64,000 nucleotides of DNA, taken from assembly GCF_030369635.1 (NCBI RefSeq), contig NZ_CP128474.1, positions 2,108,001-2,172,000 of the forward strand, given 5' to 3'. The notes below the pieces were generated by a model. It was not told the DNA's origin and did no database searches. It worked only from the letters and a program-made list of their open reading frames with translations. A program made the position numbers and the translations under genes. Each line of letters begins with the position of its first letter. The stretch's first letter is position 1. Of this stretch, positions 1-64,000 are shown piece by piece. The DNA comes from Microbacterium arborescens (GTDB lineage Bacteria; Actinomycetota; Actinomycetes; Actinomycetales; Microbacteriaceae).

Positions 1-2
1 AC

Positions 3-749
3 GGGTTCCAGGCGTGGAACGCACACGTTCCCGGCAAGTACCGCGATCTGCTCTACGGCATCGGCGCCGAGGAGTTCGGTCACGTCGAGATGCTCGCGAT
101 CATGATCGCGCAGCTGCTCGAGAAGGCTCCGGCCGAGCAGTCCGAGGCCGCAGCGAAATCCGACCCCGTGCTCGGGGCCGTGATCGGCGGCATGGACGTG
201 CAGGCCGCGATCGTCGCCGGTGCGGGTGTGCGCCCCGTCGACTCGAACGGCAACCCGTGGCAGGGCTCCTACGTGACGGCGAGCGGCAACCTGCTCGCCG
301 ACTTCACGGCCAACGCGAACGCCGAGATGCAGGGGCGGCTGCAGGTCGCGCGGATCTACCACATGACCGATGACAAGGGTGTCCGGGACATGCTCTCGTT
401 CCTCCTTGCGCGCGACACGATGCACCAGAACCAGTGGATCCGGGCGGCCCAGGAGCTGCGCGAAGAGGGAGTGGAGGACATCCCCGTGCCGTCGAACTTC
501 CCGCTCTCGAACGAGGCGCGCGAGCACGCGTACCAGTACATCAACTTCTCGGACGGCGCCGCGGCCGCCGAGGGTTCGTGGGCGTCGGGCCCGACCCCCG
601 ACGGCAAGGGTGAGTTCACCTACCTCGACGGGCCCGACACCTCGGTTCCGATGCCGCCGCCCACGCAGCCGGATCCCCGCTTCTACGGCACCGACGCGAA
701 GCCGAACATCATCGACAAGGCCGAGGGCGTCATCCGCGACAAGCTCTGA
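3..749 (+). CDS. Manganese catalase, 5' end cut by window edge
   Basis: Dinuclear-manganese (non-heme) catalase that disproportionates hydrogen peroxide in the cytoplasm. The visible 248 residues begin inside the four-helix ferritin-like core. The motif EEFGHVEM carries Glu and His metal ligands, and the downstream stretch DTMHQNQW supplies the second His/Glu group, as expected for this family (usually about 290-310 aa, so some 40-60 N-terminal residues lie outside the window). The C-terminus is the usual Pro-rich tail (PMPPPTQPDP). A long stem-loop follows 28 nt after the stop. Family assignment is confident; the true start cannot be seen. Confidence 0.93.
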   Translation, partial: GFQAWNAHVPGKYRDLLYGIGAEEFGHVEMLAIMIAQLLEKAPAEQSEAAAKSDPVLGAVIGGMDVQAAIVAGAGVRPVDSNGNPWQGSYVTASGNLLADFTANANAEMQGRLQVARIYHMTDDKGVRDMLSFLLARDTMHQNQWIRAAQELREEGVEDIPVPSNFPLSNEAREHAYQYINFSDGAAAAEGSWASGPTPDGKGEFTYLDGPDTSVPMPPPTQPDPRFYGTDAKPNIIDKAEGVIRDKL

Positions 750-777
750 CGACCCCGGGCGACCCGGCCGTGCCCGG

Positions 778-849
778 ATGCAAGGGATCTCGCCCGACAC
801 CCCGACCGGATGCCGTTCCGGCCGGGGTGTCGGCGACGATCCCTTGCAT
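778..849. terminator. 72-nt near-perfect dyad after Mn catalase
   Basis: Two 32-nt arms (778-809 and 818-849) match in about 27 of 32 positions around an 8-nt loop. The outer arms read ATGCAAGGGATC and GATCCCTTGCAT and the inner ones CGACACCCCG and CGGGGTGTCG. It lies between the catalase stop and the dehydrogenase start. It would act as a strong RNA hairpin and is most simply a terminator, but there is no T-tract and it is much longer than needed. A palindromic repeat element is the alternative. Confidence 0.55.
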
Positions 850-910
850 CGGCGCGCGGCACGACGACACGGCACGAAGACAGCACGAACCCCCGGCAGA
901 AAGGCGATCG

Positions 911-2059
911 ATGAAGGCGATGACCTATCGCGGACCATACAAGGTGCGCGTCGAAGACAAACCCGATCCGCGGATCGAACACCCCCACGACGCGATCGTG
1001 CGGGTGACGCTCGCCGCCATCTGCGGCTCGGATCTGCACCTTTACCACGGCATGATGCCCGACACCCGGATCGGCCACACGTTCGGCCACGAGTTCATCG
1101 GCGTCGTCGAGCAGCTCGGTGGTGCTGTGACGAACCTCGCCGTCGGCGACCGCGTGATGGTGCCCTTCAACATCTTCTGCGGCTCGTGCTACTTCTGCGC
1201 ACGCGGGCTGTTCTCGAATTGCCACAACGTCAACGCGAACGCGACCGCCGTCGGCGGCATCTACGGATACTCGCACACGGCGGGCGGCTACGACGGCGGT
1301 CAAGCCGAGCTCGTGCGCGTCCCCTTCGCCGACGTGGGTCCGACCGTCATCCCCGACTGGATGTCGGACGAGGATGCTCTCATGCTCACCGACGCCTACG
1401 CGACGGGCTACTTCGGAGCCCAGCTGGGCAGCATCGTCGAAGGCGACACCGTCATGGTGCTCGGAGCCGGGCCCGTGGGCCTCGCCGCGGCGCAATCGGC
1501 CTGGCTCATGGGGGCGGGACGGGTGATCTCGTTCGATCACCTCGACTACCGTCTGGCGAAAGCTCGCGATTTCGCCCATGCCGAGACGGTGAACATCTCG
1601 GAGCACCGCGACGTCGTCGTGGAGATGAAGCGCATGACCGACTACCTCGGTGCCGATGTCGTCATCGATGCCGTCGGCGCGGAGGCGGACGGCAACGTCA
1701 CCCAGCACGTCACCTCGGCCAAGCTCAAGCTCCAGGGCGGCTCGCCTGTCGCTCTGAACTGGGCGATCGACGGAACACGCAAAGGCGGATCGGTGTCGGT
1801 GATCGGCGCGTACGGTCCGCTGTTCAGCGCGGTGAAGTTCGGCGACGCCCTCAACAAGGGACTGACGCTGCGCATGAACCAGGCACCGGTCAAACGGCAG
1901 TGGCCGCGGCTGTTCGAGCACAACCGCGCGGGCTACATCTCACCGAGCGACATGATCACGCACCGCATCCCTCTCGAGCACATCGCCGAGGGATACCACA
2001 TGTTCTCGTCCAAGCTCGATGACTGCGTGAAGACCGTCGTCGTCCCCTCGGAAGGCTGA
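911..2059 (+). CDS. Zinc-dependent alcohol dehydrogenase (MDR family)
   Basis: Medium-chain NAD(P)-dependent dehydrogenase of 382 aa, close in layout to the glutathione-independent formaldehyde/alcohol dehydrogenase branch. Catalytic zinc ligands are Cys38 (ICGSD) and His60-Glu61 (GHEF). The structural zinc lobe is Cys90, Cys93, Cys96 and Cys104. A Rossmann motif (GAGPVGLAAA) follows near residue 185. The start chosen is the ATG before KAMTYRGPYKV, which is where the family begins; an upstream in-frame extension runs through the dyad and is unlikely. The next gene begins 3 nt after the stop, so the two are probably co-transcribed. Substrate is not evident. Confidence 0.9.
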   Translation: MKAMTYRGPYKVRVEDKPDPRIEHPHDAIVRVTLAAICGSDLHLYHGMMPDTRIGHTFGHEFIGVVEQLGGAVTNLAVGDRVMVPFNIFCGSCYFCARGLFSNCHNVNANATAVGGIYGYSHTAGGYDGGQAELVRVPFADVGPTVIPDWMSDEDALMLTDAYATGYFGAQLGSIVEGDTVMVLGAGPVGLAAAQSAWLMGAGRVISFDHLDYRLAKARDFAHAETVNISEHRDVVVEMKRMTDYLGADVVIDAVGAEADGNVTQHVTSAKLKLQGGSPVALNWAIDGTRKGGSVSVIGAYGPLFSAVKFGDALNKGLTLRMNQAPVKRQWPRLFEHNRAGYISPSDMITHRIPLEHIAEGYHMFSSKLDDCVKTVVVPSEG

Positions 2060-2062
2060 CCC

Positions 2063-2653
2063 ATGAGCACGAACTCCGCTGAGATCCCGACCCCGTACAC
2101 CGCGAGCGTGCCCCGACCGGCACCCGACCGCGCGGCGCTGCGCGCGCGCATTCCGGGCTGGGGCGTCGACCTCGACCCCGCGGATCGCCCGTCGGGCACC
2201 GTCGAGAGGATCGACCCGGCTGCCGCCGACCGCGGGATGCCGCCACGGCAGGCGGCGGACCCCGGCCGGGAGCGCTCGATCGAGCACGCCTTCCTCACGC
2301 CCGTGTACGGCACGGCGCAGCCGCTCCACGGCCTGTCGGGACGCATCCGCCGGCTGGCGTATGCCCGCTTCAGCGAGGGCCGCGCCGCGCACTGGCTGCT
2401 GCTCGTGGCGGGCGACCGGGTCGAGGCCGTCGGCGCTCACGTGCGATCGTTCGCGACGACGCGGCCCGACAACCCGATCACCGAGACCGGGGTCCTGAGC
2501 GAAACGCGACGGCATCCGCTCCGGTCGCGGTTCGGGCGCGGACGCATCGACCAGCGTCACACATGGCTCGACCCCATCCTCGTCGCGGGTCCGTGGGTGC
2601 TCGCGGGATGGATCGTCATCCGTGGCGCACGCCGCGCATTCGGGCGCGGCTAG
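2063..2653 (+). CDS. Hypothetical protein, 196 aa, C-terminal hydrophobic segment
   Basis: No family recognised. The N-terminal 60 residues are Pro/Ala/Arg-rich and look disordered. A central part (AARFSEG-like, then AAHWLLLVAGDRVEAVGAH) is amphipathic, and the last 25 residues (DPILVAGPWVLAGWIVIRG) could form one membrane segment followed by a basic tail. It starts 3 nt after the dehydrogenase stop, which argues for an operon, and its end overlaps the convergent SDR gene by 4 nt. Coding character is supported by the tight junction and sustained third-position GC. Confidence 0.7.
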   Translation: MSTNSAEIPTPYTASVPRPAPDRAALRARIPGWGVDLDPADRPSGTVERIDPAAADRGMPPRQAADPGRERSIEHAFLTPVYGTAQPLHGLSGRIRRLAYARFSEGRAAHWLLLVAGDRVEAVGAHVRSFATTRPDNPITETGVLSETRRHPLRSRFGRGRIDQRHTWLDPILVAGPWVLAGWIVIRGARRAFGRG

Positions 2654-3564
2654 GGCGATCGAGGCGACCGCGGCGTCTCGGCAGCGGTCGCGGGATCGTC
2701 GAGGCTCCGGTGGACCGCGCCCGAGCTCGGTGCCGCCTCGGCACCATGTCGCAGGCAGGCCTGGACGAGGTCGGCGGCCGATCGCGTCGTCAGGCCCGGT
2801 GCGATGCGGTACCCCGCGAGGGCCGCCCGCGCCTTCCAGCCGACCGCGACCCGCTCGCGCGGAACGACCGCGGCCCGCAGGATCGCGTCTGCGACGACCT
2901 CGGGCTCATCCATCAGCGGCAGTCGCAGCGCTCGGCCGGCGTGGTTGCCCGCATGGCGCCAGAACGGTGTGCGGACGGCCCAGGGCAGCACCGCCGTCAC
3001 CGCGACGCCGTCGACCCCCGCGAGCCGCAACTCCTGGCGCACTGCGCGGGTGAGCGAGAGAACGCCGGCCTTCGTCGCGGCATACGACGCCTGGGACGCC
3101 AGCGGGACGACGCTCTCGACCGACGCGGTATTGACGATGACGCCGCTTCCTCGCGCGACGAACCGGCGGAGTGCGACATGCATCCCGCGCATCACCCCGG
3201 CGAGGTTGGTGTCGACGATGCGGAGGTGCTCGTCGAGGGGTGCCTCCCAGAACGGCCCGATCGTGGCGACCCCGGCATTGCCGACCCAGACATCGATCGG
3301 CCCGAACATCTGCTCCGCCTCGCCGGCGAGGCGCTCGAGATCATCGGTGCTGCCGACATCGCCGGGCACGGCGTGCGCCCGACCGCCGCGCTCCCGGATG
3401 CGTCGGGCGAGGTCATCCAGCGCGTCCGCGCGGCGCGAGAAGACGACGATGCTCGCCCCGGCCGCGGCCGCCCGCAGCGCGACGGCGCGACCGATCCCGC
3501 TGGACGCGCCGACCACGACGATCGTCCGGCCGGCGAGGTGGGGGTGCGAAGTGGTCGCGCTCAT
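2650..3564 (-). CDS. Short-chain dehydrogenase/reductase (SDR)
   Basis: Classical SDR of 304 aa: nucleotide-binding motif GASSGIGRA near residue 18, NAG (GNAGV) near 95, catalytic Ser in NTASVES and the YAATK motif (Tyr/Lys) near 160-164. The C-terminal 60 residues (WKARAALAGYRIAPGLTTRSAADLV) match the extended SDRs that often carry a membrane-anchoring tail. The start is the ATG before SATTSHPHLAGR; upstream in-frame sequence is not SDR-like. Converges with the 196-aa hypothetical gene. Substrate unknown. Confidence 0.88.
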   Translation of the reverse strand: MSATTSHPHLAGRTIVVVGASSGIGRAVALRAAAAGASIVVFSRRADALDDLARRIRERGGRAHAVPGDVGSTDDLERLAGEAEQMFGPIDVWVGNAGVATIGPFWEAPLDEHLRIVDTNLAGVMRGMHVALRRFVARGSGVIVNTASVESVVPLASQASYAATKAGVLSLTRAVRQELRLAGVDGVAVTAVLPWAVRTPFWRHAGNHAGRALRLPLMDEPEVVADAILRAAVVPRERVAVGWKARAALAGYRIAPGLTTRSAADLVQACLRHGAEAAPSSGAVHRSLDDPATAAETPRSPRSP

Positions 3565-3645
3565 CGATGCAGGATCGATCCGCGCGGCACGGATGCCGTA
3601 CCCCGTTGCGCTCGACCGCCGCACCCGCTATTCGCGCGGCGGCTC

Positions 3646-4272
3646 TCAGGACCCGTCGCGCAGATCGGCCAGCGTGCGCTCGGTGAACAGGATGTCGGAG
3701 AACCGCACGTCGCAGCCATCGCCCGTGGGGCTCTGCGCTTCGAAGCCGACACGGACCTCGTCGCCGCCTGCGTGGGGCAGCGCGAAGGCTCGCACCATCG
3801 ACCACGTCTCCCCGTCGGTCGACGCGTGGAAGGCGAACACGCGTCCGACGCGCGCGAGGCGCAGCCACACCGCGTCGCCGTCGACGTCGAACGCGTTGGC
3901 GTCGTCGGAGACGTCGCGGGTGACGACGGAGACCACCATGGGCGTGCCCGCGGGCGCGGCCTCGAAGCAGAGTTTCGCCCACCGGCGCTCGTCGATCCAG
4001 ATCAGCAGCACCCCCGCGTCGAACGTCGCCCCGAAGTCGACGCCGACGCGTGCCTGAAGCGTGAAGTCCCCCGCGGGCGGCACCGCGGTCAGGCTCACGG
4101 CGTTCATCATCGACTCGGCCGCCGTGCTACCGGCTCCGCTGGGGTCGACGAACAGGTCGCTGTGCGGCTTCGCGGTGACGGCGAGACCGTCCTCGCGCAC
4201 CTCCCACGGCCAGGCCTCGGACGGAACGAGAGGAACGGGGAACGCGGAAACGACGACGTCGGCGGTGCTCAT
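3646..4272 (-). CDS. DUF1349 domain protein
   Basis: 208-aa beta-sandwich protein of the DUF1349 family (often labelled regulation of enolase protein 1, a concanavalin-like fold related to carbohydrate-binding domains). Typical pieces are DLFVDP near residue 40, GVDFGATFDAGVLLIWIDERRWAKLCFE near 78-105 and the closing VRVGFEAQSPTGDGCDVRFSDI. No signal peptide, so probably cytoplasmic. The ATG lies 7 nt downstream of a -10-like GATACT and a GGGGAG sits just before it. A perfect 16-bp inverted repeat brackets the start region (see separate entry). Biochemical function is not established for the family. Confidence 0.85.
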   Translation of the reverse strand: MSTADVVVSAFPVPLVPSEAWPWEVREDGLAVTAKPHSDLFVDPSGAGSTAAESMMNAVSLTAVPPAGDFTLQARVGVDFGATFDAGVLLIWIDERRWAKLCFEAAPAGTPMVVSVVTRDVSDDANAFDVDGDAVWLRLARVGRVFAFHASTDGETWSMVRAFALPHAGGDEVRVGFEAQSPTGDGCDVRFSDILFTERTLADLRDGS

Positions 4273-4310
4273 GCTCCCCAGTATCCCGGGAACAGAGCAC
4301 CGCCGACGTC
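4255..4310. promoter_or_regulatory. Perfect 16-bp inverted repeat bracketing a start codon
   Basis: GACGTCGGCGGTGCTC at 4255-4270 is exactly mirrored by GAGCACCGCCGACGTC at 4295-4310. The 24 nt between contain, on the minus strand, the -10-like GATACT, the GGGGAG sequence and the AT of the DUF1349 start codon. The inner arm is the coding sequence of residues 2-6. It is either an operator dyad spanning -35 and the early coding region, or an mRNA hairpin with the ribosome-binding site in its loop. Confidence 0.6.
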
Positions 4311-4329
4311 GGTGACAGCGCCGTGGCCG

Positions 4330-4464
4330 TCACCGATCGGTTCGGGCCTCCTCCGCGGCCTCTTCGGCCTCGGCGCCCTCTTCGGGAGACTCCGAACCGG
4401 CGGATGCCGCGTCGTCGCTCTCGTCCTGGTGCTCGTCGTCTCGTCCGTGATGGTCCGCGCTCAT
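4330..4464 (-). CDS. Small acidic protein, 44 aa
   Basis: Short gene supported by a good Shine-Dalgarno (GGAGAAG, 4 nt before the ATG) and by a composition unlike a random frame: it is almost entirely Asp, Glu, Ser, Ala and His (MSADHHGRDDEHQ then EGAEAEEAAEEA). No domain, membrane segment or cysteine. It lies between the DEAD-box helicase and the DUF1349 gene on the same strand. Highly acidic mini-proteins of this kind are common in Actinobacteria, with no known role. Intrinsically disordered by appearance. Confidence 0.55.
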   Translation of the reverse strand: MSADHHGRDDEHQDESDDAASAGSESPEEGAEAEEAAEEARTDR

Positions 4465-4607
4465 GTCACTTCTCCGATCGGCTCGTGTGACGTCCCGCGC
4501 CTGCGGGACACCTCCACTGTGCACGCGAAGCGGATGCCGCGAACCGGGCTTGCCCCGAGAGCGGATGCGTGCGAGACGCGCTCAGCTCCCGGGGCGACGC
4601 CGCGATG

Positions 4608-6422
4608 TCAGTCGGCGGTCTCCGAGCGGTGGCGGGGCTTGCGCGCGGGACGGTCGTCGCGGTCGCGGTCACGCGGGCGGTCATCGCGATCGAATCGACC
4701 GCGCGGGCTGCGGCTCGGGCCGCCCGTGTCGACGCGGATCTCGATCGCCTTGCCCGAGATGCGGGTGTCGGCGAGCCGATCGAGCGTCGACTGCGGCATG
4801 TCGGACGGCAGCTCGACGAGCGAGAAGTCGGGGCGGATCTGGATCGCACCGAAGTCGCCGCGGCTGAGGCCGCCCTCGTTCGCGAGTGCGCCGACGATCT
4901 GACGGGGCTCGACGCGGTGACGTTTGCCGACCGCGATGCGATAGGTGGTCATGTTGGGGTTGCTCGCGCGCGGACGGCGCTCGGGGCGACCGTCACGATC
5001 GTCGCGGTCGAACGAGCGCGGGGCGCGGTCCTCTCGCGGAGCTCGGGCACGCGGCTCGGGGTCGGGCTCGAGCAGCAACGGGGTCTCGCCCTGAGCGACG
5101 AGGGCGAGCGCGGCGGCGACGTCGACCTCGGGGACGTCATGGTGACGGACGTAGTGGGCGACGATGTCGCGGAAGCGCTCGAGCCGTTCCGTCTCCTCCA
5201 GCGCCGCGGTGATGCGGTCGTCGAAGCGCGACAGGCGGGTGACGTTGACCTCGTCGACGCTCGGCAGCTGCATCTGCGTCAGCGGCTGGCGGGTCGCACG
5301 CTCGATCGCGCCCACGAGCCCGCGCTCGCGCGGGGTCACGAAGCTGATCGCGTCTCCGGTGCGGCCCGCACGCCCGGTGCGGCCGATGCGGTGGACGTAC
5401 GACTCGGTGTCGGTCGAGATGTCGAAGTTCACCACGTGCGAGATGCGCTCGACGTCGAGGCCTCGGGCCGCGACATCCGTGGCGACCAGGATGTCGAGCT
5501 TGCCCGACTTCAGCTGGTTGACGGTGCGCTCGCGCTGCACCTGGGCGACGTCGCCGTTGATGGCGGCTGCCGAGTAGCCGCGGGCGCGCAGCTTCTCGGC
5601 GACCTCCTCGGTCGCGCTCTTGGTGCGGGCGAAGACGATCATCGCCTCGAAGTTCTCGACCTCGAGGATGCGGGTGAGCGCGTCGATCTTCTGCTGGTAC
5701 GACACGATCAGGTAGCGCTGGCTGATCGTCGAGGAGGTCGTCGTCTTCGAGGCGACGGTGATCTCTTCGGGATCGTTGAGGTACTGCTTCGACATCCGGC
5801 GGATCGCTGCCGGCATCGTCGCCGAGAACAGCGCGACCTGCTTGGTGTCGGGGGTGTCGGCGAGGATCGTCTCGACATCCTCGGCGAAGCCCATCTTCAG
5901 CATCTCGTCGGCCTCGTCGAGCACGAGGTACTTCAGCTCCGAGAGGTCGAGCGTGCCTTTGTCGAGGTGGTCCATGATGCGGCCGGGGGTTCCGACGATC
6001 ACGTGGACTCCGCGGCGCAGCGCCGAAAGCTGCACGCCGTAGCCCTGACCGCCGTAGACGGGCAGCACGTGAACGCCCTTCGTGCGCGACGCGTACTTCT
6101 CGAACGCCTCGCAGACCTGCAGCGCGAGCTCGCGCGTGGGTGCCAGCACCAGGGCTTGCGGGGTCTTCTGCGTCAGGTCGAGCCGGTCGAGGATCGGCAG
6201 CGCGAAGGCCGCGGTCTTGCCGGTTCCGGTCTGAGCGAGCCCCACGACGTCGCGTCCCTCGAGGAGCGTCGGGATGGTCGCGGCCTGGATCGCCGACGGT
6301 GTCTCGTAGCCCACATCAGAGAGCGCCTTGAGCACCTGCTCCCCCAGCCCGAGGTCGCGGAAGGTGATGACGGGCGGCTCGTCGACGGACTCGGATACAG
6401 ACTGTTCAGCAGAAGTGGACAC
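4608..6422 (-). CDS. DEAD-box ATP-dependent RNA helicase
   Basis: 604-aa cytoplasmic RNA helicase of the DeaD/CsdA type, expected to unwind structured RNA in ribosome assembly, cold response and mRNA turnover. Q-motif region (FRDLGLGEQVLKALSDVGYETPSAIQ is split here as FRDLGLGEQ and TPSAIQ), Walker A AQTGTGKT near 60, PTRELA, DEAD near 165, SAT, and the C-terminal helicase motifs ATDVAARGLD and HRIGRTGRAG are all present. A DbpA-type RNA-binding fold (YRIAVGKRHRVEPRQIVGAL) lies near 490-570, followed by an Arg/Asp-rich tail. The GTG start lies 5 nt downstream of a TACCCT -10-like hexamer, so the message may be leaderless. Confidence 0.95.
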   Translation of the reverse strand: MSTSAEQSVSESVDEPPVITFRDLGLGEQVLKALSDVGYETPSAIQAATIPTLLEGRDVVGLAQTGTGKTAAFALPILDRLDLTQKTPQALVLAPTRELALQVCEAFEKYASRTKGVHVLPVYGGQGYGVQLSALRRGVHVIVGTPGRIMDHLDKGTLDLSELKYLVLDEADEMLKMGFAEDVETILADTPDTKQVALFSATMPAAIRRMSKQYLNDPEEITVASKTTTSSTISQRYLIVSYQQKIDALTRILEVENFEAMIVFARTKSATEEVAEKLRARGYSAAAINGDVAQVQRERTVNQLKSGKLDILVATDVAARGLDVERISHVVNFDISTDTESYVHRIGRTGRAGRTGDAISFVTPRERGLVGAIERATRQPLTQMQLPSVDEVNVTRLSRFDDRITAALEETERLERFRDIVAHYVRHHDVPEVDVAAALALVAQGETPLLLEPDPEPRARAPREDRAPRSFDRDDRDGRPERRPRASNPNMTTYRIAVGKRHRVEPRQIVGALANEGGLSRGDFGAIQIRPDFSLVELPSDMPQSTLDRLADTRISGKAIEIRVDTGGPSRSPRGRFDRDDRPRDRDRDDRPARKPRHRSETAD

Positions 6423-6525
6423 GCTTCAGGGTAGTCCGCCTCCGCCGAGATCGCATGATCGGCCCGGCGTGGCAGAGCCCGGTGCCCTAGCCTCGAAGCA
6501 GGTCGACGGACTCGAGGGGGTACCG

Positions 6526-8502
6526 ATGCCGGAGTGGCTGCTCTTCACCATCGCGGCGGTGGTCTTCTCCGTCGCCGCGACGTGGTTGGCCAAGCGAGCG
6601 CTCGAGGCCCGCGTCGGCTGGGTGCGCGGACCGCTCGTCTCGCTCGTGGTCTTCATCGTCTTCGGGCCGCTCGGCATCTGGGTGCTGCGCGGCGCCGGCG
6701 TGCTGCAGGAGAACGGCCTGCTCACCGACGCGCCCGTAGCCATCGGCTTCGTGTTCCTCGTGCTGGCCTGGCTGTTCGCGATCGTCCTCATCGCCCTCAT
6801 CACGCTCGAGCTCATGTGGCCGGCGCGCCCTCCGGTCGGCCCCATCACCTACGTGCGCGAGGCACTGCACCGGCGCCGACGCGCGGTGCGGTACGCCCGC
6901 ATCGTCGCGATCGCCTCGCGCCACGGTCTCGGTGGGATGCGCAGCGAATCCGCGCGGGCCGAGTTGCCCCGGGCACTCGCGGCCACCCTCGACGACGCGG
7001 GCGTCACCTTCGTCAAGCTCGGCCAGATCCTCTCCACGCGCAACGACCTGCTCCCCGCCGAGATCACCAGCGCGCTCGCCTCCCTGCAGATGGATACGAC
7101 CCCCATCCCCTGGCACGAGGCGAAGGCGGCGATCGAGAAGCAGCTGGGCCGGCCGATCGAGCTCGTCTTCGCCGACATCGACGAGACGCCGCTGGCGGCG
7201 GCATCCGTCGGCCAGGTCCACAGCGCTCATCTGAAGGACGGCCGCCCCGTCGTGGTGAAGATCCAGCGCCCGAAGGCACGCGCGCAGGTCGCCACCGACC
7301 TCGACATCATCGAGCGGGCGGCCGCCGACCTCGAGCGGCGCACGACGTGGGCGAAGGATGTCGGGGCCTCGGCCCTCGCCGCGCAGTTCGCGGTCGCCCT
7401 GCGTGAAGAGCTCGACTACCGCGTCGAGGTGGGCAACATGCAGATGCTGCGCGACTCGATGACGGCCGCCGATGCCCGCGCGGTGCGGATACCCGACGTC
7501 TATCCCGACCTGTGCACGGAACAGCTCATCGTCATGGAGCACGTCCAGGGCATCCCGTTCAGCCGACTGCCCGAGCCGGGAAGCGACGCACCGGGGGCCG
7601 TGGATCCCGAGCAGGCGACGCGCATCGCCGACGCCGTGCTCGACGTCATCGTCGGGCAGATCGCCCTGCGGGGCGTCTTCCATGCCGACCTGCACCCGGG
7701 CAATCTCATCCTCCAGCCCGACGGCATCGTCGCCCTCATCGACTTCGGCTCGGTCGGCATCATCGAACGCAGCATGCGGCGGCTACTGCTGCCGATGCTC
7801 GTCGCGCTCCACAACGAGGACGACTCCGGCGCGACGGATGCCGTGCTGATGCTCGTGAAGCCCCGCCCCGACGCCGAGCTCGACGTCGGGGCGCTGCAGC
7901 ACGACATCGGCGTCATCCTCACACGACTGCACAACTCCAACTCCGACCAGCACCTCTTCACCGCGCTGATCGAGGTGCTCCGGCGCCACCGACTCGCGCT
8001 CCCGCCCGGTCTGCTGCTGGGATTCCGGACGCTCGGCGCGATCGAGGGAACGCTGCGGCGACTCGATCCCGACTACGACATGATCAAGCGCGCCCTCTCG
8101 CGCGCGCCGCAGTACGCCCTGCACATGGGCGACCCGCGGTCGGCGGCGATGACCGCTCAGGTGCAGGTGCAGCTCGGGATCGAGCGTGCGCGAGAGCTGC
8201 CCCGCCGGGTCGACGGGATCCTGAACGATCTCGAGTCGGGCCGGCTCACGGTGCGATTGCGCGCGCTGGAATCGCCCGACGACCGGTCGTGGGTCGAGTC
8301 GCTGACGGGGCGCTTCACCACGACGCTCGTGGGGGCCACCCTCGTGATCGTCGGCGTCATGCTCGGTGTCGTCCAGCACGGCCCGCTGCTGACCGACTCG
8401 GTGTCGGTGTTCCCGTTCCTGGGTAGTGTGGTCGGGCTCGGCGGCCTGTTGCTGCTGCTGCGTTCGCTACGCTCGGCGCTCATCCGCCGCGATGGAAGGT
8501 GA
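6526..8502 (+). CDS. ABC1/AarF (UbiB-like) atypical kinase, membrane anchored
   Basis: 658-aa protein of the ABC1/UbiB atypical kinase family. The N-terminus has three hydrophobic segments (about residues 3-20, 28-50 and 65-90), followed by the ABC1 core: KxGQ motif (FVKLGQILSTR), the Ala-rich loop (PLAAASVGQVH), the VVKIQRP lysine, the catalytic FHADLHPGN and the metal-binding DFGSVG. Two further membrane segments close the protein. Homologues support isoprenoid-quinone metabolism or lipid homeostasis. The ATG is preceded by GAGGGGG; a TAGCCT -10-like hexamer lies about 33 nt upstream. The next gene starts 4 nt after the stop. Confidence 0.92.
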   Translation: MPEWLLFTIAAVVFSVAATWLAKRALEARVGWVRGPLVSLVVFIVFGPLGIWVLRGAGVLQENGLLTDAPVAIGFVFLVLAWLFAIVLIALITLELMWPARPPVGPITYVREALHRRRRAVRYARIVAIASRHGLGGMRSESARAELPRALAATLDDAGVTFVKLGQILSTRNDLLPAEITSALASLQMDTTPIPWHEAKAAIEKQLGRPIELVFADIDETPLAAASVGQVHSAHLKDGRPVVVKIQRPKARAQVATDLDIIERAAADLERRTTWAKDVGASALAAQFAVALREELDYRVEVGNMQMLRDSMTAADARAVRIPDVYPDLCTEQLIVMEHVQGIPFSRLPEPGSDAPGAVDPEQATRIADAVLDVIVGQIALRGVFHADLHPGNLILQPDGIVALIDFGSVGIIERSMRRLLLPMLVALHNEDDSGATDAVLMLVKPRPDAELDVGALQHDIGVILTRLHNSNSDQHLFTALIEVLRRHRLALPPGLLLGFRTLGAIEGTLRRLDPDYDMIKRALSRAPQYALHMGDPRSAAMTAQVQVQLGIERARELPRRVDGILNDLESGRLTVRLRALESPDDRSWVESLTGRFTTTLVGATLVIVGVMLGVVQHGPLLTDSVSVFPFLGSVVGLGGLLLLLRSLRSALIRRDGR

Positions 8503-8506
8503 CCCT

Positions 8507-8860
8507 GTGAAGATCCGCGACCTCGTCCATTTCGTCGCCGTCGCCGACACCCTGCACTTCCCGCGCGCCGCCGAGCACCTGGGCGTCTCGCTCGCCGTGC
8601 TCTACTCGTCGATCGACCGGCTCGAAGAGGAGGTCGGGCAGCCGCTGTTCGTCAAGGACGGCGGTAAGCCGCGACTCACGCCCGCGGGCACCCTGCTGCT
8701 CGCCGACGCCCGAGCCGAGGTTGCCGCGGCGCCCGCGCCGGCTGTCGCGCCCCGGCAGAAGGCAGCGGGCGGCGGCAAGGCGAAGGCCTCGAAGGGATCG
8801 GGTCGCGCACCCATCGTGAAGGGCCAGCCCAAGCCCTACAAGAAGCGCCAGGGGCGCTGA
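8507..8860 (+). CDS. LysR-type HTH domain without effector domain
   Basis: 117-aa protein whose first 66 residues are a complete LysR winged-helix domain (KIRDLVHFVAVADTLHFPRA, then YSSIDRLEEEVGQPLFV and LTPAG). It lacks the roughly 220-residue effector-binding domain of normal LysR regulators. Instead there is an Ala/Pro linker and a Lys/Gly-rich tail (KAAGGGKAKASKG... PYKKRQGR) that looks like a nucleic-acid-binding extension. The GTG start has GGAAGG 7 nt upstream, just after the ABC1 gene stop, so it is probably co-transcribed. The reading frame ends cleanly, so this looks like an evolved short form and not a random break. Confidence 0.85.
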   Translation: MKIRDLVHFVAVADTLHFPRAAEHLGVSLAVLYSSIDRLEEEVGQPLFVKDGGKPRLTPAGTLLLADARAEVAAAPAPAVAPRQKAAGGGKAKASKGSGRAPIVKGQPKPYKKRQGR

Positions 8861-8887
8861 CCCCTCACCCGCGGGAGCCCTCGACCG

Positions 8888-9916
8888 TCACCGCACCCGG
8901 GGGTCGACGAGGAACTTCATCGTGTCGGGGTCGGAGTTGCGCGCGAAGAAGCCCGCGAGGTCGTCGAGCCCGCCACGCGCCGTGACGAGGTCGTCGACCC
9001 GCACCGCACCCGAGGCGACCAGCTCGATGGCGAGCGGCCACGTGTCGACGTATCGGAAGAGCCCCTCGACCACGAGCTCACGGCTCTGCAGCAGGAACAG
9101 GTCGAGGTCGACGGTCGCGGACCCCATGCCGACGAGCACGGCACGCCCGGCGCCGCGGAGCGACCGGAGGCCCGCGGCGATCGCCGCTCGTGCACCCGAA
9201 GCGTCGACGAACGCGTCCATGCGGCCGTCGAGCTCGGCCACCTCGGCGGGATCGACCGCGCGTGTGGCTCCGTGCGCGAGCGCGACATCCCGTCGAGCCG
9301 CCACCGGGTCGGCCACGACGACCTCCGCGGCACCGAAGGCTCGCGCCGCGGCACCGGTGAGGATGCCGATGGGTCCGGCCCCGGCGACCAGCACCCTCGA
9401 ACCCGGCACCACCCCGGCCTTGCGCACCGCCGCGATACCGACCGACAAGGGCTCGAGCAGCGCTCCCTCGTCGTCGCTCATCGTCTCGGGCAACGGGTGC
9501 GCCGCATCGGCGGGCACCGCCAGGTATCGCGCGAACGCGCCGTTCTCGGGCGGCGCCGAAGGAAACCGCATCCGCTCGCAGAGGTTCGAGCGCCCGGCCC
9601 GGCATGCCGGACACCACCGGCAGGGGCGCTGCGGATCGATCGCGACGCGCTCGCCGATCCGGTGCTCGTCGGCTGCCGAGGCGACCGCAGCGATGACTCC
9701 CGCGGCCTCGTGACCGAGGATGAGCGGGCTCTCCACCACGAGGTCACCCACCCGGCCGTGCTCGAAGAAGTGCACGTCCGAACCGCACAGCCCGACGGCG
9801 GTGAGCTCGACGAGCACGTCGCCCGGTTCCATCACCGGCAGGGCGACGTCGCGGACCTCGAGCCGGCCCGGCGAGACCAGCACGCTGGCCATCATGCGGT
9901 CGGGGATGCCGATCAT
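8888..9916 (-). CDS. Zn-dependent polyol/sugar dehydrogenase (MDR)
   Basis: 342-aa medium-chain dehydrogenase resembling sorbitol, xylitol and L-idonate dehydrogenases, which oxidise a secondary hydroxyl of a polyol or aldonate with NAD(P). Catalytic zinc ligands Cys44 (GLCGSD) and His69-Glu70 (GHEA); structural cysteines 99, 102, 105 and 113; Rossmann motif VAGAGPIGIL near 172. The start overlaps the stop of the DUF5107 gene in an ATGA junction, so the two are translationally coupled and under the same AraC-site promoter. This places the enzyme in the carbohydrate pathway of this locus, acting on a product of the imported sugar; the exact substrate is unknown. Confidence 0.9.
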   Translation of the reverse strand: MIGIPDRMMASVLVSPGRLEVRDVALPVMEPGDVLVELTAVGLCGSDVHFFEHGRVGDLVVESPLILGHEAAGVIAAVASAADEHRIGERVAIDPQRPCRWCPACRAGRSNLCERMRFPSAPPENGAFARYLAVPADAAHPLPETMSDDEGALLEPLSVGIAAVRKAGVVPGSRVLVAGAGPIGILTGAAARAFGAAEVVVADPVAARRDVALAHGATRAVDPAEVAELDGRMDAFVDASGARAAIAAGLRSLRGAGRAVLVGMGSATVDLDLFLLQSRELVVEGLFRYVDTWPLAIELVASGAVRVDDLVTARGGLDDLAGFFARNSDPDTMKFLVDPRVR

Positions 9917-12900
9917 GCGTTCACCGGCCGCTTCGCCGATCCGGTCGCCGGGCCGGCTGCGCGAGCCGCGGCGTGTTCCTCGTCGTAGCGAGCGAGGGCC
10001 GCCGCGAGCTCGTCCGCACGGCGCCGCGCCGCCTCGGCCGGATCGAGCGAGAAGAGCAGCGTCTCGGGCAGTGACGTCGCGAAGTAGTCGACGCGCGCGG
10101 GAGCCGAGCGCAGCTCGCTCACCCGTGCCGCGACGCGTGACCGCAGGTCAGCGGCAGCTTCCTCGTCTCCCCGGGCGCAGGCGGCCCGCGCGCCGTCGAG
10201 CGATTCCGCGTCGATCTCGGCGGTCGCCGCTTCCGTCGCCGCCGTGCGCCAGGCGTCGTCGGCCGCGGCCGCGTCACCCAGGCTCGCCCGGCAATGCCCG
10301 AGCCGCAGCCAGAGGGCCGCACGACTGTCGAGCAGATGCCATGCCTCGCCGAGGGAGCGCGGCGTGTCGAGCGCTCGTTCGAGCAGCGCCGCTGCGCGCG
10401 CGGCGTCGTGTCCGAGTTCGCCGGCGCGCGCGATCGATGCCCGGGCGAACGCGCGGATCGCGACGCCCTCGCCGCCTTCCCAGGGCTGGAGCGGCCTGCT
10501 CAGGAGCAGGTCGAGGGCCTCGGCGGCACGCCCGGTCGTCGTCAGCAGGTCGGCCACCGTGACGAGCAGGTCATCGCGCACGATGAGCCGGTCTCGATAC
10601 GGCTCGAGTCTCGCCAACCGGGCCGCTGCCGAGATGCCGCGCCGCTGCGCGAGCTGGTCGAGCTCGAACCACAGGCGCGGGTCGTCGCTCACCTCGACGG
10701 CCCGGTCGTACAGGGCGGCGGCGGCGTCGAGATCGCCCTCGACCTCCGCCGTGGCCAGCGCGGCGTTGCGCAGCAGCACGCCATCGCGCGTCGCGTCGTC
10801 GAGGGCCGCACGCCACTGCGCCAGCGCATCCGTCCGGCGGCCGCGGTCGTAGAGCCACATGCCGAGCAGCGCCCGCGCCCGCGCGTCAGCCGGATCGGCT
10901 GCAACGGCAGCTTCAAGGGCGTCGTGGGCGCCGAGCCCCGCGGGAAACACCCAGTCAGCGGGTGCGCGCTGCGCGCGATGGCGAGCGTCGGCGGCGGCAT
11001 CCGTCTCGCCTGCCTCGTCGAGCAGCCGCGCCCGCTCGTACTCGGCGACCGGAGCGATGCCGCCGGTGCCGGTGGCCGAGGCCCCGGCCGCCGCGGCGAG
11101 GACGGCGAGCGCGTCGTCTCGCTGCCCCGCGCGGGCAAGGTCGCCCGCGAGATCGAGCAGCATGAGCCCGTCGTCCGGCAGGGCGCGGCGAGCGAGGTAG
11201 GCGGTGAACACGTCGAGCCGATCGCTCTGCTCAAGCGTCGCGAGTTCAGCGTCGGCTTCGGACTCGCGCCCGAGACGGCGCAGCACGATCACCCGGACGT
11301 TGCGCGCGAGCGGGTCATCCGACCCGTGACGCAGCGCGTCGTCGAGGCGGCCGAGTGCGGCGAGGTCGCGCCCCGCCCGCGCGTCGAGCAACCCCATCTG
11401 CACGCTGGCGGGGTGCGCCCACCGCACATCCCAGGCGGCCTTCGCGAACGCGTCGTAGGCACCAGCGTCGTGGCCCCGGCGCGTCTCGACGAGTCCGAGG
11501 CGGTAGTGCGCCTCGCCGTCCGCGGGGTTCGGGTTGCGGAACGTGAGGCGCTCGACGGCTGCGCGCAGGTATCCGGCAGCCACGTCGTACTCGCCGCGAG
11601 CGTAGGCCGAGGCGCCGAGCGCGGTGTTCGAGCGCGCGTCGCCCGGGTCACGGCGAAGCGCCTCTTCCCAGTAGGGCTCGGGATGCCGTGTGGGATGGCG
11701 GTACTGCGCCAGGTGAACCCCCGTGAGGTAGAGCTCGTCGGCGGAGGCGATGTCGGCGGGCAGCGGCGGCTCGGTCGCGACGGCGGGCTCGGGCGCGCCG
11801 TCGTCATCCGAGCGCGGCCGCCACCGGATGAGTTCGCGATCGCCGTCGTGGACGACGACCTCGATCCGGGTGGCGTCGACCCCGTGGGGGCAGGGCACCG
11901 AGTCGATCCAGGGGCGGCCCGGCCCGAGGTCGACGACGTGCTCTTGCGGGTCGTCCCCGACCGTCACGCGCACGCGGGCGCCAGGCGCATCCGAGGTGAC
12001 GGCAACGCCGATGTGCACGTGACCCTCCTCGAGACGCACCGAGACGGCGGCATCCCTCGTGGCCTGATGCGCGGCGCCGATGCCGGTGATCGGGAACCAG
12101 AACTGCGAGAACGTCTTGACCTCGCCGGGCGCGAGGTAAGAGAAGTCGGGCTGGTTGTCGGTGTACACACCGGCCATCAGCTCGACATAGGGGCCGTCGC
12201 CGTCGGTCAGCTGGTCGTCCCAGGCGTGGCCGAAGGGGGCGTTGCCCCACGTCCACTGCTTCTTGCCCGGCGCGATGCGGCGATCGGCCCAGTGCACGAA
12301 GCCCGCTCCGGCCGCGTGGTCGTAGCCGCCGAAGAAGTCGTCCCGCGTCTCGACCACCATGTACGACGTCGGCACGGGGATGTTGCCGTAGTAGTCGATG
12401 CGGTCGGCATCGGGGTGGGCCGCATCGACCCGAGCCGGGTAGTCGACGCCGTAGTAGGGGCGGTCGGCTCGTGGGAAGGCTGTGATGGCGCGACGCGCGT
12501 GATCGGCGACGTACCGGACGTCGGTCGGGAAGAACGACTGGTAATCCTCGTGCGCTCGCGCGGCGACGTTCGCCCACCAGAGGAACGTCTGCGGCACCTC
12601 GGTGCGGTTGTGCAGCCGGGCGCGCAGCTCGATCAGCGAGCTGTCGGGACGCAGGCGGATGCCGTGGGTGCCGCGCATGCGCGCGAAGGGATCGTGATCC
12701 GACATCCAGACCGTGACCGCCCCGTCGGGTTCGCGTTCGATCCAGCTCTCCATGGGCAGGAAGGTGGCGGGTCGGTGATGCTGCGGCCAGTTGAACTCGA
12801 CGCCTCCCGACACCCACGGACCGGCGAGCCCGACGAGGGCGGGCTTGATCACGTTGTTGCGGTAGAAGAAGTCGTACTCGGCGGTCTTGTCGTAGCCGAT

Positions 12901-13212
12901 GTGGATGCGCCCGCCGAGCTCGGGGAGGAGCACCAGCCGGATCCAGCGGTTCTCGAGGTGCACGGCACGCCAGTCGCGGTCGCGCGGCTCGGCGGCGATC
13001 CGCTCGGTGAAGGGCAGCGGGTACACCCGTCCGCTCGACCCCTGGTAGACCCGGCGCTCGAAGAACATCGGAAGCTTCTCCGGTGGCGCCGGCTCGTACG
13101 TGGGAATCGTGAGCGGCTGCTCCCAGACGGCCACGCCGCCGTCATCGAGCGTCACCTGCTCGTCCGCGGGCGGCTCGGGAAGACGCAGCGAGGATGTCGA
13201 GGTCGAATGCAT
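9913..13212 (-). CDS. DUF5107 domain protein with TPR repeats
   Basis: 1099-aa cytoplasmic protein. Residues about 20-330 form the DUF5107 domain (motifs VYQGSSGRVYPLPF, WPQHHRP, PYYGVDYPARVD, WTWGNAPFG), a galactose-mutarotase-like beta-sandwich typical of carbohydrate-active clusters. The rest is a long array of TPR-like helical repeats (for example ARSNTALGASAYARGEYDVAA). No signal peptide. The ATG chosen has GGAGG only 1 nt away, but a -10-like GACGCT ends 6 nt before it, with a TGTCGC -35 at 17 bp. A leaderless start there explains the odd spacing. An alternative ATG lies 12 codons upstream inside the operator. Its exact biochemical role is not known; context says sugar catabolism. Confidence 0.88.
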   Translation of the reverse strand: MHSTSTSSLRLPEPPADEQVTLDDGGVAVWEQPLTIPTYEPAPPEKLPMFFERRVYQGSSGRVYPLPFTERIAAEPRDRDWRAVHLENRWIRLVLLPELGGRIHIGYDKTAEYDFFYRNNVIKPALVGLAGPWVSGGVEFNWPQHHRPATFLPMESWIEREPDGAVTVWMSDHDPFARMRGTHGIRLRPDSSLIELRARLHNRTEVPQTFLWWANVAARAHEDYQSFFPTDVRYVADHARRAITAFPRADRPYYGVDYPARVDAAHPDADRIDYYGNIPVPTSYMVVETRDDFFGGYDHAAGAGFVHWADRRIAPGKKQWTWGNAPFGHAWDDQLTDGDGPYVELMAGVYTDNQPDFSYLAPGEVKTFSQFWFPITGIGAAHQATRDAAVSVRLEEGHVHIGVAVTSDAPGARVRVTVGDDPQEHVVDLGPGRPWIDSVPCPHGVDATRIEVVVHDGDRELIRWRPRSDDDGAPEPAVATEPPLPADIASADELYLTGVHLAQYRHPTRHPEPYWEEALRRDPGDARSNTALGASAYARGEYDVAAGYLRAAVERLTFRNPNPADGEAHYRLGLVETRRGHDAGAYDAFAKAAWDVRWAHPASVQMGLLDARAGRDLAALGRLDDALRHGSDDPLARNVRVIVLRRLGRESEADAELATLEQSDRLDVFTAYLARRALPDDGLMLLDLAGDLARAGQRDDALAVLAAAAGASATGTGGIAPVAEYERARLLDEAGETDAAADARHRAQRAPADWVFPAGLGAHDALEAAVAADPADARARALLGMWLYDRGRRTDALAQWRAALDDATRDGVLLRNAALATAEVEGDLDAAAALYDRAVEVSDDPRLWFELDQLAQRRGISAAARLARLEPYRDRLIVRDDLLVTVADLLTTTGRAAEALDLLLSRPLQPWEGGEGVAIRAFARASIARAGELGHDAARAAALLERALDTPRSLGEAWHLLDSRAALWLRLGHCRASLGDAAAADDAWRTAATEAATAEIDAESLDGARAACARGDEEAAADLRSRVAARVSELRSAPARVDYFATSLPETLLFSLDPAEAARRRADELAAALARYDEEHAAARAAGPATGSAKRPVNA

Positions 13213-13242
13213 GCCTCCAGCGTCGCCGAGCGAGCCCGGCCG

Positions 13243-13289
13243 CGACATGGCGGAAGCGGCCGTGCACCTGGACGATCCGCCGATGTGTC
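13243..13289. promoter_or_regulatory. Candidate AraC operator, copy 1 (DUF5107/araC divergent region)
   Basis: Gap-free match to a second 47-bp site at 18796-18842. Shared blocks are CGACATRGCSGAA at the left and CTGGACGATCCGCYGAT at the right, 25 bp apart in both. On the minus strand the left block overlaps a TGTCGC -35 (13247-13242) that is 17 bp from GACGCT (13224-13219). This is the geometry of an AraC-family activator bound next to and over the -35. It also covers the promoter region of the divergent araC-type gene, allowing autoregulation. Confidence 0.65.
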
Positions 13290-13301
13290 AGGATGACGAT
13301 C

Positions 13302-14165
13302 ATGGCCATCTCAGACGGTTTCGCGGGCGAACGCCTGTGCGTCGTGCCAGCACCGGCGATCACCGCCGCGCTGCAGCGCCCCGTGACCCGCCGCCTGGTC
13401 GTCACCGACGCCGGCTGGTTCCCGCATGCCGCCGATCATGGTCGCACCCGCGACCGCGGCATCCGCACGACGATCGTCATCGTCTGCACGGCGGGCTCCG
13501 GGTGGGTCGAGATCGGCGGCACGCGCCACCGCGTGCAGGCGGGCACCGCGGTGGTGATCCCGGCCCGCACGCCGCACGCCTACGGCGCGTTTGCCGACGA
13601 TCCCTGGACGATCTGGTGGTGCCATGTCGTCGGCTCCGATGTCGACGACCTCACCGCGGCGATCGGCACCACGGCCGCACGACCGCTCGTGCGCCTCCAC
13701 AGCGTCGAGCGCGCGGTGTCGCTGCTCGACGAGATCGTGCGGGGGCTCGAACGCGACCAGTCGCCCGTGCGTCTGGTCGCCGTCACGGGTGCCGCGTTCA
13801 AGCTCATGACTCAGCTCGCGTCCGACCAGGCACTACCCGAGCGCGGCGACCCGCTCGGGCGCGCGATGACGTTCCTGTCCGAGCGGCTCGACAGCGCCGT
13901 GCCGGTCAGCGAGCTGGCGGCACTGGTCGGGGTGTCGGCATCCCATCTCACGTCGCTCTTCCGGCGCGCGACGGGCGGCGGCGTCCTGGCGTACCACACG
14001 GCGCTCCGGATGACGGCGGCGCGCACCCTCCTGGAGCGCTCCGATCGCACCGTCGGCCAGATCGCGACAGACGTCGGCTACAGCGACCCGTTCTACTTCT
14101 CGCGGCACTTCCGACGCGTGCACGGGATGAGCCCGAGCCGCTACCGCGAGGAGCGTCGCGGATGA
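13302..14165 (+). CDS. AraC-family transcriptional regulator
   Basis: 287-aa regulator with an N-terminal cupin-type sugar-sensing domain (TAGSGWVEIGGTRHRVQAGT and VVIPARTPHAYGA) and a C-terminal double HTH (VSELAALVGVSASHLTSLFRR, then VGQIATDVGYSDPFYFSRHFRR and GMSPSRYR). Two ATGs are possible; the one before AISDGF lies 7 nt after a CAGGAT -10-like hexamer and is preferred. It is divergent from the DUF5107-dehydrogenase operon and ends 7 nt from the convergent hydrolase gene. The shared 47-bp site in front of both sugar operons makes it the likely activator of the whole locus. Confidence 0.9.
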   Translation: MAISDGFAGERLCVVPAPAITAALQRPVTRRLVVTDAGWFPHAADHGRTRDRGIRTTIVIVCTAGSGWVEIGGTRHRVQAGTAVVIPARTPHAYGAFADDPWTIWWCHVVGSDVDDLTAAIGTTAARPLVRLHSVERAVSLLDEIVRGLERDQSPVRLVAVTGAAFKLMTQLASDQALPERGDPLGRAMTFLSERLDSAVPVSELAALVGVSASHLTSLFRRATGGGVLAYHTALRMTAARTLLERSDRTVGQIATDVGYSDPFYFSRHFRRVHGMSPSRYREERRG

Positions 14166-14171
14166 CGCCGC

Positions 14172-15503
14172 TCAATCCCGGTCGTCGGCGGCCGTCGTCG
14201 GGGCAGCGAGGATCTCGGCGTTGAGGCGCCGCTGCCACGCGACATCCGACCACTGCGGATGATGGGGCGCCGCGTTCGAGCTGAGCACCATGCCCCACAC
14301 GCCGTGCTCGAGCGCCGTGCGCACGCCGTGCTCGGCGAGCTCGGTGCCGACGGGGCCGTCTTCGAAGTCGGCCCGGAGCGGGGTGTAACCCACCCAGCCC
14401 TCCCCCACGACGGCGGGGATGCCGCGGCGCCGCGACCACGCGGCGAGCGCCGTCACCCGTGACCCGATCTCGCGCAGCATCTCTTCGCGGTAGAGCCCGT
14501 AATGGTTGTAGAGCCACCGGTCCCACAGGTCGGGGTCGACCCAGTCGTAGCCGTAGATCTGCTGGTCGGTGATGACGGTGGCCTCGAACTTCCAGTCGGC
14601 GGCCCGGCCGTACTCGGCGAACGAGGGCGCGTCGTCGACCAGCAGCGCCCGCATGACCTCACCGGGGAAGCCGTCGGTGCCTTCGGAACGGATGTCGATG
14701 CGTCGCTGCAGCGCATCGAGCACGCCGTACGCGTAGACGTGCAGCTGCGCCACCTGGAATCGGTCGGACAGCCCGGCGAGATCGAGGAAGGGGGCCTTGC
14801 CGTAGCTCGCGGTGACGAGGTGGCGGGGATGCGCGGCGCGCACTCGATCGAGGGCGGGGTCTCCGCCGTCGGCGAAGGCGGGGACGATCGAGAAGTCGAC
14901 CTCGTTGTGGAGCTCGGTGAACGCGATCGTGTCGGCCAGCCCCGCGGACTCGATCTCGTCGAGCATCCGGATCGTCGCCGTCGCCAGGACGTCGTAGCGC
15001 TCGGCGAGCGGCACCGCATCGATCGCGCGGAACCAGCGCTCGTCAGCCGCGAACGCCGGCGACTGCTGGTACTCCCAACTTGCGAGGATGACGACGATGC
15101 CTCGTTCACGGGCACCGCGCAGCAGATCGAAGAAGCGCGAGCGCAGGTCGAGCCGGTAGCCGCCGGGCACGTCGTACCACCGCGTTCCGTTGCCGAACAC
15201 CTCGCCGTGCGGCGAGCGCCCGAGCCCCTCGATCTCGAGGTTGCTCGCGAGGTCGTCGAGCCCGAGGCCGCCGAACAGCAGTAGCGGTGCCGCGCAGATG
15301 CGGACGGCGTTGTAGCCGCGATCGACCGCCTCATCGAGGGCGGCGCCGAGGTCGGCGTAGGGCTCGCCGTCGCCGGCACGCGTGTACCAGGAGAAGTCCC
15401 AGAGCGTGATCGTCAGGCGCGGCGGAAGGTGCGCGGGCACGACCCCCGTCAGCGCGCGGGTGTCGGGGGCTGGGTCGTGTCCGGAGCCGAGATAGCGGGT
15501 CAT
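14172..15503 (-). CDS. Cellulase-like glycoside hydrolase, cytoplasmic
   Basis: 443-aa TIM-barrel protein of the cellulase-like (sugar-binding cellulase-like) group, clan GH-A in appearance. The opening PRLTITLWDFSWYTRAG is typical. A Glu in FTELHNEVD (near 200) fits the acid/base at the end of strand 4 and a Glu in VVGEGWVGY (near 365) fits the nucleophile at the end of strand 7. No signal peptide, so it would act on an imported oligosaccharide. It is the last gene of the importer operon, 4 nt after the permease. Specific linkage and substrate cannot be read from the sequence. Confidence 0.82.
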   Translation of the reverse strand: MTRYLGSGHDPAPDTRALTGVVPAHLPPRLTITLWDFSWYTRAGDGEPYADLGAALDEAVDRGYNAVRICAAPLLLFGGLGLDDLASNLEIEGLGRSPHGEVFGNGTRWYDVPGGYRLDLRSRFFDLLRGARERGIVVILASWEYQQSPAFAADERWFRAIDAVPLAERYDVLATATIRMLDEIESAGLADTIAFTELHNEVDFSIVPAFADGGDPALDRVRAAHPRHLVTASYGKAPFLDLAGLSDRFQVAQLHVYAYGVLDALQRRIDIRSEGTDGFPGEVMRALLVDDAPSFAEYGRAADWKFEATVITDQQIYGYDWVDPDLWDRWLYNHYGLYREEMLREIGSRVTALAAWSRRRGIPAVVGEGWVGYTPLRADFEDGPVGTELAEHGVRTALEHGVWGMVLSSNAAPHHPQWSDVAWQRRLNAEILAAPTTAADDRD

Positions 15504-15507
15504 CGGG

Positions 15508-16446
15508 TCATCCCTTCGTCGCGCCGGCGGTGAGACCGGCTCGCCAGAATCGTTGCAGAGCGGCCATGACCACGATGAGCAGGACGGCCGAGACCGCGGC
15601 TCCCGTGACGACGAGCTCGTAGTACAGCGGCGCTCGCTGCGTCTGACCGTTCCAGAGCATGAGCCCGAGGGTGACCGGGAACGTGCGGGCGTCGTTGAGC
15701 ATGACGAGCGGCAGCAGGTAGTTGTTCCAGATTCCCACGAACTGGAACAGGAACACCGTCACGAGGGCGGGCGCCATCATGCGGGTGGCCATCGTCGCGA
15801 AGATGCGCACGTCGCCGGCACCGTCGAGGCGCGCAGCCTCGATCACCTCGTCGGGCACGCCCGCGGTGGCATAGATGCGGCAGAGGTACACACCGAACGG
15901 ACTGACGATGCTCGGCAGCAGGAACGACCAGTACGTCCCGGTCAGGCCCACCGCATTGAACATGAAGTAGGTCGGCAGCGCGATGACGGTCGCGGGCACG
16001 AGGACGCCGCCGAGGATCATCGCGAACACCGCTTCACGCCCGGCGAAGGCGTACTTGGCGAACGCGTACCCCGCGGCCCCGCTGAGGACGGTGGCGATGA
16101 GCGCGCCGAGCCCCGAGTAGAACAGGCTGTTGAGCAGCCACTGGGTGTAGATGCCGCGGTCGGTCGCGAAGAGGTTCTGAAGGTTGGTCAGCGGCTGCGG
16201 GGCGTCGCTGAACCAGAGCCCGAACGAGCCGAACAGGTCGGCGTTGCTCTTGGTCGCCGCGAACAGCACCCACACCACCGGCAGCGCGAAGTACACCAGG
16301 GCGGCGACGAGGACGGCAAGGGTCGGCAGCGACCCCCAGAAGCCGGCACCCGGTCCCCCGGCGCCGCTGCGGCGGGCAGCGCGGCGATCGGATGCCGCGC
16401 CGGTGGTGACCGAGCGGGTGGATTCGGTGACGGGTGCGATCACCAT
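15508..16446 (-). CDS. Carbohydrate ABC transporter permease (MalG type)
   Basis: 312-aa CUT1-family inner-membrane permease with six membrane segments, a cytoplasmic N-terminal extension of about 40 residues and the EAA loop (EAARLDGAGDVRIFATMATRM) near 215. The ATG has AAGGGGAA upstream and overlaps the end of the first permease gene by 7 nt. It pairs with the MalF-type permease and the lipoprotein binding protein. No ATP-binding subunit is encoded here, so a shared MsiK-type ATPase elsewhere is expected, as in other Actinobacteria. Confidence 0.93.
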   Translation of the reverse strand: MVIAPVTESTRSVTTGAASDRRAARRSGAGGPGAGFWGSLPTLAVLVAALVYFALPVVWVLFAATKSNADLFGSFGLWFSDAPQPLTNLQNLFATDRGIYTQWLLNSLFYSGLGALIATVLSGAAGYAFAKYAFAGREAVFAMILGGVLVPATVIALPTYFMFNAVGLTGTYWSFLLPSIVSPFGVYLCRIYATAGVPDEVIEAARLDGAGDVRIFATMATRMMAPALVTVFLFQFVGIWNNYLLPLVMLNDARTFPVTLGLMLWNGQTQRAPLYYELVVTGAAVSAVLLIVVMAALQRFWRAGLTAGATKG

Positions 16447-17333
16447 GCGCGGTTCCCCTTCCGATTGACCAGCCGCAGGAAGACGAACGAGAACACGAAG
16501 GCGATGACGGCGACGATGACGGCCATCGCGGCGGCGAGATTCGGGTTGCTCTGCGTGAACGCCTGGTTGTAGGCGGCGAGGTTCGGTGTGTAGTCGGTGT
16601 TGATGGCGGTCGTCAGCGGGCGGAGCACGAGAGGTTCGACGAACAGTTGCAGCGTGCCGATGATCGTGAACACCGTCGTCAGTACGAGCGAAGGCCTCAG
16701 CAGCGGCAGCTTGATCTCCCACACGATGCGCCATTCGCCCGCCCCGTCGATGCGCGCGGCCTCGTACAGGTCGGCGGGCACGGCCTGGAGCGCCGCGATG
16801 AGGACCAGCATGTTGTAGCCGGCGAACGTCCAGATGCCGATGTTCGCGATGGCGAACATGACGGTGCCCGATTCGAGCGGGGCGGCCGAGATGCCGAGGG
16901 CGGAGAGCCCCTGGAGGATCGGACTCGTGCTCGGCACGTAGAGGAAGCTCCACAGCAGCGAGGCGATGACGCCCGGCACGCCGTAGGGCATGAAGAACGC
17001 CACGCGGAAGAACTGCGGCCAGCGGGCCCGGGTCGACTCGAGCAGCAGGGCGAGCACCGCCGAGAGCACGACCATCAACGGCACCTGGATGAGTGCGAAG
17101 ACGGCGATGCGTCCGAGGCTCGAGACGAACGCGGGGTTCGCGAGCGCCCGGACATAGTTGTCGAGGCCGACGAAGAGCGTTTCCGGCGCACCGAGCCCGA
17201 GCCCGCTCGCGCGGACCGAGAAGAGGCTCTGCACGATCGCCCAGACGATGGGGGCGACGTAGAAGACGGCGAAGGCGAGGAGGAACGGGCCGAGCAGCAG
17301 CAACAGCGGCAGCCGGCTTCGGGTGGTGTGCAT
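16440..17333 (-). CDS. Carbohydrate ABC transporter permease (MalF type)
   Basis: 297-aa permease with six membrane segments; starts with an N-in first segment (LPLLLLLGPFLLAFAVFYVAP) and carries the EAA motif (YEAARIDGAGEWRIVWEIKLP) near 190. Standard length for CUT1 MalF-type subunits in Gram-positives. It lies 64 nt after the binding-protein gene, with a strong hairpin in the gap, and overlaps the second permease by 7 nt. Confidence 0.93.
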   Translation of the reverse strand: MHTTRSRLPLLLLLGPFLLAFAVFYVAPIVWAIVQSLFSVRASGLGLGAPETLFVGLDNYVRALANPAFVSSLGRIAVFALIQVPLMVVLSAVLALLLESTRARWPQFFRVAFFMPYGVPGVIASLLWSFLYVPSTSPILQGLSALGISAAPLESGTVMFAIANIGIWTFAGYNMLVLIAALQAVPADLYEAARIDGAGEWRIVWEIKLPLLRPSLVLTTVFTIIGTLQLFVEPLVLRPLTTAINTDYTPNLAAYNQAFTQSNPNLAAAMAVIVAVIAFVFSFVFLRLVNRKGNRAW

Positions 17334-17360
17334 GCGATTCCCTTCGGGGCGCGACCGGGA

Positions 17361-17390
17361 GGGGCGGGTGGCGTCGCTGCCACCCGCCCC
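17361..17390 (-). terminator. Intercistronic hairpin between binding protein and permease
   Basis: Perfect 12-bp stem (GGGGCGGGTGGC and GCCACCCGCCCC) with a 6-nt loop, no T-tract. It sits directly downstream of the binding-protein stop and upstream of the first permease. Such hairpins in importer operons usually stabilise the binding-protein mRNA or terminate part of the transcripts, giving an excess of binding protein over permease. Confidence 0.75.
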
Positions 17391-17397
17391 GTTCGGA

Positions 17398-18717
17398 TCA
17401 GTCGGCGACCGAGATCCCCTTCGCCGTCATCTCGGCCACCATCTGCTCCTGCACCTTGGCGTAGGCCTCGGTGAGGGGCGTGCCCGACTCGACAGCGGCG
17501 GCGACCTCGTCGAGGAGGCTCGCGTTGAGCGCGTCGACCAGCGGCGGCCACTGCCAGTCGCGTGCCACCTGCTCATTCGACTCGGCGAAGACATCCCAGA
17601 TGTCCTGGCCGCCGAAGAACTCGAACACCTCGGGGGCCGACTGGATCGACGGGATCGAGTCGACGTCGGCGATCGCAGGCCAGCCGGCGCCGTTCTCGGT
17701 GAGCAGGCTCACGCTGTCGAGGTTGCTGTTGAGCCACAGGGCGAACTCGGCCGCCTGCTCGGGGTGCGCCGAACCCTTCAGCACGACGTTCGCGGACCCG
17801 CCCGACCAGCTCGCCGAGCGGGGGTTCGCCTCGTCCCACTGCGGCATGAGTCCGACCGACCACAGGCCCGAGGTCTCGGGGGCGTTGTTGCGGATGATCG
17901 CGTCGGCCCACGAGCCGCTCATCCACGACACGATGCGCCCGGCCTGCACGTCGGCGAACCACTCGCTCGACAGGTCGGCCTGCACCTTCACGAGGTCTTC
18001 GTCGATGAGGCGCTGCCAGTACTCGGCCATGCGCAAGGTGTCGGGGTTGTCGATCGCGACCTTCCAGGCGTCGCCCTCGACCTGGAACCAGGGTTCGCCC
18101 GCCTGTTCGGCGAGGCCCTCCATCCAGGCGGCCTGGTTCGGCGCGAACGCCGCGATGTAGCGGTCGGGCGCCGTCGCCCGCACCGCGACGGCGGCCGCGT
18201 AGAAGTCGTCCCACGTCGCGGGGGCCTCGGTGATGCCCGCCTCGGCGAACACGTCCGATCGGTAGTAGAGCCCCATCGGGCCCGCCGCCTGCGGGATGCC
18301 GTACACCCGGTCGCTGAACGTCGTCGCGCCGATCTGCCAGTCGGAGAAGACGTCGACGTCGTCGCCGACGTAGTCGGTGATGTCTTCGAGGGCGCCGTTG
18401 AGCAGGAAGGTCGGCATCTGGTCGTAGCCGACCTGCGCGACATCCGCGGGGTTGCCGGCCTGGACATCCGAGAGCATCTTGGCGTAGCCGCCTTCGGCGC
18501 CCGAGACGATCGTCTGCAGCTCGACCTGGATGTCGTCGTGCTGCTCGTTGAAGAGGTCGACGGCCTGGTCGATACCGGGCACCCAGGTCTGGAATGTGAG
18601 GGTGACCGGGCCCTCGTCGGCGGGTGCGGAACAGGCCGCGAGCGGCGCGATGACGGCGACCGTGATCGCGAGCGGAAGAAGGCGACGGCCGCGGAGCCGC
18701 CGGGGTGGAGTAGACAT
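17398..18717 (-). CDS. Sugar ABC transporter substrate-binding lipoprotein
   Basis: 439-aa extracellular solute-binding protein, family 1. N-terminus: basic RRLRGRRLLPLAIT, hydrophobic stretch and lipobox LAAC, so it is processed and lipid-anchored outside the membrane. The mature part has the usual ADVAQVGYDQMP and GIPQAAGPMGLYYRSDVF elements. Start is the ATG with AAAGGGG 6 nt upstream. First gene of the importer operon, with the promoter TGTCGG-17 bp-TAGCGT (18800-18772) under a 47-bp AraC-type site. Ligand unknown, probably an oligosaccharide. Confidence 0.94.
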   Translation of the reverse strand: MSTPPRRLRGRRLLPLAITVAVIAPLAACSAPADEGPVTLTFQTWVPGIDQAVDLFNEQHDDIQVELQTIVSGAEGGYAKMLSDVQAGNPADVAQVGYDQMPTFLLNGALEDITDYVGDDVDVFSDWQIGATTFSDRVYGIPQAAGPMGLYYRSDVFAEAGITEAPATWDDFYAAAVAVRATAPDRYIAAFAPNQAAWMEGLAEQAGEPWFQVEGDAWKVAIDNPDTLRMAEYWQRLIDEDLVKVQADLSSEWFADVQAGRIVSWMSGSWADAIIRNNAPETSGLWSVGLMPQWDEANPRSASWSGGSANVVLKGSAHPEQAAEFALWLNSNLDSVSLLTENGAGWPAIADVDSIPSIQSAPEVFEFFGGQDIWDVFAESNEQVARDWQWPPLVDALNASLLDEVAAAVESGTPLTEAYAKVQEQMVAEMTAKGISVAD

Positions 18718-18795
18718 CGATGCCCCTTTGCATGTGTGCGACGAGCTGCTCGGGTAGCAGCCGGATTTCACACGCTAGAACCGGCGATGCCACGC

Positions 18796-18842
18796 CGACA
18801 TAGCCGAATGAGCGTGCGCCCTGGACGATCCGCTGATCGGTC
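18796..18842. promoter_or_regulatory. Candidate AraC operator, copy 2 (importer operon)
   Basis: Second copy of the 47-bp site described at 13243-13289, aligned without gaps. Here too, on the minus strand, the CGACAT block overlaps the -35 (TGTCGG, 18800-18795), 17 bp from TAGCGT (18777-18772), in front of the binding-protein gene. The divergent carboxylesterase begins 85 bp to the right, so it could be controlled from the same site. Confidence 0.65.
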
Positions 18843-18926
18843 GTCGCGCTTGCCGACCGCGCCGGGGTGATGCCGAGACGCCTCATAAGCGGCTCTCATA
18901 CGGTGGACGGAACGGAGGGAGCAGGG

Positions 18927-20357
18927 ATGTCGCACGAAGCGGTCTCGAACGAGGCACGGGCCACCATCGGGCGGGGCGTGGTGCGGGGCACTCACGCGAA
19001 CGGGATAGACCGCTACCTCGGCATCCCGTACGCGAAACCGCCGGTGGGCGAGCGCCGGTTCCGCGTCGCCGAACCGGTCGACCCGTGGGACGGCGAGCGC
19101 GACGCGACGCGGTTCGGTGCGACCGCGCCGCAGACCCCCTACCCCGGCGCCCTCGGCGAACTCCTCACCGTGCCGACGATCGAGGGCGACGACATCCTCA
19201 CCGTCAACGTGTGGGCGCCCGCGGAGGCGGAGAATGCGCCCGTCGTTCTGTGGCTGCACGGCGGCGCGCTGGAGCGCGGCGCTGCCGCCCAGACGATGTA
19301 CGACGGCACCACGTTCGCCCGGGACGGCATCGTCTTCGTCTCGGCGAACTACCGGCTCGGCGTCGAAGGCTTCAGCGTGCTCGATGGTGCACCCCTCAAC
19401 CTCGGACTGCGGGATGCCGCGGCGGCGTTGCGCTGGGTCAGCGACGAGGTCGGCGCCTTCGGGGGCGATCCGGCGCGCATCACGCTCATGGGCGAGTCGG
19501 CGGGCGGTGCCCTCGTCGCCGCGCTCGTGAGCGAGCCCTCCTCTCGCGCTCTCGTCGCGGGCGCCATCATCCAGTCGGGACCGCTCGAGGCCGCCGAGCC
19601 TGACAGAGCACGCCGCGCGTCTGACGCGGTGGCCCGCGAGCTCGGCATCCCGACCACTCGTGACGCCTTCGCCGCGGCGCCGATCGCCGATCTGCTGAGT
19701 GCCCGTTCGCGAGCGTCGGCGGGGTCGAGCCCGCTGCGCGGCGCTCCCGGTTTTGTGCTCGCTCTCGACGAGGAGTCGCTGCCCGAGGCGCCCGAGATCG
19801 CGCTGCGGTCAGCGGATGTGCCGGTCCTGATCGGGACCAACACCGACGAGTACCGCCTGTGGCTCACGCCCGAGGCCATCGCCGGGATCGGGCATCTGAA
19901 GGCGTGGGTCGCGCGACGAGCTATCGGTGTGCCGGAGCGGGCGGCGCGGGCCGTCGCGCGCGCCTTGCCCGGCGCATCGCCCGGCGAGGTGCTCGGTCAG
20001 CTCCTCACCGACCGGATGCTGCGCGCCCCCGCCACGCGGATCGCCCGTGCCCGCACCGCGCCGACGTTCGTCTACGAGTTCAGCTGGCGCAGCCCCATCC
20101 GGGGTTTGGATGCCGCGCATGCCCTCGAGATCGGCTTCGCCTTCGATCGGCTCGGCGACCCCGAGGCGCTGCTGTTGGCGGGCCCCGACGCGCCCGCCGA
20201 CCTCGCGCGCGACATGCACGCGGCGTGGGTCGCTTTCATCCGCGACGGCGACCCCGGGTGGCCGCGCTTCTCGACGTCGTGCATGACGCGCATCTGGGAT
20301 GCCGCGAGCCGCGATCTCCCGCAGCGCCGAACCGAGGTCATCGACGCGCTCGGCTGA
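18927..20357 (+). CDS. Type-B carboxylesterase family protein
   Basis: 476-aa alpha/beta hydrolase of the carboxylesterase type-B family (usual length 480-550). Motifs: GIPYAKPPVGERRF near 32, oxyanion-loop HGG (LWLHGGAL) near 121, nucleophile Ser191 in GESAGG, acidic member likely in the TNTDEYRLW region near 310, and the C-terminal part where the catalytic His is expected is short (MHAAWVAFIRDGDPGWP). No signal peptide. Start is the ATG after GGAGGGAGCAGGG. Divergent from the importer operon and next to the operator copy, so it may remove ester groups (acetyl or aryl) from the imported glycoside; this is inference from position. Confidence 0.9.
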   Translation: MSHEAVSNEARATIGRGVVRGTHANGIDRYLGIPYAKPPVGERRFRVAEPVDPWDGERDATRFGATAPQTPYPGALGELLTVPTIEGDDILTVNVWAPAEAENAPVVLWLHGGALERGAAAQTMYDGTTFARDGIVFVSANYRLGVEGFSVLDGAPLNLGLRDAAAALRWVSDEVGAFGGDPARITLMGESAGGALVAALVSEPSSRALVAGAIIQSGPLEAAEPDRARRASDAVARELGIPTTRDAFAAAPIADLLSARSRASAGSSPLRGAPGFVLALDEESLPEAPEIALRSADVPVLIGTNTDEYRLWLTPEAIAGIGHLKAWVARRAIGVPERAARAVARALPGASPGEVLGQLLTDRMLRAPATRIARARTAPTFVYEFSWRSPIRGLDAAHALEIGFAFDRLGDPEALLLAGPDAPADLARDMHAAWVAFIRDGDPGWPRFSTSCMTRIWDAASRDLPQRRTEVIDALG

Positions 20358-20461
20358 GGCCGGCATACGCGAAAACCCACGCCGCGGCTAGGGCCTCTCG
20401 GCAACTCGTCGGCGGTGCGACAGTTTCCTCGGGACCTCTCGCACCGACGAACGGAGCCGTC

Positions 20462-20866
20462 ATGACCGACGCCAACACCTCACCTGCCACGGCCGATGAT
20501 GACGCCACGCCTGCTGCCGCCGCCGCCGACACGGCCGACCACGCGTCCACGCCCGACCAGCCCGAGCGCCCGAAGGGCGTGACGGGCGCGGCTTCGCGGG
20601 TCGTGCACGGCGTCGGGGATGCCGGCAAGGGCGCCATCCACAAGGTTCGGGATGCCGCGAAGGAGGCACTGCCCGACGCCGTACCCGACGTGGCGGACAG
20701 AATCGTCGACGCGGCCGCCGGGTTCGCCACCGCCCGGATCGATCAGAACGTCGCGATCGCCGACGGCGCGCTGAGCCTCACCCGTCGCACCGGCAAGGCC
20801 GCGCGCATCGCGGCGGTCATCGGTGTCGTCGCCGTCATCGCCGTACTCATCGCCCGCCGCTCGTAG
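20462..20866 (+). CDS. Hypothetical protein with C-terminal membrane anchor, 134 aa
   Basis: No family recognised. The first 45 residues are Ala/Thr/Asp-rich and disordered, the middle (VVHGVGDAGKGAIHKVRDAAKEALPD and IVDAAAGFATARI) is an amphipathic helical region reminiscent of LEA or apolipoprotein-like repeats, and the end (IAAVIGVVAVIAVLIARRS) is a single membrane segment with a basic cap. GGAG precedes the ATG. Possibly an envelope-associated stress protein; that is a guess from composition. Confidence 0.7.
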   Translation: MTDANTSPATADDDATPAAAAADTADHASTPDQPERPKGVTGAASRVVHGVGDAGKGAIHKVRDAAKEALPDAVPDVADRIVDAAAGFATARIDQNVAIADGALSLTRRTGKAARIAAVIGVVAVIAVLIARRS

Positions 20867-20872
20867 GCGGCG

Positions 20873-21331
20873 TCACGCGCCGGCGGAGTCGAATCGCGCT
20901 CCGCCGCGCTCGCCCCGGATCGAGAGCATGATCGCGAGAGCGATCCATCCGATCAGGGGCAGGACGATCAAGAAGAACCACATGCCGCTGCGGTCGGTAT
21001 CGTGCAGCCGGCGCCACGTTACCGCCAGCATCGGCAGCAGGGTGACCAGCGAGAACACCAGCACGATAACGTCGGGTAGATCCTGCACGACCCGGGTGTC
21101 GATCGGTCGCCAGTCCCCGGTGACGAGGCCGTTGATGATCTGCACGACGATCGGGAACAGCACGACAACGAGCATCGGCCACCAGAACTCGGACCGACTC
21201 GCACGCCCGCGGAAGTTCGCGTAGTTCTGGACGAACCGCCGCAATGCGACGAGCGCAGGCGCGCCGACGTAGGGCCGGGTGAGAGGGGGCTCGGTGAGAC
21301 GGTTCGGTCGGGGTGTCGCTTCACTCGTCAT
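20873..21331 (-). CDS. DUF805 family membrane protein
   Basis: 152-aa integral membrane protein with the DUF805 (YhaH) signature: NFRGRASRSEFWWPML near 40 and WRRLHDTDRSGMWFFL near 105, with three or four membrane helices. The 28 N-terminal residues are a Pro-rich cytoplasmic lead. A TAGGGT hexamer ends 6 nt before the ATG, suggesting a leaderless message. Converges with the 134-aa gene (6-nt gap). Function of the family is unknown. Confidence 0.88.
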   Translation of the reverse strand: MTSEATPRPNRLTEPPLTRPYVGAPALVALRRFVQNYANFRGRASRSEFWWPMLVVVLFPIVVQIINGLVTGDWRPIDTRVVQDLPDVIVLVFSLVTLLPMLAVTWRRLHDTDRSGMWFFLIVLPLIGWIALAIMLSIRGERGGARFDSAGA

Positions 21332-21365
21332 CCCCCGACCCTACGCGGGGCGCCTCACCCGGCGT

Positions 21366-22358
21366 TCACCGGAACGCGCGACCGATCGACGCGCCGATCT
21401 GTGAGATCTGCAGCCAGATCGCGGCGTTGTACAGCGGCCGCATCACTCGACGCAGCAGGGGAAGAGCCCGTCGCTTCGCGGTGCGCTCCCACCCCTGCTG
21501 GATCAGCAGCCGGGTGCCGCCGGCAGCGGGTTCCAGCACGATCCGCATGCGGCGCCGGTTCGACTTCGGCGAATCGGGCCAGGTCGTCACCCACTCGATC
21601 GCGCTCGTCGGCTCGCTCTCGACGAGCTCGATGCGGGCACGGCGACGCTCGGGATTCACCCGCTGCGGCTTGCCGTTCGGCGCGGTCTCGAGCGCGTAGG
21701 CGGTCCAGCTCGCCCCCGGCTCGATCTCGTCGGGCAGATCATCGACCCGGCCGAAACCGGGATCCCACTCCGGCATCCGTGCGGGATCGCTCAGGAGCGC
21801 CCAGACCTCCGCGACCGGGGCGGAGACATGGGCTTCGCCGGCGCCCGAGATCGACGCGCCGTCATCCATGGCCCGGCTCGGTACGGCGGGGTACCGCTCC
21901 GCCTGATCGAGAACCTCATGCACCTGCTGGGGAGTCGTCTCGAGGCGCTCGAGAATCGCTGCGATCAGCCCGCTGCCCTCGGCGAGCAGTTCGCGCAGCA
22001 CCGCAGCGGCGTCGCCGCGCTTTCCGCCCTTGGCCGCGCGCCGCAGCACCTCGAGGGCGCGGTCGTTCCACTCGAAGTCACCGCGCTCGTGGTAGGTGAT
22101 GCGACCGGGGCCGGGGGCCGCCGCTTGCACCCCGAGCGAGGCGAGTTGATCGGCGTGCTGCTGCTCGACCGCCGCACGTGTGCGTTCGAGGTCGACGCTC
22201 AGGGCGCGCAAAACCTGCCCGGCGACCTGCTCGTTGATCGTCAGCGCCAGCAGCAGGTGGTCGATGTCGCCGCTCTGCTCGCCGAGCCGGGAGGCTTCCT
22301 CCGCACCGGCGAGTGACAGTTCGTACATCGTCGCGGTCGCGACCGTCAGCTTGCTCAT
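21366..22358 (-). CDS. Clp-N domain fused to SRPBCC (polyketide-cyclase-like) domain
   Basis: 330-aa two-domain protein. Residues 1-155 are a pair of Clp N-terminal repeats (YELSLAGAEEASRLGEQSGDIDHLLLALT and NDRALEVLRRAAKGGKRGDAAAVLRELL), the substrate/adaptor-binding module of ClpC-type unfoldases, without any ATPase domain. Residues about 170-330 are an SRPBCC lipid/ligand-binding fold (AHVSAPVAEVWALLSDPARMPEWDP, closing with a hydrophobic helix). It begins in an ATGA overlap with the upstream HTH gene. Possibly a ligand-sensing partner of the small HTH protein, or an adaptor that brings clients to ClpC; neither is proven. Confidence 0.85.
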   Translation of the reverse strand: MSKLTVATATMYELSLAGAEEASRLGEQSGDIDHLLLALTINEQVAGQVLRALSVDLERTRAAVEQQHADQLASLGVQAAAPGPGRITYHERGDFEWNDRALEVLRRAAKGGKRGDAAAVLRELLAEGSGLIAAILERLETTPQQVHEVLDQAERYPAVPSRAMDDGASISGAGEAHVSAPVAEVWALLSDPARMPEWDPGFGRVDDLPDEIEPGASWTAYALETAPNGKPQRVNPERRRARIELVESEPTSAIEWVTTWPDSPKSNRRRMRIVLEPAAGGTRLLIQQGWERTAKRRALPLLRRVMRPLYNAAIWLQISQIGASIGRAFR

Positions 22359-22600
22359 CGGGTTCTCCTCGGGATGTCGATGGTCGGGTCGATCCGTTTG
22401 GCGTACTTCTTGTGCACGGCCTGACGCGAGACGCCGAGCGCATCGGCGATCTCCTGCCAGCTCATGCCCGCGCGCAGGCCGGCCTCGACCTGCGCGAGCT
22501 CGAGGCGTTCCGTGAGGGAACGCAGCGACGCGATGGCACGCAGCCCCGCGCGCGGATCACGCGTGTCTGCGGCGACGCCGGCGATTCGAGTGGATTCCAT
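22355..22600 (-). CDS. Small HTH DNA-binding protein, 81 aa
   Basis: Single helix-turn-helix protein: AGMSWQEIADALGVSRQAVHKKYAKR forms a complete HTH near residues 44-70, preceded by a helical region (TERLELAQVEAGLR). Its stop overlaps the start of the Clp-N/SRPBCC gene (ATGA), so the two are translated together. The promoter TTGACA-18 bp-TAGGTT ends 6 nt before the ATG, so the message is probably leaderless. Two palindromes lie on the -10 and -35, so this protein is likely its own repressor. HTH plus Clp-N pairs recur in Actinobacteria as regulatory couples. Confidence 0.88.
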   Translation of the reverse strand: MESTRIAGVAADTRDPRAGLRAIASLRSLTERLELAQVEAGLRAGMSWQEIADALGVSRQAVHKKYAKRIDPTIDIPRRTR

Positions 22601-22603
22601 GTA

Positions 22604-22647
22604 AGCAACCTAGGTTGCTCGGAGCGCGCTTGTCAACCTTAGTTGCT
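22604..22647. promoter_or_regulatory. Two operators over -10 and -35 of the HTH/Clp-N operon
   Basis: AGCAACCTAGGTTGCT (22604-22619) is a perfect 16-bp palindrome that contains the minus-strand -10 (TAGGTT, 22612-22607). A related site, GTCAACCTTAGTTGCT (22632-22647, 12 of 16 identical), overlaps the -35 TTGACA (22636-22631). The sites are 28 bp apart centre to centre. This is the layout of a repressor-controlled promoter, and the small HTH protein it drives is the obvious ligand. Confidence 0.75.
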
Positions 22648-22726
22648 CACGAGCTGCGGGGCGCCTTGTGCCATCAACCTGATACATTTTGTTCCACCAT
22701 CGGGGTACAAACGAAAGGCGTCACGC

Positions 22727-23791
22727 ATGCTCATCCTTTCTCTCGCGACCTTCGGGCCCCTCGAACTCACCGGCGCCATCGCGACATGGCCGCCAGTGTC
22801 ATTCGTGCTCGGACTCGTCGCCGCGGCGACCGTCGTCGCGATCCGCGCGAACACGAGCGGTGGCGCCGAGCGCGGAGCCGGGCTCATCGGAGAGCGCGGA
22901 TCCGCGCTTCGGCGCCGGTACGCCGGGGAGCATGTCGCCCTGGCCGTCGCGGGCGTCGCCGTGGCTCTGGGCTTCTTCCTCGAGTTCTTCTTCCGCGGCT
23001 ACGTCTGGGACGGCTCCGGGGCGTCGTGGTGGCGTGTAGCGGCGCCGCTCGCCGTCGCACTGACCGGCATCATCGCCGCGCTCGCCATCGTTCGCACGCG
23101 CGGATCGGGCGCGCCCGAGCGTCCCGTATCGCCGCCGGTGCGGAGGTCGTGGGTCTCGTTCAGCTCGCCCATGACCCTCGTCGCTCTGACGATCACAGCG
23201 CTCGGGCTCGTCGCGACGACCGTCGCGGCCTGCCTCGCCTCGTCGCCGAACGATGACGGCGATTGGCTATGGCTCGTCATCCCGATCCCGAATGCAGCGG
23301 ATGTCGATCCCCTCCGCGTCGTGTTCTATGGCTGGGCCTACGGCGTTCCCGCCCTCGTCGGCCTGACGCTGCTGGTGATCGTCGTCTGGCGGGCCCTCGA
23401 CCGCAACGCCGCGCGGTCGTTCCTCCGGCCCGAGACCGTCGCACTCGAGCGCGCAGCCCGCCGCCGCACCGCCGGCGGCATCGTGTGGCTGGCGACGGGC
23501 GCGTGCCTGCTCGCGTTGGGGGCAGCGTGGCGTCTCATCGGCAACGCGGCCTCGACGACGACCCTGATGATCGACGGCCCGGGCACCACCACCTCGTACG
23601 ACGTCGCATGGCGATACGCGGAGCTTGCATCTCTCGCCGGCGCGGCCGCGCCGATCGTCGAGATCGTGGCCGTCGGCATGCTCCTCGTCGTCGGCGGTTC
23701 GCTCGTCCCGCGCGCCGATCGCGACTCGGTCGCCGCCGCGATCGCCCCCGCGCCCGGAGCGCCGGGGACGGATGTCGGGTACGCCCGATGA
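22727..23791 (+). CDS. Hypothetical polytopic membrane protein, 354 aa
   Basis: About seven hydrophobic segments (near residues 15-37, 68-90, 103-120, 150-172, 205-228, 250-272 and 310-330) separated by short Arg-rich loops; no recognisable family. GAAAGG lies 8 nt before the ATG. It overlaps the downstream GntR gene in an ATGA junction. A membrane protein coupled to a YtrA-type GntR repressor usually belongs to an envelope-stress or export module; here no ABC ATPase is nearby. An imperfect inverted repeat (TTGTTCC...GGGTACAA, 22689-22710) upstream may be the regulator site. Confidence 0.78.
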   Translation: MLILSLATFGPLELTGAIATWPPVSFVLGLVAAATVVAIRANTSGGAERGAGLIGERGSALRRRYAGEHVALAVAGVAVALGFFLEFFFRGYVWDGSGASWWRVAAPLAVALTGIIAALAIVRTRGSGAPERPVSPPVRRSWVSFSSPMTLVALTITALGLVATTVAACLASSPNDDGDWLWLVIPIPNAADVDPLRVVFYGWAYGVPALVGLTLLVIVVWRALDRNAARSFLRPETVALERAARRRTAGGIVWLATGACLLALGAAWRLIGNAASTTTLMIDGPGTTTSYDVAWRYAELASLAGAAAPIVEIVAVGMLLVVGGSLVPRADRDSVAAAIAPAPGAPGTDVGYAR

Positions 23792-24174
23792 CCATCACCC
23801 GGCCGCTTTCCAGCGCCGACGAGAGCACGCCGTCGCGCGAGATCTATCTCCAGCTGCGTGGGCTCATCGTGTCGGGCATGCTTGCCGCGAATGAGCGCCT
23901 GCCCACCGTCCGTCAGACCGCCGCCGACCTCGGCGTCGCGCCCGGCACCGTCGCGAAGGCCTACAAGCTGCTCGAGCAGGAGGGGCTCGTGATCACCCGC
24001 ACCGCCGCCGGAACCCGCGTCGCCGAATCGGCGGCGGTGCTCCCCCACGCCGTGCTCAAGCGCATCCGCGAGCTGACCGACGAGGCGCTGCGCACCGGAG
24101 CGGGGCTCGACGATGTCATCAGCGTGCTGCGTGCGCAGTGGAGCGCTCAGACCGAGCAGCCGCCGGCCGATTGA
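23788..24174 (+). CDS. GntR-family regulator, YtrA type
   Basis: 128-aa short GntR regulator: winged helix (SREIYLQLRGLIVSGMLAANERLPTVR begins it, then ADLGVAPGTVAKAYKLLEQEGLV) in residues 15-80 and only a short helical dimerisation tail (AVLKRIRELTDEALRTGAGLDDVISVLR), the hallmark of the YtrA subfamily. It is translationally coupled to the membrane-protein gene before it and probably represses that operon. Effector unknown. Confidence 0.9.
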   Translation: MTITRPLSSADESTPSREIYLQLRGLIVSGMLAANERLPTVRQTAADLGVAPGTVAKAYKLLEQEGLVITRTAAGTRVAESAAVLPHAVLKRIRELTDEALRTGAGLDDVISVLRAQWSAQTEQPPAD

Positions 24175-24187
24175 GGCAGGGGTCGGG

Positions 24188-24595
24188 CTACAGCCCACCC
24201 CGGATGACGACGACGCTGTCACTGATCTGTTCACGGCCCGGGCGGTTCTCGGCATCCGGCAGGTAGCGGAAGTCGCCGACCTCGACGGCGGGCCCTCCCG
24301 TGATGATCGTCCCGAGTCCGCCGCCGGAGGAGCATGCGGTGCTCTCGAAGTTGCCATCGCGGAGCTGAATGAGGCAGATCTCGTCGTCCTGGCTCTTCGC
24401 GAGGAACAGCTCGACGCCGTCCACCTCGCCGACGAAGCGCGTCGTGTCAGACGCGATGCCGTCGGCTGCCCGCGCGTCAGCGACGACGTCGCGGTCGGTC
24501 TGCTCGGTCGCAAACTCGGGCAGATCGCCTGCCGAGCAGCCGGCGAGCAACAGGATTGGTGCGGCCAGGAGCAGTGATTTCATCGGCGATCGCAT
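24188..24595 (-). CDS. Putative secreted lipoprotein, 135 aa
   Basis: Short signal peptide with lipobox (LLLAAPILLLAGC, Cys near residue 20), followed by a mature domain of about 115 residues containing two further cysteines (EICLIQL and STACSSGGG) that could pair. The pattern resembles small actinobacterial lipoproteins with a compact beta domain. Start taken at the ATG 6 nt after a TAGGGT hexamer; the alternative Met four codons later also leaves an intact signal. Function unknown. Confidence 0.72.
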   Translation of the reverse strand: MRSPMKSLLLAAPILLLAGCSAGDLPEFATEQTDRDVVADARAADGIASDTTRFVGEVDGVELFLAKSQDDEICLIQLRDGNFESTACSSGGGLGTIITGGPAVEVGDFRYLPDAENRPGREQISDSVVVIRGGL

Positions 24596-24674
24596 GCCTG
24601 CACCCTATCGACCGGATTGTCGGGGAGTCGGGCTCCACTGACGCGGCCACCCCCGATGACCTGGCTTCACGCAC

Positions 24675-24944
24675 TCATCGCGGGGTCTGTTCACGATCAG
24701 CGAGTTCGAAAAGACGCCCGGGTTCGACCTGGAGTGCATCGCAGATCGCGGTGAGCGTCGTGAATCGGATCGCTTTACCGCGATTGTTTTTCAGGGCCGA
24801 CAGGTTCGCGATCGTGATGCCAGTCCTTCGAGCCAGCTCGGTCAGTGTGACGCCACGCTCCTGCAGCACGTCATCCAGCAGAATGCGCACCCGATGAGGC
24901 GCCCCGGGCGAATGGTCAGATGACACCGTCCGCCTCTTCCGCAT
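24675..24944 (-). CDS. XRE-family HTH regulator (YozG type)
   Basis: 89-aa protein made almost entirely of one Cro/CI helix-turn-helix (LLDDVLQERGVTLTELARRTGITIANLSALKN, then RFTTLTAICDALQVEPGRLFEL). Its start overlaps the end of the DUF2975 gene; the ATG (GGGAG 7 nt before) or a GTG six codons later may be used. XRE plus DUF2975 is a widespread conserved pair, and a large dyad lies on the promoter of this operon. Confidence 0.9.
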   Translation of the reverse strand: MRKRRTVSSDHSPGAPHRVRILLDDVLQERGVTLTELARRTGITIANLSALKNNRGKAIRFTTLTAICDALQVEPGRLFELADREQTPR

Positions 24945-25572
24945 ATCGCGCTCCCGCGTCGAGTGCCACGCGTATGGCGATCGCTACGAGGCCGGCGATA
25001 ACGAGTGGCAGCGGCCACTGTGGCAGTCCGATCACGAGGTCCGAGTATCGAGCTCCCAGAATTTCCGCCCTAGTGTCACTGTCGACCGGCCCTGCATTCG
25101 CCACCAGGTAGACATTCGATGCTGAACTCATCAGCCCAGCCGCGATTCCCCCCCACAAGAAAGTGAGAGACATCATGCGAAAGACACCCAGGTTTCGCTG
25201 CTCGAACGAACGACCAGCAGCGACCTGGCGGAGGACCGCCAAGAGCATCGCGGTGCCCGCGACGATCGTGGCTGCCTCGATCAACAGCGGCAGTGACGCG
25301 AACGCACGAAGGACGGGATCCGCATCCCGGAGATCACCCTGCTGTCCGGGCGCGAGGATTGCGACCTCAACACCGGGCAGCACCGTGAGCGGTAGGCCAC
25401 CATCGGCCCCCTGCCCGACGATGAGTGCGTGCCCCGCGACGATCACTGCCGCCTCGATAAGGAGCTTCAGCGACGCCAGCGCCGCCACAACCGCGATGGC
25501 AAATCTGATCCACATGACATCCCTGCGGGAAGGAGCTCCGACGACTGCAACCTGCTGATACTTCTTCACCAT
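24916..25572 (-). CDS. DUF2975 membrane protein
   Basis: 218-aa membrane protein of the DUF2975 family with four predicted helices (near residues 22-45, 90-115, 132-152 and 180-200) and the conserved GRSFEQRNLGVFRMM loop. AAGGGGG lies before the ATG. It shares an operon, with overlap, with the YozG-type regulator. The pair may form a membrane sensor that controls the regulator, but no ligand is known. GC content is lower here than in the flanking genes. Confidence 0.88.
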   Translation of the reverse strand: MVKKYQQVAVVGAPSRRDVMWIRFAIAVVAALASLKLLIEAAVIVAGHALIVGQGADGGLPLTVLPGVEVAILAPGQQGDLRDADPVLRAFASLPLLIEAATIVAGTAMLLAVLRQVAAGRSFEQRNLGVFRMMSLTFLWGGIAAGLMSSASNVYLVANAGPVDSDTRAEILGARYSDLVIGLPQWPLPLVIAGLVAIAIRVALDAGARYAEEADGVI

Positions 25573-25578
25573 GAGCCC

Positions 25579-25621
25579 CCTTGTTGCCGTTAATCGATGT
25601 TATCGAAAAACGGCAACAAGG
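25579..25621. promoter_or_regulatory. Nested dyad over the DUF2975/XRE promoter
   Basis: Perfect 13-bp arms CCTTGTTGCCGTT (25579-25591) and AACGGCAACAAGG (25609-25621) enclose a second dyad, TCGAT-GTT-ATCGA, in the 17-nt centre. The whole lies 7 bp upstream of the DUF2975 start on the minus strand and overlaps its Shine-Dalgarno region and possible -35/-10 elements (TTGTTG-17 bp-CGATTA). Probable operator for the XRE protein. Confidence 0.65.
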
Positions 25622-26002
25622 TCCAGGGTGACCTATCCGAAGAGCGCGGTGCGGCCAAGGCACGAGATGCGTATCGGCGGTATCGCATCCTCGGCAACCG
25701 AGCACCGCATACTCGAACTGATAATTGACTCATTCGGTTGACGCGGCGTCGAATTATCCCCAGACCCGCTCGGGCCAGCGCGGTACTTCGGGCGCGCCGA
25801 AGATTCGACATGCTGGCCGCACGTCGATGAGGTCCACTGCCCCCTCGTCACTCCGGTCTGAGGGCCGGGCATCCGACGAGCCTCATAGTCTGCCCATATA
25901 TCGCTCTGAGGTTCTCGCGCCGGCCGAAGCCATGCCTTGTCTCGCGGCCTATCTGTGCCGCTTTTCGCGATCGCCTTTGGCTCCCGGGCGGACGCAGTAC
26001 TC
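25622..26002. other. Intergenic, no gene found
   Basis: Both strands hold only short open frames without ribosome-binding sites or recognisable motifs. Base composition is lower in GC than the flanks. No tRNA, repeat or convincing terminator seen. It is the 3' side of the ABC-F gene and the upstream side of the DUF2975 operon. Confidence 0.5.
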
Positions 26003-27646
<1,644 letters not shown>

Positions 27647-27695
27647 CGGACGATTCTCCCATCTAGGCCGGCGACCTTAGGAGCGGGCTCTCATC

Positions 27696-27896
27696 TCACG
27701 GTCGCCGCTCTTCGCGGCTGATCGACCTGAGCACGAGGCCCTGGGAGACGGCCAGGAGGACCATCGCCACGACGGTGAACCACAGCCCCGGCGCCAAGAC
27801 ACCCGCGATGAGGAGAAGCGCAACGATCACGCCGTAGATGACACCGAACCAGAGTCCGACCCACGCCCACTTACGCCTGCTCTCGGTGCTTCTCAT
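27696..27896 (-). CDS. Small membrane protein, 66 aa
   Basis: Two hydrophobic helices (WVGLWFGVIYGVIVALLLIA and a second of similar length) with short charged ends; no family recognised. Start chosen at the ATG with GGAAGGGTG upstream; it overlaps the end of the 244-aa gene by 26 nt, suggesting the two are read from one message. Confidence 0.65.
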   Translation of the reverse strand: MRSTESRRKWAWVGLWFGVIYGVIVALLLIAGVLAPGLWFTVVAMVLLAVSQGLVLRSISREERRP

Positions 27897-28605
27897 CCGG
27901 ACACCCTTCCAGGCCGGTGAGGATCTGTCGAGCACCCGGTGTCGCTTCGCGACGGGTGGGCGTCTGGCTCTCGCCGAGCGCAGCGTCGCGTTCTGTGCGC
28001 CAGGTGACGAGGTACGGGTAGGCGGTGTTCACGTCGTGGGCGTGGCGAGCGGCACGGACCGCGGGCGCGAGCAGAGCCGCGTCGCTGCGCTGGTACGAGT
28101 GACCGAAGGGCAGGGGGAAGCGCGACCGGAAATGGTCCATCCACAGCAGCACGAGGTCGCCGTCGTGGGTGAGAACCCCGTTCGAGAACGATCCGCGCTC
28201 ATGGCGGACGATGTCCCAGCCGCCGCCCTCGCGGGGAACCGCGGAGAAGTCGGGATCACCCATCCACCGCCACGCGTCTCGGTGGCGGACGGGCGCGCCG
28301 CTACGGCCGGCGAGTGCTTCGGCGAGGGCGTCGGGAGTCCAGGGCGCGGGGAAGAACGATGAGAGGCTCGCGGTCAGCGCGAGGGGGCTGAGAGGTCCGG
28401 CATCCGCGCTCCGACGCTCGGCGGCGAGAGCTTCGTTGAGAATGACCGTGTTCGTCGCGGGCGCTCCCGGATCGAGCATCGCGAGATACAGCTGCAGCAT
28501 GTCGAGGTACCGCCGGTGGTCGGCGGCCGTCGCGAACGGCGGAAGCGGGATGCCGGCGACCGCCGCACGCCCCGCGGGAACGTCGGCGTCGAGGAACTGT
28601 TCCAT
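27871..28605 (-). CDS. Hypothetical protein, 244 aa
   Basis: No domain recognised. The sequence is soluble, with a Trp-rich central part (RDAWRWMGDPDF, GGGWDIVRHERG, LVLLWMDHFRSRFPLPFG) and a C-terminal tail rich in Arg/Thr. Coding evidence: long clean frame with normal codon bias and a decayed second copy of its 3' half at about 31.3-31.5 kb, which shows it belongs to a duplicated segment together with the S4 gene that lies next to it. Confidence 0.7.
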   Translation of the reverse strand: MEQFLDADVPAGRAAVAGIPLPPFATAADHRRYLDMLQLYLAMLDPGAPATNTVILNEALAAERRSADAGPLSPLALTASLSSFFPAPWTPDALAEALAGRSGAPVRHRDAWRWMGDPDFSAVPREGGGWDIVRHERGSFSNGVLTHDGDLVLLWMDHFRSRFPLPFGHSYQRSDAALLAPAVRAARHAHDVNTAYPYLVTWRTERDAALGESQTPTRREATPGARQILTGLEGCPDEKHREQA

Positions 28606-28715
28606 GTCGACAGTTTGGCGCAGGTGGGCGTGAGGGCTGGCGAGGTGGGGCTCAGGTGCGCCCGTCCGAAAGACGGATACGAGTCGATAGCATCGGGGTC
28701 AATCGTGGAGGGCTC

Positions 28716-28907
28716 GTGAAGAAGCGCTGGACCATATGGTCGGTATCCGTACTGGCTCTGCTGACCCTGATCGTGGTTCTGGGAAACGTGCTCCCTCCTG
28801 ACTCCCCCGTCGTGACTTTCGTCACCTTCGCGACCATCGCCTTTTCGAGCGGTGGGCTGTACTGGCTCCATCGGAAACGGCGCGAAAAGGACCGCCGCCG
28901 AAACTGA
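28716..28907 (+). CDS. Small membrane protein, 63 aa
   Basis: Two hydrophobic segments (WSVSVLALLTLIVVLGNVL and FVTFATIAFSSGGLYWL) ending in a strongly basic tail (HRKRREKDRRRN). The GTG start has GGAGG 4 nt upstream. No family recognised. Confidence 0.6.
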   Translation: MKKRWTIWSVSVLALLTLIVVLGNVLPPDSPVVTFVTFATIAFSSGGLYWLHRKRREKDRRRN

Positions 28908-28978
28908 TGTCCGCGCCCAGTGAGTTCCGCAGCCCCGGTTTCGTCGCTGGAACCGTCGCGGTCGTTGCCGTCATTGCT

Positions 28979-29226
28979 GGCGCTACGGGCGGACGCGAGC
29001 CCCGCGGCCGTCGAAGACGACGACGTCGTCGCGCTGCAGCTGACGTCCGCGGCGTCGGTCGACCTCTCCGTTGACCGTGACGAAGCCATCGATGATGACC
29101 TCCTTCACATCGCCGCCCGAGTCGAGCAGGCCAGCGAACTTCATGAACTGGCCGAGGCGGATGCCGTCGCTCCCGATCGAGACGTCGATGATCCGGAGAG
29201 TTTCAGCCATGCCGAAATGCTAACCG
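28979..29226. repeat. Segmental duplication, copy 1 (S4 gene)
   Basis: About 248 bp that recurs at 31539-31786 in the same orientation, offset exactly 2560 bp, with only scattered differences. It spans the whole S4 gene plus a few flanking bases. Confidence 0.9.
28983..29210 (-). CDS. S4 RNA-binding domain protein, copy 1
   Basis: 75-aa protein consisting of a single S4 domain (IRLGQFMKFAGLLDSGGDVK, then DGFVTVNGEVDRRRGRQLQRDDVV), the YbcJ/YaaA-like type that binds structured RNA, often rRNA. It is identical to a second gene 2.56 kb away except at two residues (Val/Ala at 38 and Arg/His at 60). No clear Shine-Dalgarno. Probably a ribosome-associated factor. Confidence 0.9.
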   Translation of the reverse strand: MAETLRIIDVSIGSDGIRLGQFMKFAGLLDSGGDVKEVIIDGFVTVNGEVDRRRGRQLQRDDVVVFDGRGARVRP

Positions 29227-29842
29227 GAGGCGGGAATGCGCCGGCGAGCACTGCGCAGCGGTCCAAGCTGCCTGCCGCCACGGCTGACGTGCGATCGCTC
29301 GGGTTGGCGGCGATCCTGCCGGGGCGTTTTGGGGCCGCTCCGTGCAAGACCGCCGCCGGTACGGGGTCTGCTGGATCTGCACACCGTACGTGAAAACCCG
29401 TGCGCCCGATACCCTCTTTTCGCTGGACGCCAGTTGCCGAGAACAAGCAGCTGAGACCGTCTGTTTCGCGTGCACTCGTTTCAACACGGGGTTGTGGTCG
29501 CAGGCGGCGACGAGTACGGTCATCCCAGGTTGCCCCAGACCCCGGCCGACCCCGTCGACACTGAACGAGCGGACGCACGGGACTGGAGCGATTTTGGGGA
29601 TCGAAGAGCACCGTTCCCCGCAGCGTGTCGACAGTGTTGGCCGGGGCGGGGCAACTGGGAGGCCGGCTCAGAGACGCTTACACAGGGTCGGCCGAGAAGA
29701 GCAACCCATTCGATCGTTCTGTGATCCGGTCGCTGAGATGCATGAGGGCCTTGCGGGGCGATGAGCGTTCCGGCTGTTATGTTGAGCACACGACACCAGG
29801 ACCTAGCGCCTAGTTTTGCGACAAGGACGGTAGGAGGGATCC
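29227..29842. other. 600-bp lower-GC intergenic region, no gene found
   Basis: Several short open frames on both strands, none with a start signal, domain or sustained codon bias. The last 40 nt are the promoter side of the GAF-ANTAR gene (a TATGTT hexamer near 29774 and GGAGGG before the ATG). The stretch looks like eroded coding sequence, but no parent gene was recognised. Confidence 0.45.
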
Positions 29843-30544
29843 ATGGGCACGTCCCTCCCGGGCGACGACCGACATGCGTTCGCTGAGGCCCTCACGCGCT
29901 TGGTCACCGCCGACACGGCCGACAACCTGTGCGATCCGTTCGTCACAGCGACGGGAGTGACCGGCGCTGCGATCTCTACCCTGGGAAAACCGCTCGGAAG
30001 CCAGACAGTGTGCGCGAGCAGCAGCATCGCTGCTCGCATCGACGAGATTCAAATCGACCTGGGAGAAGGGCCGTGCTGGGACGCGGTGCGGACACGCCGA
30101 CCGATCCTCGAGAACGATCTGCAACGCAGCTCCAGCGGTTGGCCGGCGACGATGACTTCCTTACGAGCGCTTCACATCGGCTCGTTATACGCGTTTCCAC
30201 TGTTCGTCGGTCAGCTGAATGTCGGGGCCGTCGACCTGTACAACGAGGAACCGGGCCGACTGCCGTCGCAAACCGTCCAAGACGTGAAGGTACTCGCCGA
30301 GGTCGCGTCACGACACCTGTTGAGGCGGGCACTCGAGAACCTCGACCGTGTCGAGGACGGCATCCTCGACGGCCCCCATTCCCGACGTGAAGTGCATCAA
30401 GCAACCGGTATGGTCGCTGCGCAGCTATCGATCGGGGTTGATGACGCGCTCCTCGTTCTTCGGGGTCGTGCGTTTTCCAGCGGCCGCACCTTGAGCGAGG
30501 TATCGTCCGACGTCGTCGAGCGACGGCTCACCTTCGACGCCTGA
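29843..30544 (+). CDS. GAF-ANTAR RNA-binding antiterminator-type regulator 1
   Basis: 233-aa cytoplasmic protein: GAF sensor domain (about 20-165; GLGEGPCWDAVRTRRP-like core IDLGEGPCWDAV and SLYAFPLFVGQLNVGAVDLY) followed by an ANTAR domain (about 170-228; HQATGMVAAQLSIGVDDALLVLRGRAFSSGRTLSEV). ANTAR domains bind paired hexaloop hairpins in RNA and prevent termination. GGAGGG lies 6 nt before the ATG. It is followed 22 nt later by a second GAF-ANTAR gene, so both may share a message although the second also has its own -10. Confidence 0.92.
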   Translation: MGTSLPGDDRHAFAEALTRLVTADTADNLCDPFVTATGVTGAAISTLGKPLGSQTVCASSSIAARIDEIQIDLGEGPCWDAVRTRRPILENDLQRSSSGWPATMTSLRALHIGSLYAFPLFVGQLNVGAVDLYNEEPGRLPSQTVQDVKVLAEVASRHLLRRALENLDRVEDGILDGPHSRREVHQATGMVAAQLSIGVDDALLVLRGRAFSSGRTLSEVSSDVVERRLTFDA

Positions 30545-30566
30545 CGTCCGCGTCCTAGACTGAACT

Positions 30567-31274
30567 ATGAGCACTCGCGAAGATCAGCTCTTGCAGACGG
30601 TGGGAACGCTGGCTGACTCCCTCGTCGACGATTTCGATATCGTCGACCTCCTCCAATTGCTGGTAGACGAATGCACGAGGATCTTCGACGCCGCCGCCGC
30701 CGGGATTCTCCTGCTCAGCCCTGCCGGCGACCTCGAGGTCATCGTCTCCACGAGCGAGCGCAGCGAACTCGTCGGGCTCATGCAGGTCGAGGCCGGTGAG
30801 GGGCCCTGCGTCGAAGCGGTGGCCACAGGGCAAGTTGTCTCGGTAGAGGATCTCCGTGAGGTCGGCGGCCGTTGGCCGAAGTTCGCCGACGATGCTCGCA
30901 GATCGGGGTTCGCCTCTCTGCACGCCATCCCGATGCGATTGCGCAACTCGATCCTCGGCTCGTTGAATCTGTTCCGGGACCGCCCCGGCGTCCTGAACGA
31001 GCCTGACGCCGCTGCCGCGCGAACCCTCACCGATATCGCGACCATCAGCATCCTGCAACAGCGCATCGTCGAAGAGTCGCTCACCACGCAGAGCAAGCTG
31101 CAACATGCGCTGGATAGCCGCGTCGTCATCGAGCAGGCCAAGGGATACATCGCGCAGAGTCATGGCCTCGACATGGACGGCGCTTTCCGCCTCATCCGCG
31201 CCCACGCCAGATCGACGCAAACTCGCCTCAGCGTCGTCGCTGAAGCGATTATCAGCGGCAGCCTCCGCTTGTAG
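30567..31274 (+). CDS. GAF-ANTAR RNA-binding antiterminator-type regulator 2
   Basis: 235-aa protein with the same layout as the gene before it: GAF domain (ILLLSPAGDLEVIVSTSERS, VEAGEGPCVEAVATGQ, LHAIPMRLRNSILGSLNLF) and ANTAR domain (ALDSRVVIEQAKGYIAQSHGLD and FRLIRAHARSTQTRLSVVAEAI). The two proteins are clearly divergent, so this is not a recent tandem copy. TAGACT ends 5 nt before the ATG and there is no Shine-Dalgarno, which suggests a leaderless message. Confidence 0.92.
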   Translation: MSTREDQLLQTVGTLADSLVDDFDIVDLLQLLVDECTRIFDAAAAGILLLSPAGDLEVIVSTSERSELVGLMQVEAGEGPCVEAVATGQVVSVEDLREVGGRWPKFADDARRSGFASLHAIPMRLRNSILGSLNLFRDRPGVLNEPDAAAARTLTDIATISILQQRIVEESLTTQSKLQHALDSRVVIEQAKGYIAQSHGLDMDGAFRLIRAHARSTQTRLSVVAEAIISGSLRL

Positions 31275-31289
31275 ACCGCCCCACGACTC

Positions 31290-31470
31290 GGCCGCGGAGG
31301 CGAGCAGTGCCGCGTCGCTGCGCGCGCAGGCCCGGCCAGAGGGCAGCGCATGCCGCGACCGGACGTGGTCCATCACAAAAGGACGAGGTCGCCGTCGTGA
31401 GCGAGAACCCCGTTCGAGAACGATCCGCGCTCGTGGCGGACGGCGTCCCAGCCGCTGCCCGTGCGTGGCA
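31290..31470 (-). pseudogene. Decayed partial copy of the 244-aa hypothetical gene
   Basis: Aligns with about 28070-28225 of the intact gene: shared blocks include GCCGCGTCGCTGCG, ACGAGGTCGCCGTCGTG and CCCCGTTCGAGAACGATCCG. Small insertions and deletions (for example around 31373-31382) shift the frame and both ends are missing. It lies beside the second S4 gene just as the intact gene lies beside the first, so it is the remnant of the same duplication. Confidence 0.8.
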
Positions 31471-31538
31471 TCGAACCCGACCGTTACCGGGACGCTCCAG
31501 CCATGAGAGCGACTCGTGAGGGCGGTGTTGAGAGCCTC

Positions 31539-31786
31539 GGCGCTACGGACGAACCCGAGCCCCGCGTCCATCGAAGACGACAACGTCGTCGTGCTGCAGC
31601 TGACGTCCGCGGCGTCGGTCGACCTCGCCGTTGACCGTGACGAAGCCATCGATGATGGCCTCCTTCACGTCACCGCCCGAGTCGAGCAGGCCAGCGAACT
31701 TCATGAACTGACCGAGGCGGATGCCGTCGCTCCCGATCGAGACGTCGATGATCCGGAGAGTTTCAGCCATGCCGAAATGCTAGCCG
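31539..31786. repeat. Segmental duplication, copy 2 (S4 gene)
   Basis: Second copy of the 248-bp segment at 28979-29226. Similarity stops abruptly at both edges; the right edge is 4 nt before the stop codon of the LysM gene. Confidence 0.9.
31543..31770 (-). CDS. S4 RNA-binding domain protein, copy 2
   Basis: 75-aa single S4 domain, differing from the copy at 28.98 kb by Ala for Val at residue 38 and His for Arg at residue 60. Nucleotide changes between the copies are mostly silent, which suggests both have remained functional since duplication. Ends up 20 nt from the LysM gene. Confidence 0.9.
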   Translation of the reverse strand: MAETLRIIDVSIGSDGIRLGQFMKFAGLLDSGGDVKEAIIDGFVTVNGEVDRRRGRQLQHDDVVVFDGRGARVRP

Positions 31787-31790
31787 AGCG

Positions 31791-32342
31791 CTACGGCCGC
31801 AGGATCAGGATGTCGCCGGGCTGAATCTCCGGCGCGGGCATGAACTTGCCGTTGTAGGCCAGCACAGTGATGTAGTCGATGCACAGGCGATCCCCGATGC
31901 CGTATGCCGTGTCGCCGGACGCCACCGTGTACGTCGAGATCTCGCCCTCATCGTTCAGCCCGACCTCGCCAGATGCGTAGGTGGTCGGACCGAGGTCGGT
32001 GATCGTGCCACCCAGCCGCGCCGTGGGATTCCACGCATCGTAGGGATTGATCATCGCCCACGTCGGGCAGTCGCCCGGCCCCTTGGCACGGATACTGACT
32101 CCGCCGTCGATGTCCTGGTACCCGGCCACGCCGCCCTGGCCGTCCAGCGGTGTGCTGATCTCTGCCACGGCACCCGACGGTGGACTCTCCGACGACGACG
32201 GCGGGGCTGTCGGCCCACCGTTCGCCGCAGTTTGCGTGGTCACCGAACCGGCGAGCGATGAAATGACCGGCATAGCCAACGCGAAAAGACCGACGACCGC
32301 TAAACCGGCGGCGCCCAGCAGAATCCCTTCGCGCTTGTTCAT
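31791..32342 (-). CDS. Membrane-anchored LysM domain protein
   Basis: 183-aa protein: basic N-terminus and one membrane helix (ILLGAAGLAVVGLFALAMPV), a Ser/Pro/Thr-rich linker, a middle part with Trp (DCPTWAMINPYDAWNPTARL) and a C-terminal LysM (YTVASGDTAYGIGDRLCIDY, closing EIQPGDILILRP) that would bind peptidoglycan. The orientation puts LysM outside the membrane. ATG before NKREGI chosen; no Shine-Dalgarno is visible. Start uncertain by up to 24 codons. Confidence 0.82.
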   Translation of the reverse strand: MNKREGILLGAAGLAVVGLFALAMPVISSLAGSVTTQTAANGGPTAPPSSSESPPSGAVAEISTPLDGQGGVAGYQDIDGGVSIRAKGPGDCPTWAMINPYDAWNPTARLGGTITDLGPTTYASGEVGLNDEGEISTYTVASGDTAYGIGDRLCIDYITVLAYNGKFMPAPEIQPGDILILRP

Positions 32343-32425
32343 TGTTGAGGAGGCTATCGAACACTTCGCCTTCTCGCACCAACCCGAAAACGGCCTTCCG
32401 GTCTTTGATGCCAACAGGGAAAACG

Positions 32426-33334
32426 TCAGCCGATGACCTTCCCGCGCCGAAGCGCGCTAACCGTCAGCACGACTCCCGTAACCGCCTGGACTCCCCCGAT
32501 AGCAAGCCACGAGCTGACGGCATCCACTTCCGGCATCGCCGCCACGGCGATGTAGTTGCCGACGTGGAAGCCACCGTGCACGCCGACGGCAGCCCACAGC
32601 GACCCGGTCCACAGGAGGAGTCCGACGGCGAGCAGGGAGAAGCCGAGCGGAAGTGCGAGGTACAGCACGTGCTCCGCGATCGATTGCTGACCGCCTTGCG
32701 AGACCAGGTGGATGGCTGTGAAGACGAGCGTGGTGACGGTGATCGCCAAGACGGGGCGGTCACGCAGCCGCCAGAGCAGCCATCCGCGGAACAGCAGTTC
32801 CTCCGGCAGCGACTGCTGAATGAAGGCGAGCCCGAGGTAGTAGATGGTCAGCAGCGCACTGACGAGGACGACATCCTGTTCCCCGCCGGGAAGTTCGTCG
32901 GCTCGGACGGGGCCGACCGCCGGGAGCACTGCATAAACGATGACCACGGTGAGGGCGGAGACCCCGATGCCAAGAGCCAGCCACAGACCGGAGCCGCGTC
33001 GCCAGTTCCAGCCTGCGGCTCGCAGGGGTGCGCGCTCGACCGTGGTCATCCAGAGTCGCAGCACGAGTAGGACGAACCCGAGGACTGATAGCTGGACGAC
33101 CGCGGCCAGCGCGAACCCCCACGGGGAAGAACCGCCGAAGATCTCGGCCGCCCCCGGAATGAGAACCACGATGGCGGGAATCACCCCCGCGACGAGATTG
33201 CCCGCCATGAGGATCGCGACCGCGACGACTGCTCTCACCACGATGCCGAGCGGGCTGAGACCGAGTCGGGGAGGCTGCGGTGACTGAGCGGGGTCGCCCG
33301 AAGTAGTGGCGCTGGATGCCGATGAGGAGCTCAT
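32426..33334 (-). CDS. CPBP family intramembrane glutamic endopeptidase
   Basis: 302-aa membrane protein with about eight helices and the CPBP/Abi (CAAX-like) protease motifs: EELLFRGWLLWRLRD (EExxxR) near 180, a later FTAIHL and a third H-containing segment (GVHGGFHVGNYIA). The family cleaves prenylated or small membrane peptides, and many members protect against bacteriocins. Divergent from a two-component system whose regulator may control it. A TTAGCT hexamer ends 7 nt before the ATG. Confidence 0.9.
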   Translation of the reverse strand: MSSSSASSATTSGDPAQSPQPPRLGLSPLGIVVRAVVAVAILMAGNLVAGVIPAIVVLIPGAAEIFGGSSPWGFALAAVVQLSVLGFVLLVLRLWMTTVERAPLRAAGWNWRRGSGLWLALGIGVSALTVVIVYAVLPAVGPVRADELPGGEQDVVLVSALLTIYYLGLAFIQQSLPEELLFRGWLLWRLRDRPVLAITVTTLVFTAIHLVSQGGQQSIAEHVLYLALPLGFSLLAVGLLLWTGSLWAAVGVHGGFHVGNYIAVAAMPEVDAVSSWLAIGGVQAVTGVVLTVSALRRGKVIG

Positions 33335-33473
33335 GTCGCAAAGCTAAGAGCGGACCTCGGGCTGAGCATCGCCCTCGGGTCAGCGGTGCAGATTCCGGCG
33401 GTCACTGCTCGGCGGGCAAAAGTCGTGACTCGGGTCACCGCCATGACATGGTCCGCCTGCCTACGCTGAAGCC

Positions 33474-34685
33474 ATGGCGCGCATTCCGACTCTCCGTACC
33501 GGTCTGCTCGACATCGCCATGAGCCTGGGGCTGGCCGGTCCGGTTCTGATGGTGCTCTACTCCTACGACATCCGCCCCCTCTGGCTCACCGCGACGGTCA
33601 CGGTTCTGACGGCTATCGCCATTGCCCTCTGGATGCTGTGGCGTAGATCGGGCCAGCGTTCGCGTGTTGCGGCCGCTCTGTTCGCAGTCATCGCCGTCGT
33701 CGTGATGTCGTTCGGCAACGGCGCCCTCTACTACGGCATCATCTGGGCGGCTCTGCTGATGCTGGGCGTCACGTTCTCCGCGACGAGAGTGCTGTGGGGT
33801 TATGCGACCGCGCTCGTGATCATCGTCCTGACCCTGCATCTCACCAGCGGCAGCCCGGCAGAGTTCATGCTCGCGGAGGCCATTGGCACGGCAGTGCTGG
33901 CGGGGATCGCTGCGGCGGTCGCGGTCGTGCTGCGAGACAGTCTGCGTGTGAACGATGATCTGCAGGATGCCCTCGCGCAACTCGACGCGGCGCATGCCGA
34001 GTTGCAGCGACGGTACGCCGCCGATCGTGATCTGGTCCTCGCGCAGGAACGGGAGCGTACGGCTCGCGAACTGCACGACGACCTCGGCCATCGCCTCACT
34101 GCGGTCGGGCTCTCGCTGGACTACGCGAGCCGCGTCGCCGATCCGGCTGCAGCTCGCGATGAGGTCGTCCACGCCCGAGCGGTCGTCGGCGAGAGCCTGG
34201 AAGCGATGCGGCGGCTCGTCCGCGCGATGCACCCGATCGAGCTCGGAGAGCTCGGCGACATCGAAGCGTTCGGCACGCTGGCCGAGAGCTTCCGCGGCAC
34301 GGGGCTGACCGTCACGGTCGAGATCGACGGCGAGCGATCTCTGCCTCGGCAGCACGCGCTGCTTCTCCTCCGCTTCGTTCAGGAAGGTCTGACGAACGTC
34401 ATCCGACATGCGGATGCCGCGACGGCCAGCCTGCGCATTGAGGTCGGCCCCTCGTCGATCCAGGCGACGCTCGACGACGACGGCACTGCGTCCCAGGGTG
34501 GGACACCGCCGGCAGAAGGCTTCGGCCTGCGCTCGCTGCGTGCTCGGGCCGAGGAGCTGGGTGGCTCGCTGGCGGTTGAGGGAGGAGCGTCGGGTTTCCG
34601 CCTCTCGATGCTGCTGCCCGTCCGGGCGGCCGGCGAGACTGCGGGAGTCCCGGAAGATGCGAGCGTGCCGGCGGGAATCGCGTGA
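33474..34685 (+). CDS. Sensor histidine kinase, NarL/DesK type
   Basis: 403-aa membrane kinase: five or six hydrophobic segments in residues 10-155 without a large external loop, coiled coil, HisKA_3 with the phospho-accepting His in ERTARELHDDLGHRL (near 200) and a HATPase_c domain (QEGLTNVIRHADA, GFGLRSLRARAEEL). TACGCT ends 6 nt before the ATG, so probably leaderless. It overlaps the response-regulator gene by 4 nt. Such kinases sense the membrane itself, for example antibiotic or lipid stress. Confidence 0.93.
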   Translation: MARIPTLRTGLLDIAMSLGLAGPVLMVLYSYDIRPLWLTATVTVLTAIAIALWMLWRRSGQRSRVAAALFAVIAVVVMSFGNGALYYGIIWAALLMLGVTFSATRVLWGYATALVIIVLTLHLTSGSPAEFMLAEAIGTAVLAGIAAAVAVVLRDSLRVNDDLQDALAQLDAAHAELQRRYAADRDLVLAQERERTARELHDDLGHRLTAVGLSLDYASRVADPAAARDEVVHARAVVGESLEAMRRLVRAMHPIELGELGDIEAFGTLAESFRGTGLTVTVEIDGERSLPRQHALLLLRFVQEGLTNVIRHADAATASLRIEVGPSSIQATLDDDGTASQGGTPPAEGFGLRSLRARAEELGGSLAVEGGASGFRLSMLLPVRAAGETAGVPEDASVPAGIA

Positions 34686-35308
34686 ACGCCATCCGCGTGC
34701 TCGTCGTCGACGATCAAGAGCTGCTCCGTCGCGGCCTGCGAATGATCCTCGAGACCGACAGCGGCGTCGAGGTGGTCGGCGAAGCGGAGGACGGTTCGCG
34801 GGCGCTTGCGCTCATCCCGAGCCTTCGCCCCGACATCGTCCTCGCAGATGCGCGCATGCCGGTCCTCGATGGATTAGGGCTCGTCCGAGAGTGCGCGGTG
34901 CATCATCCGGGTCTGCCGGTGCTCGCCCTCACGACGTTCGACGACGCGGAACTCGTTCGATCGCTGCTCGAAGCGGGAGTCGCGGGCTTCCTTCTGAAGG
35001 ATGTCTCAGCCGACCGCCTGCTCGACTCGATCAGGCAGGTCGTGGATGGCGGCTTGGTCATCGACCCGCGTGTCGCTCGCGTCGCGCTCAACCGTGAGAG
35101 CGGTGCCGCTCCCCCGCTCTCCCCCGAGCTGACGCCTACGGAACAGGCCGTAGCTGCCCTGCTCGCGCTCGGGCTGCAGAACGCGGACATCGCGGCGCGT
35201 TTGCACTTCGCCCACGGCACCGTGAAGAACGCGGTCTCGGCGCTGCTGAGGAAGTTTGGGCACACGGACCGCACGTCGCTGGCGTTGGAGTTAGCGCGCG
35301 GGAGGTGA
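34682..35308 (+). CDS. Response regulator, NarL/LuxR type
   Basis: 208-aa regulator: receiver domain with the acidic pair (VDDQELL), phospho-acceptor Asp in PDIVLADARMP near 54 and switch Thr/Lys (ALTTFDD, FLLKDVS), then a LuxR HTH (LTPTEQAVAALLALGLQNADIAARLHFAHGTVKNAVSALLRKF is covered by LQNADIAARLHFAHGTVKN). The start overlaps the kinase stop. The adjacent CPBP protease gene is a plausible target. Confidence 0.93.
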   Translation: MNAIRVLVVDDQELLRRGLRMILETDSGVEVVGEAEDGSRALALIPSLRPDIVLADARMPVLDGLGLVRECAVHHPGLPVLALTTFDDAELVRSLLEAGVAGFLLKDVSADRLLDSIRQVVDGGLVIDPRVARVALNRESGAAPPLSPELTPTEQAVAALLALGLQNADIAARLHFAHGTVKNAVSALLRKFGHTDRTSLALELARGR

Positions 35309-35364
35309 GCCGAACCGGGACTCCGCTAGAGAACCGTTCACGTGCACTCACACTCGGATCAGGC

Positions 35365-37110
35365 TCAGCCTCCTCGCGGGCCGCCATCGACGACTGATCT
35401 CATGTAATCGCGGAGACCGGGGTCGCATACGTACACGTACGTCCCTAAGATCCCGCGCGTCAGCAGGACACCGTAGATGTTCTGGACCAACGCAAGGAGA
35501 TCTGCATCAGTCGTAGGCCGACCGAGCTGACCGAGGTTCTCCTTGCCCTTCCTATCGCGGTACGAATCGCGATCCACAGCGACTCGTCCGTCATAGCGCA
35601 AGTCGTTGCCGATGATCACGCCGGTGTAGTTGAGGTCGTATCCCTGAACCGTATGGATGGATCCCACCTCGTCCAGCGACCCGGGAGAGTTGATCCAGTC
35701 CTTGTCAGTGCGATTCCACGTGAACGGGATACCTTCCAGCTCGAAGTCGGATCCGGGTTTGTTCCCTCGTGTCCTCCAATCCCAGGCGTAACCGGCCACG
35801 AGACGGGCGAGCCCAACCTCGCGGTCGCGCTTGCGGATCGCAGCTTGCATGGCCGCGACGCTGTCGAAGAACCTCAGATCGTATTCGCCGAAGTCAGGGC
35901 GGTCTCCCGCCCGCGCCTCGCCCCGCAGCAGCTGACGAGTGAATCCGACATAGTCGGCGTCCGCCCTCACGCGCATCTGTCTCGCTAGGGGGAACCACCG
36001 CTTGTTTCGCTGCGCGTCCCTGATCTCGGTGTCAAGCACGTCACTCGGGAGGTCTGCTGGCCGTACGCCCTGCCGCTCGTCGATGAGCAAGATCTGGTGA
36101 CGGCTCTGCGCACGGATCCAGTCGAGCTGAGTCTTGGTCGTGTCGTCCCATCCGAAGAGCCGTGCGTTGATCTCAGCGAAGTCCCGGTTTCGGATGCCCG
36201 AGGACTGATTCGCGCGGCGATTGAGCCGGTGCGTTTCGTCCACGATCAGCAGGTCGAACGGCACCGTCGATTTGCCCACATCGAAGGGGTTGAGAACAAG
36301 GTCTTCGCTGACCTTGGGGGTCTTCCGAAAGACCTTCTTGATCGAGTCGCGAAGCGACTGCTGCGGGACGACGAGCCCGATACGGACGCCCTTCAGCAAC
36401 TCCCGGTTCTCGGGGACGAAGAACTCCGCGAACAGAGAGTCTTGTTCGACCTCGTCGGCGTCGTCATAGTCGCGGATGTCACCCAACAGCTTCATGAGGA
36501 AGATCGCGACGATGGTCTTGCCGGTGCCTGGGTGCCCCTGGATGACGCTGGTCGATCGAGTGCCCGCCGCCAAATCCTGGAGAAGCGCCTCGACGATCTG
36601 CTCGACGGCAACAGCTTGCTCGTGCGTGAGGACCTTGAACGGCGAGAGCTTGAACAAATCGGTGTTCTCGATCTCGGGGATGCTCCGCTGGAATACTCCC
36701 TCGGCGCGCAGCTGCTCGAAGACCTCACGGAAGCTCTCCCGGTACCGTTCCCGCTCGTAGTAGCGCGCATCGATGATGCCCTCGTTACCGTTGAGCACGG
36801 TGAAGTGCCCGTCACCTGCAAGCCAACGGATGAGGTGCGACTCGAGATCGAGGCAAGCTGACTTGTTGAATGCTTCGTCGATCACCACCCGTGACCGGCG
36901 CAACGCTGCCTTGGCCGGATTCCGGAGGTGCTGCTCCATCCGCGAGGCGGCGTTGATGGTCTCGCCGACATAGACGAGTGGAGGGCCCGGGGCGCCGGCA
37001 CTGTCAAGGACATACACGACCGGCCAATTTGTCCGCCGCTCATCTTCAGATGCCCATGCCCGGACGTCCGACACGGTGAGGTCGAGCTCCTCAATCTCAG
37101 AGGGCGTCAT
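35365..37110 (-). CDS. GIY-YIG nuclease fused to DUF2075 (Schlafen-like) helicase
   Basis: 581-aa cytoplasmic protein. Residues 30-115 form a GIY-YIG nuclease domain: VVYVLD (31-36), LVYVGET (45-51), Arg57, Glu90 in CLDLESHLIRW and Asn107/109 fit the catalytic residues. Residues about 160-580 are a DUF2075 superfamily-1-like helicase domain: Walker A GHPGTGKT (192-199), Walker B FDLLIVDETHR (286-294), a motif III-like LLIDERQG (341-348) and the late IHTVQGYDLNYTG. It starts inside the last codons of a MazG-like gene (14-nt overlap). GC content is clearly below that of the chromosome average here. Domain set and context suggest defence against foreign DNA; this is inference. Confidence 0.88.
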   Translation of the reverse strand: MTPSEIEELDLTVSDVRAWASEDERRTNWPVVYVLDSAGAPGPPLVYVGETINAASRMEQHLRNPAKAALRRSRVVIDEAFNKSACLDLESHLIRWLAGDGHFTVLNGNEGIIDARYYERERYRESFREVFEQLRAEGVFQRSIPEIENTDLFKLSPFKVLTHEQAVAVEQIVEALLQDLAAGTRSTSVIQGHPGTGKTIVAIFLMKLLGDIRDYDDADEVEQDSLFAEFFVPENRELLKGVRIGLVVPQQSLRDSIKKVFRKTPKVSEDLVLNPFDVGKSTVPFDLLIVDETHRLNRRANQSSGIRNRDFAEINARLFGWDDTTKTQLDWIRAQSRHQILLIDERQGVRPADLPSDVLDTEIRDAQRNKRWFPLARQMRVRADADYVGFTRQLLRGEARAGDRPDFGEYDLRFFDSVAAMQAAIRKRDREVGLARLVAGYAWDWRTRGNKPGSDFELEGIPFTWNRTDKDWINSPGSLDEVGSIHTVQGYDLNYTGVIIGNDLRYDGRVAVDRDSYRDRKGKENLGQLGRPTTDADLLALVQNIYGVLLTRGILGTYVYVCDPGLRDYMRSVVDGGPRGG

Positions 37111-37417
37111 ACTTGGCGCTGCGTCCCCTTGACTTGTCCACGGGGTACTTCGTGCGAGTCTCAGCCAGCTTGTCGAGAACGATCTGGTCGAGGTCGAGAC
37201 CAAGCCGCTCCGCGAGAAGCGTGCAGTAGGTTACGACATCAGCCAGCTCTTCTCGGACCCGAGTCTCGTCAGCATCGTCGCTCCATTGGAAGCACTCGAG
37301 CAGCTCCGCAGCTTCTATGGAGATGCTCTTGGCGAGATTGCTCGGCGTGTGGAACTGACCCCAGTCACGCTCTTCGACAAACTGCGACAACGCTTCTTTC
37401 ACCGGCTCACTCGTCAC
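37097..37417 (-). CDS. MazG-like nucleotide pyrophosphohydrolase
   Basis: 106-aa all-alpha NTP pyrophosphohydrolase. The metal-binding ExxE...ExxD pattern is intact: Glu35/Glu38 (IEAAELLECFQW) and Glu57/Asp60 (EELADVVTY). This is the short dCTPase/MazG-like form, usually a dimer or tetramer that hydrolyses (d)NTP to (d)NMP plus pyrophosphate. The GTG before TSEPVKEAL is the only sensible start; no strong Shine-Dalgarno. It is first in a two-gene operon with the GIY-YIG helicase and lies 72 nt downstream of tRNA-Arg on the same strand. Confidence 0.88.
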   Translation of the reverse strand: MTSEPVKEALSQFVEERDWGQFHTPSNLAKSISIEAAELLECFQWSDDADETRVREELADVVTYCTLLAERLGLDLDQIVLDKLAETRTKYPVDKSRGRSAKYDAL

Positions 37418-37489
37418 GGTGTGACCGTACCGCAGACTGCCCCTGCTCGCGGATGTGACGGTCTCGCGTAGGCCAGCCGGCGAAAACGG

Positions 37490-37561
37490 TGCCCCTGGAG
37501 GGATTCGAACCCCCGACCCGCTCCTTAGGACGGAGTGGCTCTTCCACTGAGCTACAGAGGC
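37490..37561 (-). tRNA. tRNA-Arg (anticodon CCT)
   Basis: 72-nt cloverleaf read on the minus strand: acceptor GCCTCTG pairs with CAGGGGC, D-arm GCTC/GAGC, anticodon stem around loop GTCCTAA (anticodon CCT, with T before and A after), T-arm with GGTTCGAATCC and discriminator A. The 3' CC is encoded but followed by G, so CCA is completed enzymatically. tRNA genes of this kind are frequent integration sites, and the MazG/helicase pair lies immediately 3' of it. Confidence 0.95.
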
Positions 37562-37646
37562 AAGGCACCCCAAGTCTAGACGGCCGCGGGCCGCGGCATC
37601 CCGTCCCTCCTCAACCCCAGCGCGCCCCAGCCCTATGCTGACCAAC

Positions 37647-38285
37647 GTGACCCGAGACGCCCCAGCCACCGCGCCAGCGCGCCGGCCGCTGCGAACGGCG
37701 CTCGGGATAATCGCTGCGTTCGTCCTCTTCGTCGCCACGATGGCCGCTTGGATCGGCGGACTCATCGCGTTCAATGCGCTCGGCATCCCGATGACGGGCG
37801 TCGAGTGGCTCGGCTGGGTGATCGCGGGACTCATCGCGGCAGCGGTGTGGCCCCTCGCGGGACGGCGAGCGCACCGCGAGTTCTGGGCTCGCCAGCACCA
37901 CGGCGCAACGCCGCCGAGAGCCCCCGCGACAACACCGGATCGCGTCCTGCGCATCCTTGTCATGATCATCGGCGCCGCGGGTCTCGTCGCGCTGTGCGGG
38001 CCGCGCAACATCACTCTCGCGCTGGCCGAGGCGTGGCAGATCATCGCTCCCGGCGGACGCTCATCGAGCGCGCTCCTGCAACTGATCGGTCTGTTGCTGT
38101 GCTTCGCGCTGATGGTTCCGCCGATGCTCATCACCCAGCGGAGCCTCCGCCGCACCCCGCGCGACCACCCGGATCGCCTCGGTCTCGAGCTCCGGCAGAA
38201 CTGGTACGTGTCGGCGGCGACCGCGTGGGTCTGCTGCCTGCTCCTCGGGCTGATCGTGAGCTTCGTTCTCGTCAAAACCCTTTGA
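37647..38285 (+). CDS. Hypothetical membrane protein, 212 aa
   Basis: Four hydrophobic helices (near residues 20-42, 50-70, 95-112, 130-150, with a last one at 185-208) linked by basic loops (RRAHREFWARQHHG, RSLRRTPRDHPDRLG). No family recognised. An ATG four codons upstream lies inside the -10-like TATGCT; the GTG 7 nt downstream of that hexamer is preferred and gives a leaderless message. Divergent from tRNA-Arg. Confidence 0.72.
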   Translation: MTRDAPATAPARRPLRTALGIIAAFVLFVATMAAWIGGLIAFNALGIPMTGVEWLGWVIAGLIAAAVWPLAGRRAHREFWARQHHGATPPRAPATTPDRVLRILVMIIGAAGLVALCGPRNITLALAEAWQIIAPGGRSSSALLQLIGLLLCFALMVPPMLITQRSLRRTPRDHPDRLGLELRQNWYVSAATAWVCCLLLGLIVSFVLVKTL

Positions 38286-38299
38286 CGCGGTAGTCGCCC

Positions 38300-38329
38300 G
38301 CCGACCTTCAGAATTCCCTGAGAGTCGGC
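38300..38329 (+). terminator. Hairpin after the 212-aa membrane protein gene
   Basis: GCCGAC and GTCGGC pair, and inside them TCAG pairs with CTGA around AATTCC. It begins 15 nt after the stop codon. No T-tract. Confidence 0.45.
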
Positions 38330-38402
38330 GCTCACGTTTGCGTTCGACTCGGATTCTCGGAATCGTGGCCGGCTCCGCAGCAATCCACGGAAGGAGAGCT
38401 TC

Positions 38403-38684
38403 ATGCTCACGCTCACCGAGAACGCCGCCACCGCGGTGAAGAACCTCACCGCCCAGATCCCCGCCGAGACCGGCGGTATCCGTATCAGCGACTCCGGCTC
38501 GCCCGAGACCGGCTTCGCCCTCTCCCTCGCCGAGGCCCCGCAGAGCGAGGATGCCGTCGTCGAAGCCGACGGTGCCCGCATCTTCGTCGACCCGGCCGCA
38601 GCCCTTGCGCTGGATGACCGCGTGCTCGACGCACAGGTCGACGGCGAGGGCGCGATCAGCTTCGCGCTCGGCGTCCGGGGCTGA
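38403..38684 (+). CDS. HesB/IscA-like protein lacking cysteines
   Basis: 93-aa protein with the HesB/IscA-type beta-fold pattern (MLTLTENAATAVKNL, GGIRISD, GARIFVDPAAALALDD, SFALGV). It has no cysteine at all, whereas true A-type Fe-S carriers need three, so it cannot bind a cluster in the usual way. Such Cys-free homologues are common in Actinobacteria and are often mis-annotated as Fe-S assembly proteins. Shine-Dalgarno GGAAGGAG precedes the ATG; a strong hairpin follows the stop. Confidence 0.85.
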   Translation: MLTLTENAATAVKNLTAQIPAETGGIRISDSGSPETGFALSLAEAPQSEDAVVEADGARIFVDPAAALALDDRVLDAQVDGEGAISFALGVRG

Positions 38685-38699
38685 CACCCCGACAGACTT

Positions 38700-38746
38700 C
38701 GAGAGCCCCGGCATCCGTATCCTCAGTGCGGAAGTCGGGGCTCTCG
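38700..38746 (+). terminator. Stem-loop after the HesB-like gene
   Basis: Perfect 11-bp inverted repeat CGAGAGCCCCG (38700-38710) and CGGGGCTCTCG (38736-38746) with a 25-nt loop, 15 nt after the stop codon. TCTGT follows instead of a T-tract. Confidence 0.6.
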
Positions 38747-38815
38747 TCTGTATAGAGGACCTGTGCGAGGCGGTCCAGGATGCGACGGGACTTTCCTCGA
38801 TCGAGGGGCTCAAAT

Positions 38816-38845
38816 TTGACCATGGCCGACCATCCGGCATATTAG
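38816..38845 (+). promoter_or_regulatory. Promoter of the DUF2510/DUF4041 gene
   Basis: -35 TTGACC (38816-38821), 18-bp spacer, -10 TATTAG (38840-38845). Transcription would start about 20 nt before the GTG codon, leaving an AAAGG sequence in the leader. It sits in AT-richer DNA than most promoters in this window. Confidence 0.5.
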
Positions 38846-38873
38846 AGAGGTCTCATCTGAAAGGCCCAAAGAA

Positions 38874-40469
38874 GTGACCGATCTCACAACTCCCCCGCCC
38901 GCGTCGTGGTACCCCGACCCGAGCGGGAAATTCGAGAGTCGTTATTGGGACGGTGCTGCCTGGACCGACCACGTCGTGATCGAAGGCGTGCAGACACGCG
39001 AGCAGCTCGGGGACACAGCCGAGAAGGCGGCCGAGGCGTCACCCCTGCCCGCGACGCGGCGAGCAGCGCGCGAGTCGGTAGCCGGCGAGCATGCACGTAA
39101 CGAGACGGCTCCTGCGACTGAGCTGGTCGGCACACCACTCCCAAACGACTCCCCGCCCCTCGCGTCCCAGCCGACCGCGCCCCCGTTTTCGCATGAGCGG
39201 TTGGTAGCTCGGTCGACGCCTCCGCAGAAGGTACCCTTCTTCGGTGCCCGCAAGTTCGCGCAGGACCTCCAGGCCGAGAATGCACGCCTGGAGGAACTGA
39301 TCTCTCGTTACGGCCTCCGCGAGCTCGCCGACCTGGATGCCGCAAAGGTGAGGATCCAGGCGGAGACCGCACGCGCAGAAGCCGACCTCGATCGCGCGCG
39401 CTCTGGTGCTTTTGCAGCCCACCAGGAGAAGGCGACGGTGGCTAGCCAGCTCATCGACCTTCGTAACCAGATCGAACTGCAGGAGTTCGGGCTGTTCGAT
39501 TTCGAGCACCCCGCGGAAAGCTCAGTAGCGCTGGCGACAGACCTCGAGTCCGTGCGCAGCGAGATCAAGAGCCAGGTCAGAGCTGGTAGAGCCACTCAGG
39601 CGACGCAGAGCTTCACGTTCAACAACAGCGCCGCCAAGGGCCGAAAGTTCGTCGCTGACATGTCTAAGCTGCTTCTTCGCGCCTATAACGCCGAGGCCGA
39701 GAACTGTGTGAAGACGGTGCGAGCTGGGAATCTCGAGGCAGCGCGCAAGCGTCTCTCGACCGTCGTGGACCAGGTCGAGCGCCTCGGAAAGATGATCGAC
39801 CTCCGGATCACTCCCAAATACCATCGCCTGCGACTGCGCGAGCTCGAACTCGCCAGCCGCCACCTCCAGGCCGTCCAGGCTGAGAAGGAACTCGAGCGCG
39901 CTCGCCGTGAGGAACTGCGGGAACAGAAGAAGGCAGAGCAGGAACTCACGCGAGAGAAGGAGCGACTGCAGAAGGAGCGCTCACACTACGCGAACGCCCT
40001 CGCGTCTCTGGAAGCGAAGGGTGACCTCGAAGGGGCACAACGCCTTCGAGAGAAGCTCAACGACGTCGAGAACGCCATCGAGAACGTCGACTACCGTGCC
40101 GCGAACATCCGCGCCGGTTACGTCTATGTGATCAGCAACATTGGAGCGTTCGGGCCCGACGTCGTGAAGATCGGACTCACCCGCCGACTCGACCCGATGG
40201 ACCGGGTCAACGAACTCGGCGACGCGTCGGTGCCTTTCCGGTTCGATGTTCACGCACTGTTCTTCGCGGACGATGCCGTGGCGATCGAGACGATGCTGCA
40301 TCAGCAGTTCGCTGCGCAGCGAATCAACAAGGTGAACCTGCGTCGCGAGTACTTCCGCGTGACTCCCGAAGACGTACTCAAGGCGCTGAACGAACATCAC
40401 GTCGAAGTCCTCGAGTACACCCTCGATCCGGTCGCGGCTGAGTATCGGAGTTCGATCGCGGCTGCCTGA
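38874..40469 (+). CDS. DUF2510-DUF4041-GIY-YIG (T5orf172-type) protein
   Basis: 531-aa soluble protein in three parts. Residues 8-40 are a DUF2510 motif (PPASWYPDPSGKFESRYWDG AAWTDH split here by a space), common in actinobacterial membrane-associated proteins. Residues about 125-405 are the DUF4041 region with long coiled coils (EKELERARREELREQKK). Residues about 415-510 are a GIY-YIG nuclease of the T5orf172/MUG113 type (AGYVYVISNIGAFG, VVKIGLTRRLDPMDRVNEL, and Glu in AIETMLHQQF). GTG start. Related DUF4041-GIY-YIG proteins occur in phages and in defence islands. GC is lower than the genome average, suggesting transfer. Its target is unknown. Confidence 0.87.
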   Translation: MTDLTTPPPASWYPDPSGKFESRYWDGAAWTDHVVIEGVQTREQLGDTAEKAAEASPLPATRRAARESVAGEHARNETAPATELVGTPLPNDSPPLASQPTAPPFSHERLVARSTPPQKVPFFGARKFAQDLQAENARLEELISRYGLRELADLDAAKVRIQAETARAEADLDRARSGAFAAHQEKATVASQLIDLRNQIELQEFGLFDFEHPAESSVALATDLESVRSEIKSQVRAGRATQATQSFTFNNSAAKGRKFVADMSKLLLRAYNAEAENCVKTVRAGNLEAARKRLSTVVDQVERLGKMIDLRITPKYHRLRLRELELASRHLQAVQAEKELERARREELREQKKAEQELTREKERLQKERSHYANALASLEAKGDLEGAQRLREKLNDVENAIENVDYRAANIRAGYVYVISNIGAFGPDVVKIGLTRRLDPMDRVNELGDASVPFRFDVHALFFADDAVAIETMLHQQFAAQRINKVNLRREYFRVTPEDVLKALNEHHVEVLEYTLDPVAAEYRSSIAAA

Positions 40470-40492
40470 CCACCATCGTTAGGGTCGAGGGG

Positions 40493-40870
40493 ATGGAAGC
40501 CGAGATCATCCCCCGCATCGTCCTGTTCGTCACGATGGCCGGCTCGGGTGCTCTGCTGATCTGGATGGCGCGGGCCGCGGCATCCGGAAAGCTGAAGCGG
40601 AACTCGCTCGCCGGCATCCGCACACCCAGCACCATGTCCAGCGACGCAGCCTGGCTCGCCGCTCACGTGCGCTCGAAAGGCGCGACACTCGTCACGGGCT
40701 ACGTGTCCGTCGCGATCGGCGTGGTCTCGCTCGTGCCGATGCCGCCGGCGGCGCTCGGGATCATGGTGCTCGTAGGCGCCGCGCTCATGGTCATCGTGAT
40801 GATGTGGGGAACTCGCGTCGGCATCAAGGCCGCTCTGGCGGCGACAGCGGCGACGGAGGCAGCACGATGA
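40493..40870 (+). CDS. SdpI-family membrane protein
   Basis: 125-aa protein with three hydrophobic helices and the SdpI/YhfL signature RNSLAGIRTPSTMSSDAAW near residue 38. SdpI of Bacillus gives immunity to the SdpC toxin and acts as a signal receptor; short actinobacterial forms are of unknown specificity. The stop overlaps the GNAT start (ATGA), so the two are coupled. TAGGGT lies 7 nt before the ATG. Confidence 0.87.
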   Translation: MEAEIIPRIVLFVTMAGSGALLIWMARAAASGKLKRNSLAGIRTPSTMSSDAAWLAAHVRSKGATLVTGYVSVAIGVVSLVPMPPAALGIMVLVGAALMVIVMMWGTRVGIKAALAATAATEAAR

Positions 40871-41418
40871 CTGCATCTCCCGTCGAGATCGACCTGCACG
40901 ACGACGTCGTCTTGCGTTCGCTCCGCGCAGAGGATGCCGCCGCCCTCGCCGAGGCGTACCGCGTGAACAGCGACCACCTCGCGCCGTTCGAGCCGATCCG
41001 TTCCAACGACTTCCGCACTGAAGCAGGTCAGCGCACCGAAATCGCCGCGCTCATCGCGAGCCACGAAGCGGGCACCGCCCTCCCCCTCGTCCTCGCCCAC
41101 GCATCGCGGATCATCGGGCGGATCACCCTCTCGGGCATCACCCGTGGGGCGTTCCAGAGCGGCAACCTCGGCTACTGGATCGACCAGCGCTACGCGGGTC
41201 GCGGCCTCATGACCGCCGCGGTGAACGAGATCTCGCGCCTCGCGACGGACGACCTGCAGCTGCACCGCATCCAGGCCGGCACGCTCGTCGACAACGTCTC
41301 GTCGCAGGCCGTGCTCAGAAAATGCGGCTTCGTCGAGTTCGGGCTCGCTCCCGAGTATCTGCTCATCGCCGGACGCTGGCAGGACCACCGGCTGTTCCAG
41401 CGGATCCTCGGGGCCTGA
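40867..41418 (+). CDS. GNAT acetyltransferase, RimJ/RimL type
   Basis: 183-aa N-acetyltransferase. RSLRAEDAAALAEAYRVN at the start, the acetyl-CoA binding part (GNLGYWIDQRYAGRGLMTAAVNEI) near 105-128 and the C-terminal VDNVSSQAVLRKCGFVEFG are typical of ribosomal-protein or small-amine N-acetyltransferases. Translationally coupled to the SdpI-like gene. The acceptor is unknown. Confidence 0.9.
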   Translation: MTASPVEIDLHDDVVLRSLRAEDAAALAEAYRVNSDHLAPFEPIRSNDFRTEAGQRTEIAALIASHEAGTALPLVLAHASRIIGRITLSGITRGAFQSGNLGYWIDQRYAGRGLMTAAVNEISRLATDDLQLHRIQAGTLVDNVSSQAVLRKCGFVEFGLAPEYLLIAGRWQDHRLFQRILGA

Positions 41419-41439
41419 GAGCTGACACGACGCCTCAGC

Positions 41440-41486
41440 TGGCACTTCGCGCCCTGTCCCGGCGCCGGTAGCGGCAACAGGTGCCA
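41440..41486. repeat. 47-bp palindromic element, copy 1
   Basis: Starts TGGCACTTCGCGCCC and ends ACAGGTGCCA. The ends pair (CTGGCAC with GTGCCAG) and the inner GC blocks are partly complementary. It is 22 nt after the GNAT stop. Aligns without gaps to the copies at 41601 and 45395. Confidence 0.7.
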
Positions 41487-41600
41487 GGTGAATCCCATCG
41501 CGGTCCCGCGCGCCCATCAAGGCAAGGCCCGACCCGGCCCGAACCGCCCATGTAGACCCAGGTACTGGTCGCCGGAGTAAGTCCGAACCGCAGTCCGATG

Positions 41601-41647
41601 TGGCATCTCGCGCCCCTTCGTAGCGTCGATGGGGACGAAAGGTGACA
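41601..41647. repeat. 47-bp palindromic element, copy 2, overlapping an RBS
   Basis: Starts TGGCATCTCGCGCCCC and ends AAAGGTGACA. The right arm contains the GAAAGG Shine-Dalgarno of the ABC ATPase gene, whose ATG is 2 nt after the element. If transcribed and folded, the element would hide that ribosome-binding site. Confidence 0.7.
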
Positions 41648-41648
41648 C

Positions 41649-42575
41649 ATGATTCGTGTTCAATCGCTCTCGAAACGGTACGGGCAGAAGGTCGCGGTCG
41701 ACGGCATCGACTTCGCCGTCGAGCCGGGCCGGGTGACGGGATTCCTCGGCCCGAACGGCGCCGGCAAGTCGACCACCATGCGCATGATCGTGGGGCTCGA
41801 CAAGCCGACATCCGGCACGGCCGAGGTCAACGGCCGCGCCTACCGCGACCTGCCCGCACCGCTACGCGAGGTCGGGGTGCTGCTCGACGCGCGCGCCGCG
41901 CACAAGCGCCGCACCGCCTACAAGCACCTCCTCGCGATCGCCGCGACCCATCAAATCCGCGCGCCGCGCGTGCGCGAGGTCATGGAGCGCACCGGTATCG
42001 ACTCGGTAGCGAACAAGCGCGTCGGCGGCTTCTCGCTCGGCATGGGCCAGCGGCTGGGCATCGCCGCAGCGCTCCTCGGCGACCCGCAGACGATCATCCT
42101 CGACGAGCCCATCAACGGCCTCGACCCCGACGGCATCCTGTGGATCCGCCGCCTGCTGCGCGAACTCGCCGCCGAGGGCCGCACGGTGCTGCTCTCCTCG
42201 CACGTCATGAGCGAGATGGCCCAGACCGCCGACCACCTGATCGTCATCGGTCGCGGCGCGATCATCGCCGACGGGCCGATGCGGGACGTCATCGCAGGAG
42301 TCACGCAGCCGGTCGTCCGGGTACGCACGCATGACACCGAACGGCTCGTGGCGGCGGTCGCGCGCCCGGGAGTCACCGTCATGACGCGCGACGACGGCGC
42401 ACTCGACATCACCGACCTGCCCGCCGAGGACGTCGCGCGCATCGCCGGTGCCGCGGGAGTCGTGCTCTACGAAGTGGCCTCGGTGTCGGGCTCGCTCGAA
42501 GACGCCTATCTCGCCCTCACCGCGCAGGCGACCGAATACCCGTCGGCTCCCAGCCACCACGAGAAGGACAAGTAA
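41649..42575 (+). CDS. ABC exporter ATP-binding protein (BcrA type)
   Basis: 308-aa ATPase of the BcrA/DrrA-like drug and peptide exporter group: Walker A GPNGAGKS near 38, Q-loop VGVLLDARAAHKRRTAYKHL, signature FSLGMGQRLGIAAALLG near 135 and Walker B TIILDEPINGLDPDG. A C-terminal accessory domain follows (about 220-308). Its stop and the permease start share one base (TAATG). First gene of a four-gene operon with permease, histidine kinase and response regulator. Confidence 0.94.
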   Translation: MIRVQSLSKRYGQKVAVDGIDFAVEPGRVTGFLGPNGAGKSTTMRMIVGLDKPTSGTAEVNGRAYRDLPAPLREVGVLLDARAAHKRRTAYKHLLAIAATHQIRAPRVREVMERTGIDSVANKRVGGFSLGMGQRLGIAAALLGDPQTIILDEPINGLDPDGILWIRRLLRELAAEGRTVLLSSHVMSEMAQTADHLIVIGRGAIIADGPMRDVIAGVTQPVVRVRTHDTERLVAAVARPGVTVMTRDDGALDITDLPAEDVARIAGAAGVVLYEVASVSGSLEDAYLALTAQATEYPSAPSHHEKDK

Positions 42576-43417
42576 TGGCCATCACCACCAAGCCGCACCG
42601 CGCCGACGCCCGCACCCAGCGCCCGCCGTTCACCGCGGTGGTGCACTCCGAGTGGATCAAGGTCGTGAGCCTGCCGTCATCCGTGCTCGCGCTCGTCGGC
42701 ATCCTGGCCGTCGGAATCGGCGGCAGCCTCTTCCTTGGCCTGACCCTCGAATCATCCGGCGTGCCCTCGGTTCCATCCATCGAGCGCACGATCGCTGACG
42801 TCACCGTGCCGATGGTCGTGCTCGGGCAGATCATCGCCGGTATCTTCGGCGTCATGACGATCGGCGCCGAGTACTCCTCCGGCGCCATGCAGACGACGCT
42901 GGTGGCGGTGCCGCAGAGGGTGCGGATGCTGGCGGCCAAGACGCTCGTCACCTTCACCACCGTCACCGCAGCGTCGCTCGTCACTGTGTTCGGTGCGTGG
43001 GCGGTGACGAACCCGATCTACGAGGGCTTCGGCCTGGGCGCGCCCCTCACCGCACCGGGCGTGATGCTCGCCCTCGTAGGATCGGCCGTCTATCTCGGGC
43101 TCTGCGCGGTGTTCGGTCTCGGCGCGACGACGCTCGTCCGCTCGACGACCACAGGATCGATCATCGTGTTCGCCGCGACGCTGCTGCTTCCCGTGCTCAG
43201 CTCGCTGCTGCCGTTCGGGCTCCTCTCGCGTGTCATCCGTCTCGGCCTGCTCGGCAACGCCGGCGACGCCATGGGCCGAGTCGGGATCGAGGGCGGACCG
43301 TTCCTCGACCTGTGGGGCGGACACATGAGTGTCGGAGCGGGCTGGCTGATCGCGGCGGTCTGGGCTGCGGGGGCGCTCGTGATCGGCGCGGTGGCGCTGC
43401 GGACGAGGGACGCGTGA
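42575..43417 (+). CDS. ABC-2 type exporter permease
   Basis: 280-aa membrane protein with six helices, starting with the typical VVHSEWIKVVSLPSSVLALV; GEYSSGAMQTTLVAVPQR-like loop (GAEYSSGAMQTTLVAVPQRV) near 105 is the conserved element of this ABC-2 subgroup. Partner of the preceding ATPase. Overlaps the kinase start by 4 nt (GTGA). The substrate could be a lantibiotic, peptide or lipid; not determined. Confidence 0.92.
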   Translation: MAITTKPHRADARTQRPPFTAVVHSEWIKVVSLPSSVLALVGILAVGIGGSLFLGLTLESSGVPSVPSIERTIADVTVPMVVLGQIIAGIFGVMTIGAEYSSGAMQTTLVAVPQRVRMLAAKTLVTFTTVTAASLVTVFGAWAVTNPIYEGFGLGAPLTAPGVMLALVGSAVYLGLCAVFGLGATTLVRSTTTGSIIVFAATLLLPVLSSLLPFGLLSRVIRLGLLGNAGDAMGRVGIEGGPFLDLWGGHMSVGAGWLIAAVWAAGALVIGAVALRTRDA

Positions 43418-44610
43418 GCCCGTCCCAACGACGACGAGACGTGGCGGATGCCGTCATCCTCGTCTCGTATTCGATCATCGCGGCGTTCTTCGGGTACCTG
43501 TCCGTCGAATCGACGATCACCACTCCCTTGTGGCCGATCGTGCTGCTGGGCCTCGCCGGGGTGGCCGCGATCGTGATCTCGCGGCGGCGTGCGGCTATCA
43601 GCTTCGGCGCTGCCGTCGCGCTGATGCTGATGTCGTTCGCCGTCGGCACCGGAGCCGAGATGCTCCTCGTGGTCGTCGCGCTCTACCGCGCCGGTCTCGA
43701 CGAGGCCCGCCGCGCCTGGTTCTGGTTCGGGTGGGCCACCGCGGGAGCGATAGTGGCGTCGCTCGCGCTCGCGTTTCGGGTCCGTTTCGGTGTGCCGCTG
43801 CTCGGTCTGGCCCAACGGGAGGATGCCGCAGCCTGGCCGACCGACTGGGCGAGCGTCGCCGTCGTGCTCGTCGCCGCGTTCCTCATCGCCACGCTGCTCG
43901 GCATCAACGCCGGGCACGGCAGGCGGCAGGCCGCAGCGCTCGCCGAGCGGGCCGAGCACCTGCGGCGCGAACGCGACCAAGAGGCGAGCATCGCGGCCGC
44001 GACCGAGCGCGAACGCATCGCCCGCGAGATGCACGACGTCATCGCGCACAGCGTCGCGGTCATGGTCGCGCTCGCCGACGGCGCGCAGGCCTCGGTCGAC
44101 CAGCGGCCCGACGAGGCCCATCGCGCCATCGGCCGGGTGAGCGAAACCGGACGGCGGACGCTCGGCGAGGTACGGCGACTCCTGACCGCGGTGCGCGACG
44201 AGCGCGACGCATCGCCGGCGACGGATGTGCCGCGGGTGGAACGGATCCCGGCGCTCGTCGAGGAGTTCCGGTCGGCCGGCATCCCGGTGCGCCTGGAACA
44301 GACCGGAGCGGTAACGGAGGGCGCTGCCGTGAGCCTGACGATCTACCGGATCGTGCAGGAAGCGCTGACGAACGTCCTGCGGCATGGCCGCGACGTGCGC
44401 GACGTGCTCGTGCGGCTGGTGTTCGAGCGCTCCGAGGTGACGATCCTGGTGAAGGACGTGTCGGCGCCGGCTATGCCTTCGGCGACCCCGGGGCGCGGGC
44501 TCGTCGGCATCCGCGAACGTGCGGCCTTCTACGATGGCTCGGTGGAGGCGGGACCAGTCGCCGGCGGTGGCTGGCGGGTTCTCGTCCGCCTCTCGACGGA
44601 GGAACGATGA
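43414..44610 (+). CDS. Sensor histidine kinase, NarL/DesK type
   Basis: 398-aa kinase: six hydrophobic segments up to residue 165, then HisKA_3 with the phospho-accepting His in REMHDVIAHSVAVMVALADG (near 210) and HATPase_c (YRIVQEALTNVLRHG, GRGLVGIRERAAFY). The GTG start overlaps the permease stop and has GAGGGA upstream. Lacks an extracellular sensing domain, as in kinases that monitor the associated ABC transporter. Confidence 0.92.
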   Translation: MSPSQRRRDVADAVILVSYSIIAAFFGYLSVESTITTPLWPIVLLGLAGVAAIVISRRRAAISFGAAVALMLMSFAVGTGAEMLLVVVALYRAGLDEARRAWFWFGWATAGAIVASLALAFRVRFGVPLLGLAQREDAAAWPTDWASVAVVLVAAFLIATLLGINAGHGRRQAAALAERAEHLRRERDQEASIAAATERERIAREMHDVIAHSVAVMVALADGAQASVDQRPDEAHRAIGRVSETGRRTLGEVRRLLTAVRDERDASPATDVPRVERIPALVEEFRSAGIPVRLEQTGAVTEGAAVSLTIYRIVQEALTNVLRHGRDVRDVLVRLVFERSEVTILVKDVSAPAMPSATPGRGLVGIRERAAFYDGSVEAGPVAGGGWRVLVRLSTEER

Positions 44611-45296
44611 CTCAGCCCGGCGCAGCCGACGCGCGTACCGCAGTGCTGCTCGTCGACGATCAGGAGCTCATCCGGTACGGCTTGCGGCTCGTGCTCGAGG
44701 CTCAGTCCGACCTGGTTGTGGTGGGTGAGGCATCAGATGGCGCCGAAGCGGTACACGCCGCGCAGCGGCTGCGGCCCGATGTCGTGCTGATGGACGTGCG
44801 GATGCCGGGACTCGACGGTATCGAGGCCACGCGACAGCTGACCGCGGCGCTGCCGGACACGCGAATCATCGTGCTGACGACGTACGACCTCGACGAGTTC
44901 GCGTTCGGCGCGCTGCGCGCGGGCGCGGCCGGATTCCTGTTGAAGAACACCCGCCCCGACGAACTCGTCGCCGCGGTGAGGGCCGTGACGGCGGGCGATG
45001 CCGTCGTGTCGCCCCGGATCACCGCGAAGCTCATCGACGCAGCGATGCCGCATCTCTCGCCGACAGGCCGACCGGCATCCCCCGAGGCTCTCTCAGCGCT
45101 GTCACCGCGCGAGCGCGACGTGTTCCGCCACGTCGGACAGGGCCTGACCAATGCGGAGATCGCCGCGGCGCTGCACCTGAGCGAATCGACGGTGAAGGCG
45201 CACTTCGGCCGCATCCTCGTGAAGCTCGATCTCGCGAACCGTGTACAGGCTGTGATCCTCGCCTACGAGCTCGGAGTGGTCAGCGTCGACCGCTGA
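44607..45296 (+). CDS. Response regulator, NarL/LuxR type
   Basis: 229-aa regulator: receiver domain (VDDQELIRYGL, Asp in PDVVLMDVRMPGLDG near 63, LTTYD, FLLKNTRP) and LuxR HTH (LSPRERDVFRHVGQGLTNAE and AAALHLSESTVKAHFGRILV). ATG overlaps the kinase stop; GGAGG precedes it. Likely controls its own transporter operon, and the palindromic 47-bp elements on both sides are candidate sites. Confidence 0.93.
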   Translation: MTQPGAADARTAVLLVDDQELIRYGLRLVLEAQSDLVVVGEASDGAEAVHAAQRLRPDVVLMDVRMPGLDGIEATRQLTAALPDTRIIVLTTYDLDEFAFGALRAGAAGFLLKNTRPDELVAAVRAVTAGDAVVSPRITAKLIDAAMPHLSPTGRPASPEALSALSPRERDVFRHVGQGLTNAEIAAALHLSESTVKAHFGRILVKLDLANRVQAVILAYELGVVSVDR

Positions 45297-45394
45297 GCCT
45301 GTCGGCGGCACACCACGACGGCCGCTCGCCGGATGCAGCGGAACTCGATGCGACCCGCGAGAGGCCGCGGCTTAGCCCGAGCCTCCACGTCACC

Positions 45395-45441
45395 TGCCAC
45401 GTCACGCCCCTTCACGACGTGCATAGGGGCGACAGGTGACA
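45395..45441. repeat. 47-bp palindromic element, copy 3
   Basis: Starts TGCCACGTCACGCCCC and ends ACAGGTGACA. The CGCCCC and GGGGCG blocks form the inner stem, and a flanking GTCACCTG (45389) pairs with CAGGTGAC (45433). It is about 100 nt downstream of the response-regulator stop. The rest of 45297-45588 holds no gene. Confidence 0.7.
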
Positions 45442-45536
45442 GGCGAACGCAGACGAGCTCGCCTCGGTCGAGCATTCGCCCGGTAACCCGCGCATCCGCG
45501 AAGGGCGGGGTCGGTCAGGAGTGCGAGATCCACCCT

Positions 45537-45562
45537 CGAGTCTCGTTCGAGTCTCGTTCGAG
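45537..45562. promoter_or_regulatory. 11-bp direct repeats over the -35 of the NmrA-like gene
   Basis: Two exact tandem copies of CGAGTCTCGTT plus a third partial CGAG. Downstream, CATACT (45577-45582) ends 6 nt before the GTG start; the expected -35 position (45554-45559) falls in the second repeat. One-turn spacing fits a regulator binding one face of the helix. Confidence 0.45.
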
Positions 45563-45588
45563 GCTTCCGGCCCCGTCATACTGACCTC

Positions 45589-46332
45589 GTGAGAATCGCG
45601 ATCGCCGGGAGCACCGGCACCGTCGGCCGGCACGTCCATCGCATCGCGACCGACCGGGGTCACGAGGTCGTCGCGCTCGCGCGCAGCGAGGGGCACGACC
45701 TCGAACACGGCCCGCTGCCCGCCGCGGTGCTGGAAGGCGTCGACACGATCGTCGACGTCAGCGGCATCCAGACTCTCTCGCGGCACCGATCGCGCCGGTT
45801 CTTCGAGAGGGTGTCGGCGAACGTGCAGCGGGCGGGAATCGAGGCCGGGGTGGGGCACCTCGTCGCCTTGTCGATCGTCGGCATCGACGGCGTGGATGCC
45901 GCTTACTACGGCGGCAAGCTCGCGCACGAGCGGGCCGTGCAACGTGGGGCGCTCCCTCACACGCTGCTGCGCGCGGCGCAGTTCCACGAGTTCGCCGAAC
46001 AGACCCTCGTCCGCGGGAAGATCGGGCCGATCACGGTGGTGCCCGCGGCCCGGGTCCGCCCCGTCGCCGCTCAGGAGGTCGCCGAGCACCTCGTCACCCT
46101 CGCAGAAGGCGCGCCGGCCGGCCGGGCACGCGACCTGACCGGACCGCGTGACGAGCTGCTGATCGACATGGTCCGGGCGCTGCTCGATGCCCGCGGCATC
46201 CGCAGGGTCACGCTCGAGATGCGCCTGCCCGGATCATTCGGCCGCGCGATGTCATCGGGGCGCCTGCGCGGACACGCCAACGCCGAACGCGGCACCGTCA
46301 CCTTCGCGGAGTGGCTCGCCGCGCAGAGCTGA
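45589..46332 (+). CDS. NAD(P)-binding NmrA-like SDR (atypical epimerase family)
   Basis: 247-aa atypical SDR: RIAIAGSTGTVGRHV dinucleotide fold at the N-terminus, VDVSGIQTL, the YYGGKLAHERAV element near 105 and a C-terminal region of the NmrA/azoreductase-type proteins. These act as oxidoreductases or redox-state sensors. GTG start, 6 nt after a CATACT hexamer with no Shine-Dalgarno. Confidence 0.87.
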   Translation: MRIAIAGSTGTVGRHVHRIATDRGHEVVALARSEGHDLEHGPLPAAVLEGVDTIVDVSGIQTLSRHRSRRFFERVSANVQRAGIEAGVGHLVALSIVGIDGVDAAYYGGKLAHERAVQRGALPHTLLRAAQFHEFAEQTLVRGKIGPITVVPAARVRPVAAQEVAEHLVTLAEGAPAGRARDLTGPRDELLIDMVRALLDARGIRRVTLEMRLPGSFGRAMSSGRLRGHANAERGTVTFAEWLAAQS

Positions 46333-46377
46333 GCCAGCGCGGGCCAGGCGGAGCCGCCGACCGCCCACCCAGATGAA

Positions 46378-46422
46378 CAACAGATGTTGCGCAATGGTTC
46401 TTGTGCATCTAGCGTTGCGGGT
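46378..46422 (+). promoter_or_regulatory. Promoter/operator of the ArsR-MFS operon
   Basis: -35 TTGCGC (46387-46392), 17-bp spacer, -10 TAGCGT (46410-46415); the ATG follows 7 nt later, so the message is probably leaderless. Overlapping palindromes CAACA-GA-TGTTG (46378-46389) and TTGCGCAA (46387-46394) cover the -35. Likely operator of the ArsR protein encoded downstream. Confidence 0.55.
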
Positions 46423-47007
46423 ATGCCTTCAGCAGACCGATCGACGTCACGCCTCGAGACCGCTGCCGCGATGCGCGTACTCGCGCATCCCACGCGACTG
46501 CGCCTGCTCGGCATCCTGCGCGAGAACGGACCGCAGACGGCCGCGCAGCTCGGCGACGTCGTCGACGAGGCGCCCGGCACGATCAGCTACCACCTGAGCA
46601 AACTCGCTTCGATCGACCTCATCGAGCCCGCCGAGCCGCGCAGCGCCGACCAGCGCGAGCGCTGGTGGCAGGCGGCGAGCGCCCTGACGACGTGGGAGCC
46701 GGCCGCGCACCTCGACGATCCGTCGCAGCTTGCCGCATCGTCGGCTCTGGAGAAGTCGATCGCGCAGATCTATGCCGCGCGCTACAGCGAGTACATCGAC
46801 GCGATGCCGACGCTCCCCGCCGAATGGGTCGCCGCCGGTGCGACCGGCGACCGCACGCTGCGCCTCACGCTCGATGAGCTCACCGCGATGCGCGCCGAGC
46901 TCGAATCCCTGATGCACCGGTGGGAGGAAGCGAGCGCGCGGCACGACGATGACGACGACACCGCCGCACCGGTCGCCCTCGTCTATCAGGCCTACCGCCG
47001 GCCATGA
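46423..47007 (+). CDS. ArsR-family winged-helix regulator
   Basis: 194-aa regulator: winged helix in residues 12-90 (ETAAAMRVLAHPTRLRLLGI, GDVVDEAPGTISYHLSKLAS) and a C-terminal helical domain (about 100-180) unlike the metal-binding ArsR proteins; no cysteine metal site is visible. It overlaps the MFS transporter gene (ATGA), a common regulator/efflux arrangement, so it probably represses that pump. Confidence 0.9.
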   Translation: MPSADRSTSRLETAAAMRVLAHPTRLRLLGILRENGPQTAAQLGDVVDEAPGTISYHLSKLASIDLIEPAEPRSADQRERWWQAASALTTWEPAAHLDDPSQLAASSALEKSIAQIYAARYSEYIDAMPTLPAEWVAAGATGDRTLRLTLDELTAMRAELESLMHRWEEASARHDDDDDTAAPVALVYQAYRRP

Positions 47008-48323
47008 CGACGACCGACTCCCGGGCGCGCGCCGCTGACGAGGCTCCGCGGCGCGCGGCATCCCGAGCGCTGTACGCGCTGCTCTCGGCCCACGCGATCT
47101 CGCAGACCGGCAATGTCATCACGGCCTTTGCGATCCCGTTCTACGTCTTGGCCACGGGCGGCTCCGGGGTCGAGGTGGGTCTCGCCGCGTTCGCCGCGAC
47201 CGCGCCCGTCATCTTCGGCGGGGTCTTCGGCGGCGTGGTGATCGACCGGGTCGGCGGCCGCCGCACCGCGATCATCGCCGACGTCGTGAGCGGAGCGACC
47301 GTGCTGGCGATCCCCGCGCTGGCCCTCACCGTGGGATTGCCGTTCTGGGCCCTGCTGCTGATCGTGTTCGCGAGCGGCATTCTCGATACACCCGGGCAGA
47401 TCGCGCGCCGGGTCATGCTGCCCGAGCTCACTGAGGCCGCTCGCATCCGGCTCGAGCGGAGCGTGGGACTCCTCGACGGCTCGGAGCGCCTCTCGAAGCT
47501 CATCGGCGCATCCGTCGCCGGCGCCCTCGTCGCTCTCCTCGGGCCGATGGCAGCGCTCATCACGAACGCCGCCGCGTTCTTCGTCTCGGCCGCGGTCACC
47601 CGCCTGATGGTTCCCGCCACGACCGTCCGGATCGCCGCTGACGACAACGCCGACGGCGACGCGGATGCCGAAACGGATGCCGAAACCCCGCGTTCGTACT
47701 GGCGCGAGCTGCGCGACGGGTTCCGGTTCGTGGTCCGCGATCCGCTCATGCGACTCATCGTGGGCATGGTGCTGATCACGAACCTGCTCGACGCCGCGCG
47801 CAGCTCGACCCTCCTGCCGCTGTACGCGAACGCCGAGCTCGGCGGCGCCGGCGCGCTCGCGGTGATCGTCGCTGTCATGGGCGGGTGCGCGCTCGTCGGC
47901 AACATCGCTTTCGGCTTCGTCGCGCACCGGGTGCCTCGGCGGCTGACGTTCGCGATCTGCTTCCTCATCGCGGGCGGTCCGTCGAGCGCCGTCTTCGCGT
48001 TCGGTGCGCCCTTCGCGGTGCTGATCGCCGTCGTCGCCATATCCGGACTCGCGGCCGGAGCACTCAACCCGATCCTCGGTGCCGTGCAGCTCGAGCGCGT
48101 GCCCGCGCGCATGCGGGGGCGGGTCTTCGGCCTGCTCAACGCCGGCACGTGGGCGGGCGTTCCGCTGGGTGCACTCGTCGGCGGATTCATGGCCGACGGC
48201 GTGGGACTCTTCGTCGCGTTCGGGGTGATCGCCGTCGTGTACACCGTCGTGACGCTCACGCCGCTGACAGGCGGATCGTGGCGATTGATGGACCGCCGTC
48301 CCGCGCCCGGCGCCGCACCCTAA
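47004..48323 (+). CDS. MFS transporter, drug-efflux type
   Basis: 439-aa major facilitator with 12 helices. The N-terminal half starts LSAHAISQTGNVITAFAIPFYVL; the loop between helices 2 and 3 carries GGVVIDRVGGRRT. An acidic central loop (DDNADGDADAETDAE) separates the halves. It matches the MFS_3/enterobactin- and macrolide-exporter-like group. Translationally coupled to the ArsR regulator. Substrate not evident. Confidence 0.92.
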   Translation: MTTTDSRARAADEAPRRAASRALYALLSAHAISQTGNVITAFAIPFYVLATGGSGVEVGLAAFAATAPVIFGGVFGGVVIDRVGGRRTAIIADVVSGATVLAIPALALTVGLPFWALLLIVFASGILDTPGQIARRVMLPELTEAARIRLERSVGLLDGSERLSKLIGASVAGALVALLGPMAALITNAAAFFVSAAVTRLMVPATTVRIAADDNADGDADAETDAETPRSYWRELRDGFRFVVRDPLMRLIVGMVLITNLLDAARSSTLLPLYANAELGGAGALAVIVAVMGGCALVGNIAFGFVAHRVPRRLTFAICFLIAGGPSSAVFAFGAPFAVLIAVVAISGLAAGALNPILGAVQLERVPARMRGRVFGLLNAGTWAGVPLGALVGGFMADGVGLFVAFGVIAVVYTVVTLTPLTGGSWRLMDRRPAPGAAP

Positions 48324-48385
48324 GCCTCCGCGCGGCTTCTCGCACGTCGTTCCCGGAGGGGTGCCCGCTCGTGTTGACTGCGGGG

Positions 48386-49753
48386 ATGAGCAATTGGGCC
48401 GAGACCGTCATGTGGTGGCACGTGTACCCGCTGGGATTCACGGGAGCGCCGATCCGGCCCGACCAGCACGACGCTCTAGCGGATGCCGCCGGCGCGGACC
48501 AGCCCGTCGAGCACCGGCTCGGTCGCATCGAGGCCTGGCTCGATCACGCGGTCGAGCTGGGGCTCAACGGGTTGCTGCTCGGCCCGGTGTTCGCCTCGAG
48601 CACGCACGGTTACGACACGACCGACTACTTCCGCCTCGACGCGCGCCTCGGTGACGGGCACGACCTCGACCGCCTCATCGCGGCTGCTCACGACCGCGGC
48701 ATCCGTGTGCTGTTCGACGGCGTCTTCAATCACGTGGGTCGTGAGCACCCCGCGTTCCACGAGCTCGAGGAGCGAGGCCCCGACGCCGCCACCGCCGACC
48801 TCTTCCGCGTGCGATGGGACGGATGGCAGCAGGGCGAGCCGGTCGACGCCGACGTCTTCGAGGGACATGATGCCCTGGTGTCGTTGAACCACGACTCCCC
48901 CGCCGTCGCCGACCTCGTCGTCGAGGTGATGACCCACTGGCTGGACCGCGGCATCGACGGATGGCGACTGGATGCCGCCTACGCCGTGCCGCCCGCCTTC
49001 TGGGCTCAGGTGCTGCCACGGGTTCGGGCCGAGTACCCCGAGGCGTGGTTCCTCGGCGAGGTCATCCACGGCGACGCCGCCCGCATCGTCGAGGAGTCGA
49101 CGATCGACTCGCTGACGCAGTACGAGCTGTGGCAGGGCATCTGGCACAGCATCGCCGACAGCAACCTGTTCGAGCTCAAGCACGCGATCGAGCGCAACAA
49201 CGAGCTGCTGCCGGTGTTCGCACCGCAGACCTTCGTCGGCAACCACGACGTCACACGCATCGCCTCGGCAGTCGGCCTCGACCTGGTGCCGCATGCGCTG
49301 GCTGCGCTCTTCACCGTCGCGGGTGTGCCGTCGGTCTACGCAGGCGACGAATACGGCTACGAGGCGGTGAAGGAGGAACGCCTCGGCGGCGACGATGCGG
49401 TGCGCCCCGAGTTCGCAGAAACGCCGCCCGCGCCCGATTCGCTGCCCGAGAGTGCGCAGCACATCCTCCGCACGCATCAGCAGCTCATCGCCGTGCGGCG
49501 ACAGCATCCCTGGCTGCATCGCGCGCACACCGACGTCATCCACATCGACAACACCGCGATGGTGCTGCGGACCGCGACCGGAACGGATGCCGTCATCACC
49601 GCCCTCAATATCGGCGACGCCCCCGTGACGGTGCCGGTCGCCGATGCGACGCGATTGCTCGCCGGAGCACTGTCCGGCGACATCGACCGGCGCGCCGGCG
49701 AGGCATCCCTCCCCTCGCGCGGCTGGGCGGTGCTGTCGGCTCTCCCCGCCTGA
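48386..49753 (+). CDS. GH13 alpha-amylase family protein
   Basis: 455-aa cytoplasmic glycoside hydrolase of family 13. Conserved regions: DGVFNHVG (111-118), GWRLDAAYA with nucleophile Asp196, FLGEVIHG with acid/base Glu225, FVGNHD with Asp287. No signal peptide, short C-terminal beta domain, and no extra starch-binding domain. The length fits intracellular maltogenic or trehalose-like GH13 enzymes. Start at the ATG after GCGGGG. Specificity cannot be assigned by eye. Confidence 0.92.
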   Translation: MSNWAETVMWWHVYPLGFTGAPIRPDQHDALADAAGADQPVEHRLGRIEAWLDHAVELGLNGLLLGPVFASSTHGYDTTDYFRLDARLGDGHDLDRLIAAAHDRGIRVLFDGVFNHVGREHPAFHELEERGPDAATADLFRVRWDGWQQGEPVDADVFEGHDALVSLNHDSPAVADLVVEVMTHWLDRGIDGWRLDAAYAVPPAFWAQVLPRVRAEYPEAWFLGEVIHGDAARIVEESTIDSLTQYELWQGIWHSIADSNLFELKHAIERNNELLPVFAPQTFVGNHDVTRIASAVGLDLVPHALAALFTVAGVPSVYAGDEYGYEAVKEERLGGDDAVRPEFAETPPAPDSLPESAQHILRTHQQLIAVRRQHPWLHRAHTDVIHIDNTAMVLRTATGTDAVITALNIGDAPVTVPVADATRLLAGALSGDIDRRAGEASLPSRGWAVLSALPA

Positions 49754-49770
49754 CCCGCGTCGCGTCCAAC

Positions 49771-49838
49771 CGACCCGACCCGACCCGACCCGGATGGCTG
49801 CTCTCCCCCGCGCGTGGCAACCATTCGCGTCGGGTCGG
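49771..49838. terminator. CGACC tandem repeat with inverted partner between convergent genes
   Basis: Four exact copies of CGACC (49771-49790) followed 40 nt later by CGGGTCGG (49831-49838), which can pair with them in several registers. It lies between the convergent amylase and dnaE2 genes, so it could act as a two-way terminator. Confidence 0.4.
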
Positions 49839-49876
49839 CGCGCGCTGCGGCGGGCCGGGGCGCGTCGCGGCGCGGC

Positions 49877-52800
49877 TCACCGGAAGTCTCGTGACTGGTG
49901 CCTCACCCCCACCCGCAGGTCTTCGAAGGCATCGGCGAGGATGTTCACGACGCCCTCGTTCGACCGCTCGAGGATGCCGCGCACGATGAGCGCCGGGCTG
50001 TCGCGCACGACTCTCCGATAGCGGTGCCACATCCCCGTCGAGCAGATGACGTTCATCAGCCCGTGCTCGTCTTCGATGTTGAGGAAGGTGATGCCGGATG
50101 CCGTCGCCGGACGCTGCCGGTGGGTGACGAGCCCGGCGATCTCGACGCGGCGTCCGGTCTCGTGTGCGCGCAGATCGTTCGCCGTCAGCACCCCGCGGGC
50201 GTCGAGCTGCGAGCGGTAGTGGGTCATCGGATGGTCGTCGGGCGAGATGCCCGTGGCCCAGAGGTCGGAGGCGAGCACGTCGTAGCTCGACTGATCGGTG
50301 AACAGCGGCGGCTGCACGGCGATGAGCGAATCGGGCAAGTACTCGATGCGGTCCTGCGCGGCCGCCCCCGCCAGCCAGATCGCCTCGCGGCGGGTGTGCC
50401 CGAAGCACTCCAGCGCACCCGCGGTGGCGAGCGCTTCGAGCTGCGTCGTGTCGGCGCCGGTGCGGCGCACCAGGTCGCGCATGTCGCGGTAGGGGCCGGA
50501 TGCCGCGCGCTCGGCGACGATCCGCTCGGCGAACCTCTTGCCGATACCGGTGACCGCGGCGAGCCCGAGCCGCACCGCGAAGCCGCCGTCACGGCGATGC
50601 GCCGCCGACTCGTCGGGAGCGTTGATGTCGAAAACCGGCACCGGCGGCTGCTCGCCCAGGCAGCTGTCGAGTCCCGTCGGACCCGGCCGTCCCGCCGCGC
50701 CCGACACGTGTTCGAGCACGGCTTCGGCCCCCGAGAGCTGCAGGTCGGGGCGTCGCACCTCGACCCCGTGACGGCGGGCGTCGGCCGCAAGCGTCGCCGG
50801 TGAGTAGAAGCCCATCGGCTGAGCCCGCAGCAGCCCCGCGAGGAACGCCGCCGGGTAGTGCAGCTTGATCCACGAGCTCGCGTAGACGAGCAGCCCGAAC
50901 GAGAGCGAATGGCTCTCGGCGAAGCCGAAGTTCGCGAACGCCTGGATCTTGGCGTAGATGTCGTCGGCGGCATCTCCGACGAGGCCGTTCTCGGCCATGC
51001 CGTCGTAGAGCTTCTGTCTGAGCGAGTCGATGCGCTCGATGCCGCGCTTGGACCCCATCGCGCGGCGCAGCAGGTCGGCGTCCTCGCCGGAGAGTCCGCC
51101 GATGACCATGCCCATCTGCATGAGCTGCTCTTGGAAGACCGGCACCCCGAGCGTGCGCTCGAGCACGGGCTTGAGCTTCTCGTGCGGGTACGTCGTGGTC
51201 TCGTACCCGAGCTTGCGCCGCACGTACGGATGCACCGCACCGCCCTGGATGGGACCGGGCCGGATGAGCGCGATCTCGATCACGAGGTCGTAGAACCGGC
51301 GCGGCTGCAGCCGCGGCAGCAGCCCCATCTGGGCGCGGGACTCGACCTGGAACACCCCGATCGAGTCGGCCCGGCACAGCATGTCGTAGACCGCGGCCTC
51401 TTCTTTCGGCAGGGTCGACAGCTCGAACTTCTCGCCCGTCGCCCCCTCGATGAGGTCGAAGCAGTACTGCAGCGCGGCGAGCATCCCGAGGCCGAGCAGG
51501 TCGAACTTCACCAGGCCCATCCAGGCCGCGTCGTCTTTGTCCCATTGGATGACCGTGCGGTCCTGCATGCGGGCGTGCTCGATCGGCACGACCTCGCCGA
51601 CGGGCCGGTCGGTCAGCACCATGCCGCCCGAGTGGATACCCAGGTGCCGGGGAGCCTTGAGCAGCTCGGCGGCGTAGACGAGCACCCGTTCGGGGATGTC
51701 GTGGTCGGGCCCGGTGTCGAGCGTCGCACCCCAGCGTTCGACCTGCTTCGACCAGGCATCCTGCTGGCCCGGCGAATGCCCGAGCGCCTTCGCCATGTCG
51801 CGGACGGCGTTCTTCGGCCGGTACTGGATGACGTTGGCGACCTGCGCCGCGCGCTCGCGCCCGTAGGTGGTGTAGACCCACTGGATGATCTCCTCGCGCC
51901 GGTCGGAGTCGAAGTCGACGTCGATGTCGGGCTCCTCCTCGCGGAGGGCCGAGAGGAAGCGCTCGAACGGCAGCCGGTAGTAGATGGAGTCGATCGCGGT
52001 GATGTCGAGCAGATAGCAGACGGCGCTGTTGGCCGCCGATCCACGCCCCTGGCAGAGGATGCCGCGCCGCCGTGCCTCTTGCACGATGCCGTGGACGATG
52101 AGGAAGTAACCCGGGAAGTCCTTCTGCTCGATGACGGCGAGCTCTCGCTCGATGCGGTCGCGGTCTTCGGCCGGCAGGTTCGGGTACTTGCGCGGCACGG
52201 CTTCCCACACGAGGTGCCGCAGCCACGTCATCGGCGTGTGCCCCTCGGGAACGGGAAGCTTCGGCAGGGCGGGCTTGGCACGGCGCAGCGGGAAGGCGAG
52301 CTCGTCGGCGAGCTCGACGGTGCGCGCCACGGCGCCGGGGAACCGGCGGAAGCGCCGCGTCATCTCGGCGCCCGACCGCAGGTGCGCGCCCGCATGCGAG
52401 GGCAGCCACCCGTCGAGCTCGTCGAGCCCGCGATTGGCTCGGACCGCCGCGATCGCGGCAGCGAGGTGGGCGCGCTCGGGCACGGCGTAGTGAACGTTGT
52501 TCGTCGCGAGGATCGGCAGGCCGCGCTCACGGGCGAGGCCGGCGAGGATGTCGTTGTGCCGCGAGTCGAGCGGCTCGCCGTGATCCATCAGCTCGACTTC
52601 GACGGCATCGCGCCCGAACCGGTCGACCAGGGCGTCGAGCTCGGCGGCGGCGGCATCCGGTCCACGCTCGATGAGCGCCCGGCGCACTGCTCCCTTGCGG
52701 CATCCGGTGAGGATGCTCCACTCGCCTCCGGCGATGTCGGCCAGATCGTCGAGCCGGTACCGGGGCTTGCCCTTCTCGGCTCCCGCGAGCTGCCCCTGGG

Positions 52801-53284
52801 TGAGCGCGCGGGCCAGCCGGTGGTACCCCTCTTCACCGCGGGCGAGGACCAGCAGATGCTCGCCCGGCGGGTCGGCCTCATTGCGCGCTGCACCGACGCG
52901 CTGCGGCAGATCGAGCGACAGCTCGGCCCCGAACACCGTCTTCACGGCGAGCTGCTCGGCGGCCTCGGCGAAGCGGACGATGCCGTAGAAGCCGTCGTGA
53001 TCGGTGACCGCGAGGGCATGCAGCCCCAGCCGCTCGGCCTCTTCGGCCAGCTCTTCGGGCGACGAGGCGCCGTCGAGGAACGAGTACGACGTATGAGCGT
53101 GCAGCTCGGCGTACGGCACCGCGTCGTCGGGACGCTCGATCCTCGGCGCGGAGTACTTCCCCCGTTTGCGCGACCACGCAGGACTGTCGCCGCCGTCCGC
53201 CCCCGGCGGCGCGCTCGGGGCACGGTTGCCGCTGAGCAGGCGTTCCATCTCGGACCACGGCACCGAGGGGTTGTTGAAGCCCAT
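49877..53284 (-). CDS. dnaE2: Error-prone DNA polymerase DnaE2
   Basis: 1135-aa C-family polymerase. PHP domain (YAELHAHTSYSFLDGASSPEEL near 55-75), palm with the catalytic acidic residues in EEPDIDVDFDSDRREE near 440, thumb, fingers and a C-terminal OB fold (VEIAGLVTHRQRPATASGITFLNIED). Compared with replicative DnaE1 it lacks the tau-binding C-terminus and is of DnaE2 length. The ATG overlaps the imuB stop (TGATG). It is the lesion-bypass polymerase of the ImuA'-ImuB-DnaE2 mutasome, induced by DNA damage. Confidence 0.95.
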   Translation of the reverse strand: MGFNNPSVPWSEMERLLSGNRAPSAPPGADGGDSPAWSRKRGKYSAPRIERPDDAVPYAELHAHTSYSFLDGASSPEELAEEAERLGLHALAVTDHDGFYGIVRFAEAAEQLAVKTVFGAELSLDLPQRVGAARNEADPPGEHLLVLARGEEGYHRLARALTQGQLAGAEKGKPRYRLDDLADIAGGEWSILTGCRKGAVRRALIERGPDAAAAELDALVDRFGRDAVEVELMDHGEPLDSRHNDILAGLARERGLPILATNNVHYAVPERAHLAAAIAAVRANRGLDELDGWLPSHAGAHLRSGAEMTRRFRRFPGAVARTVELADELAFPLRRAKPALPKLPVPEGHTPMTWLRHLVWEAVPRKYPNLPAEDRDRIERELAVIEQKDFPGYFLIVHGIVQEARRRGILCQGRGSAANSAVCYLLDITAIDSIYYRLPFERFLSALREEEPDIDVDFDSDRREEIIQWVYTTYGRERAAQVANVIQYRPKNAVRDMAKALGHSPGQQDAWSKQVERWGATLDTGPDHDIPERVLVYAAELLKAPRHLGIHSGGMVLTDRPVGEVVPIEHARMQDRTVIQWDKDDAAWMGLVKFDLLGLGMLAALQYCFDLIEGATGEKFELSTLPKEEAAVYDMLCRADSIGVFQVESRAQMGLLPRLQPRRFYDLVIEIALIRPGPIQGGAVHPYVRRKLGYETTTYPHEKLKPVLERTLGVPVFQEQLMQMGMVIGGLSGEDADLLRRAMGSKRGIERIDSLRQKLYDGMAENGLVGDAADDIYAKIQAFANFGFAESHSLSFGLLVYASSWIKLHYPAAFLAGLLRAQPMGFYSPATLAADARRHGVEVRRPDLQLSGAEAVLEHVSGAAGRPGPTGLDSCLGEQPPVPVFDINAPDESAAHRRDGGFAVRLGLAAVTGIGKRFAERIVAERAASGPYRDMRDLVRRTGADTTQLEALATAGALECFGHTRREAIWLAGAAAQDRIEYLPDSLIAVQPPLFTDQSSYDVLASDLWATGISPDDHPMTHYRSQLDARGVLTANDLRAHETGRRVEIAGLVTHRQRPATASGITFLNIEDEHGLMNVICSTGMWHRYRRVVRDSPALIVRGILERSNEGVVNILADAFEDLRVGVRHQSRDFR

Positions 53285-54825
53285 CAGTCGTACCGCCCCT
53301 CGACCGACCATTCGCCGCCGTCGCACACCAGCAGCCACGCGGTCTGGGTGGCATCGACCATCTGGAAGCGGTGGGCATGGCGCGCTCGCGCGGCATCCCA
53401 CGCCCGTTCGATCACCGGCCACGGTCCCGCCCACGAGCGGATGCCGCGAGACCCGGTCGACGACACCAGGGCGGCCGGGATCGCCGTCAGCTCGCCCCGC
53501 CCGTCAACGGCCACCATGTCGCCCTCCCGATCGACGACCGCCAGCGGCAGCGCTCGCTCGAAGACCGTCGAGGGCAGCGGATCGGGCAGGCTGCCCGGCC
53601 ACGGCCGCTCGCGCGAACTCGTCACCGGCCGGTCGCCCCACGGCACGAGCACCTGGCGCTCGGCGAGCCAGCGCCCGCCGCCCACGACCGGCGTGACGAC
53701 ACCCGTGTGCCCGAGCATCGCCTGGACGCGCGACAGGGCGTGGTGCACCCGCTGCTCGGGACCGGAGCCGAACAGCGAGACGGCGTGATGGGATGCCGCG
53801 TCCACCGCTTCGGGCTCGATCTTGACCCGAGCCACACCGCTGGTGAGCTTGCCGCTCTCGGCCAGCTGCCACCGCACCCGGTCGACGACGGCGGCGGGGT
53901 CGAAGGTGCCGGGGTGGAGCCAGACGCGATTGCTCGTCTCGCCGCGGTCGCCGGTGAGGATCACGCGCAGCTCGGTGCACACGAGATCGACCGCCCCGAG
54001 ACCGGCGATGAACTCCTCGGCGGCGACCCTCATGCCGAACGCGACCTGATCGGCGAGATCGAGGGGCGGCTCGAACGCGACCTCGCGGTGCAGTTCGGGC
54101 GGCGGGGTGCGCGGGACGACGGGGCGGGAGTCGGCGCCGGCTGCGAGCCCGTGCAGCCGGACGCCTCGGGGACCGAACCGTTCGACAAGACGCTCGGGTT
54201 CGATCGCGGCGAGGTCGCCGAGGGTCTGCACACCCAGCCGGGCGAAGAGGTCGACGGAGTCGTCGTCGAGCACGGCGATCGTCAACGGCGCGAGGAACTC
54301 CGCCGAGTGTCCGGTCTCGACCACCCGGATGGGCCGGTCGGGACGGGTACTCATCCGAGCCGCCTGCTGCGCCGTGAACGGGCCATCGGCGACACCGGCC
54401 CGCACATCGAGATCACCCTCGGCGACCGCCGCCAGCAGGGCACCGGCAGCCTCGGTCTCGCCGCCGTAGAAACGCGCCGGTCCGCGCACGCGCAGCGCGC
54501 AGAGCCCCGCCTCGAGCACCTGTACACCCGGCGCCATCTCTTCGAGACGCGCGACGATCGGCGCGAACTCCCGATGATCGCGCACCGCGTCGGCATCGAC
54601 CACCTGCAGTGCGGGACATCGCGCCTGCGCGTCGCGGCGACGCTGCCCCCGGGAGACGCCGTCGGCTCGGGCCGACGCCGAGCACGCGACGACCATCCCC
54701 TTCTCGAACACCGCGATCGGTGCGTTCGAGTCGACGCCGCTCTCACGCACGAACGCCACGACCGGCCAGTCGGGCACCCACACCACGAGGCTGCGTACCG
54801 GTGCCGTCGCCTCCTGCTCCCCCAC
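53284..54825 (-). CDS. imuB: ImuB, inactive Y-family polymerase
   Basis: 513-aa Y-family polymerase homologue. The usual catalytic acidic residues are missing: the first motif reads VWVPDWPVVAF and the later one LEAGLCALRV, so it acts as a scaffold and clamp-binding adaptor, not as a polymerase. The HhH region is seen in FARLGVQTLGDLAAIEPERLVERFG. GTG start 1 nt after the imuA' stop; an AUG is absent near the family start. Bridges the beta clamp, ImuA' and DnaE2. Confidence 0.92.
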   Translation of the reverse strand: MGEQEATAPVRSLVVWVPDWPVVAFVRESGVDSNAPIAVFEKGMVVACSASARADGVSRGQRRRDAQARCPALQVVDADAVRDHREFAPIVARLEEMAPGVQVLEAGLCALRVRGPARFYGGETEAAGALLAAVAEGDLDVRAGVADGPFTAQQAARMSTRPDRPIRVVETGHSAEFLAPLTIAVLDDDSVDLFARLGVQTLGDLAAIEPERLVERFGPRGVRLHGLAAGADSRPVVPRTPPPELHREVAFEPPLDLADQVAFGMRVAAEEFIAGLGAVDLVCTELRVILTGDRGETSNRVWLHPGTFDPAAVVDRVRWQLAESGKLTSGVARVKIEPEAVDAASHHAVSLFGSGPEQRVHHALSRVQAMLGHTGVVTPVVGGGRWLAERQVLVPWGDRPVTSSRERPWPGSLPDPLPSTVFERALPLAVVDREGDMVAVDGRGELTAIPAALVSSTGSRGIRSWAGPWPVIERAWDAARARHAHRFQMVDATQTAWLLVCDGGEWSVEGRYD

Positions 54826-54826
54826 G

Positions 54827-55528
54827 TCAGACCGCCCGTCGCATCGGGATCGGCTCGACGACCGGGCCGCCCGCGAGAGCCCGCTCGTGCGGAGCAGCCG
54901 AGATCGCGCCATCGGGCGCGGGCAGCAGCATTCGCGCCGACCGGGGCACCGGGAACCGCCGGCTCGACACGGTGACCGTCAGCTCGCGGTCGCTGAGGTA
55001 ACCATCGCCGTCGCCCAACCCCGACCACCGCGGATCGGCGACGTCGAGCATCGCCTCGGTCTGCGGCCACGGCCCCTGCACGAGCAGCACCGTTCCTCGG
55101 TCGCGCAGCCGGCCGGCGAGCTTGGCGATGTCGGAGTCCTTCGCCCGTTCGGGCGGGCGCACGGCGACGATGGGCAGCACATCGGCGATCGTCGCGGTGA
55201 CGGCGAGCCAGCGTGCGCCCGGGTCGGGGATCAGCACCACACGCGACAGATCGACCCCGGCGTGCTCCGCCGCCTCGGCGCCGAAGCCCGGCATCCCGAC
55301 CACGCCGCACCACGAGCCGGTCTGCGACGGCTGTGCGAGCAGCGCGAACAGCAGCGAGGACGACGAGCCGAGCGAGTAGGCGGCGCCGGGCCGCAGCCCC
55401 CGCCCGGGCAGCAGTCCGGTCAGAGCAGGATGAGTCGGCAGCACCGGAGCGTCGAGGCGGCGCCCCTGCATCCGCTCCATCTGCGCGCGCAGTCGCTGCA
55501 CGTCCTCGGCGGCAGCAGGATTGCGCAT
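54827..55528 (-). CDS. imuA': ImuA'-type mutasome protein
   Basis: 233-aa RecA/SulA-like fold protein lacking a Walker A lysine motif (GRGLRPGAAYSLGSSSSLLFALLA at the expected place). Matches actinobacterial ImuA' in length and in its position before imuB. Start at the ATG with GTGAGG 6 nt upstream; a GTG four codons earlier is the alternative. First gene of the LexA-controlled operon. Confidence 0.85.
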   Translation of the reverse strand: MRNPAAAEDVQRLRAQMERMQGRRLDAPVLPTHPALTGLLPGRGLRPGAAYSLGSSSSLLFALLAQPSQTGSWCGVVGMPGFGAEAAEHAGVDLSRVVLIPDPGARWLAVTATIADVLPIVAVRPPERAKDSDIAKLAGRLRDRGTVLLVQGPWPQTEAMLDVADPRWSGLGDGDGYLSDRELTVTVSSRRFPVPRSARMLLPAPDGAISAAPHERALAGGPVVEPIPMRRAV

Positions 55529-55546
55529 GATCGACCTCACTCAGCA

Positions 55547-55575
55547 AGGGTAGAACATATGTTCTAGACCATCAA
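55547..55575 (-). promoter_or_regulatory. imuA' promoter with LexA (SOS) box
   Basis: The palindrome TAGAACATATGTTCTA (55551-55566) fits the Gram-positive SOS box (GAAC-N4-GTTC). It lies in the spacer of TTGATG (-35, 55575-55570) and TACCCT (-10, 55552-55547), which are 17 bp apart on the minus strand. LexA bound here would block RNA polymerase directly. The lipid kinase stop codon (55566-55564) is within the box. Confidence 0.85.
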
Positions 55576-56847
55576 TGTCGAGATCGAAGATACGACCGAC
55601 TTCCGACATCCGCTCCGCGTCGGTGTGAGGCCTGCTGCCGCTGCTACCCGTATCCCCCGCGGCTGGCGAGGCGTATGGTCACAAGCATGTGGACAGTACT
55701 CGTGATCTTGATCATCGTGTGGGTGGTGCTGTCGATCGTGGGGTTCGCGTTCGAGGGGCTGCTCTGGCTGGGAATCATCGGCGTCGTGTTGACCATCGGG
55801 ACCCTCGTGTTCGGGATCATCCGACAGCGTGCGGGGCGCCGCCCCTGACACCGGAGCGGTTTCAGGGTCCCGTTTGCACACACGGATCAGGAGCGCGCCA
55901 GGACGGACGGTGATGCGCGCAGCACTGACGTGACCGAAGCTGTCACCGTCGAGCTGCACCACACGCGGAACCTCGAACGTGGCCTCGAATACCCGACCCC
56001 GTGCATAGGCGAGCGAGTGGAGCTCCGGAGCCCGAGCAAGGATACGGCGGGTGAAGCGCGATCGCCGCGCGGCTCCTTGCAGCGTCAGACGGGAACCGAT
56101 CCCGGCCCATCCGAGCCGGCCACGTGGTCGCATCATCACCACATCCAAGAACCCGTCATCGATGCTCGCCCGCGGAATGAGCAGCATGTTTCCGGCGAGC
56201 GTTCCGCAATTGCCGACGATGACGGTGTGCGCCCGCGCGGTGCGCGACCGACTCCCGTCGATCCGGTAGTCGATGCGGAACAGCCGGTTGGCAAGGACGG
56301 ATCGCGCGATCGGCGAGACGTACGCGAGCCACCCGAGATGCTTCTTCGCACGAGCATTCGTGTTGGCAGCCATGTCCGCATCGAGCCCGATCCCCGCCAT
56401 CACGACGAAAGCGTGCGAGGTCCACTCGCCGTCGGAGTCGCTGAGATCGGCGACAGCCACATCGATGCGCCGCTCGCACCCGGAGAAGGCCGCCGACACC
56501 GCCGTATCGAGATCAGCGAGAGCGACGCCCAGTTCGCGGGCGAGGAGGTTCCCCGTCCCGGCGGGGATGAGCGCGATGGGCACGCCGGTGCCCTGCAGGA
56601 CCCCCGCCGCGGCACGGACCGTCCCATCGCCGCCCGCGACCAGCACCACGGCCGGCTTGTCGTCCACGGCATCCTGAGCGGCTCCACGCCCGGAGTCCTC
56701 CGGTTGGGTCGGATACCACCGTGTCGGTGCCCAACCCGCCGCGCGCTCATGAGCCATAGCGATCTGGCGAAGCCGTTCGACGTCTGCTTTACCGGGATGG
56801 AAGACCACCGCCGCGTGGGGTGCGCTCCTCCCCGAATCCTGACTCAC
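55564..56847 (-). CDS. Diacylglycerol/sphingosine kinase-family lipid kinase
   Basis: 427-aa DAGK-catalytic protein: GGDGT motif (VLVAGGDGTVRAAAGVL) near 70, PAGTGNLLAREL near 95 and the C-terminal beta-sandwich ending VQLDGDSFGHVSAARITVRPGALLI near 325. Homologues stop about here (roughly 300-340 aa); the remaining 100 residues (His/Asp/Glu/Gln-rich) are antisense to a small membrane-protein gene and look like read-through into an unselected frame. GTG start overlaps the upstream gene stop (GTGA). Phosphorylates a membrane lipid, substrate unknown. Confidence 0.85.
   Translation of the reverse strand: MSQDSGRSAPHAAVVFHPGKADVERLRQIAMAHERAAGWAPTRWYPTQPEDSGRGAAQDAVDDKPAVVLVAGGDGTVRAAAGVLQGTGVPIALIPAGTGNLLARELGVALADLDTAVSAAFSGCERRIDVAVADLSDSDGEWTSHAFVVMAGIGLDADMAANTNARAKKHLGWLAYVSPIARSVLANRLFRIDYRIDGSRSRTARAHTVIVGNCGTLAGNMLLIPRASIDDGFLDVVMMRPRGRLGWAGIGSRLTLQGAARRSRFTRRILARAPELHSLAYARGRVFEATFEVPRVVQLDGDSFGHVSAARITVRPGALLIRVCKRDPETAPVSGAAPRTLSDDPEHEGPDGQHDADDSQPEQPLEREPHDRQHHPHDDQDHEYCPHACDHTPRQPRGIRVAAAAGLTPTRSGCRKSVVSSISTLMV
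55687..55848 (+). CDS. Small hydrophobic membrane protein, 53 aa
   Basis: Starts MWTVLVILIIVWVVLSIVG, then a Gly-containing turn (FEGLLWLGIIGVV) and a basic end (RQRAGRRP). This two-helix mini-protein pattern recurs across Actinobacteria. It lies on the strand opposite the C-terminal extension of the lipid kinase, and the polar, His/Asp-rich look of that extension is what antisense of hydrophobic codons gives. This supports the small gene as the selected frame. Confidence 0.6.
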   Translation: MWTVLVILIIVWVVLSIVGFAFEGLLWLGIIGVVLTIGTLVFGIIRQRAGRRP

Positions 56848-57380
56848 CGAGAGACGCCGCCCCCGACGGCGGACCACCCCTCGATCTGCGCGCGGTACGC
56901 CTCGGCACGCTGCCGAGCCGCGTCACCCTCGACCCTCGGCGCGGTGAAAACCACCGTCTCCGCCAGGGTCGCAACCGCCGCAGCCCGCTCCAGCTCCCGT
57001 GCCGCGAACGTGCGTGCGCTGTCGTCCGATGCCTCCTTCTCGCTTCGGATCCGTTCGCTGATCTCCGCCAGTCTCAACGCGATCAGCTCCGCGAGGCCGT
57101 CGCGTAGCTCCTCCAGCGTCGTGTTGTGGATCTCCAGACGCCGGTCCGAGACAGTCAGCTCGACATCGGGATAACCGGAATGCGCCAGGAGCTCGCGCGT
57201 GGACTCGCCGAGAACGTCTCGGACCTCCTCTTTACCCGGACGCCGGGTGAACACCGCCTCCACGGTGTACCGCGCGGGCGGGTCGTCGGTCATCAAGCCG
57301 GCGGGAAGCGACCCCACCAACACGGAATCGAGGCCGAGATTGTGGGTGGAAGGAGCTTCGTGGTGTGAATATGCGCTCAT
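56844..57380 (-). CDS. Hypothetical protein, 178 aa
   Basis: No family recognised with confidence. Soluble; residues 36-100 alternate strands and helices (YTVEAVFTRRPGKEEVRDVLGE, VELTVSDRRLEIHNTTLEEL), followed by a charged helix (LRLAEISERIRSEKEASDDSARTFAARELERAAAVATLAE) given here in two parts: ISERIRSEKEAS and ARELERAAAVATLAE. Coupled to the lipid kinase by a 4-nt overlap. Confidence 0.65.
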   Translation of the reverse strand: MSAYSHHEAPSTHNLGLDSVLVGSLPAGLMTDDPPARYTVEAVFTRRPGKEEVRDVLGESTRELLAHSGYPDVELTVSDRRLEIHNTTLEELRDGLAELIALRLAEISERIRSEKEASDDSARTFAARELERAAAVATLAETVVFTAPRVEGDAARQRAEAYRAQIEGWSAVGGGVSR

Positions 57381-57411
57381 GACCGGACGTTACGCCTCCC
57401 AGATGTGAGGC

Positions 57412-58614
57412 TCACAGGTTGCCGACCGCATCTCCGGCCTTCGCGAGCACGGCGGCGAGCCCCTGCCGCAGATCGGTGACGAAGGCGCCGGGCATCTCGA
57501 GCGACGGGAAGTGCCCGCCGCGCTCCGCTTCTCGCCACCGGACGATGTCTCGGAAGCGCTGCGCCGCCCACGGACGGGGGTGCTTCTCGATGTCGTGGGG
57601 ATACGTCGTGAGAGCGGCCGGCACGTCGACACGGAGGTGGGGGTCGAGCGACTGGTGGCTCTCGAAGTAGATGCGCGCCGCTGACGCACCTGTGCGCGTC
57701 AGCCAGTAGAGCGTCACGTTGTCGAGCAGCCGGTCGCGCGTGATGCTCTCGAAAGGGGTGTCGACCGTGTCCGTCCACTCGGAGAACTTCTCGAGTATCC
57801 ACGCGAGCAAGCCCACCGGAGAGTCGACCAGCGCGTAGCCGATGGTCTGCGGCGACGTCGCCATGACCTTCGCGTAGGCGAGTCGGTTCTCTTCGAATGC
57901 GTGCGTCTCGGCGACCCACCGCCGCTCGGTCGCGTCGAGACCATCGATGCTGAGGCCCGGCAGACTTTGCGGTGTGGTCGTGTGCATCCCGATCACGTGG
58001 CTCGGAAACCGTCCGGCGAGCGCGATCGTGATGGGGCCGCCCCAGTCGCCGCCGTGCGCCAAGAACCGGTCGTAGCCCAGGCGAGCCATGAGTTGCACCC
58101 ATGCTGCGGCGATCCGTTCGGTGCCCCATCCGGGTTCGTCGGGCTTGTCGGAGTGGCCGTAGCCCGGCAGAGACGGCGCCACGACATGGAAGGCCGGCAG
58201 CGTCGGATCGTTCGGCTCTGCGAGGTCATCGATCACGTCGACGAACTCGGCGACACTGCCCGGCCAGCCGTGCGTCATGATCAGCGGTACCGCATCGGGG
58301 CGCGATGACCGTCGGTGCAGGAAGTGGATGCCGAGACCATCGACGACCGTGCGGAACTGACCGATCTCGGCAAGACGCCGCTCGAACGGGCGCCAGTCGT
58401 AGGCTGTCCGCCAGTACTCGACGAGGGCGGCGACATCGGCCAGTGGTGGGCCCTGGGCCCAGCGATCCTGCCCGCGGGCGTCGGCGCGAGTGGTCTCGCG
58501 CTCGGGCAGGCGGGTCGCGCCCAGCCGCGCACGCAGGTCGTCGAGCTCGGCATTCGTCACCTGAGGAGTGAACGGCGATACCGACTCTGACGGGTGGGAA
58601 GCGGTCATGTTCAC
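57412..58614 (-). CDS. Epoxide hydrolase (EPHX1 type, alpha/beta hydrolase)
   Basis: 400-aa protein: N-terminal EHN domain (VTNAELDDLRARLGATRLPE), oxyanion HGWPGS near 115, nucleophile Asp in HGGDWGG near 190, lid, charge-relay acid and a C-terminal His in ERGGHFPSLEMP near 370. It opens epoxides to diols through an ester intermediate. GGAGTG precedes the ATG. Divergent from a CGNR regulator with two matching dyads between them; a TATGGC -10 lies in the nearer dyad. Confidence 0.9.
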   Translation of the reverse strand: MNMTASHPSESVSPFTPQVTNAELDDLRARLGATRLPERETTRADARGQDRWAQGPPLADVAALVEYWRTAYDWRPFERRLAEIGQFRTVVDGLGIHFLHRRSSRPDAVPLIMTHGWPGSVAEFVDVIDDLAEPNDPTLPAFHVVAPSLPGYGHSDKPDEPGWGTERIAAAWVQLMARLGYDRFLAHGGDWGGPITIALAGRFPSHVIGMHTTTPQSLPGLSIDGLDATERRWVAETHAFEENRLAYAKVMATSPQTIGYALVDSPVGLLAWILEKFSEWTDTVDTPFESITRDRLLDNVTLYWLTRTGASAARIYFESHQSLDPHLRVDVPAALTTYPHDIEKHPRPWAAQRFRDIVRWREAERGGHFPSLEMPGAFVTDLRQGLAAVLAKAGDAVGNL

Positions 58615-58639
58615 TCCATTCGTCGCAGCACGCAGGTGC

Positions 58640-58658
58640 GAACCGCCATAGCCGGTTC
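58640..58658. promoter_or_regulatory. CGNR-regulator operator, copy 1
   Basis: GAACCGCCATAGCCGGTTC, a dyad with arms GAACCG and CGGTTC. On the minus strand its centre supplies TATGGC, a good -10 for the epoxide hydrolase, giving a leader of about 30 nt with GGAGTG before the ATG. Confidence 0.6.
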
Positions 58659-58680
58659 TACCAGAGACGCGGAATCAATG

Positions 58681-58699
58681 GAACCAGCTATGGTGGTGC
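58681..58699. promoter_or_regulatory. CGNR-regulator operator, copy 2
   Basis: Inverted copy: the reverse complement GCACCACCATAGCTGGTTC matches copy 1 in 16 of 19 positions. The plus strand gives TATGGT (58689-58694), ending 6 nt before the ATG of the CGNR gene, so that gene would be leaderless with its -10 inside the site. Confidence 0.6.
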
Positions 58700-58700
58700 C

Positions 58701-59255
58701 ATGTCGGACGACTTTCCCGAATTCCGGATCGGCTCGGTGCTGGCGACGAGCTTCACGGGCACGCTGACCGAGCGGCATGGCGCCAGAGTCGAGCGCATTC
58801 CGACACCAGCTCGACTGCAGGCCTGGTTCGACGAGTTCGATCTGGCGGTCGCGCGATGCTCGGCGTCGGACCTCGACCGGGCATACGTCCTGCGCGAGGC
58901 GATCCATGCGGCCGCGACAGCGCGCGCTCAGGATGCGACGTTGCCGCCCGACGCGGTGGCACTGATCAACGAGTTCAGTGCACGAGGCACGGCGAACCCG
59001 GTGCTGACCGGGGCCGGCGAACGGCGCTGGCACCTCGGTTCCCGCGCGACGGTCGACGCCGCGCTGGGGGTCATCGCCGCGGATGCGGTGGACATCATCT
59101 CCGGCGCACGGCCCGGCGCGCTCGCTCTGTGCGCCTCACCGACCTGTCGTGCGGCATTCTTCGACGCCAGCAGGAGCCGCACTCGGCGGTGGTGCGACAT
59201 GAACACGTGCGGAAACCACGCGAAGAAAGCCCGCTTACGCGCGAAGCACGCATAA
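58701..59255 (+). CDS. CGNR zinc-finger (ABATE) regulator
   Basis: 184-aa protein: ABATE-type ligand-binding region (about 15-125) and a C-terminal CGNR zinc finger (LCASPTCRAAFFDASRSRTR, then RWCDMNTCGNHAKKARLR) with four cysteines and the DNA-contacting CGN(R/H) motif. The family regulates stress and degradation genes. Placement opposite an epoxide hydrolase with paired dyads on both promoters points to local control, with an epoxide or aromatic as possible effector. Confidence 0.9.
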   Translation: MSDDFPEFRIGSVLATSFTGTLTERHGARVERIPTPARLQAWFDEFDLAVARCSASDLDRAYVLREAIHAAATARAQDATLPPDAVALINEFSARGTANPVLTGAGERRWHLGSRATVDAALGVIAADAVDIISGARPGALALCASPTCRAAFFDASRSRTRRWCDMNTCGNHAKKARLRAKHA

Positions 59256-59278
59256 GCGGGACGACGTCCGTACCGACG

Positions 59279-60034
59279 TCACACGTCACGCGCTCTGAGG
59301 ACGACGAGAGCGGCGAGTGTCGTCCACAGGGTGAAGATCGCCATGATCCCGAGTCCCGCCAGCGGCGGCATCCCGCTCGTCGTCGACACCTCATAAGAGG
59401 CCTGCCCGGCCGTCGTGGGCCAATAAGTACCCGCGAACTCGCCGATGACCCCGGGCATCCCCGGGGCGAGGGCGGGCACGAGAAGCGCGACGGTCACGAT
59501 GATCGCGAGCGCACCGGAAGAGCTTCGGGTGATGATGCCGAACCCGAGGCCGAGGACGGCCGTCAGGACGAGGTAAACGATCGCACAGACGATGGCCCGA
59601 ACGGTGTCAGGGTCATCGAGCGCCGACACGGGCAGACTGGCCGCCGCGAGCGCGGCCTGCGTGGCACCGAAGCTGCCTGCCACCGCCGCGACGGCCACGA
59701 CCACGCCGATGAGCGCCGAGACTCCGAGCTTCGAAGCCAGCAGGGCTCCGCGCCGGGGCACGATGGCGAGGCTCGTAATGATCTGGCCCGAGCCGTATTC
59801 ACTGGTGATGGCCTGCGATCCGATGGTCGCGAGGAGGATCTGACCGACCAGGATTCCCTTGAAGCTGATACCGGTGGGGTCGAAATCGGAAGGGAGCGCG
59901 GCCTGCCAATCGGCCACGAGCCCGCTTACCCCCAGCAGGCTGACCATCACCGTCACGACGACCGCCGAGGCAGCGAGAATCCAGGTGCTGTGGACACTGC
60001 GGGCTTTGATCCATTCGGAAGCGAAGAGGTTCAT
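59279..60034 (-). CDS. ABC-2 type exporter permease
   Basis: 251-aa six-helix permease (starts MNLFASEWIKARSVHSTWIL; conserved ITSEYGSGQIITSLAIVPRR near 78). Follows its ATPase gene by 1 nt. Same type as the permease at 42.6 kb. Substrate unknown. Confidence 0.92.
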   Translation of the reverse strand: MNLFASEWIKARSVHSTWILAASAVVVTVMVSLLGVSGLVADWQAALPSDFDPTGISFKGILVGQILLATIGSQAITSEYGSGQIITSLAIVPRRGALLASKLGVSALIGVVVAVAAVAGSFGATQAALAAASLPVSALDDPDTVRAIVCAIVYLVLTAVLGLGFGIITRSSSGALAIIVTVALLVPALAPGMPGVIGEFAGTYWPTTAGQASYEVSTTSGMPPLAGLGIMAIFTLWTTLAALVVLRARDV

Positions 60035-60035
60035 G

Positions 60036-60959
60036 TCAGGCGGCCTTCTGCTCGGTCGTGGTCATGGCGAGAAACGCGTCTTCGAGCGAATCCCGAACCA
60101 GGGTGAGCTCGAACACCTCGGCGTCGGAAGCGGCGGCGATGCGGCCGACGCTCTCCGTCGTCACCCCCGCGACGATGAGGACGTCGGTGCGATCGGCGTC
60201 TGCCCGCACCAGAAAGCCGGCTCGCATGAGCGCATCACGCAGGACCGCGACATCCGGGGTGCGCACGCGAACATGCTCGTTCGTGTGCGAGGCGATGAAG
60301 TCGTCCAGGGCCTGGTCTGCGAGCAGGCGACCGCGGTTGATGACGATGAGGCGGTCCGCGGTGAGTTGCATCTCACCCATCAGGTGGCTCGAGAACAGCA
60401 CCAATCGGCCTTCCGCAGCAAGCTCGCGCATCAGGGATCGAGCCCAGCGGATGCCTTCGGGGTCGAGGCCGTTGAGGGGTTCGTCGAAGATGACGATGCC
60501 GGGGTCGCCGATCAACGCGGTAGCGATCCCCAGCCGTTGCTTCATCCCCAGGGAGAAGTCGCCGGCCGGCCGGCCGCCCGCGTCGGCCAGGCCCACCAAC
60601 TCCAAGACCTCCCCGATCCGCCCCCGCGGCACGCCCCCGGCGCGCGCGACGGACGCCAGATGATCCACGGCCGTACGCCGCGGGTGGACGGCACGTGCAT
60701 CGAGCATGGCGCCGATCACCCGCGTCGGATGGGGTAACTCGTGCATGCGACGCCCGTTCACGGTCGCGGCGCCGCTCGTGGGTTTGTCCAAGCCGAGGAA
60801 CATGCGGAGGGTGGTGGACTTGCCCGCTCCGTTCGGTCCGAGAAAGCCCGTCACCAGCCCGGGGCGCACCTGGAACGAGAGACCGTCGACAGCGGTGACG
60901 GTTCCGTATCGCTTGACGAGATCGTGAGCTTGGAGAGATAACTCGGTTGTCTTGTGCAC
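60036..60959 (-). CDS. ABC exporter ATP-binding protein
   Basis: 307-aa BcrA-type ATPase: Walker A GPNGAGKS near 43, MLDARAVHPRRTAVDHL, signature FSLGMKQRLGIATALIG and Walker B IVIFDEPLNGLDPEG. GTG start; TAGTGT ends 7 nt before it on the minus strand, with no Shine-Dalgarno, so probably leaderless. Divergent from a TetR regulator, with two TetR-type palindromes between them. Confidence 0.93.
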   Translation of the reverse strand: MHKTTELSLQAHDLVKRYGTVTAVDGLSFQVRPGLVTGFLGPNGAGKSTTLRMFLGLDKPTSGAATVNGRRMHELPHPTRVIGAMLDARAVHPRRTAVDHLASVARAGGVPRGRIGEVLELVGLADAGGRPAGDFSLGMKQRLGIATALIGDPGIVIFDEPLNGLDPEGIRWARSLMRELAAEGRLVLFSSHLMGEMQLTADRLIVINRGRLLADQALDDFIASHTNEHVRVRTPDVAVLRDALMRAGFLVRADADRTDVLIVAGVTTESVGRIAAASDAEVFELTLVRDSLEDAFLAMTTTEQKAA

Positions 60960-60970
60960 GGCAGATACAC

Positions 60971-61006
60971 TACACCGTGTGGTGTACCACTGCACCGATC
61001 GGTGTA
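60971..61006. promoter_or_regulatory. Tandem TetR operators
   Basis: TACACC-GTGT-GGTGTA (60971-60986) and TGCACC-GATC-GGTGTA (60991-61006), the same dyad 20 bp apart, between the divergent tetR-type and ABC genes. They overlap the -10 of both sides (TAGTGT for the ABC genes, TAGATT for the regulator). Confidence 0.8.
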
Positions 61007-61026
61007 GATTTGGGGCGAGGAGATGG

Positions 61027-61677
61027 ATGACGATGATCGATGCGAGCCCGGTCCGGCAAGGCCAAGAGCAGAAACGCTCCGCGATACTGACGGCGGCGCG
61101 AGAGCTTTTCGTCGAGGTAGGCGTCGAGCGATCGAGTATGGATGCGGTCTCCGCACGCGCAGGCGTGTCCAAGCGCACCGTCTACGACTACTACGGCGAC
61201 AAGCGGAGGCTCCTGCTCGGAGTGGTCGAGAACGCGGGCGAGACAGCCGTGAGCACCCTTCGCGAGCTGGCCGAGAAGCACCTGCCCGACGCCATCGCGC
61301 TCGAAGCGCACGGCGGTCTGCACCGGGCCGTGAGCGCATTCGCGGCCGAACTCGGGGGCTTCCTCGCCACGTCGACGAACTACGCTGCCGCGATCAAGCT
61401 GATCTCGGAGAACGAGTCACTCCTGCCCGAGCTCGAGGACCACCCTCTGGACCGAGCGCACGCCGACGTCCTCGCCGAGCGCTTCGCTCACTTCGCGACC
61501 GCGGGCCTGCTCGACCTCGACGACCCGGGGCTCGCCGCCGAGCATTTTCATGCCCTCACGACGCTCCGAGTTCTCAACGAACCGGCTCGCCGCCGGACCG
61601 ACACCGAACGGGTTCGGCAGATCATGACCGATGGCGCCGACGCGTTCCTGCGCGCCTACGGCCGACAACCGGAGTAG
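61027..61677 (+). CDS. TetR-family regulator
   Basis: 216-aa repressor: N-terminal HTH (ILTAARELFVEVGVERSSMD, SARAGVSKRTVYDYYGDKR) and a TetR_C-type ligand domain. ATG 4 nt after GAGGAG chosen; another ATG two codons later is possible. Divergent from the ABC exporter it probably represses through the two palindromes. The inducer is likely the exported compound. Confidence 0.93.
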   Translation: MTMIDASPVRQGQEQKRSAILTAARELFVEVGVERSSMDAVSARAGVSKRTVYDYYGDKRRLLLGVVENAGETAVSTLRELAEKHLPDAIALEAHGGLHRAVSAFAAELGGFLATSTNYAAAIKLISENESLLPELEDHPLDRAHADVLAERFAHFATAGLLDLDDPGLAAEHFHALTTLRVLNEPARRRTDTERVRQIMTDGADAFLRAYGRQPE

Positions 61678-61693
61678 CAGCGCACAGCGACGA

Positions 61694-62191
61694 TCAGGCC
61701 GCGAGCGACAGGTAGGGCTCCCACCGCGGATCGGATCGCTCCGTTCCGCGCACCGTCCACTGCGGTCCGCGCGGCGGCTTCGGCGACCACCGCAGCTCCC
61801 ATCCCATCTCCTGCGGCGTGTGATCGCTCTTGAGGTTGTTGCACCGCAGGCAGCAGGCGACGAGGTTCTCCCACGAGTTGCTACCGCCGCGCGAACGAGG
61901 CATGACGTGATCGATAGTCGATGCCGCCTTTCCGCAGTAGGCGCATCGGTGTGCATCGCGACGGAGCACCCCGCGTCGCGTCACCGGCACTCGGCGCGCA
62001 TTCGGGATACGGACATACCGGGTCAGGACGATCACCGCCGGGCGCTCGTACGTCCCGTCGATCCCGAGAACGGGGTCGTGGACGACGTGCTCGACGATCG
62101 TCGCCTTGTCGTTCAACACCAGGAGGAGGGCCCGACGGAACGACACCACAGCGAGTGGCTCATACCCGGCATTCAGTACCAGAGTGCGCAT
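61694..62191 (-). CDS. HNH endonuclease family protein
   Basis: 165-aa protein: an N-terminal beta region typical of actinobacterial HNH proteins (MRTLVLNAGYEPLAVVSFRR) and a HNH core with zinc cysteines (RCAYCGK, LVACCLRCNNLKSDHTP) and catalytic STIDHVMPRSRGG. GAGGAC precedes the ATG. This conserved orphan HNH type occurs across Actinobacteria as a chromosomal gene; its target is unknown. Confidence 0.92.
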   Translation of the reverse strand: MRTLVLNAGYEPLAVVSFRRALLLVLNDKATIVEHVVHDPVLGIDGTYERPAVIVLTRYVRIPNARRVPVTRRGVLRRDAHRCAYCGKAASTIDHVMPRSRGGSNSWENLVACCLRCNNLKSDHTPQEMGWELRWSPKPPRGPQWTVRGTERSDPRWEPYLSLAA

Positions 62192-62505
62192 TTCCTGTCC
62201 TCACGAACTGCCCTGACGGCTTCAGCGGATGTTCGATGACCGACGTCGCGCATGCCGTGCGGGCAGGTCCCGCGAGGGTGCGAGCACGAAAAAAGGCGCC
62301 GTCATGAAGACAGCGCCTTGATTCACGGCCGAGGCCGCAGTGGTGCACACGATGCCGCAGGACGTAGCGACCGATCGCATTCACGGTTCGAATGCCCGGT
62401 ACTGGTCCCATCAGCTCCCCCTCGGCGTGCGCGAGCGTCGCGTTCAGGGTAATACACCCTCGACCCCGGAAAGGTCGACGGAAGATGAACGGATGATGCG
62501 TGTCG
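62192..62505. other. Intergenic: M23 terminator and HNH upstream region
   Basis: Holds a clear intrinsic terminator for the minus-strand M23 gene (separate entry) and about 100 nt upstream of the HNH gene. No open frame with a start signal. A GGTTCGAATGCC near 62385 resembles a tRNA T-arm, but no cloverleaf can be formed around it. Confidence 0.5.
62289..62319 (-). terminator. Rho-independent terminator of the M23 gene
   Basis: Stem AAGGCGC/GCGCCTT (62293-62299 and 62313-62319) with a 13-nt loop. Read on the minus strand it is followed by six T. It lies about 190 nt downstream of the M23 peptidase stop, which leaves a long 3' UTR. Confidence 0.8.
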
Positions 62506-63405
62506 TCAGCCCGCGTTCGCGACGAGCCATGACTCGGCGTTGACGTACGCGCCGTCGACCACGATCTCGAGATGCAGGTGCGTGCCGAACGCGCGCCCCG
62601 TGTCGCCGACCTGGCCGAGCAGCTGACCCGCAGAGACGGTGTCGCCGACCTGCACCGCGCGGGTGCCCCAGTCCATGTGGGCGTAGAGGCTCGTGACGTT
62701 GGTGCCGTTGATGTTGTGGGCGACCTTGACGTACACGCCCCAACCCGGTCCGCTCTCGCTCGACGCGACGACCGTGCCGTCGGCGACCGAGTAGATCGGG
62801 GTGCCGCGGTCGGCCATGTAGTCGGTGCCGCGGTGGCCGGCATACGGGGTGCCGAAGTTGTTGAACGACATCAGCGGACGACGCACGAGGCCTGAACCCG
62901 GAGCGACGAGCGGAATGGGCTCGCCGTACGAGGACGACGCGGTCGAGCTGCTCGCCGAGATGCGGTTCGCGAGGGCCTCGGCGGCGGCCTTGGCGGCAGC
63001 CTCCTCGTCCTTCTTCTTCTGGATCTCCTCGGGCGTGGTCGCGGTGAACCCGCTGCGGTCGAGGGAGGCGGGGCCCACCTCGGACGCGACGACGATCGAC
63101 TGCGCGTTGTCGGCGGCGACCTGCTGCAGCGTCATCGCGTCGGCCGACGTGCCGCGCACAGCGGCGAAAGCCGGGATGGCGACGGTGGCGACGAGACCCA
63201 CCACGGCCGCGACCGTGAAGGTACTGCGCACGGGGTGCACCCGGCGATTACGGCGGCGGGCAGCGCGATTTTCGACGGTCGCGACTCCCCGCGATTGCTT
63301 CTTCGCCAGCGGGAAGCGGCGGCCACGCAGAGCGCGACCGGAACGGTCGGGATTCGTCGCGTCGACCTCGGGTACGTCCACCGACGAATCGTTGTTTTCA
63401 GCCAA
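62506..63405 (-). CDS. M23 family metallopeptidase (peptidoglycan endopeptidase)
   Basis: 299-aa cell-wall hydrolase: basic cytoplasmic N-terminus, one membrane helix (FTVAAVVGLVATVAIPAFAAV near 62-82), a Lys/Glu/Ala-rich helical spacer (EEIQKKKDEEAAAKAAAEAL), and the LytM domain (about 195-295) with zinc ligands in HRGTDYM and the HLH of GTHLHLEIV. TTG start with GGAGGA 6 nt upstream. Preceded by a structured leader of about 150 nt and a promoter with GTNAC repeats, both usual features of actinobacterial wall hydrolase genes. Confidence 0.92.
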   Translation of the reverse strand: MAENNDSSVDVPEVDATNPDRSGRALRGRRFPLAKKQSRGVATVENRAARRRNRRVHPVRSTFTVAAVVGLVATVAIPAFAAVRGTSADAMTLQQVAADNAQSIVVASEVGPASLDRSGFTATTPEEIQKKKDEEAAAKAAAEALANRISASSSTASSSYGEPIPLVAPGSGLVRRPLMSFNNFGTPYAGHRGTDYMADRGTPIYSVADGTVVASSESGPGWGVYVKVAHNINGTNVTSLYAHMDWGTRAVQVGDTVSAGQLLGQVGDTGRAFGTHLHLEIVVDGAYVNAESWLVANAG

Positions 63406-63554
63406 ATCAGTCCTCCGGCGCCTCTGCGCGATGACCTGCGCTGGCTCGTCGATACTGCGTGTAGGTCCACGCGACGTTCGGGTGTCACCGCGGAGACGAC
63501 GAGCCGAAGAGGCAATCCACGCAGCGGTCTCGGGCGGGCTTCTCGCCTGAAGAC
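63406..63554 (-). ncRNA. Structured 5' leader of the M23 gene (possible riboswitch)
   Basis: About 150 nt between the likely transcription start and the TTG codon. Perfect 9-bp inverted repeat GGCTCGTCG (63443-63451) with CGACGAGCC (63497-63505), with a small hairpin GCGTG/CACGC (63457-63472) inside. Wall-hydrolase genes of Actinobacteria are often under c-di-AMP (ydaO) riboswitches, but I could not match that consensus here. Treat as structured leader only. Confidence 0.4.
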
Positions 63555-63560
63555 TTCTCG

Positions 63561-63598
63561 AGGCTACCGGAAGGTAACGAATAAGTCACGCCGTCACT
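63561..63598 (-). promoter_or_regulatory. M23 promoter with MtrA-like direct repeats
   Basis: On the minus strand GTGACT (63589-63584), 17-bp spacer, TAGCCT (63566-63561). The plus strand shows GTAACG (63574) and GTCACG (63585) 11 bp apart, then GTCACT (63593). Direct GTNAC repeats at one helical turn are like those bound by the MtrA response regulator in front of wall-hydrolase genes. Confidence 0.4.
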
Positions 63599-63643
63599 CC
63601 CATCCCCACCCGACGCTCAGGGTCGGGCGGCGGGGAGGCGACC

Positions 63644-64000
63644 TCAGTCGCGGCGCGTGAGGAAGATGTGCGACGCGACCTCGACCGGAAGCTCGAGCCC
63701 CTCGTCGATGCCGTCCATCTGCACGAGCACGTACCCCTCGGAGAACTGGAACGTGCCGTCGCGACCGGGGACGACGCCCGCCGCCCGCAGCTGCTGAAGC
63801 AATTCGGGATCGACCTGCGCCGGCTCGGCCAGGCGACGCACGGTGCCGGCGATCGGACCGCCGGTCTCGTTCAGCAGGCGGACGAGGCCGACCACACCGT
63901 CGTCGAACGTACGCGCGGGCACGTCTCCGAGCTGGTCGAGACCGGGGATCGGGTTGCCGTAGGGCGACTCGGTGGGGTGACCGAGCAGCTCGATGAGGCG
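63644..64000 (-). CDS. DtxR/MntR-family metal-dependent regulator, 5' end outside window
   Basis: The visible 118 residues are the C-terminal part of an iron- or manganese-dependent repressor: the dimerisation segment RLIELLGHPTESPYGNPIPG is characteristic, followed by an SH3/FeoA-like domain (GGPIAGTVRRLAEPAQVDPE, GYVLVQMDGIDEGLEL). The DNA-binding half lies beyond the window end, so Fe or Mn specificity cannot be judged. Confidence 0.9.
   Translation of the reverse strand, partial: RLIELLGHPTESPYGNPIPGLDQLGDVPARTFDDGVVGLVRLLNETGGPIAGTVRRLAEPAQVDPELLQQLRAAGVVPGRDGTFQFSEGYVLVQMDGIDEGLELPVEVASHIFLTRRD

Follow-up and report, generated by a model that had tools for sequence, protein, structure and literature searches.

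The Gene Pair and Its Conserved Residues

A gene for a MazG-like nucleotide pyrophosphohydrolase that overlaps a gene for a nuclease-helicase fusion, close to a tRNA gene, raises the question of what the two proteins do together and whether they protect their host from phages. The pair was found in Microbacterium arborescens, in a stretch of 64,000 nucleotides (contig NZ_CP128474.1, positions 2,108,001 to 2,172,000) that is called the window here, and the relevant features, numbered from the first letter of the window, are the following.

37097-37417, minus strand: MazG-like all-alpha NTP pyrophosphohydrolase of the DCTPP1/RS21-C6 type, 106 aa, GTG start (PF12643, 1.1e-20; PDB RS21-C6/dCTP pyrophosphatase 1, 6.5e-19)
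35365-37110, minus strand: GIY-YIG nuclease fused to a Schlafen-group-3 (DUF2075) SF1 helicase, 581 aa (Pfam, conserved motifs)
36775-37029, minus strand: GIY-YIG domain, about residues 28-112 of the 581-aa protein (PF01541, 21.3 bits, sub-threshold; residues kept in 81/81)
35422-36552, minus strand: helicase domain, residues 187-563 of the 581-aa protein (SLFN-g3_helicase PF09848, 7.5e-62)
37097-37110, minus strand: overlap of the MazG and helicase genes, 14 nt (the same overlap in 63/80 relatives)
37488-37561, minus strand: tRNA-Arg(CCT), just upstream of the pair, marking the site and lying outside the module
38874-40469, plus strand: PD-Lambda-1-like gene (DUF2510, DUF4041, T5orf172), a separate neighbour (PADLOC 1.8e-106; Pfam)

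The pair is present once in the 3.37-Mb single-contig genome, and the closest named relative of its helicase is from Microbacterium sp. AG238 (99%). Most of what the original prediction had read from the letters was borne out: the module has a GC content of 61.4% and the whole window one of 69.0%, in keeping with the lower-GC DNA described, and the 14-nt overlap agrees with the coordinates, while the distance from the tRNA gene is 70 nt with the GTG start of MazG, not 72 nt. The catalytic E-x-x-E ... E-x-x-D motif of MazG, which had been called intact, is made up of E35, E38, E57 and D60, all kept in 81/81 sequences (the window and 80 loci), and the key residues of the helicase are likewise in place, with Walker A, D291-E292-x-H294, Q489-G490 and R552 kept in 80/81, the exception being the truncated L108. 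The domain PF09848 (SLFN-g3_helicase) is presumably the former DUF2075. The reading of an intact GIY-YIG domain stands on its residues but not on its Pfam score: Y33, Y47, G49, R57, H61, E90 and N109, to which we assign the roles of the conserved Y, Y-x-G, R, H, E and N of such nucleases, are kept in 81/81, though the window protein scores 21.3 bits against a cut-off of 22.6. A relative that is 38% identical to it (L124) reaches 23.6 bits, above the cut-off. Pfam recognised no modified-base reader domain in the helicase protein, and neither MazG nor the helicase showed a domain for regulation or sensing. A Schlafen RNase core gave no match at E 0.1 in the pair, whose likeness to Schlafen proteins is confined to the group 3 helicase domain.

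Pairing of MazG with the Helicase

A full-length helicase was detected in 27 of 99 Microbacterium genomes (some helicase match in 30), and MazG lies directly 5′ of it in all 27 copies, while no MazG lies near the three helicase remnants of the genus (L028-L030). A search for MazG in the same 99 genomes returned 29 matches, namely the 27 paired ones, a full-length orphan (G064) that adjoins an m5C methyltransferase, and a fragment (G071). Of 348 confirmed relatives from genome contigs the best 80 were examined, a sample of closest relatives only that overlaps the genus sample; MazG is adjacent in 80/80, as against one other MazG in the 1.43 Mb of their flanks, and the adjacency is therefore not due to chance. 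The pairwise distances of MazG and the helicase are correlated (r = 0.734, n = 80, with 0 of 2000 permutations as high); shared host descent contributes to this correlation. MazG and the GIY-YIG helicase are a strict, patchy unit, and the check suggested in the original prediction, how often MazG adjoins homologues of the 581-aa protein, gave adjacency in the genus copies and the relatives alike.

Exchange of the N-Terminal Domain in Distant Helicases

In a phylum sample of 396 genomes, a helicase match at 1e-10 was obtained in 30 genomes, 28 of them outside Microbacterium, and MazG was found near 16 of these 28 distant helicases, in upstream, downstream or divergent positions. Forty plasmid records also matched the helicase, and MazG is adjacent in six of the 16 examined, from Lactiplantibacillus, Ligilactobacillus, Priestia, Halomonas, Marivirga and the archaeon Halalkalicoccus. 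For 12 of the 28 distant and 10 of the 16 plasmid helicases no MazG was seen nearby; the flanks searched extend no more than 1.5 kb past the match, which leaves its absence there less than certain. Fourteen aligned helicases without GIY-YIG (12 phylum loci and two plasmid ones) share an invariant N-terminal D84, E102-L-K104 and Q136-xxx-Y140, which we take, as a motif only, to be the pattern of PD-(D/E)XK nucleases, and MazG lies close to nine of the 14. When A6 and A7 were used for profile searches of the PDB, only helicase or other P-loop proteins, or a scatter of these, came up. Judged from the sequences, the predicted N-terminal nuclease domain changes among lineages and the MazG partner persists.

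Genomic Position and Mobility

After removal of 16 loci with shared flanks, the 80 loci represent 64 flank contexts (gene calls in the flanks were made with a home-made codon model), and a fixed chromosomal locus was rejected. The site of the window, recognised by five window neighbours, is common only to L031, L045 and L048 among the 80 loci. The proposed link to a tRNA gene holds for this site and for 10/80 relatives with tRNA-Arg(CCT) within 3 kb, but it is not accompanied by an att-like repeat, for no exact repeat of ≥15 nt was present in 25 kb of the window or in 11 loci. Integration into the tRNA gene with an exact att repeat was dropped as a candidate, as no exact duplicate of the tRNA 3′ end was found. 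An integrase-family gene lies within 350 nt of MazG in two copies (L032 and L040). The gene at 37635-38285 beside the tRNA gene was matched in only 6/99 genomes, its own included, so that there was no clean empty site for comparison.

The helicase tree, a quick one, requires 21 changes of genus label where the minimum possible is 20, and because it is largely genus-coherent, movement of the pair looks mostly local. A fixed position with vertical descent and no defence genes nearby had been named as a finding that would speak against defence; the fixed position is contradicted by the 64 contexts and the patchy occurrence, whilst vertical descent is partly supported by the tree. As for carriage by phages, no relative of the 581-aa protein was among the matches listed for IMG/VR, and the alignment gave at least one distant match; the idea of a phage-borne module was set aside. 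One unannotated gut scaffold labelled phage (L118) carries the pair.

Defence Genes beside the Pair

Within 2.5 kb of the pair, genes of the SauUSI type lie in five of the 64 contexts, SRA-PD-(D/E)XK in four, PD-Lambda-1 in seven and DUF3578 in one, while at 2.5-10 kb the same families are represented by a single SauUSI-type gene (17 near versus 1 farther). Measured against length, this concentration has p = 2.5e-9 for all families and 1.6e-5 without PD-Lambda-1, the families having first been noticed among the neighbours and being thus partly selected. The count of four SRA-PD-(D/E)XK genes holds after deduplication, which removed L067 (its near flank is unlike that of L059), and is five in all 80 loci. 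Families with known or candidate defence roles, which the original prediction had suggested looking for, are thus found beside the pair. Those of the SauUSI type are PLDc-ResIII-DUF3427 proteins, and the L049 copy matches the type IV mREase of PADLOC at 7.1e-237; SauUSI is described as PLDc-2, NTPase and DUF3427, and DUF3578 as the DNA-binding N-terminus of McrB (PMC3874153). A Lactiplantibacillus plasmid carries NUDIX, SauUSI type, MazG, helicase, an unmatched gene, an AAA protein (PDC-M26A) and DUF2357-PDDEXK_7, and a Priestia plasmid carries a restriction endonuclease, a MutT-type NUDIX, DUF3578, MazG, helicase and type I genes. In a broad PADLOC scan of 243 proteins near the pair and 150 of the 175 farther away, covering the 25 commonest families per set, no clear enrichment was observed for m5C methyltransferases (8/243 near versus 2/150 far) and none for mad3 (5/115 in one near set versus 7/150 far). 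The GmrSD_C-Excalibur neighbours (L053 cluster), with a Pfam match and no PADLOC match, were not counted as defence.

A 322-aa neighbour without a Pfam match is related in its N-terminal part to ScoMcrA (profile 2.9e-6), a part that we take to be the SRA region, and its C-terminus has the pattern D233, E244-x-K246, Q260-xxx-Y264. With this neighbour gene of the pair as the query, and with genomes scanned regardless of the pair, the SRA-PD-(D/E)XK protein was detected in 16/249 Microbacteriaceae genomes, 11 times at full length. Six of the 11 lie beside a NUDIX gene (L167-L172) and five directly adjoin the MazG-helicase pair (L163, L165, L166, L168 and L169); two full-length copies and all five short ones lack both kinds of neighbour. 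NUDIX is likewise found beside two of three full-domain DUF3427 matches and none of eight weaker ones in 296 genomes. Around the pair, four NUDIX genes lie within 2.5 kb and five farther away, mostly beyond a SauUSI-type gene, and NUDIX alone, which was outside the p-value test, is not concentrated within 2.5 kb in the 64 contexts. The one NUDIX protein tested (L042) matches best 5x1x at 6.2e-42, named only mutator MutT protein, and also MutT2 (6.4e-24), NudG (8.4e-21) and E. coli MutT (4.3e-10). NUDIX genes thus often accompany the type IV-like neighbours and appear to be related to NudG and MutT2, cytosine-nucleotide hydrolases.

The m5C methyltransferase family PF00145 is present in 16/27 pair-bearing and 33/72 other genomes (p = 0.27), and is absent from genome G000; there is accordingly neither an anti-association nor an obligate cognate methyltransferase. 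A cluster holding m5C methyltransferases lies within 10 kb of the pair in 12/64 contexts, sometimes within 1 kb, too seldom for an obligate third component, which was rejected. Given the lack of anti-association and the methyltransferases near the pair in a fifth of the contexts, a general m5C target is unlikely, and a general m5C-cutting enzyme was left without support.

The Predicted Substrate of MazG

By profile and pocket residues, the MazG of the pair is predicted to be a member of the DCTPP1/RS21-C6 group of dCTP/5-methyl-dCTP pyrophosphatases. Eight base-pocket residues are listed for DCTPP1, His38, Trp47, Trp73 and Tyr102 among them (PMC4491611), and seven of the eight are identical in MazG and invariant in 81/81. 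The position of His38, which contacts the base in DCTPP1 docking (PMC4491611), is taken by L in 57, I in 22 and V in 2 of the 81 sequences, and for this reason the base preference of MazG is uncertain. Specific hydrolysis of 5-methyl-dCTP is reported for Orf135 of E. coli, which is a Nudix enzyme, and for RS21-C6/DCTPP1 (PMC10742078), and DCTPP1 is reported to be active on dCTP and C5-modified dCTP (PMC7162842).

Proposed Function and Alternative Explanations

The MazG-helicase pair very probably serves anti-phage defence. The candidate defence system of the original prediction is supported by the pairing, the patchiness and the defence neighbours, though the genus-coherent tree counts partly against it. 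For the mechanism as a whole, a mobile anti-phage helicase-nuclease module with MazG as a guard of the nucleotide pool, our confidence falls a little short of even. The SF1 helicase would load on invading DNA and move along it, and the N-terminal nuclease, GIY-YIG here and a PD-(D/E)XK-like domain in other lineages, would cut it. The co-translated MazG would hydrolyse dCTP or 5-modified dCTP and so remove modified cytosine nucleotides, either made by the phage or freed from degraded phage DNA, which would then be kept from feeding phage replication and from entering host DNA, in which modified cytosine would draw the modification-dependent nucleases of the cell itself. That the pair acts against phages, what it targets, what MazG hydrolyses and that MazG guards the pool are all things that we infer. 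What favours the guard role over depletion is that modification-dependent nucleases are adjoined by two families of pyrophosphohydrolases, unrelated to each other but similar in their reported chemistry; it is weakened by the loss of His38, the lack of a recognised reader domain and of an anti-association with m5C methyltransferases, and the distant helicases near which no MazG was seen. Both mechanisms of the original prediction are inferred ones, and of the two, dealing with modified nucleotides agrees more closely with the neighbours than simple dNTP depletion does.

With MazG beside Schlafen-type helicase-nucleases and NUDIX beside SauUSI-type and SRA-PD-(D/E)XK enzymes, it is conceivable, if doubtful, that modification-dependent restriction often carries a cytosine-nucleotide sanitiser, which would keep phage-derived modified dCTP out of host DNA and give self-immunity by metabolite removal, not by a protecting methyltransferase.

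The alternative that survives best, though we regard it as unlikely, is depletion, in which the helicase-nuclease would sense or process phage DNA and switch on MazG, dCTP would be destroyed, and replication of the phage, possibly also of the host, would stop. The near-constant overlap register (63/80) suggests fixed amounts or a complex, and defences that deplete dNTPs are known, such as dCTP deaminase and dGTPase. The relation of MazG to a dCTP pyrophosphatase (PMC7162842) points the same way. Depletion nevertheless leaves unexplained the NUDIX enzymes of similar chemistry beside SauUSI-type and SRA-PD-(D/E)XK genes, and no regulatory or sensor domain through which MazG might be switched on was recognised by Pfam on either protein.

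It is very unlikely that MazG is instead a sensor that takes up modified dCTP of phage origin as its ligand and then permits the helicase-nuclease to act, the nucleotide pool being the trigger. The strict pairing and the conserved pocket would suit such sensing, and one review suggests that turning the pool into 5hmdCTP could act as a cue (PMC12707154); however, the glutamates and the aspartate of MazG are invariant in 81/81, which points to catalysis rather than binding alone, and the MazG-helicase interaction is putative. A housekeeping role, with a nucleotide-cleaning enzyme and a DNA-repair helicase-nuclease acting on damaged bases and not on phages, is highly improbable: MazG and NUDIX are classic house-cleaning enzymes (PMC10742078, PMC7162842) and the helicase tree is largely genus-coherent, but the patchy occurrence (27/99), the 64 flank contexts in 80 loci, the plasmid copies and the defence neighbours speak against it. 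Type II restriction-modification, in which a cytosine methyltransferase would shield the host from the GIY-YIG enzyme, draws on the m5C methyltransferase clusters near the pair, some within 1 kb, yet with a methyltransferase within 10 kb in only 12/64 contexts, where a cognate one would be expected in the same locus, it is extremely improbable.

If the guard reading is true, a nucleotide-pool enzyme and a nuclease-helicase defence would be bound to each other in a strict pair. How host DNA that has acquired modified cytosine during infection escapes modification-dependent nucleases would then have an answer open to testing, and DUF2075 helicases, as well as MazG as a defence domain, would gain a function.

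Comparison with Known Systems

Among the matches listed in searches of the open-access published literature, none describes the MazG/GIY-YIG-helicase pair, and no paper in the part of that literature searched joins DUF2075 with GIY-YIG or with MazG. Going by titles and abstract openings, none of the open papers that mention DUF2075 treats the function of these helicases. DefensePredictor lists MazG as a predicted, unvalidated defence domain, and its text, figures aside, has no GIY-YIG, DUF2075 or helicase in the portion drawn on (PMC13092281). PADLOC gave no strong full-length match to a system gene, the top match of the helicase protein being AbiO (9.6e-8 over 48 residues), and MazG matched no family at E 0.1. 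Two single-gene candidates of PADLOC match weakly and in part: the GIY-YIG portion resembles PDC-S14 (1.9e-7), and the helicase portion resembles PDC-S41 (1.2e-6, or 2.2e-19 with the archaeal PD-(D/E)XK-like form).

Schlafen proteins share the group 3 helicase domain (PF09848) with the pair, in which no Schlafen RNase core was found. The dNTP-depletion defences (dCTP deaminase, dGTPase) would be alike in the possible destruction of dCTP, while the enzyme family of the pair differs and has an obligate nuclease-helicase partner. DCTPP1/RS21-C6, of the MazG superfamily, are the closest solved relatives of MazG (6.5e-19), with 7/8 listed pocket residues identical, whereas the MazG of the pair is shorter, has L/I/V for His38, and lies always beside a nuclease-helicase, with one full-length exception in 99 genomes. 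Type IV restriction (SauUSI with PLDc-NTPase-DUF3427, McrBC with DUF3578, ScoMcrA with SRA) resembles the pair in joining an NTP-driven DNA-processing domain to a nuclease domain and in having no obligate methyltransferase, and type IV-like enzymes are often its direct neighbours; the pair differs from it in carrying no recognised reader domain, in having GIY-YIG on a Schlafen-group-3 helicase, and in its obligate pyrophosphohydrolase partner.

Presence and absence of the PD-Lambda-1-like gene

A segment with a PD-Lambda-1-like defence gene was observed at 38752-40475 of the window. Comparison of the loci sharing this site revealed that the gene is carried by the window, L045 and L048, while L031 (Microbacterium sp. 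AG238) cleanly lacks it. The flanks of this absence in L031 maintain 96-99% identity, which marks the difference as a recent gain or loss of the gene. An exact, G+C-rich direct repeat of 17 nt was also detected in the window (37585-37601 and 40569-40585), and the edges of the indel did not match its two copies in position.

Related helicases and neighbouring genes

In L146, a locus from outside the window, MazG lies upstream of a Schlafen-group-3 helicase (931-3429) harboring at its C-terminal end an S24 peptidase domain of the LexA/UmuD type. Searches that did not target the MazG-helicase pair found a neighbouring NUDIX gene for six of the 11 SRA-PD-(D/E)XK proteins (L167-L172) and for two of the three full-domain DUF3427 enzymes (L151 and L153). 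Two plasmids were of note as well. On Fructilactobacillus plasmid pLS1 (L180), a related helicase gene adjoins genes for a cytosine permease and a cytosine deaminase, and a Limosilactobacillus plasmid (L181) encodes a DUF2075 helicase immediately upstream of the type III-A CRISPR genes cas6 and cas10.
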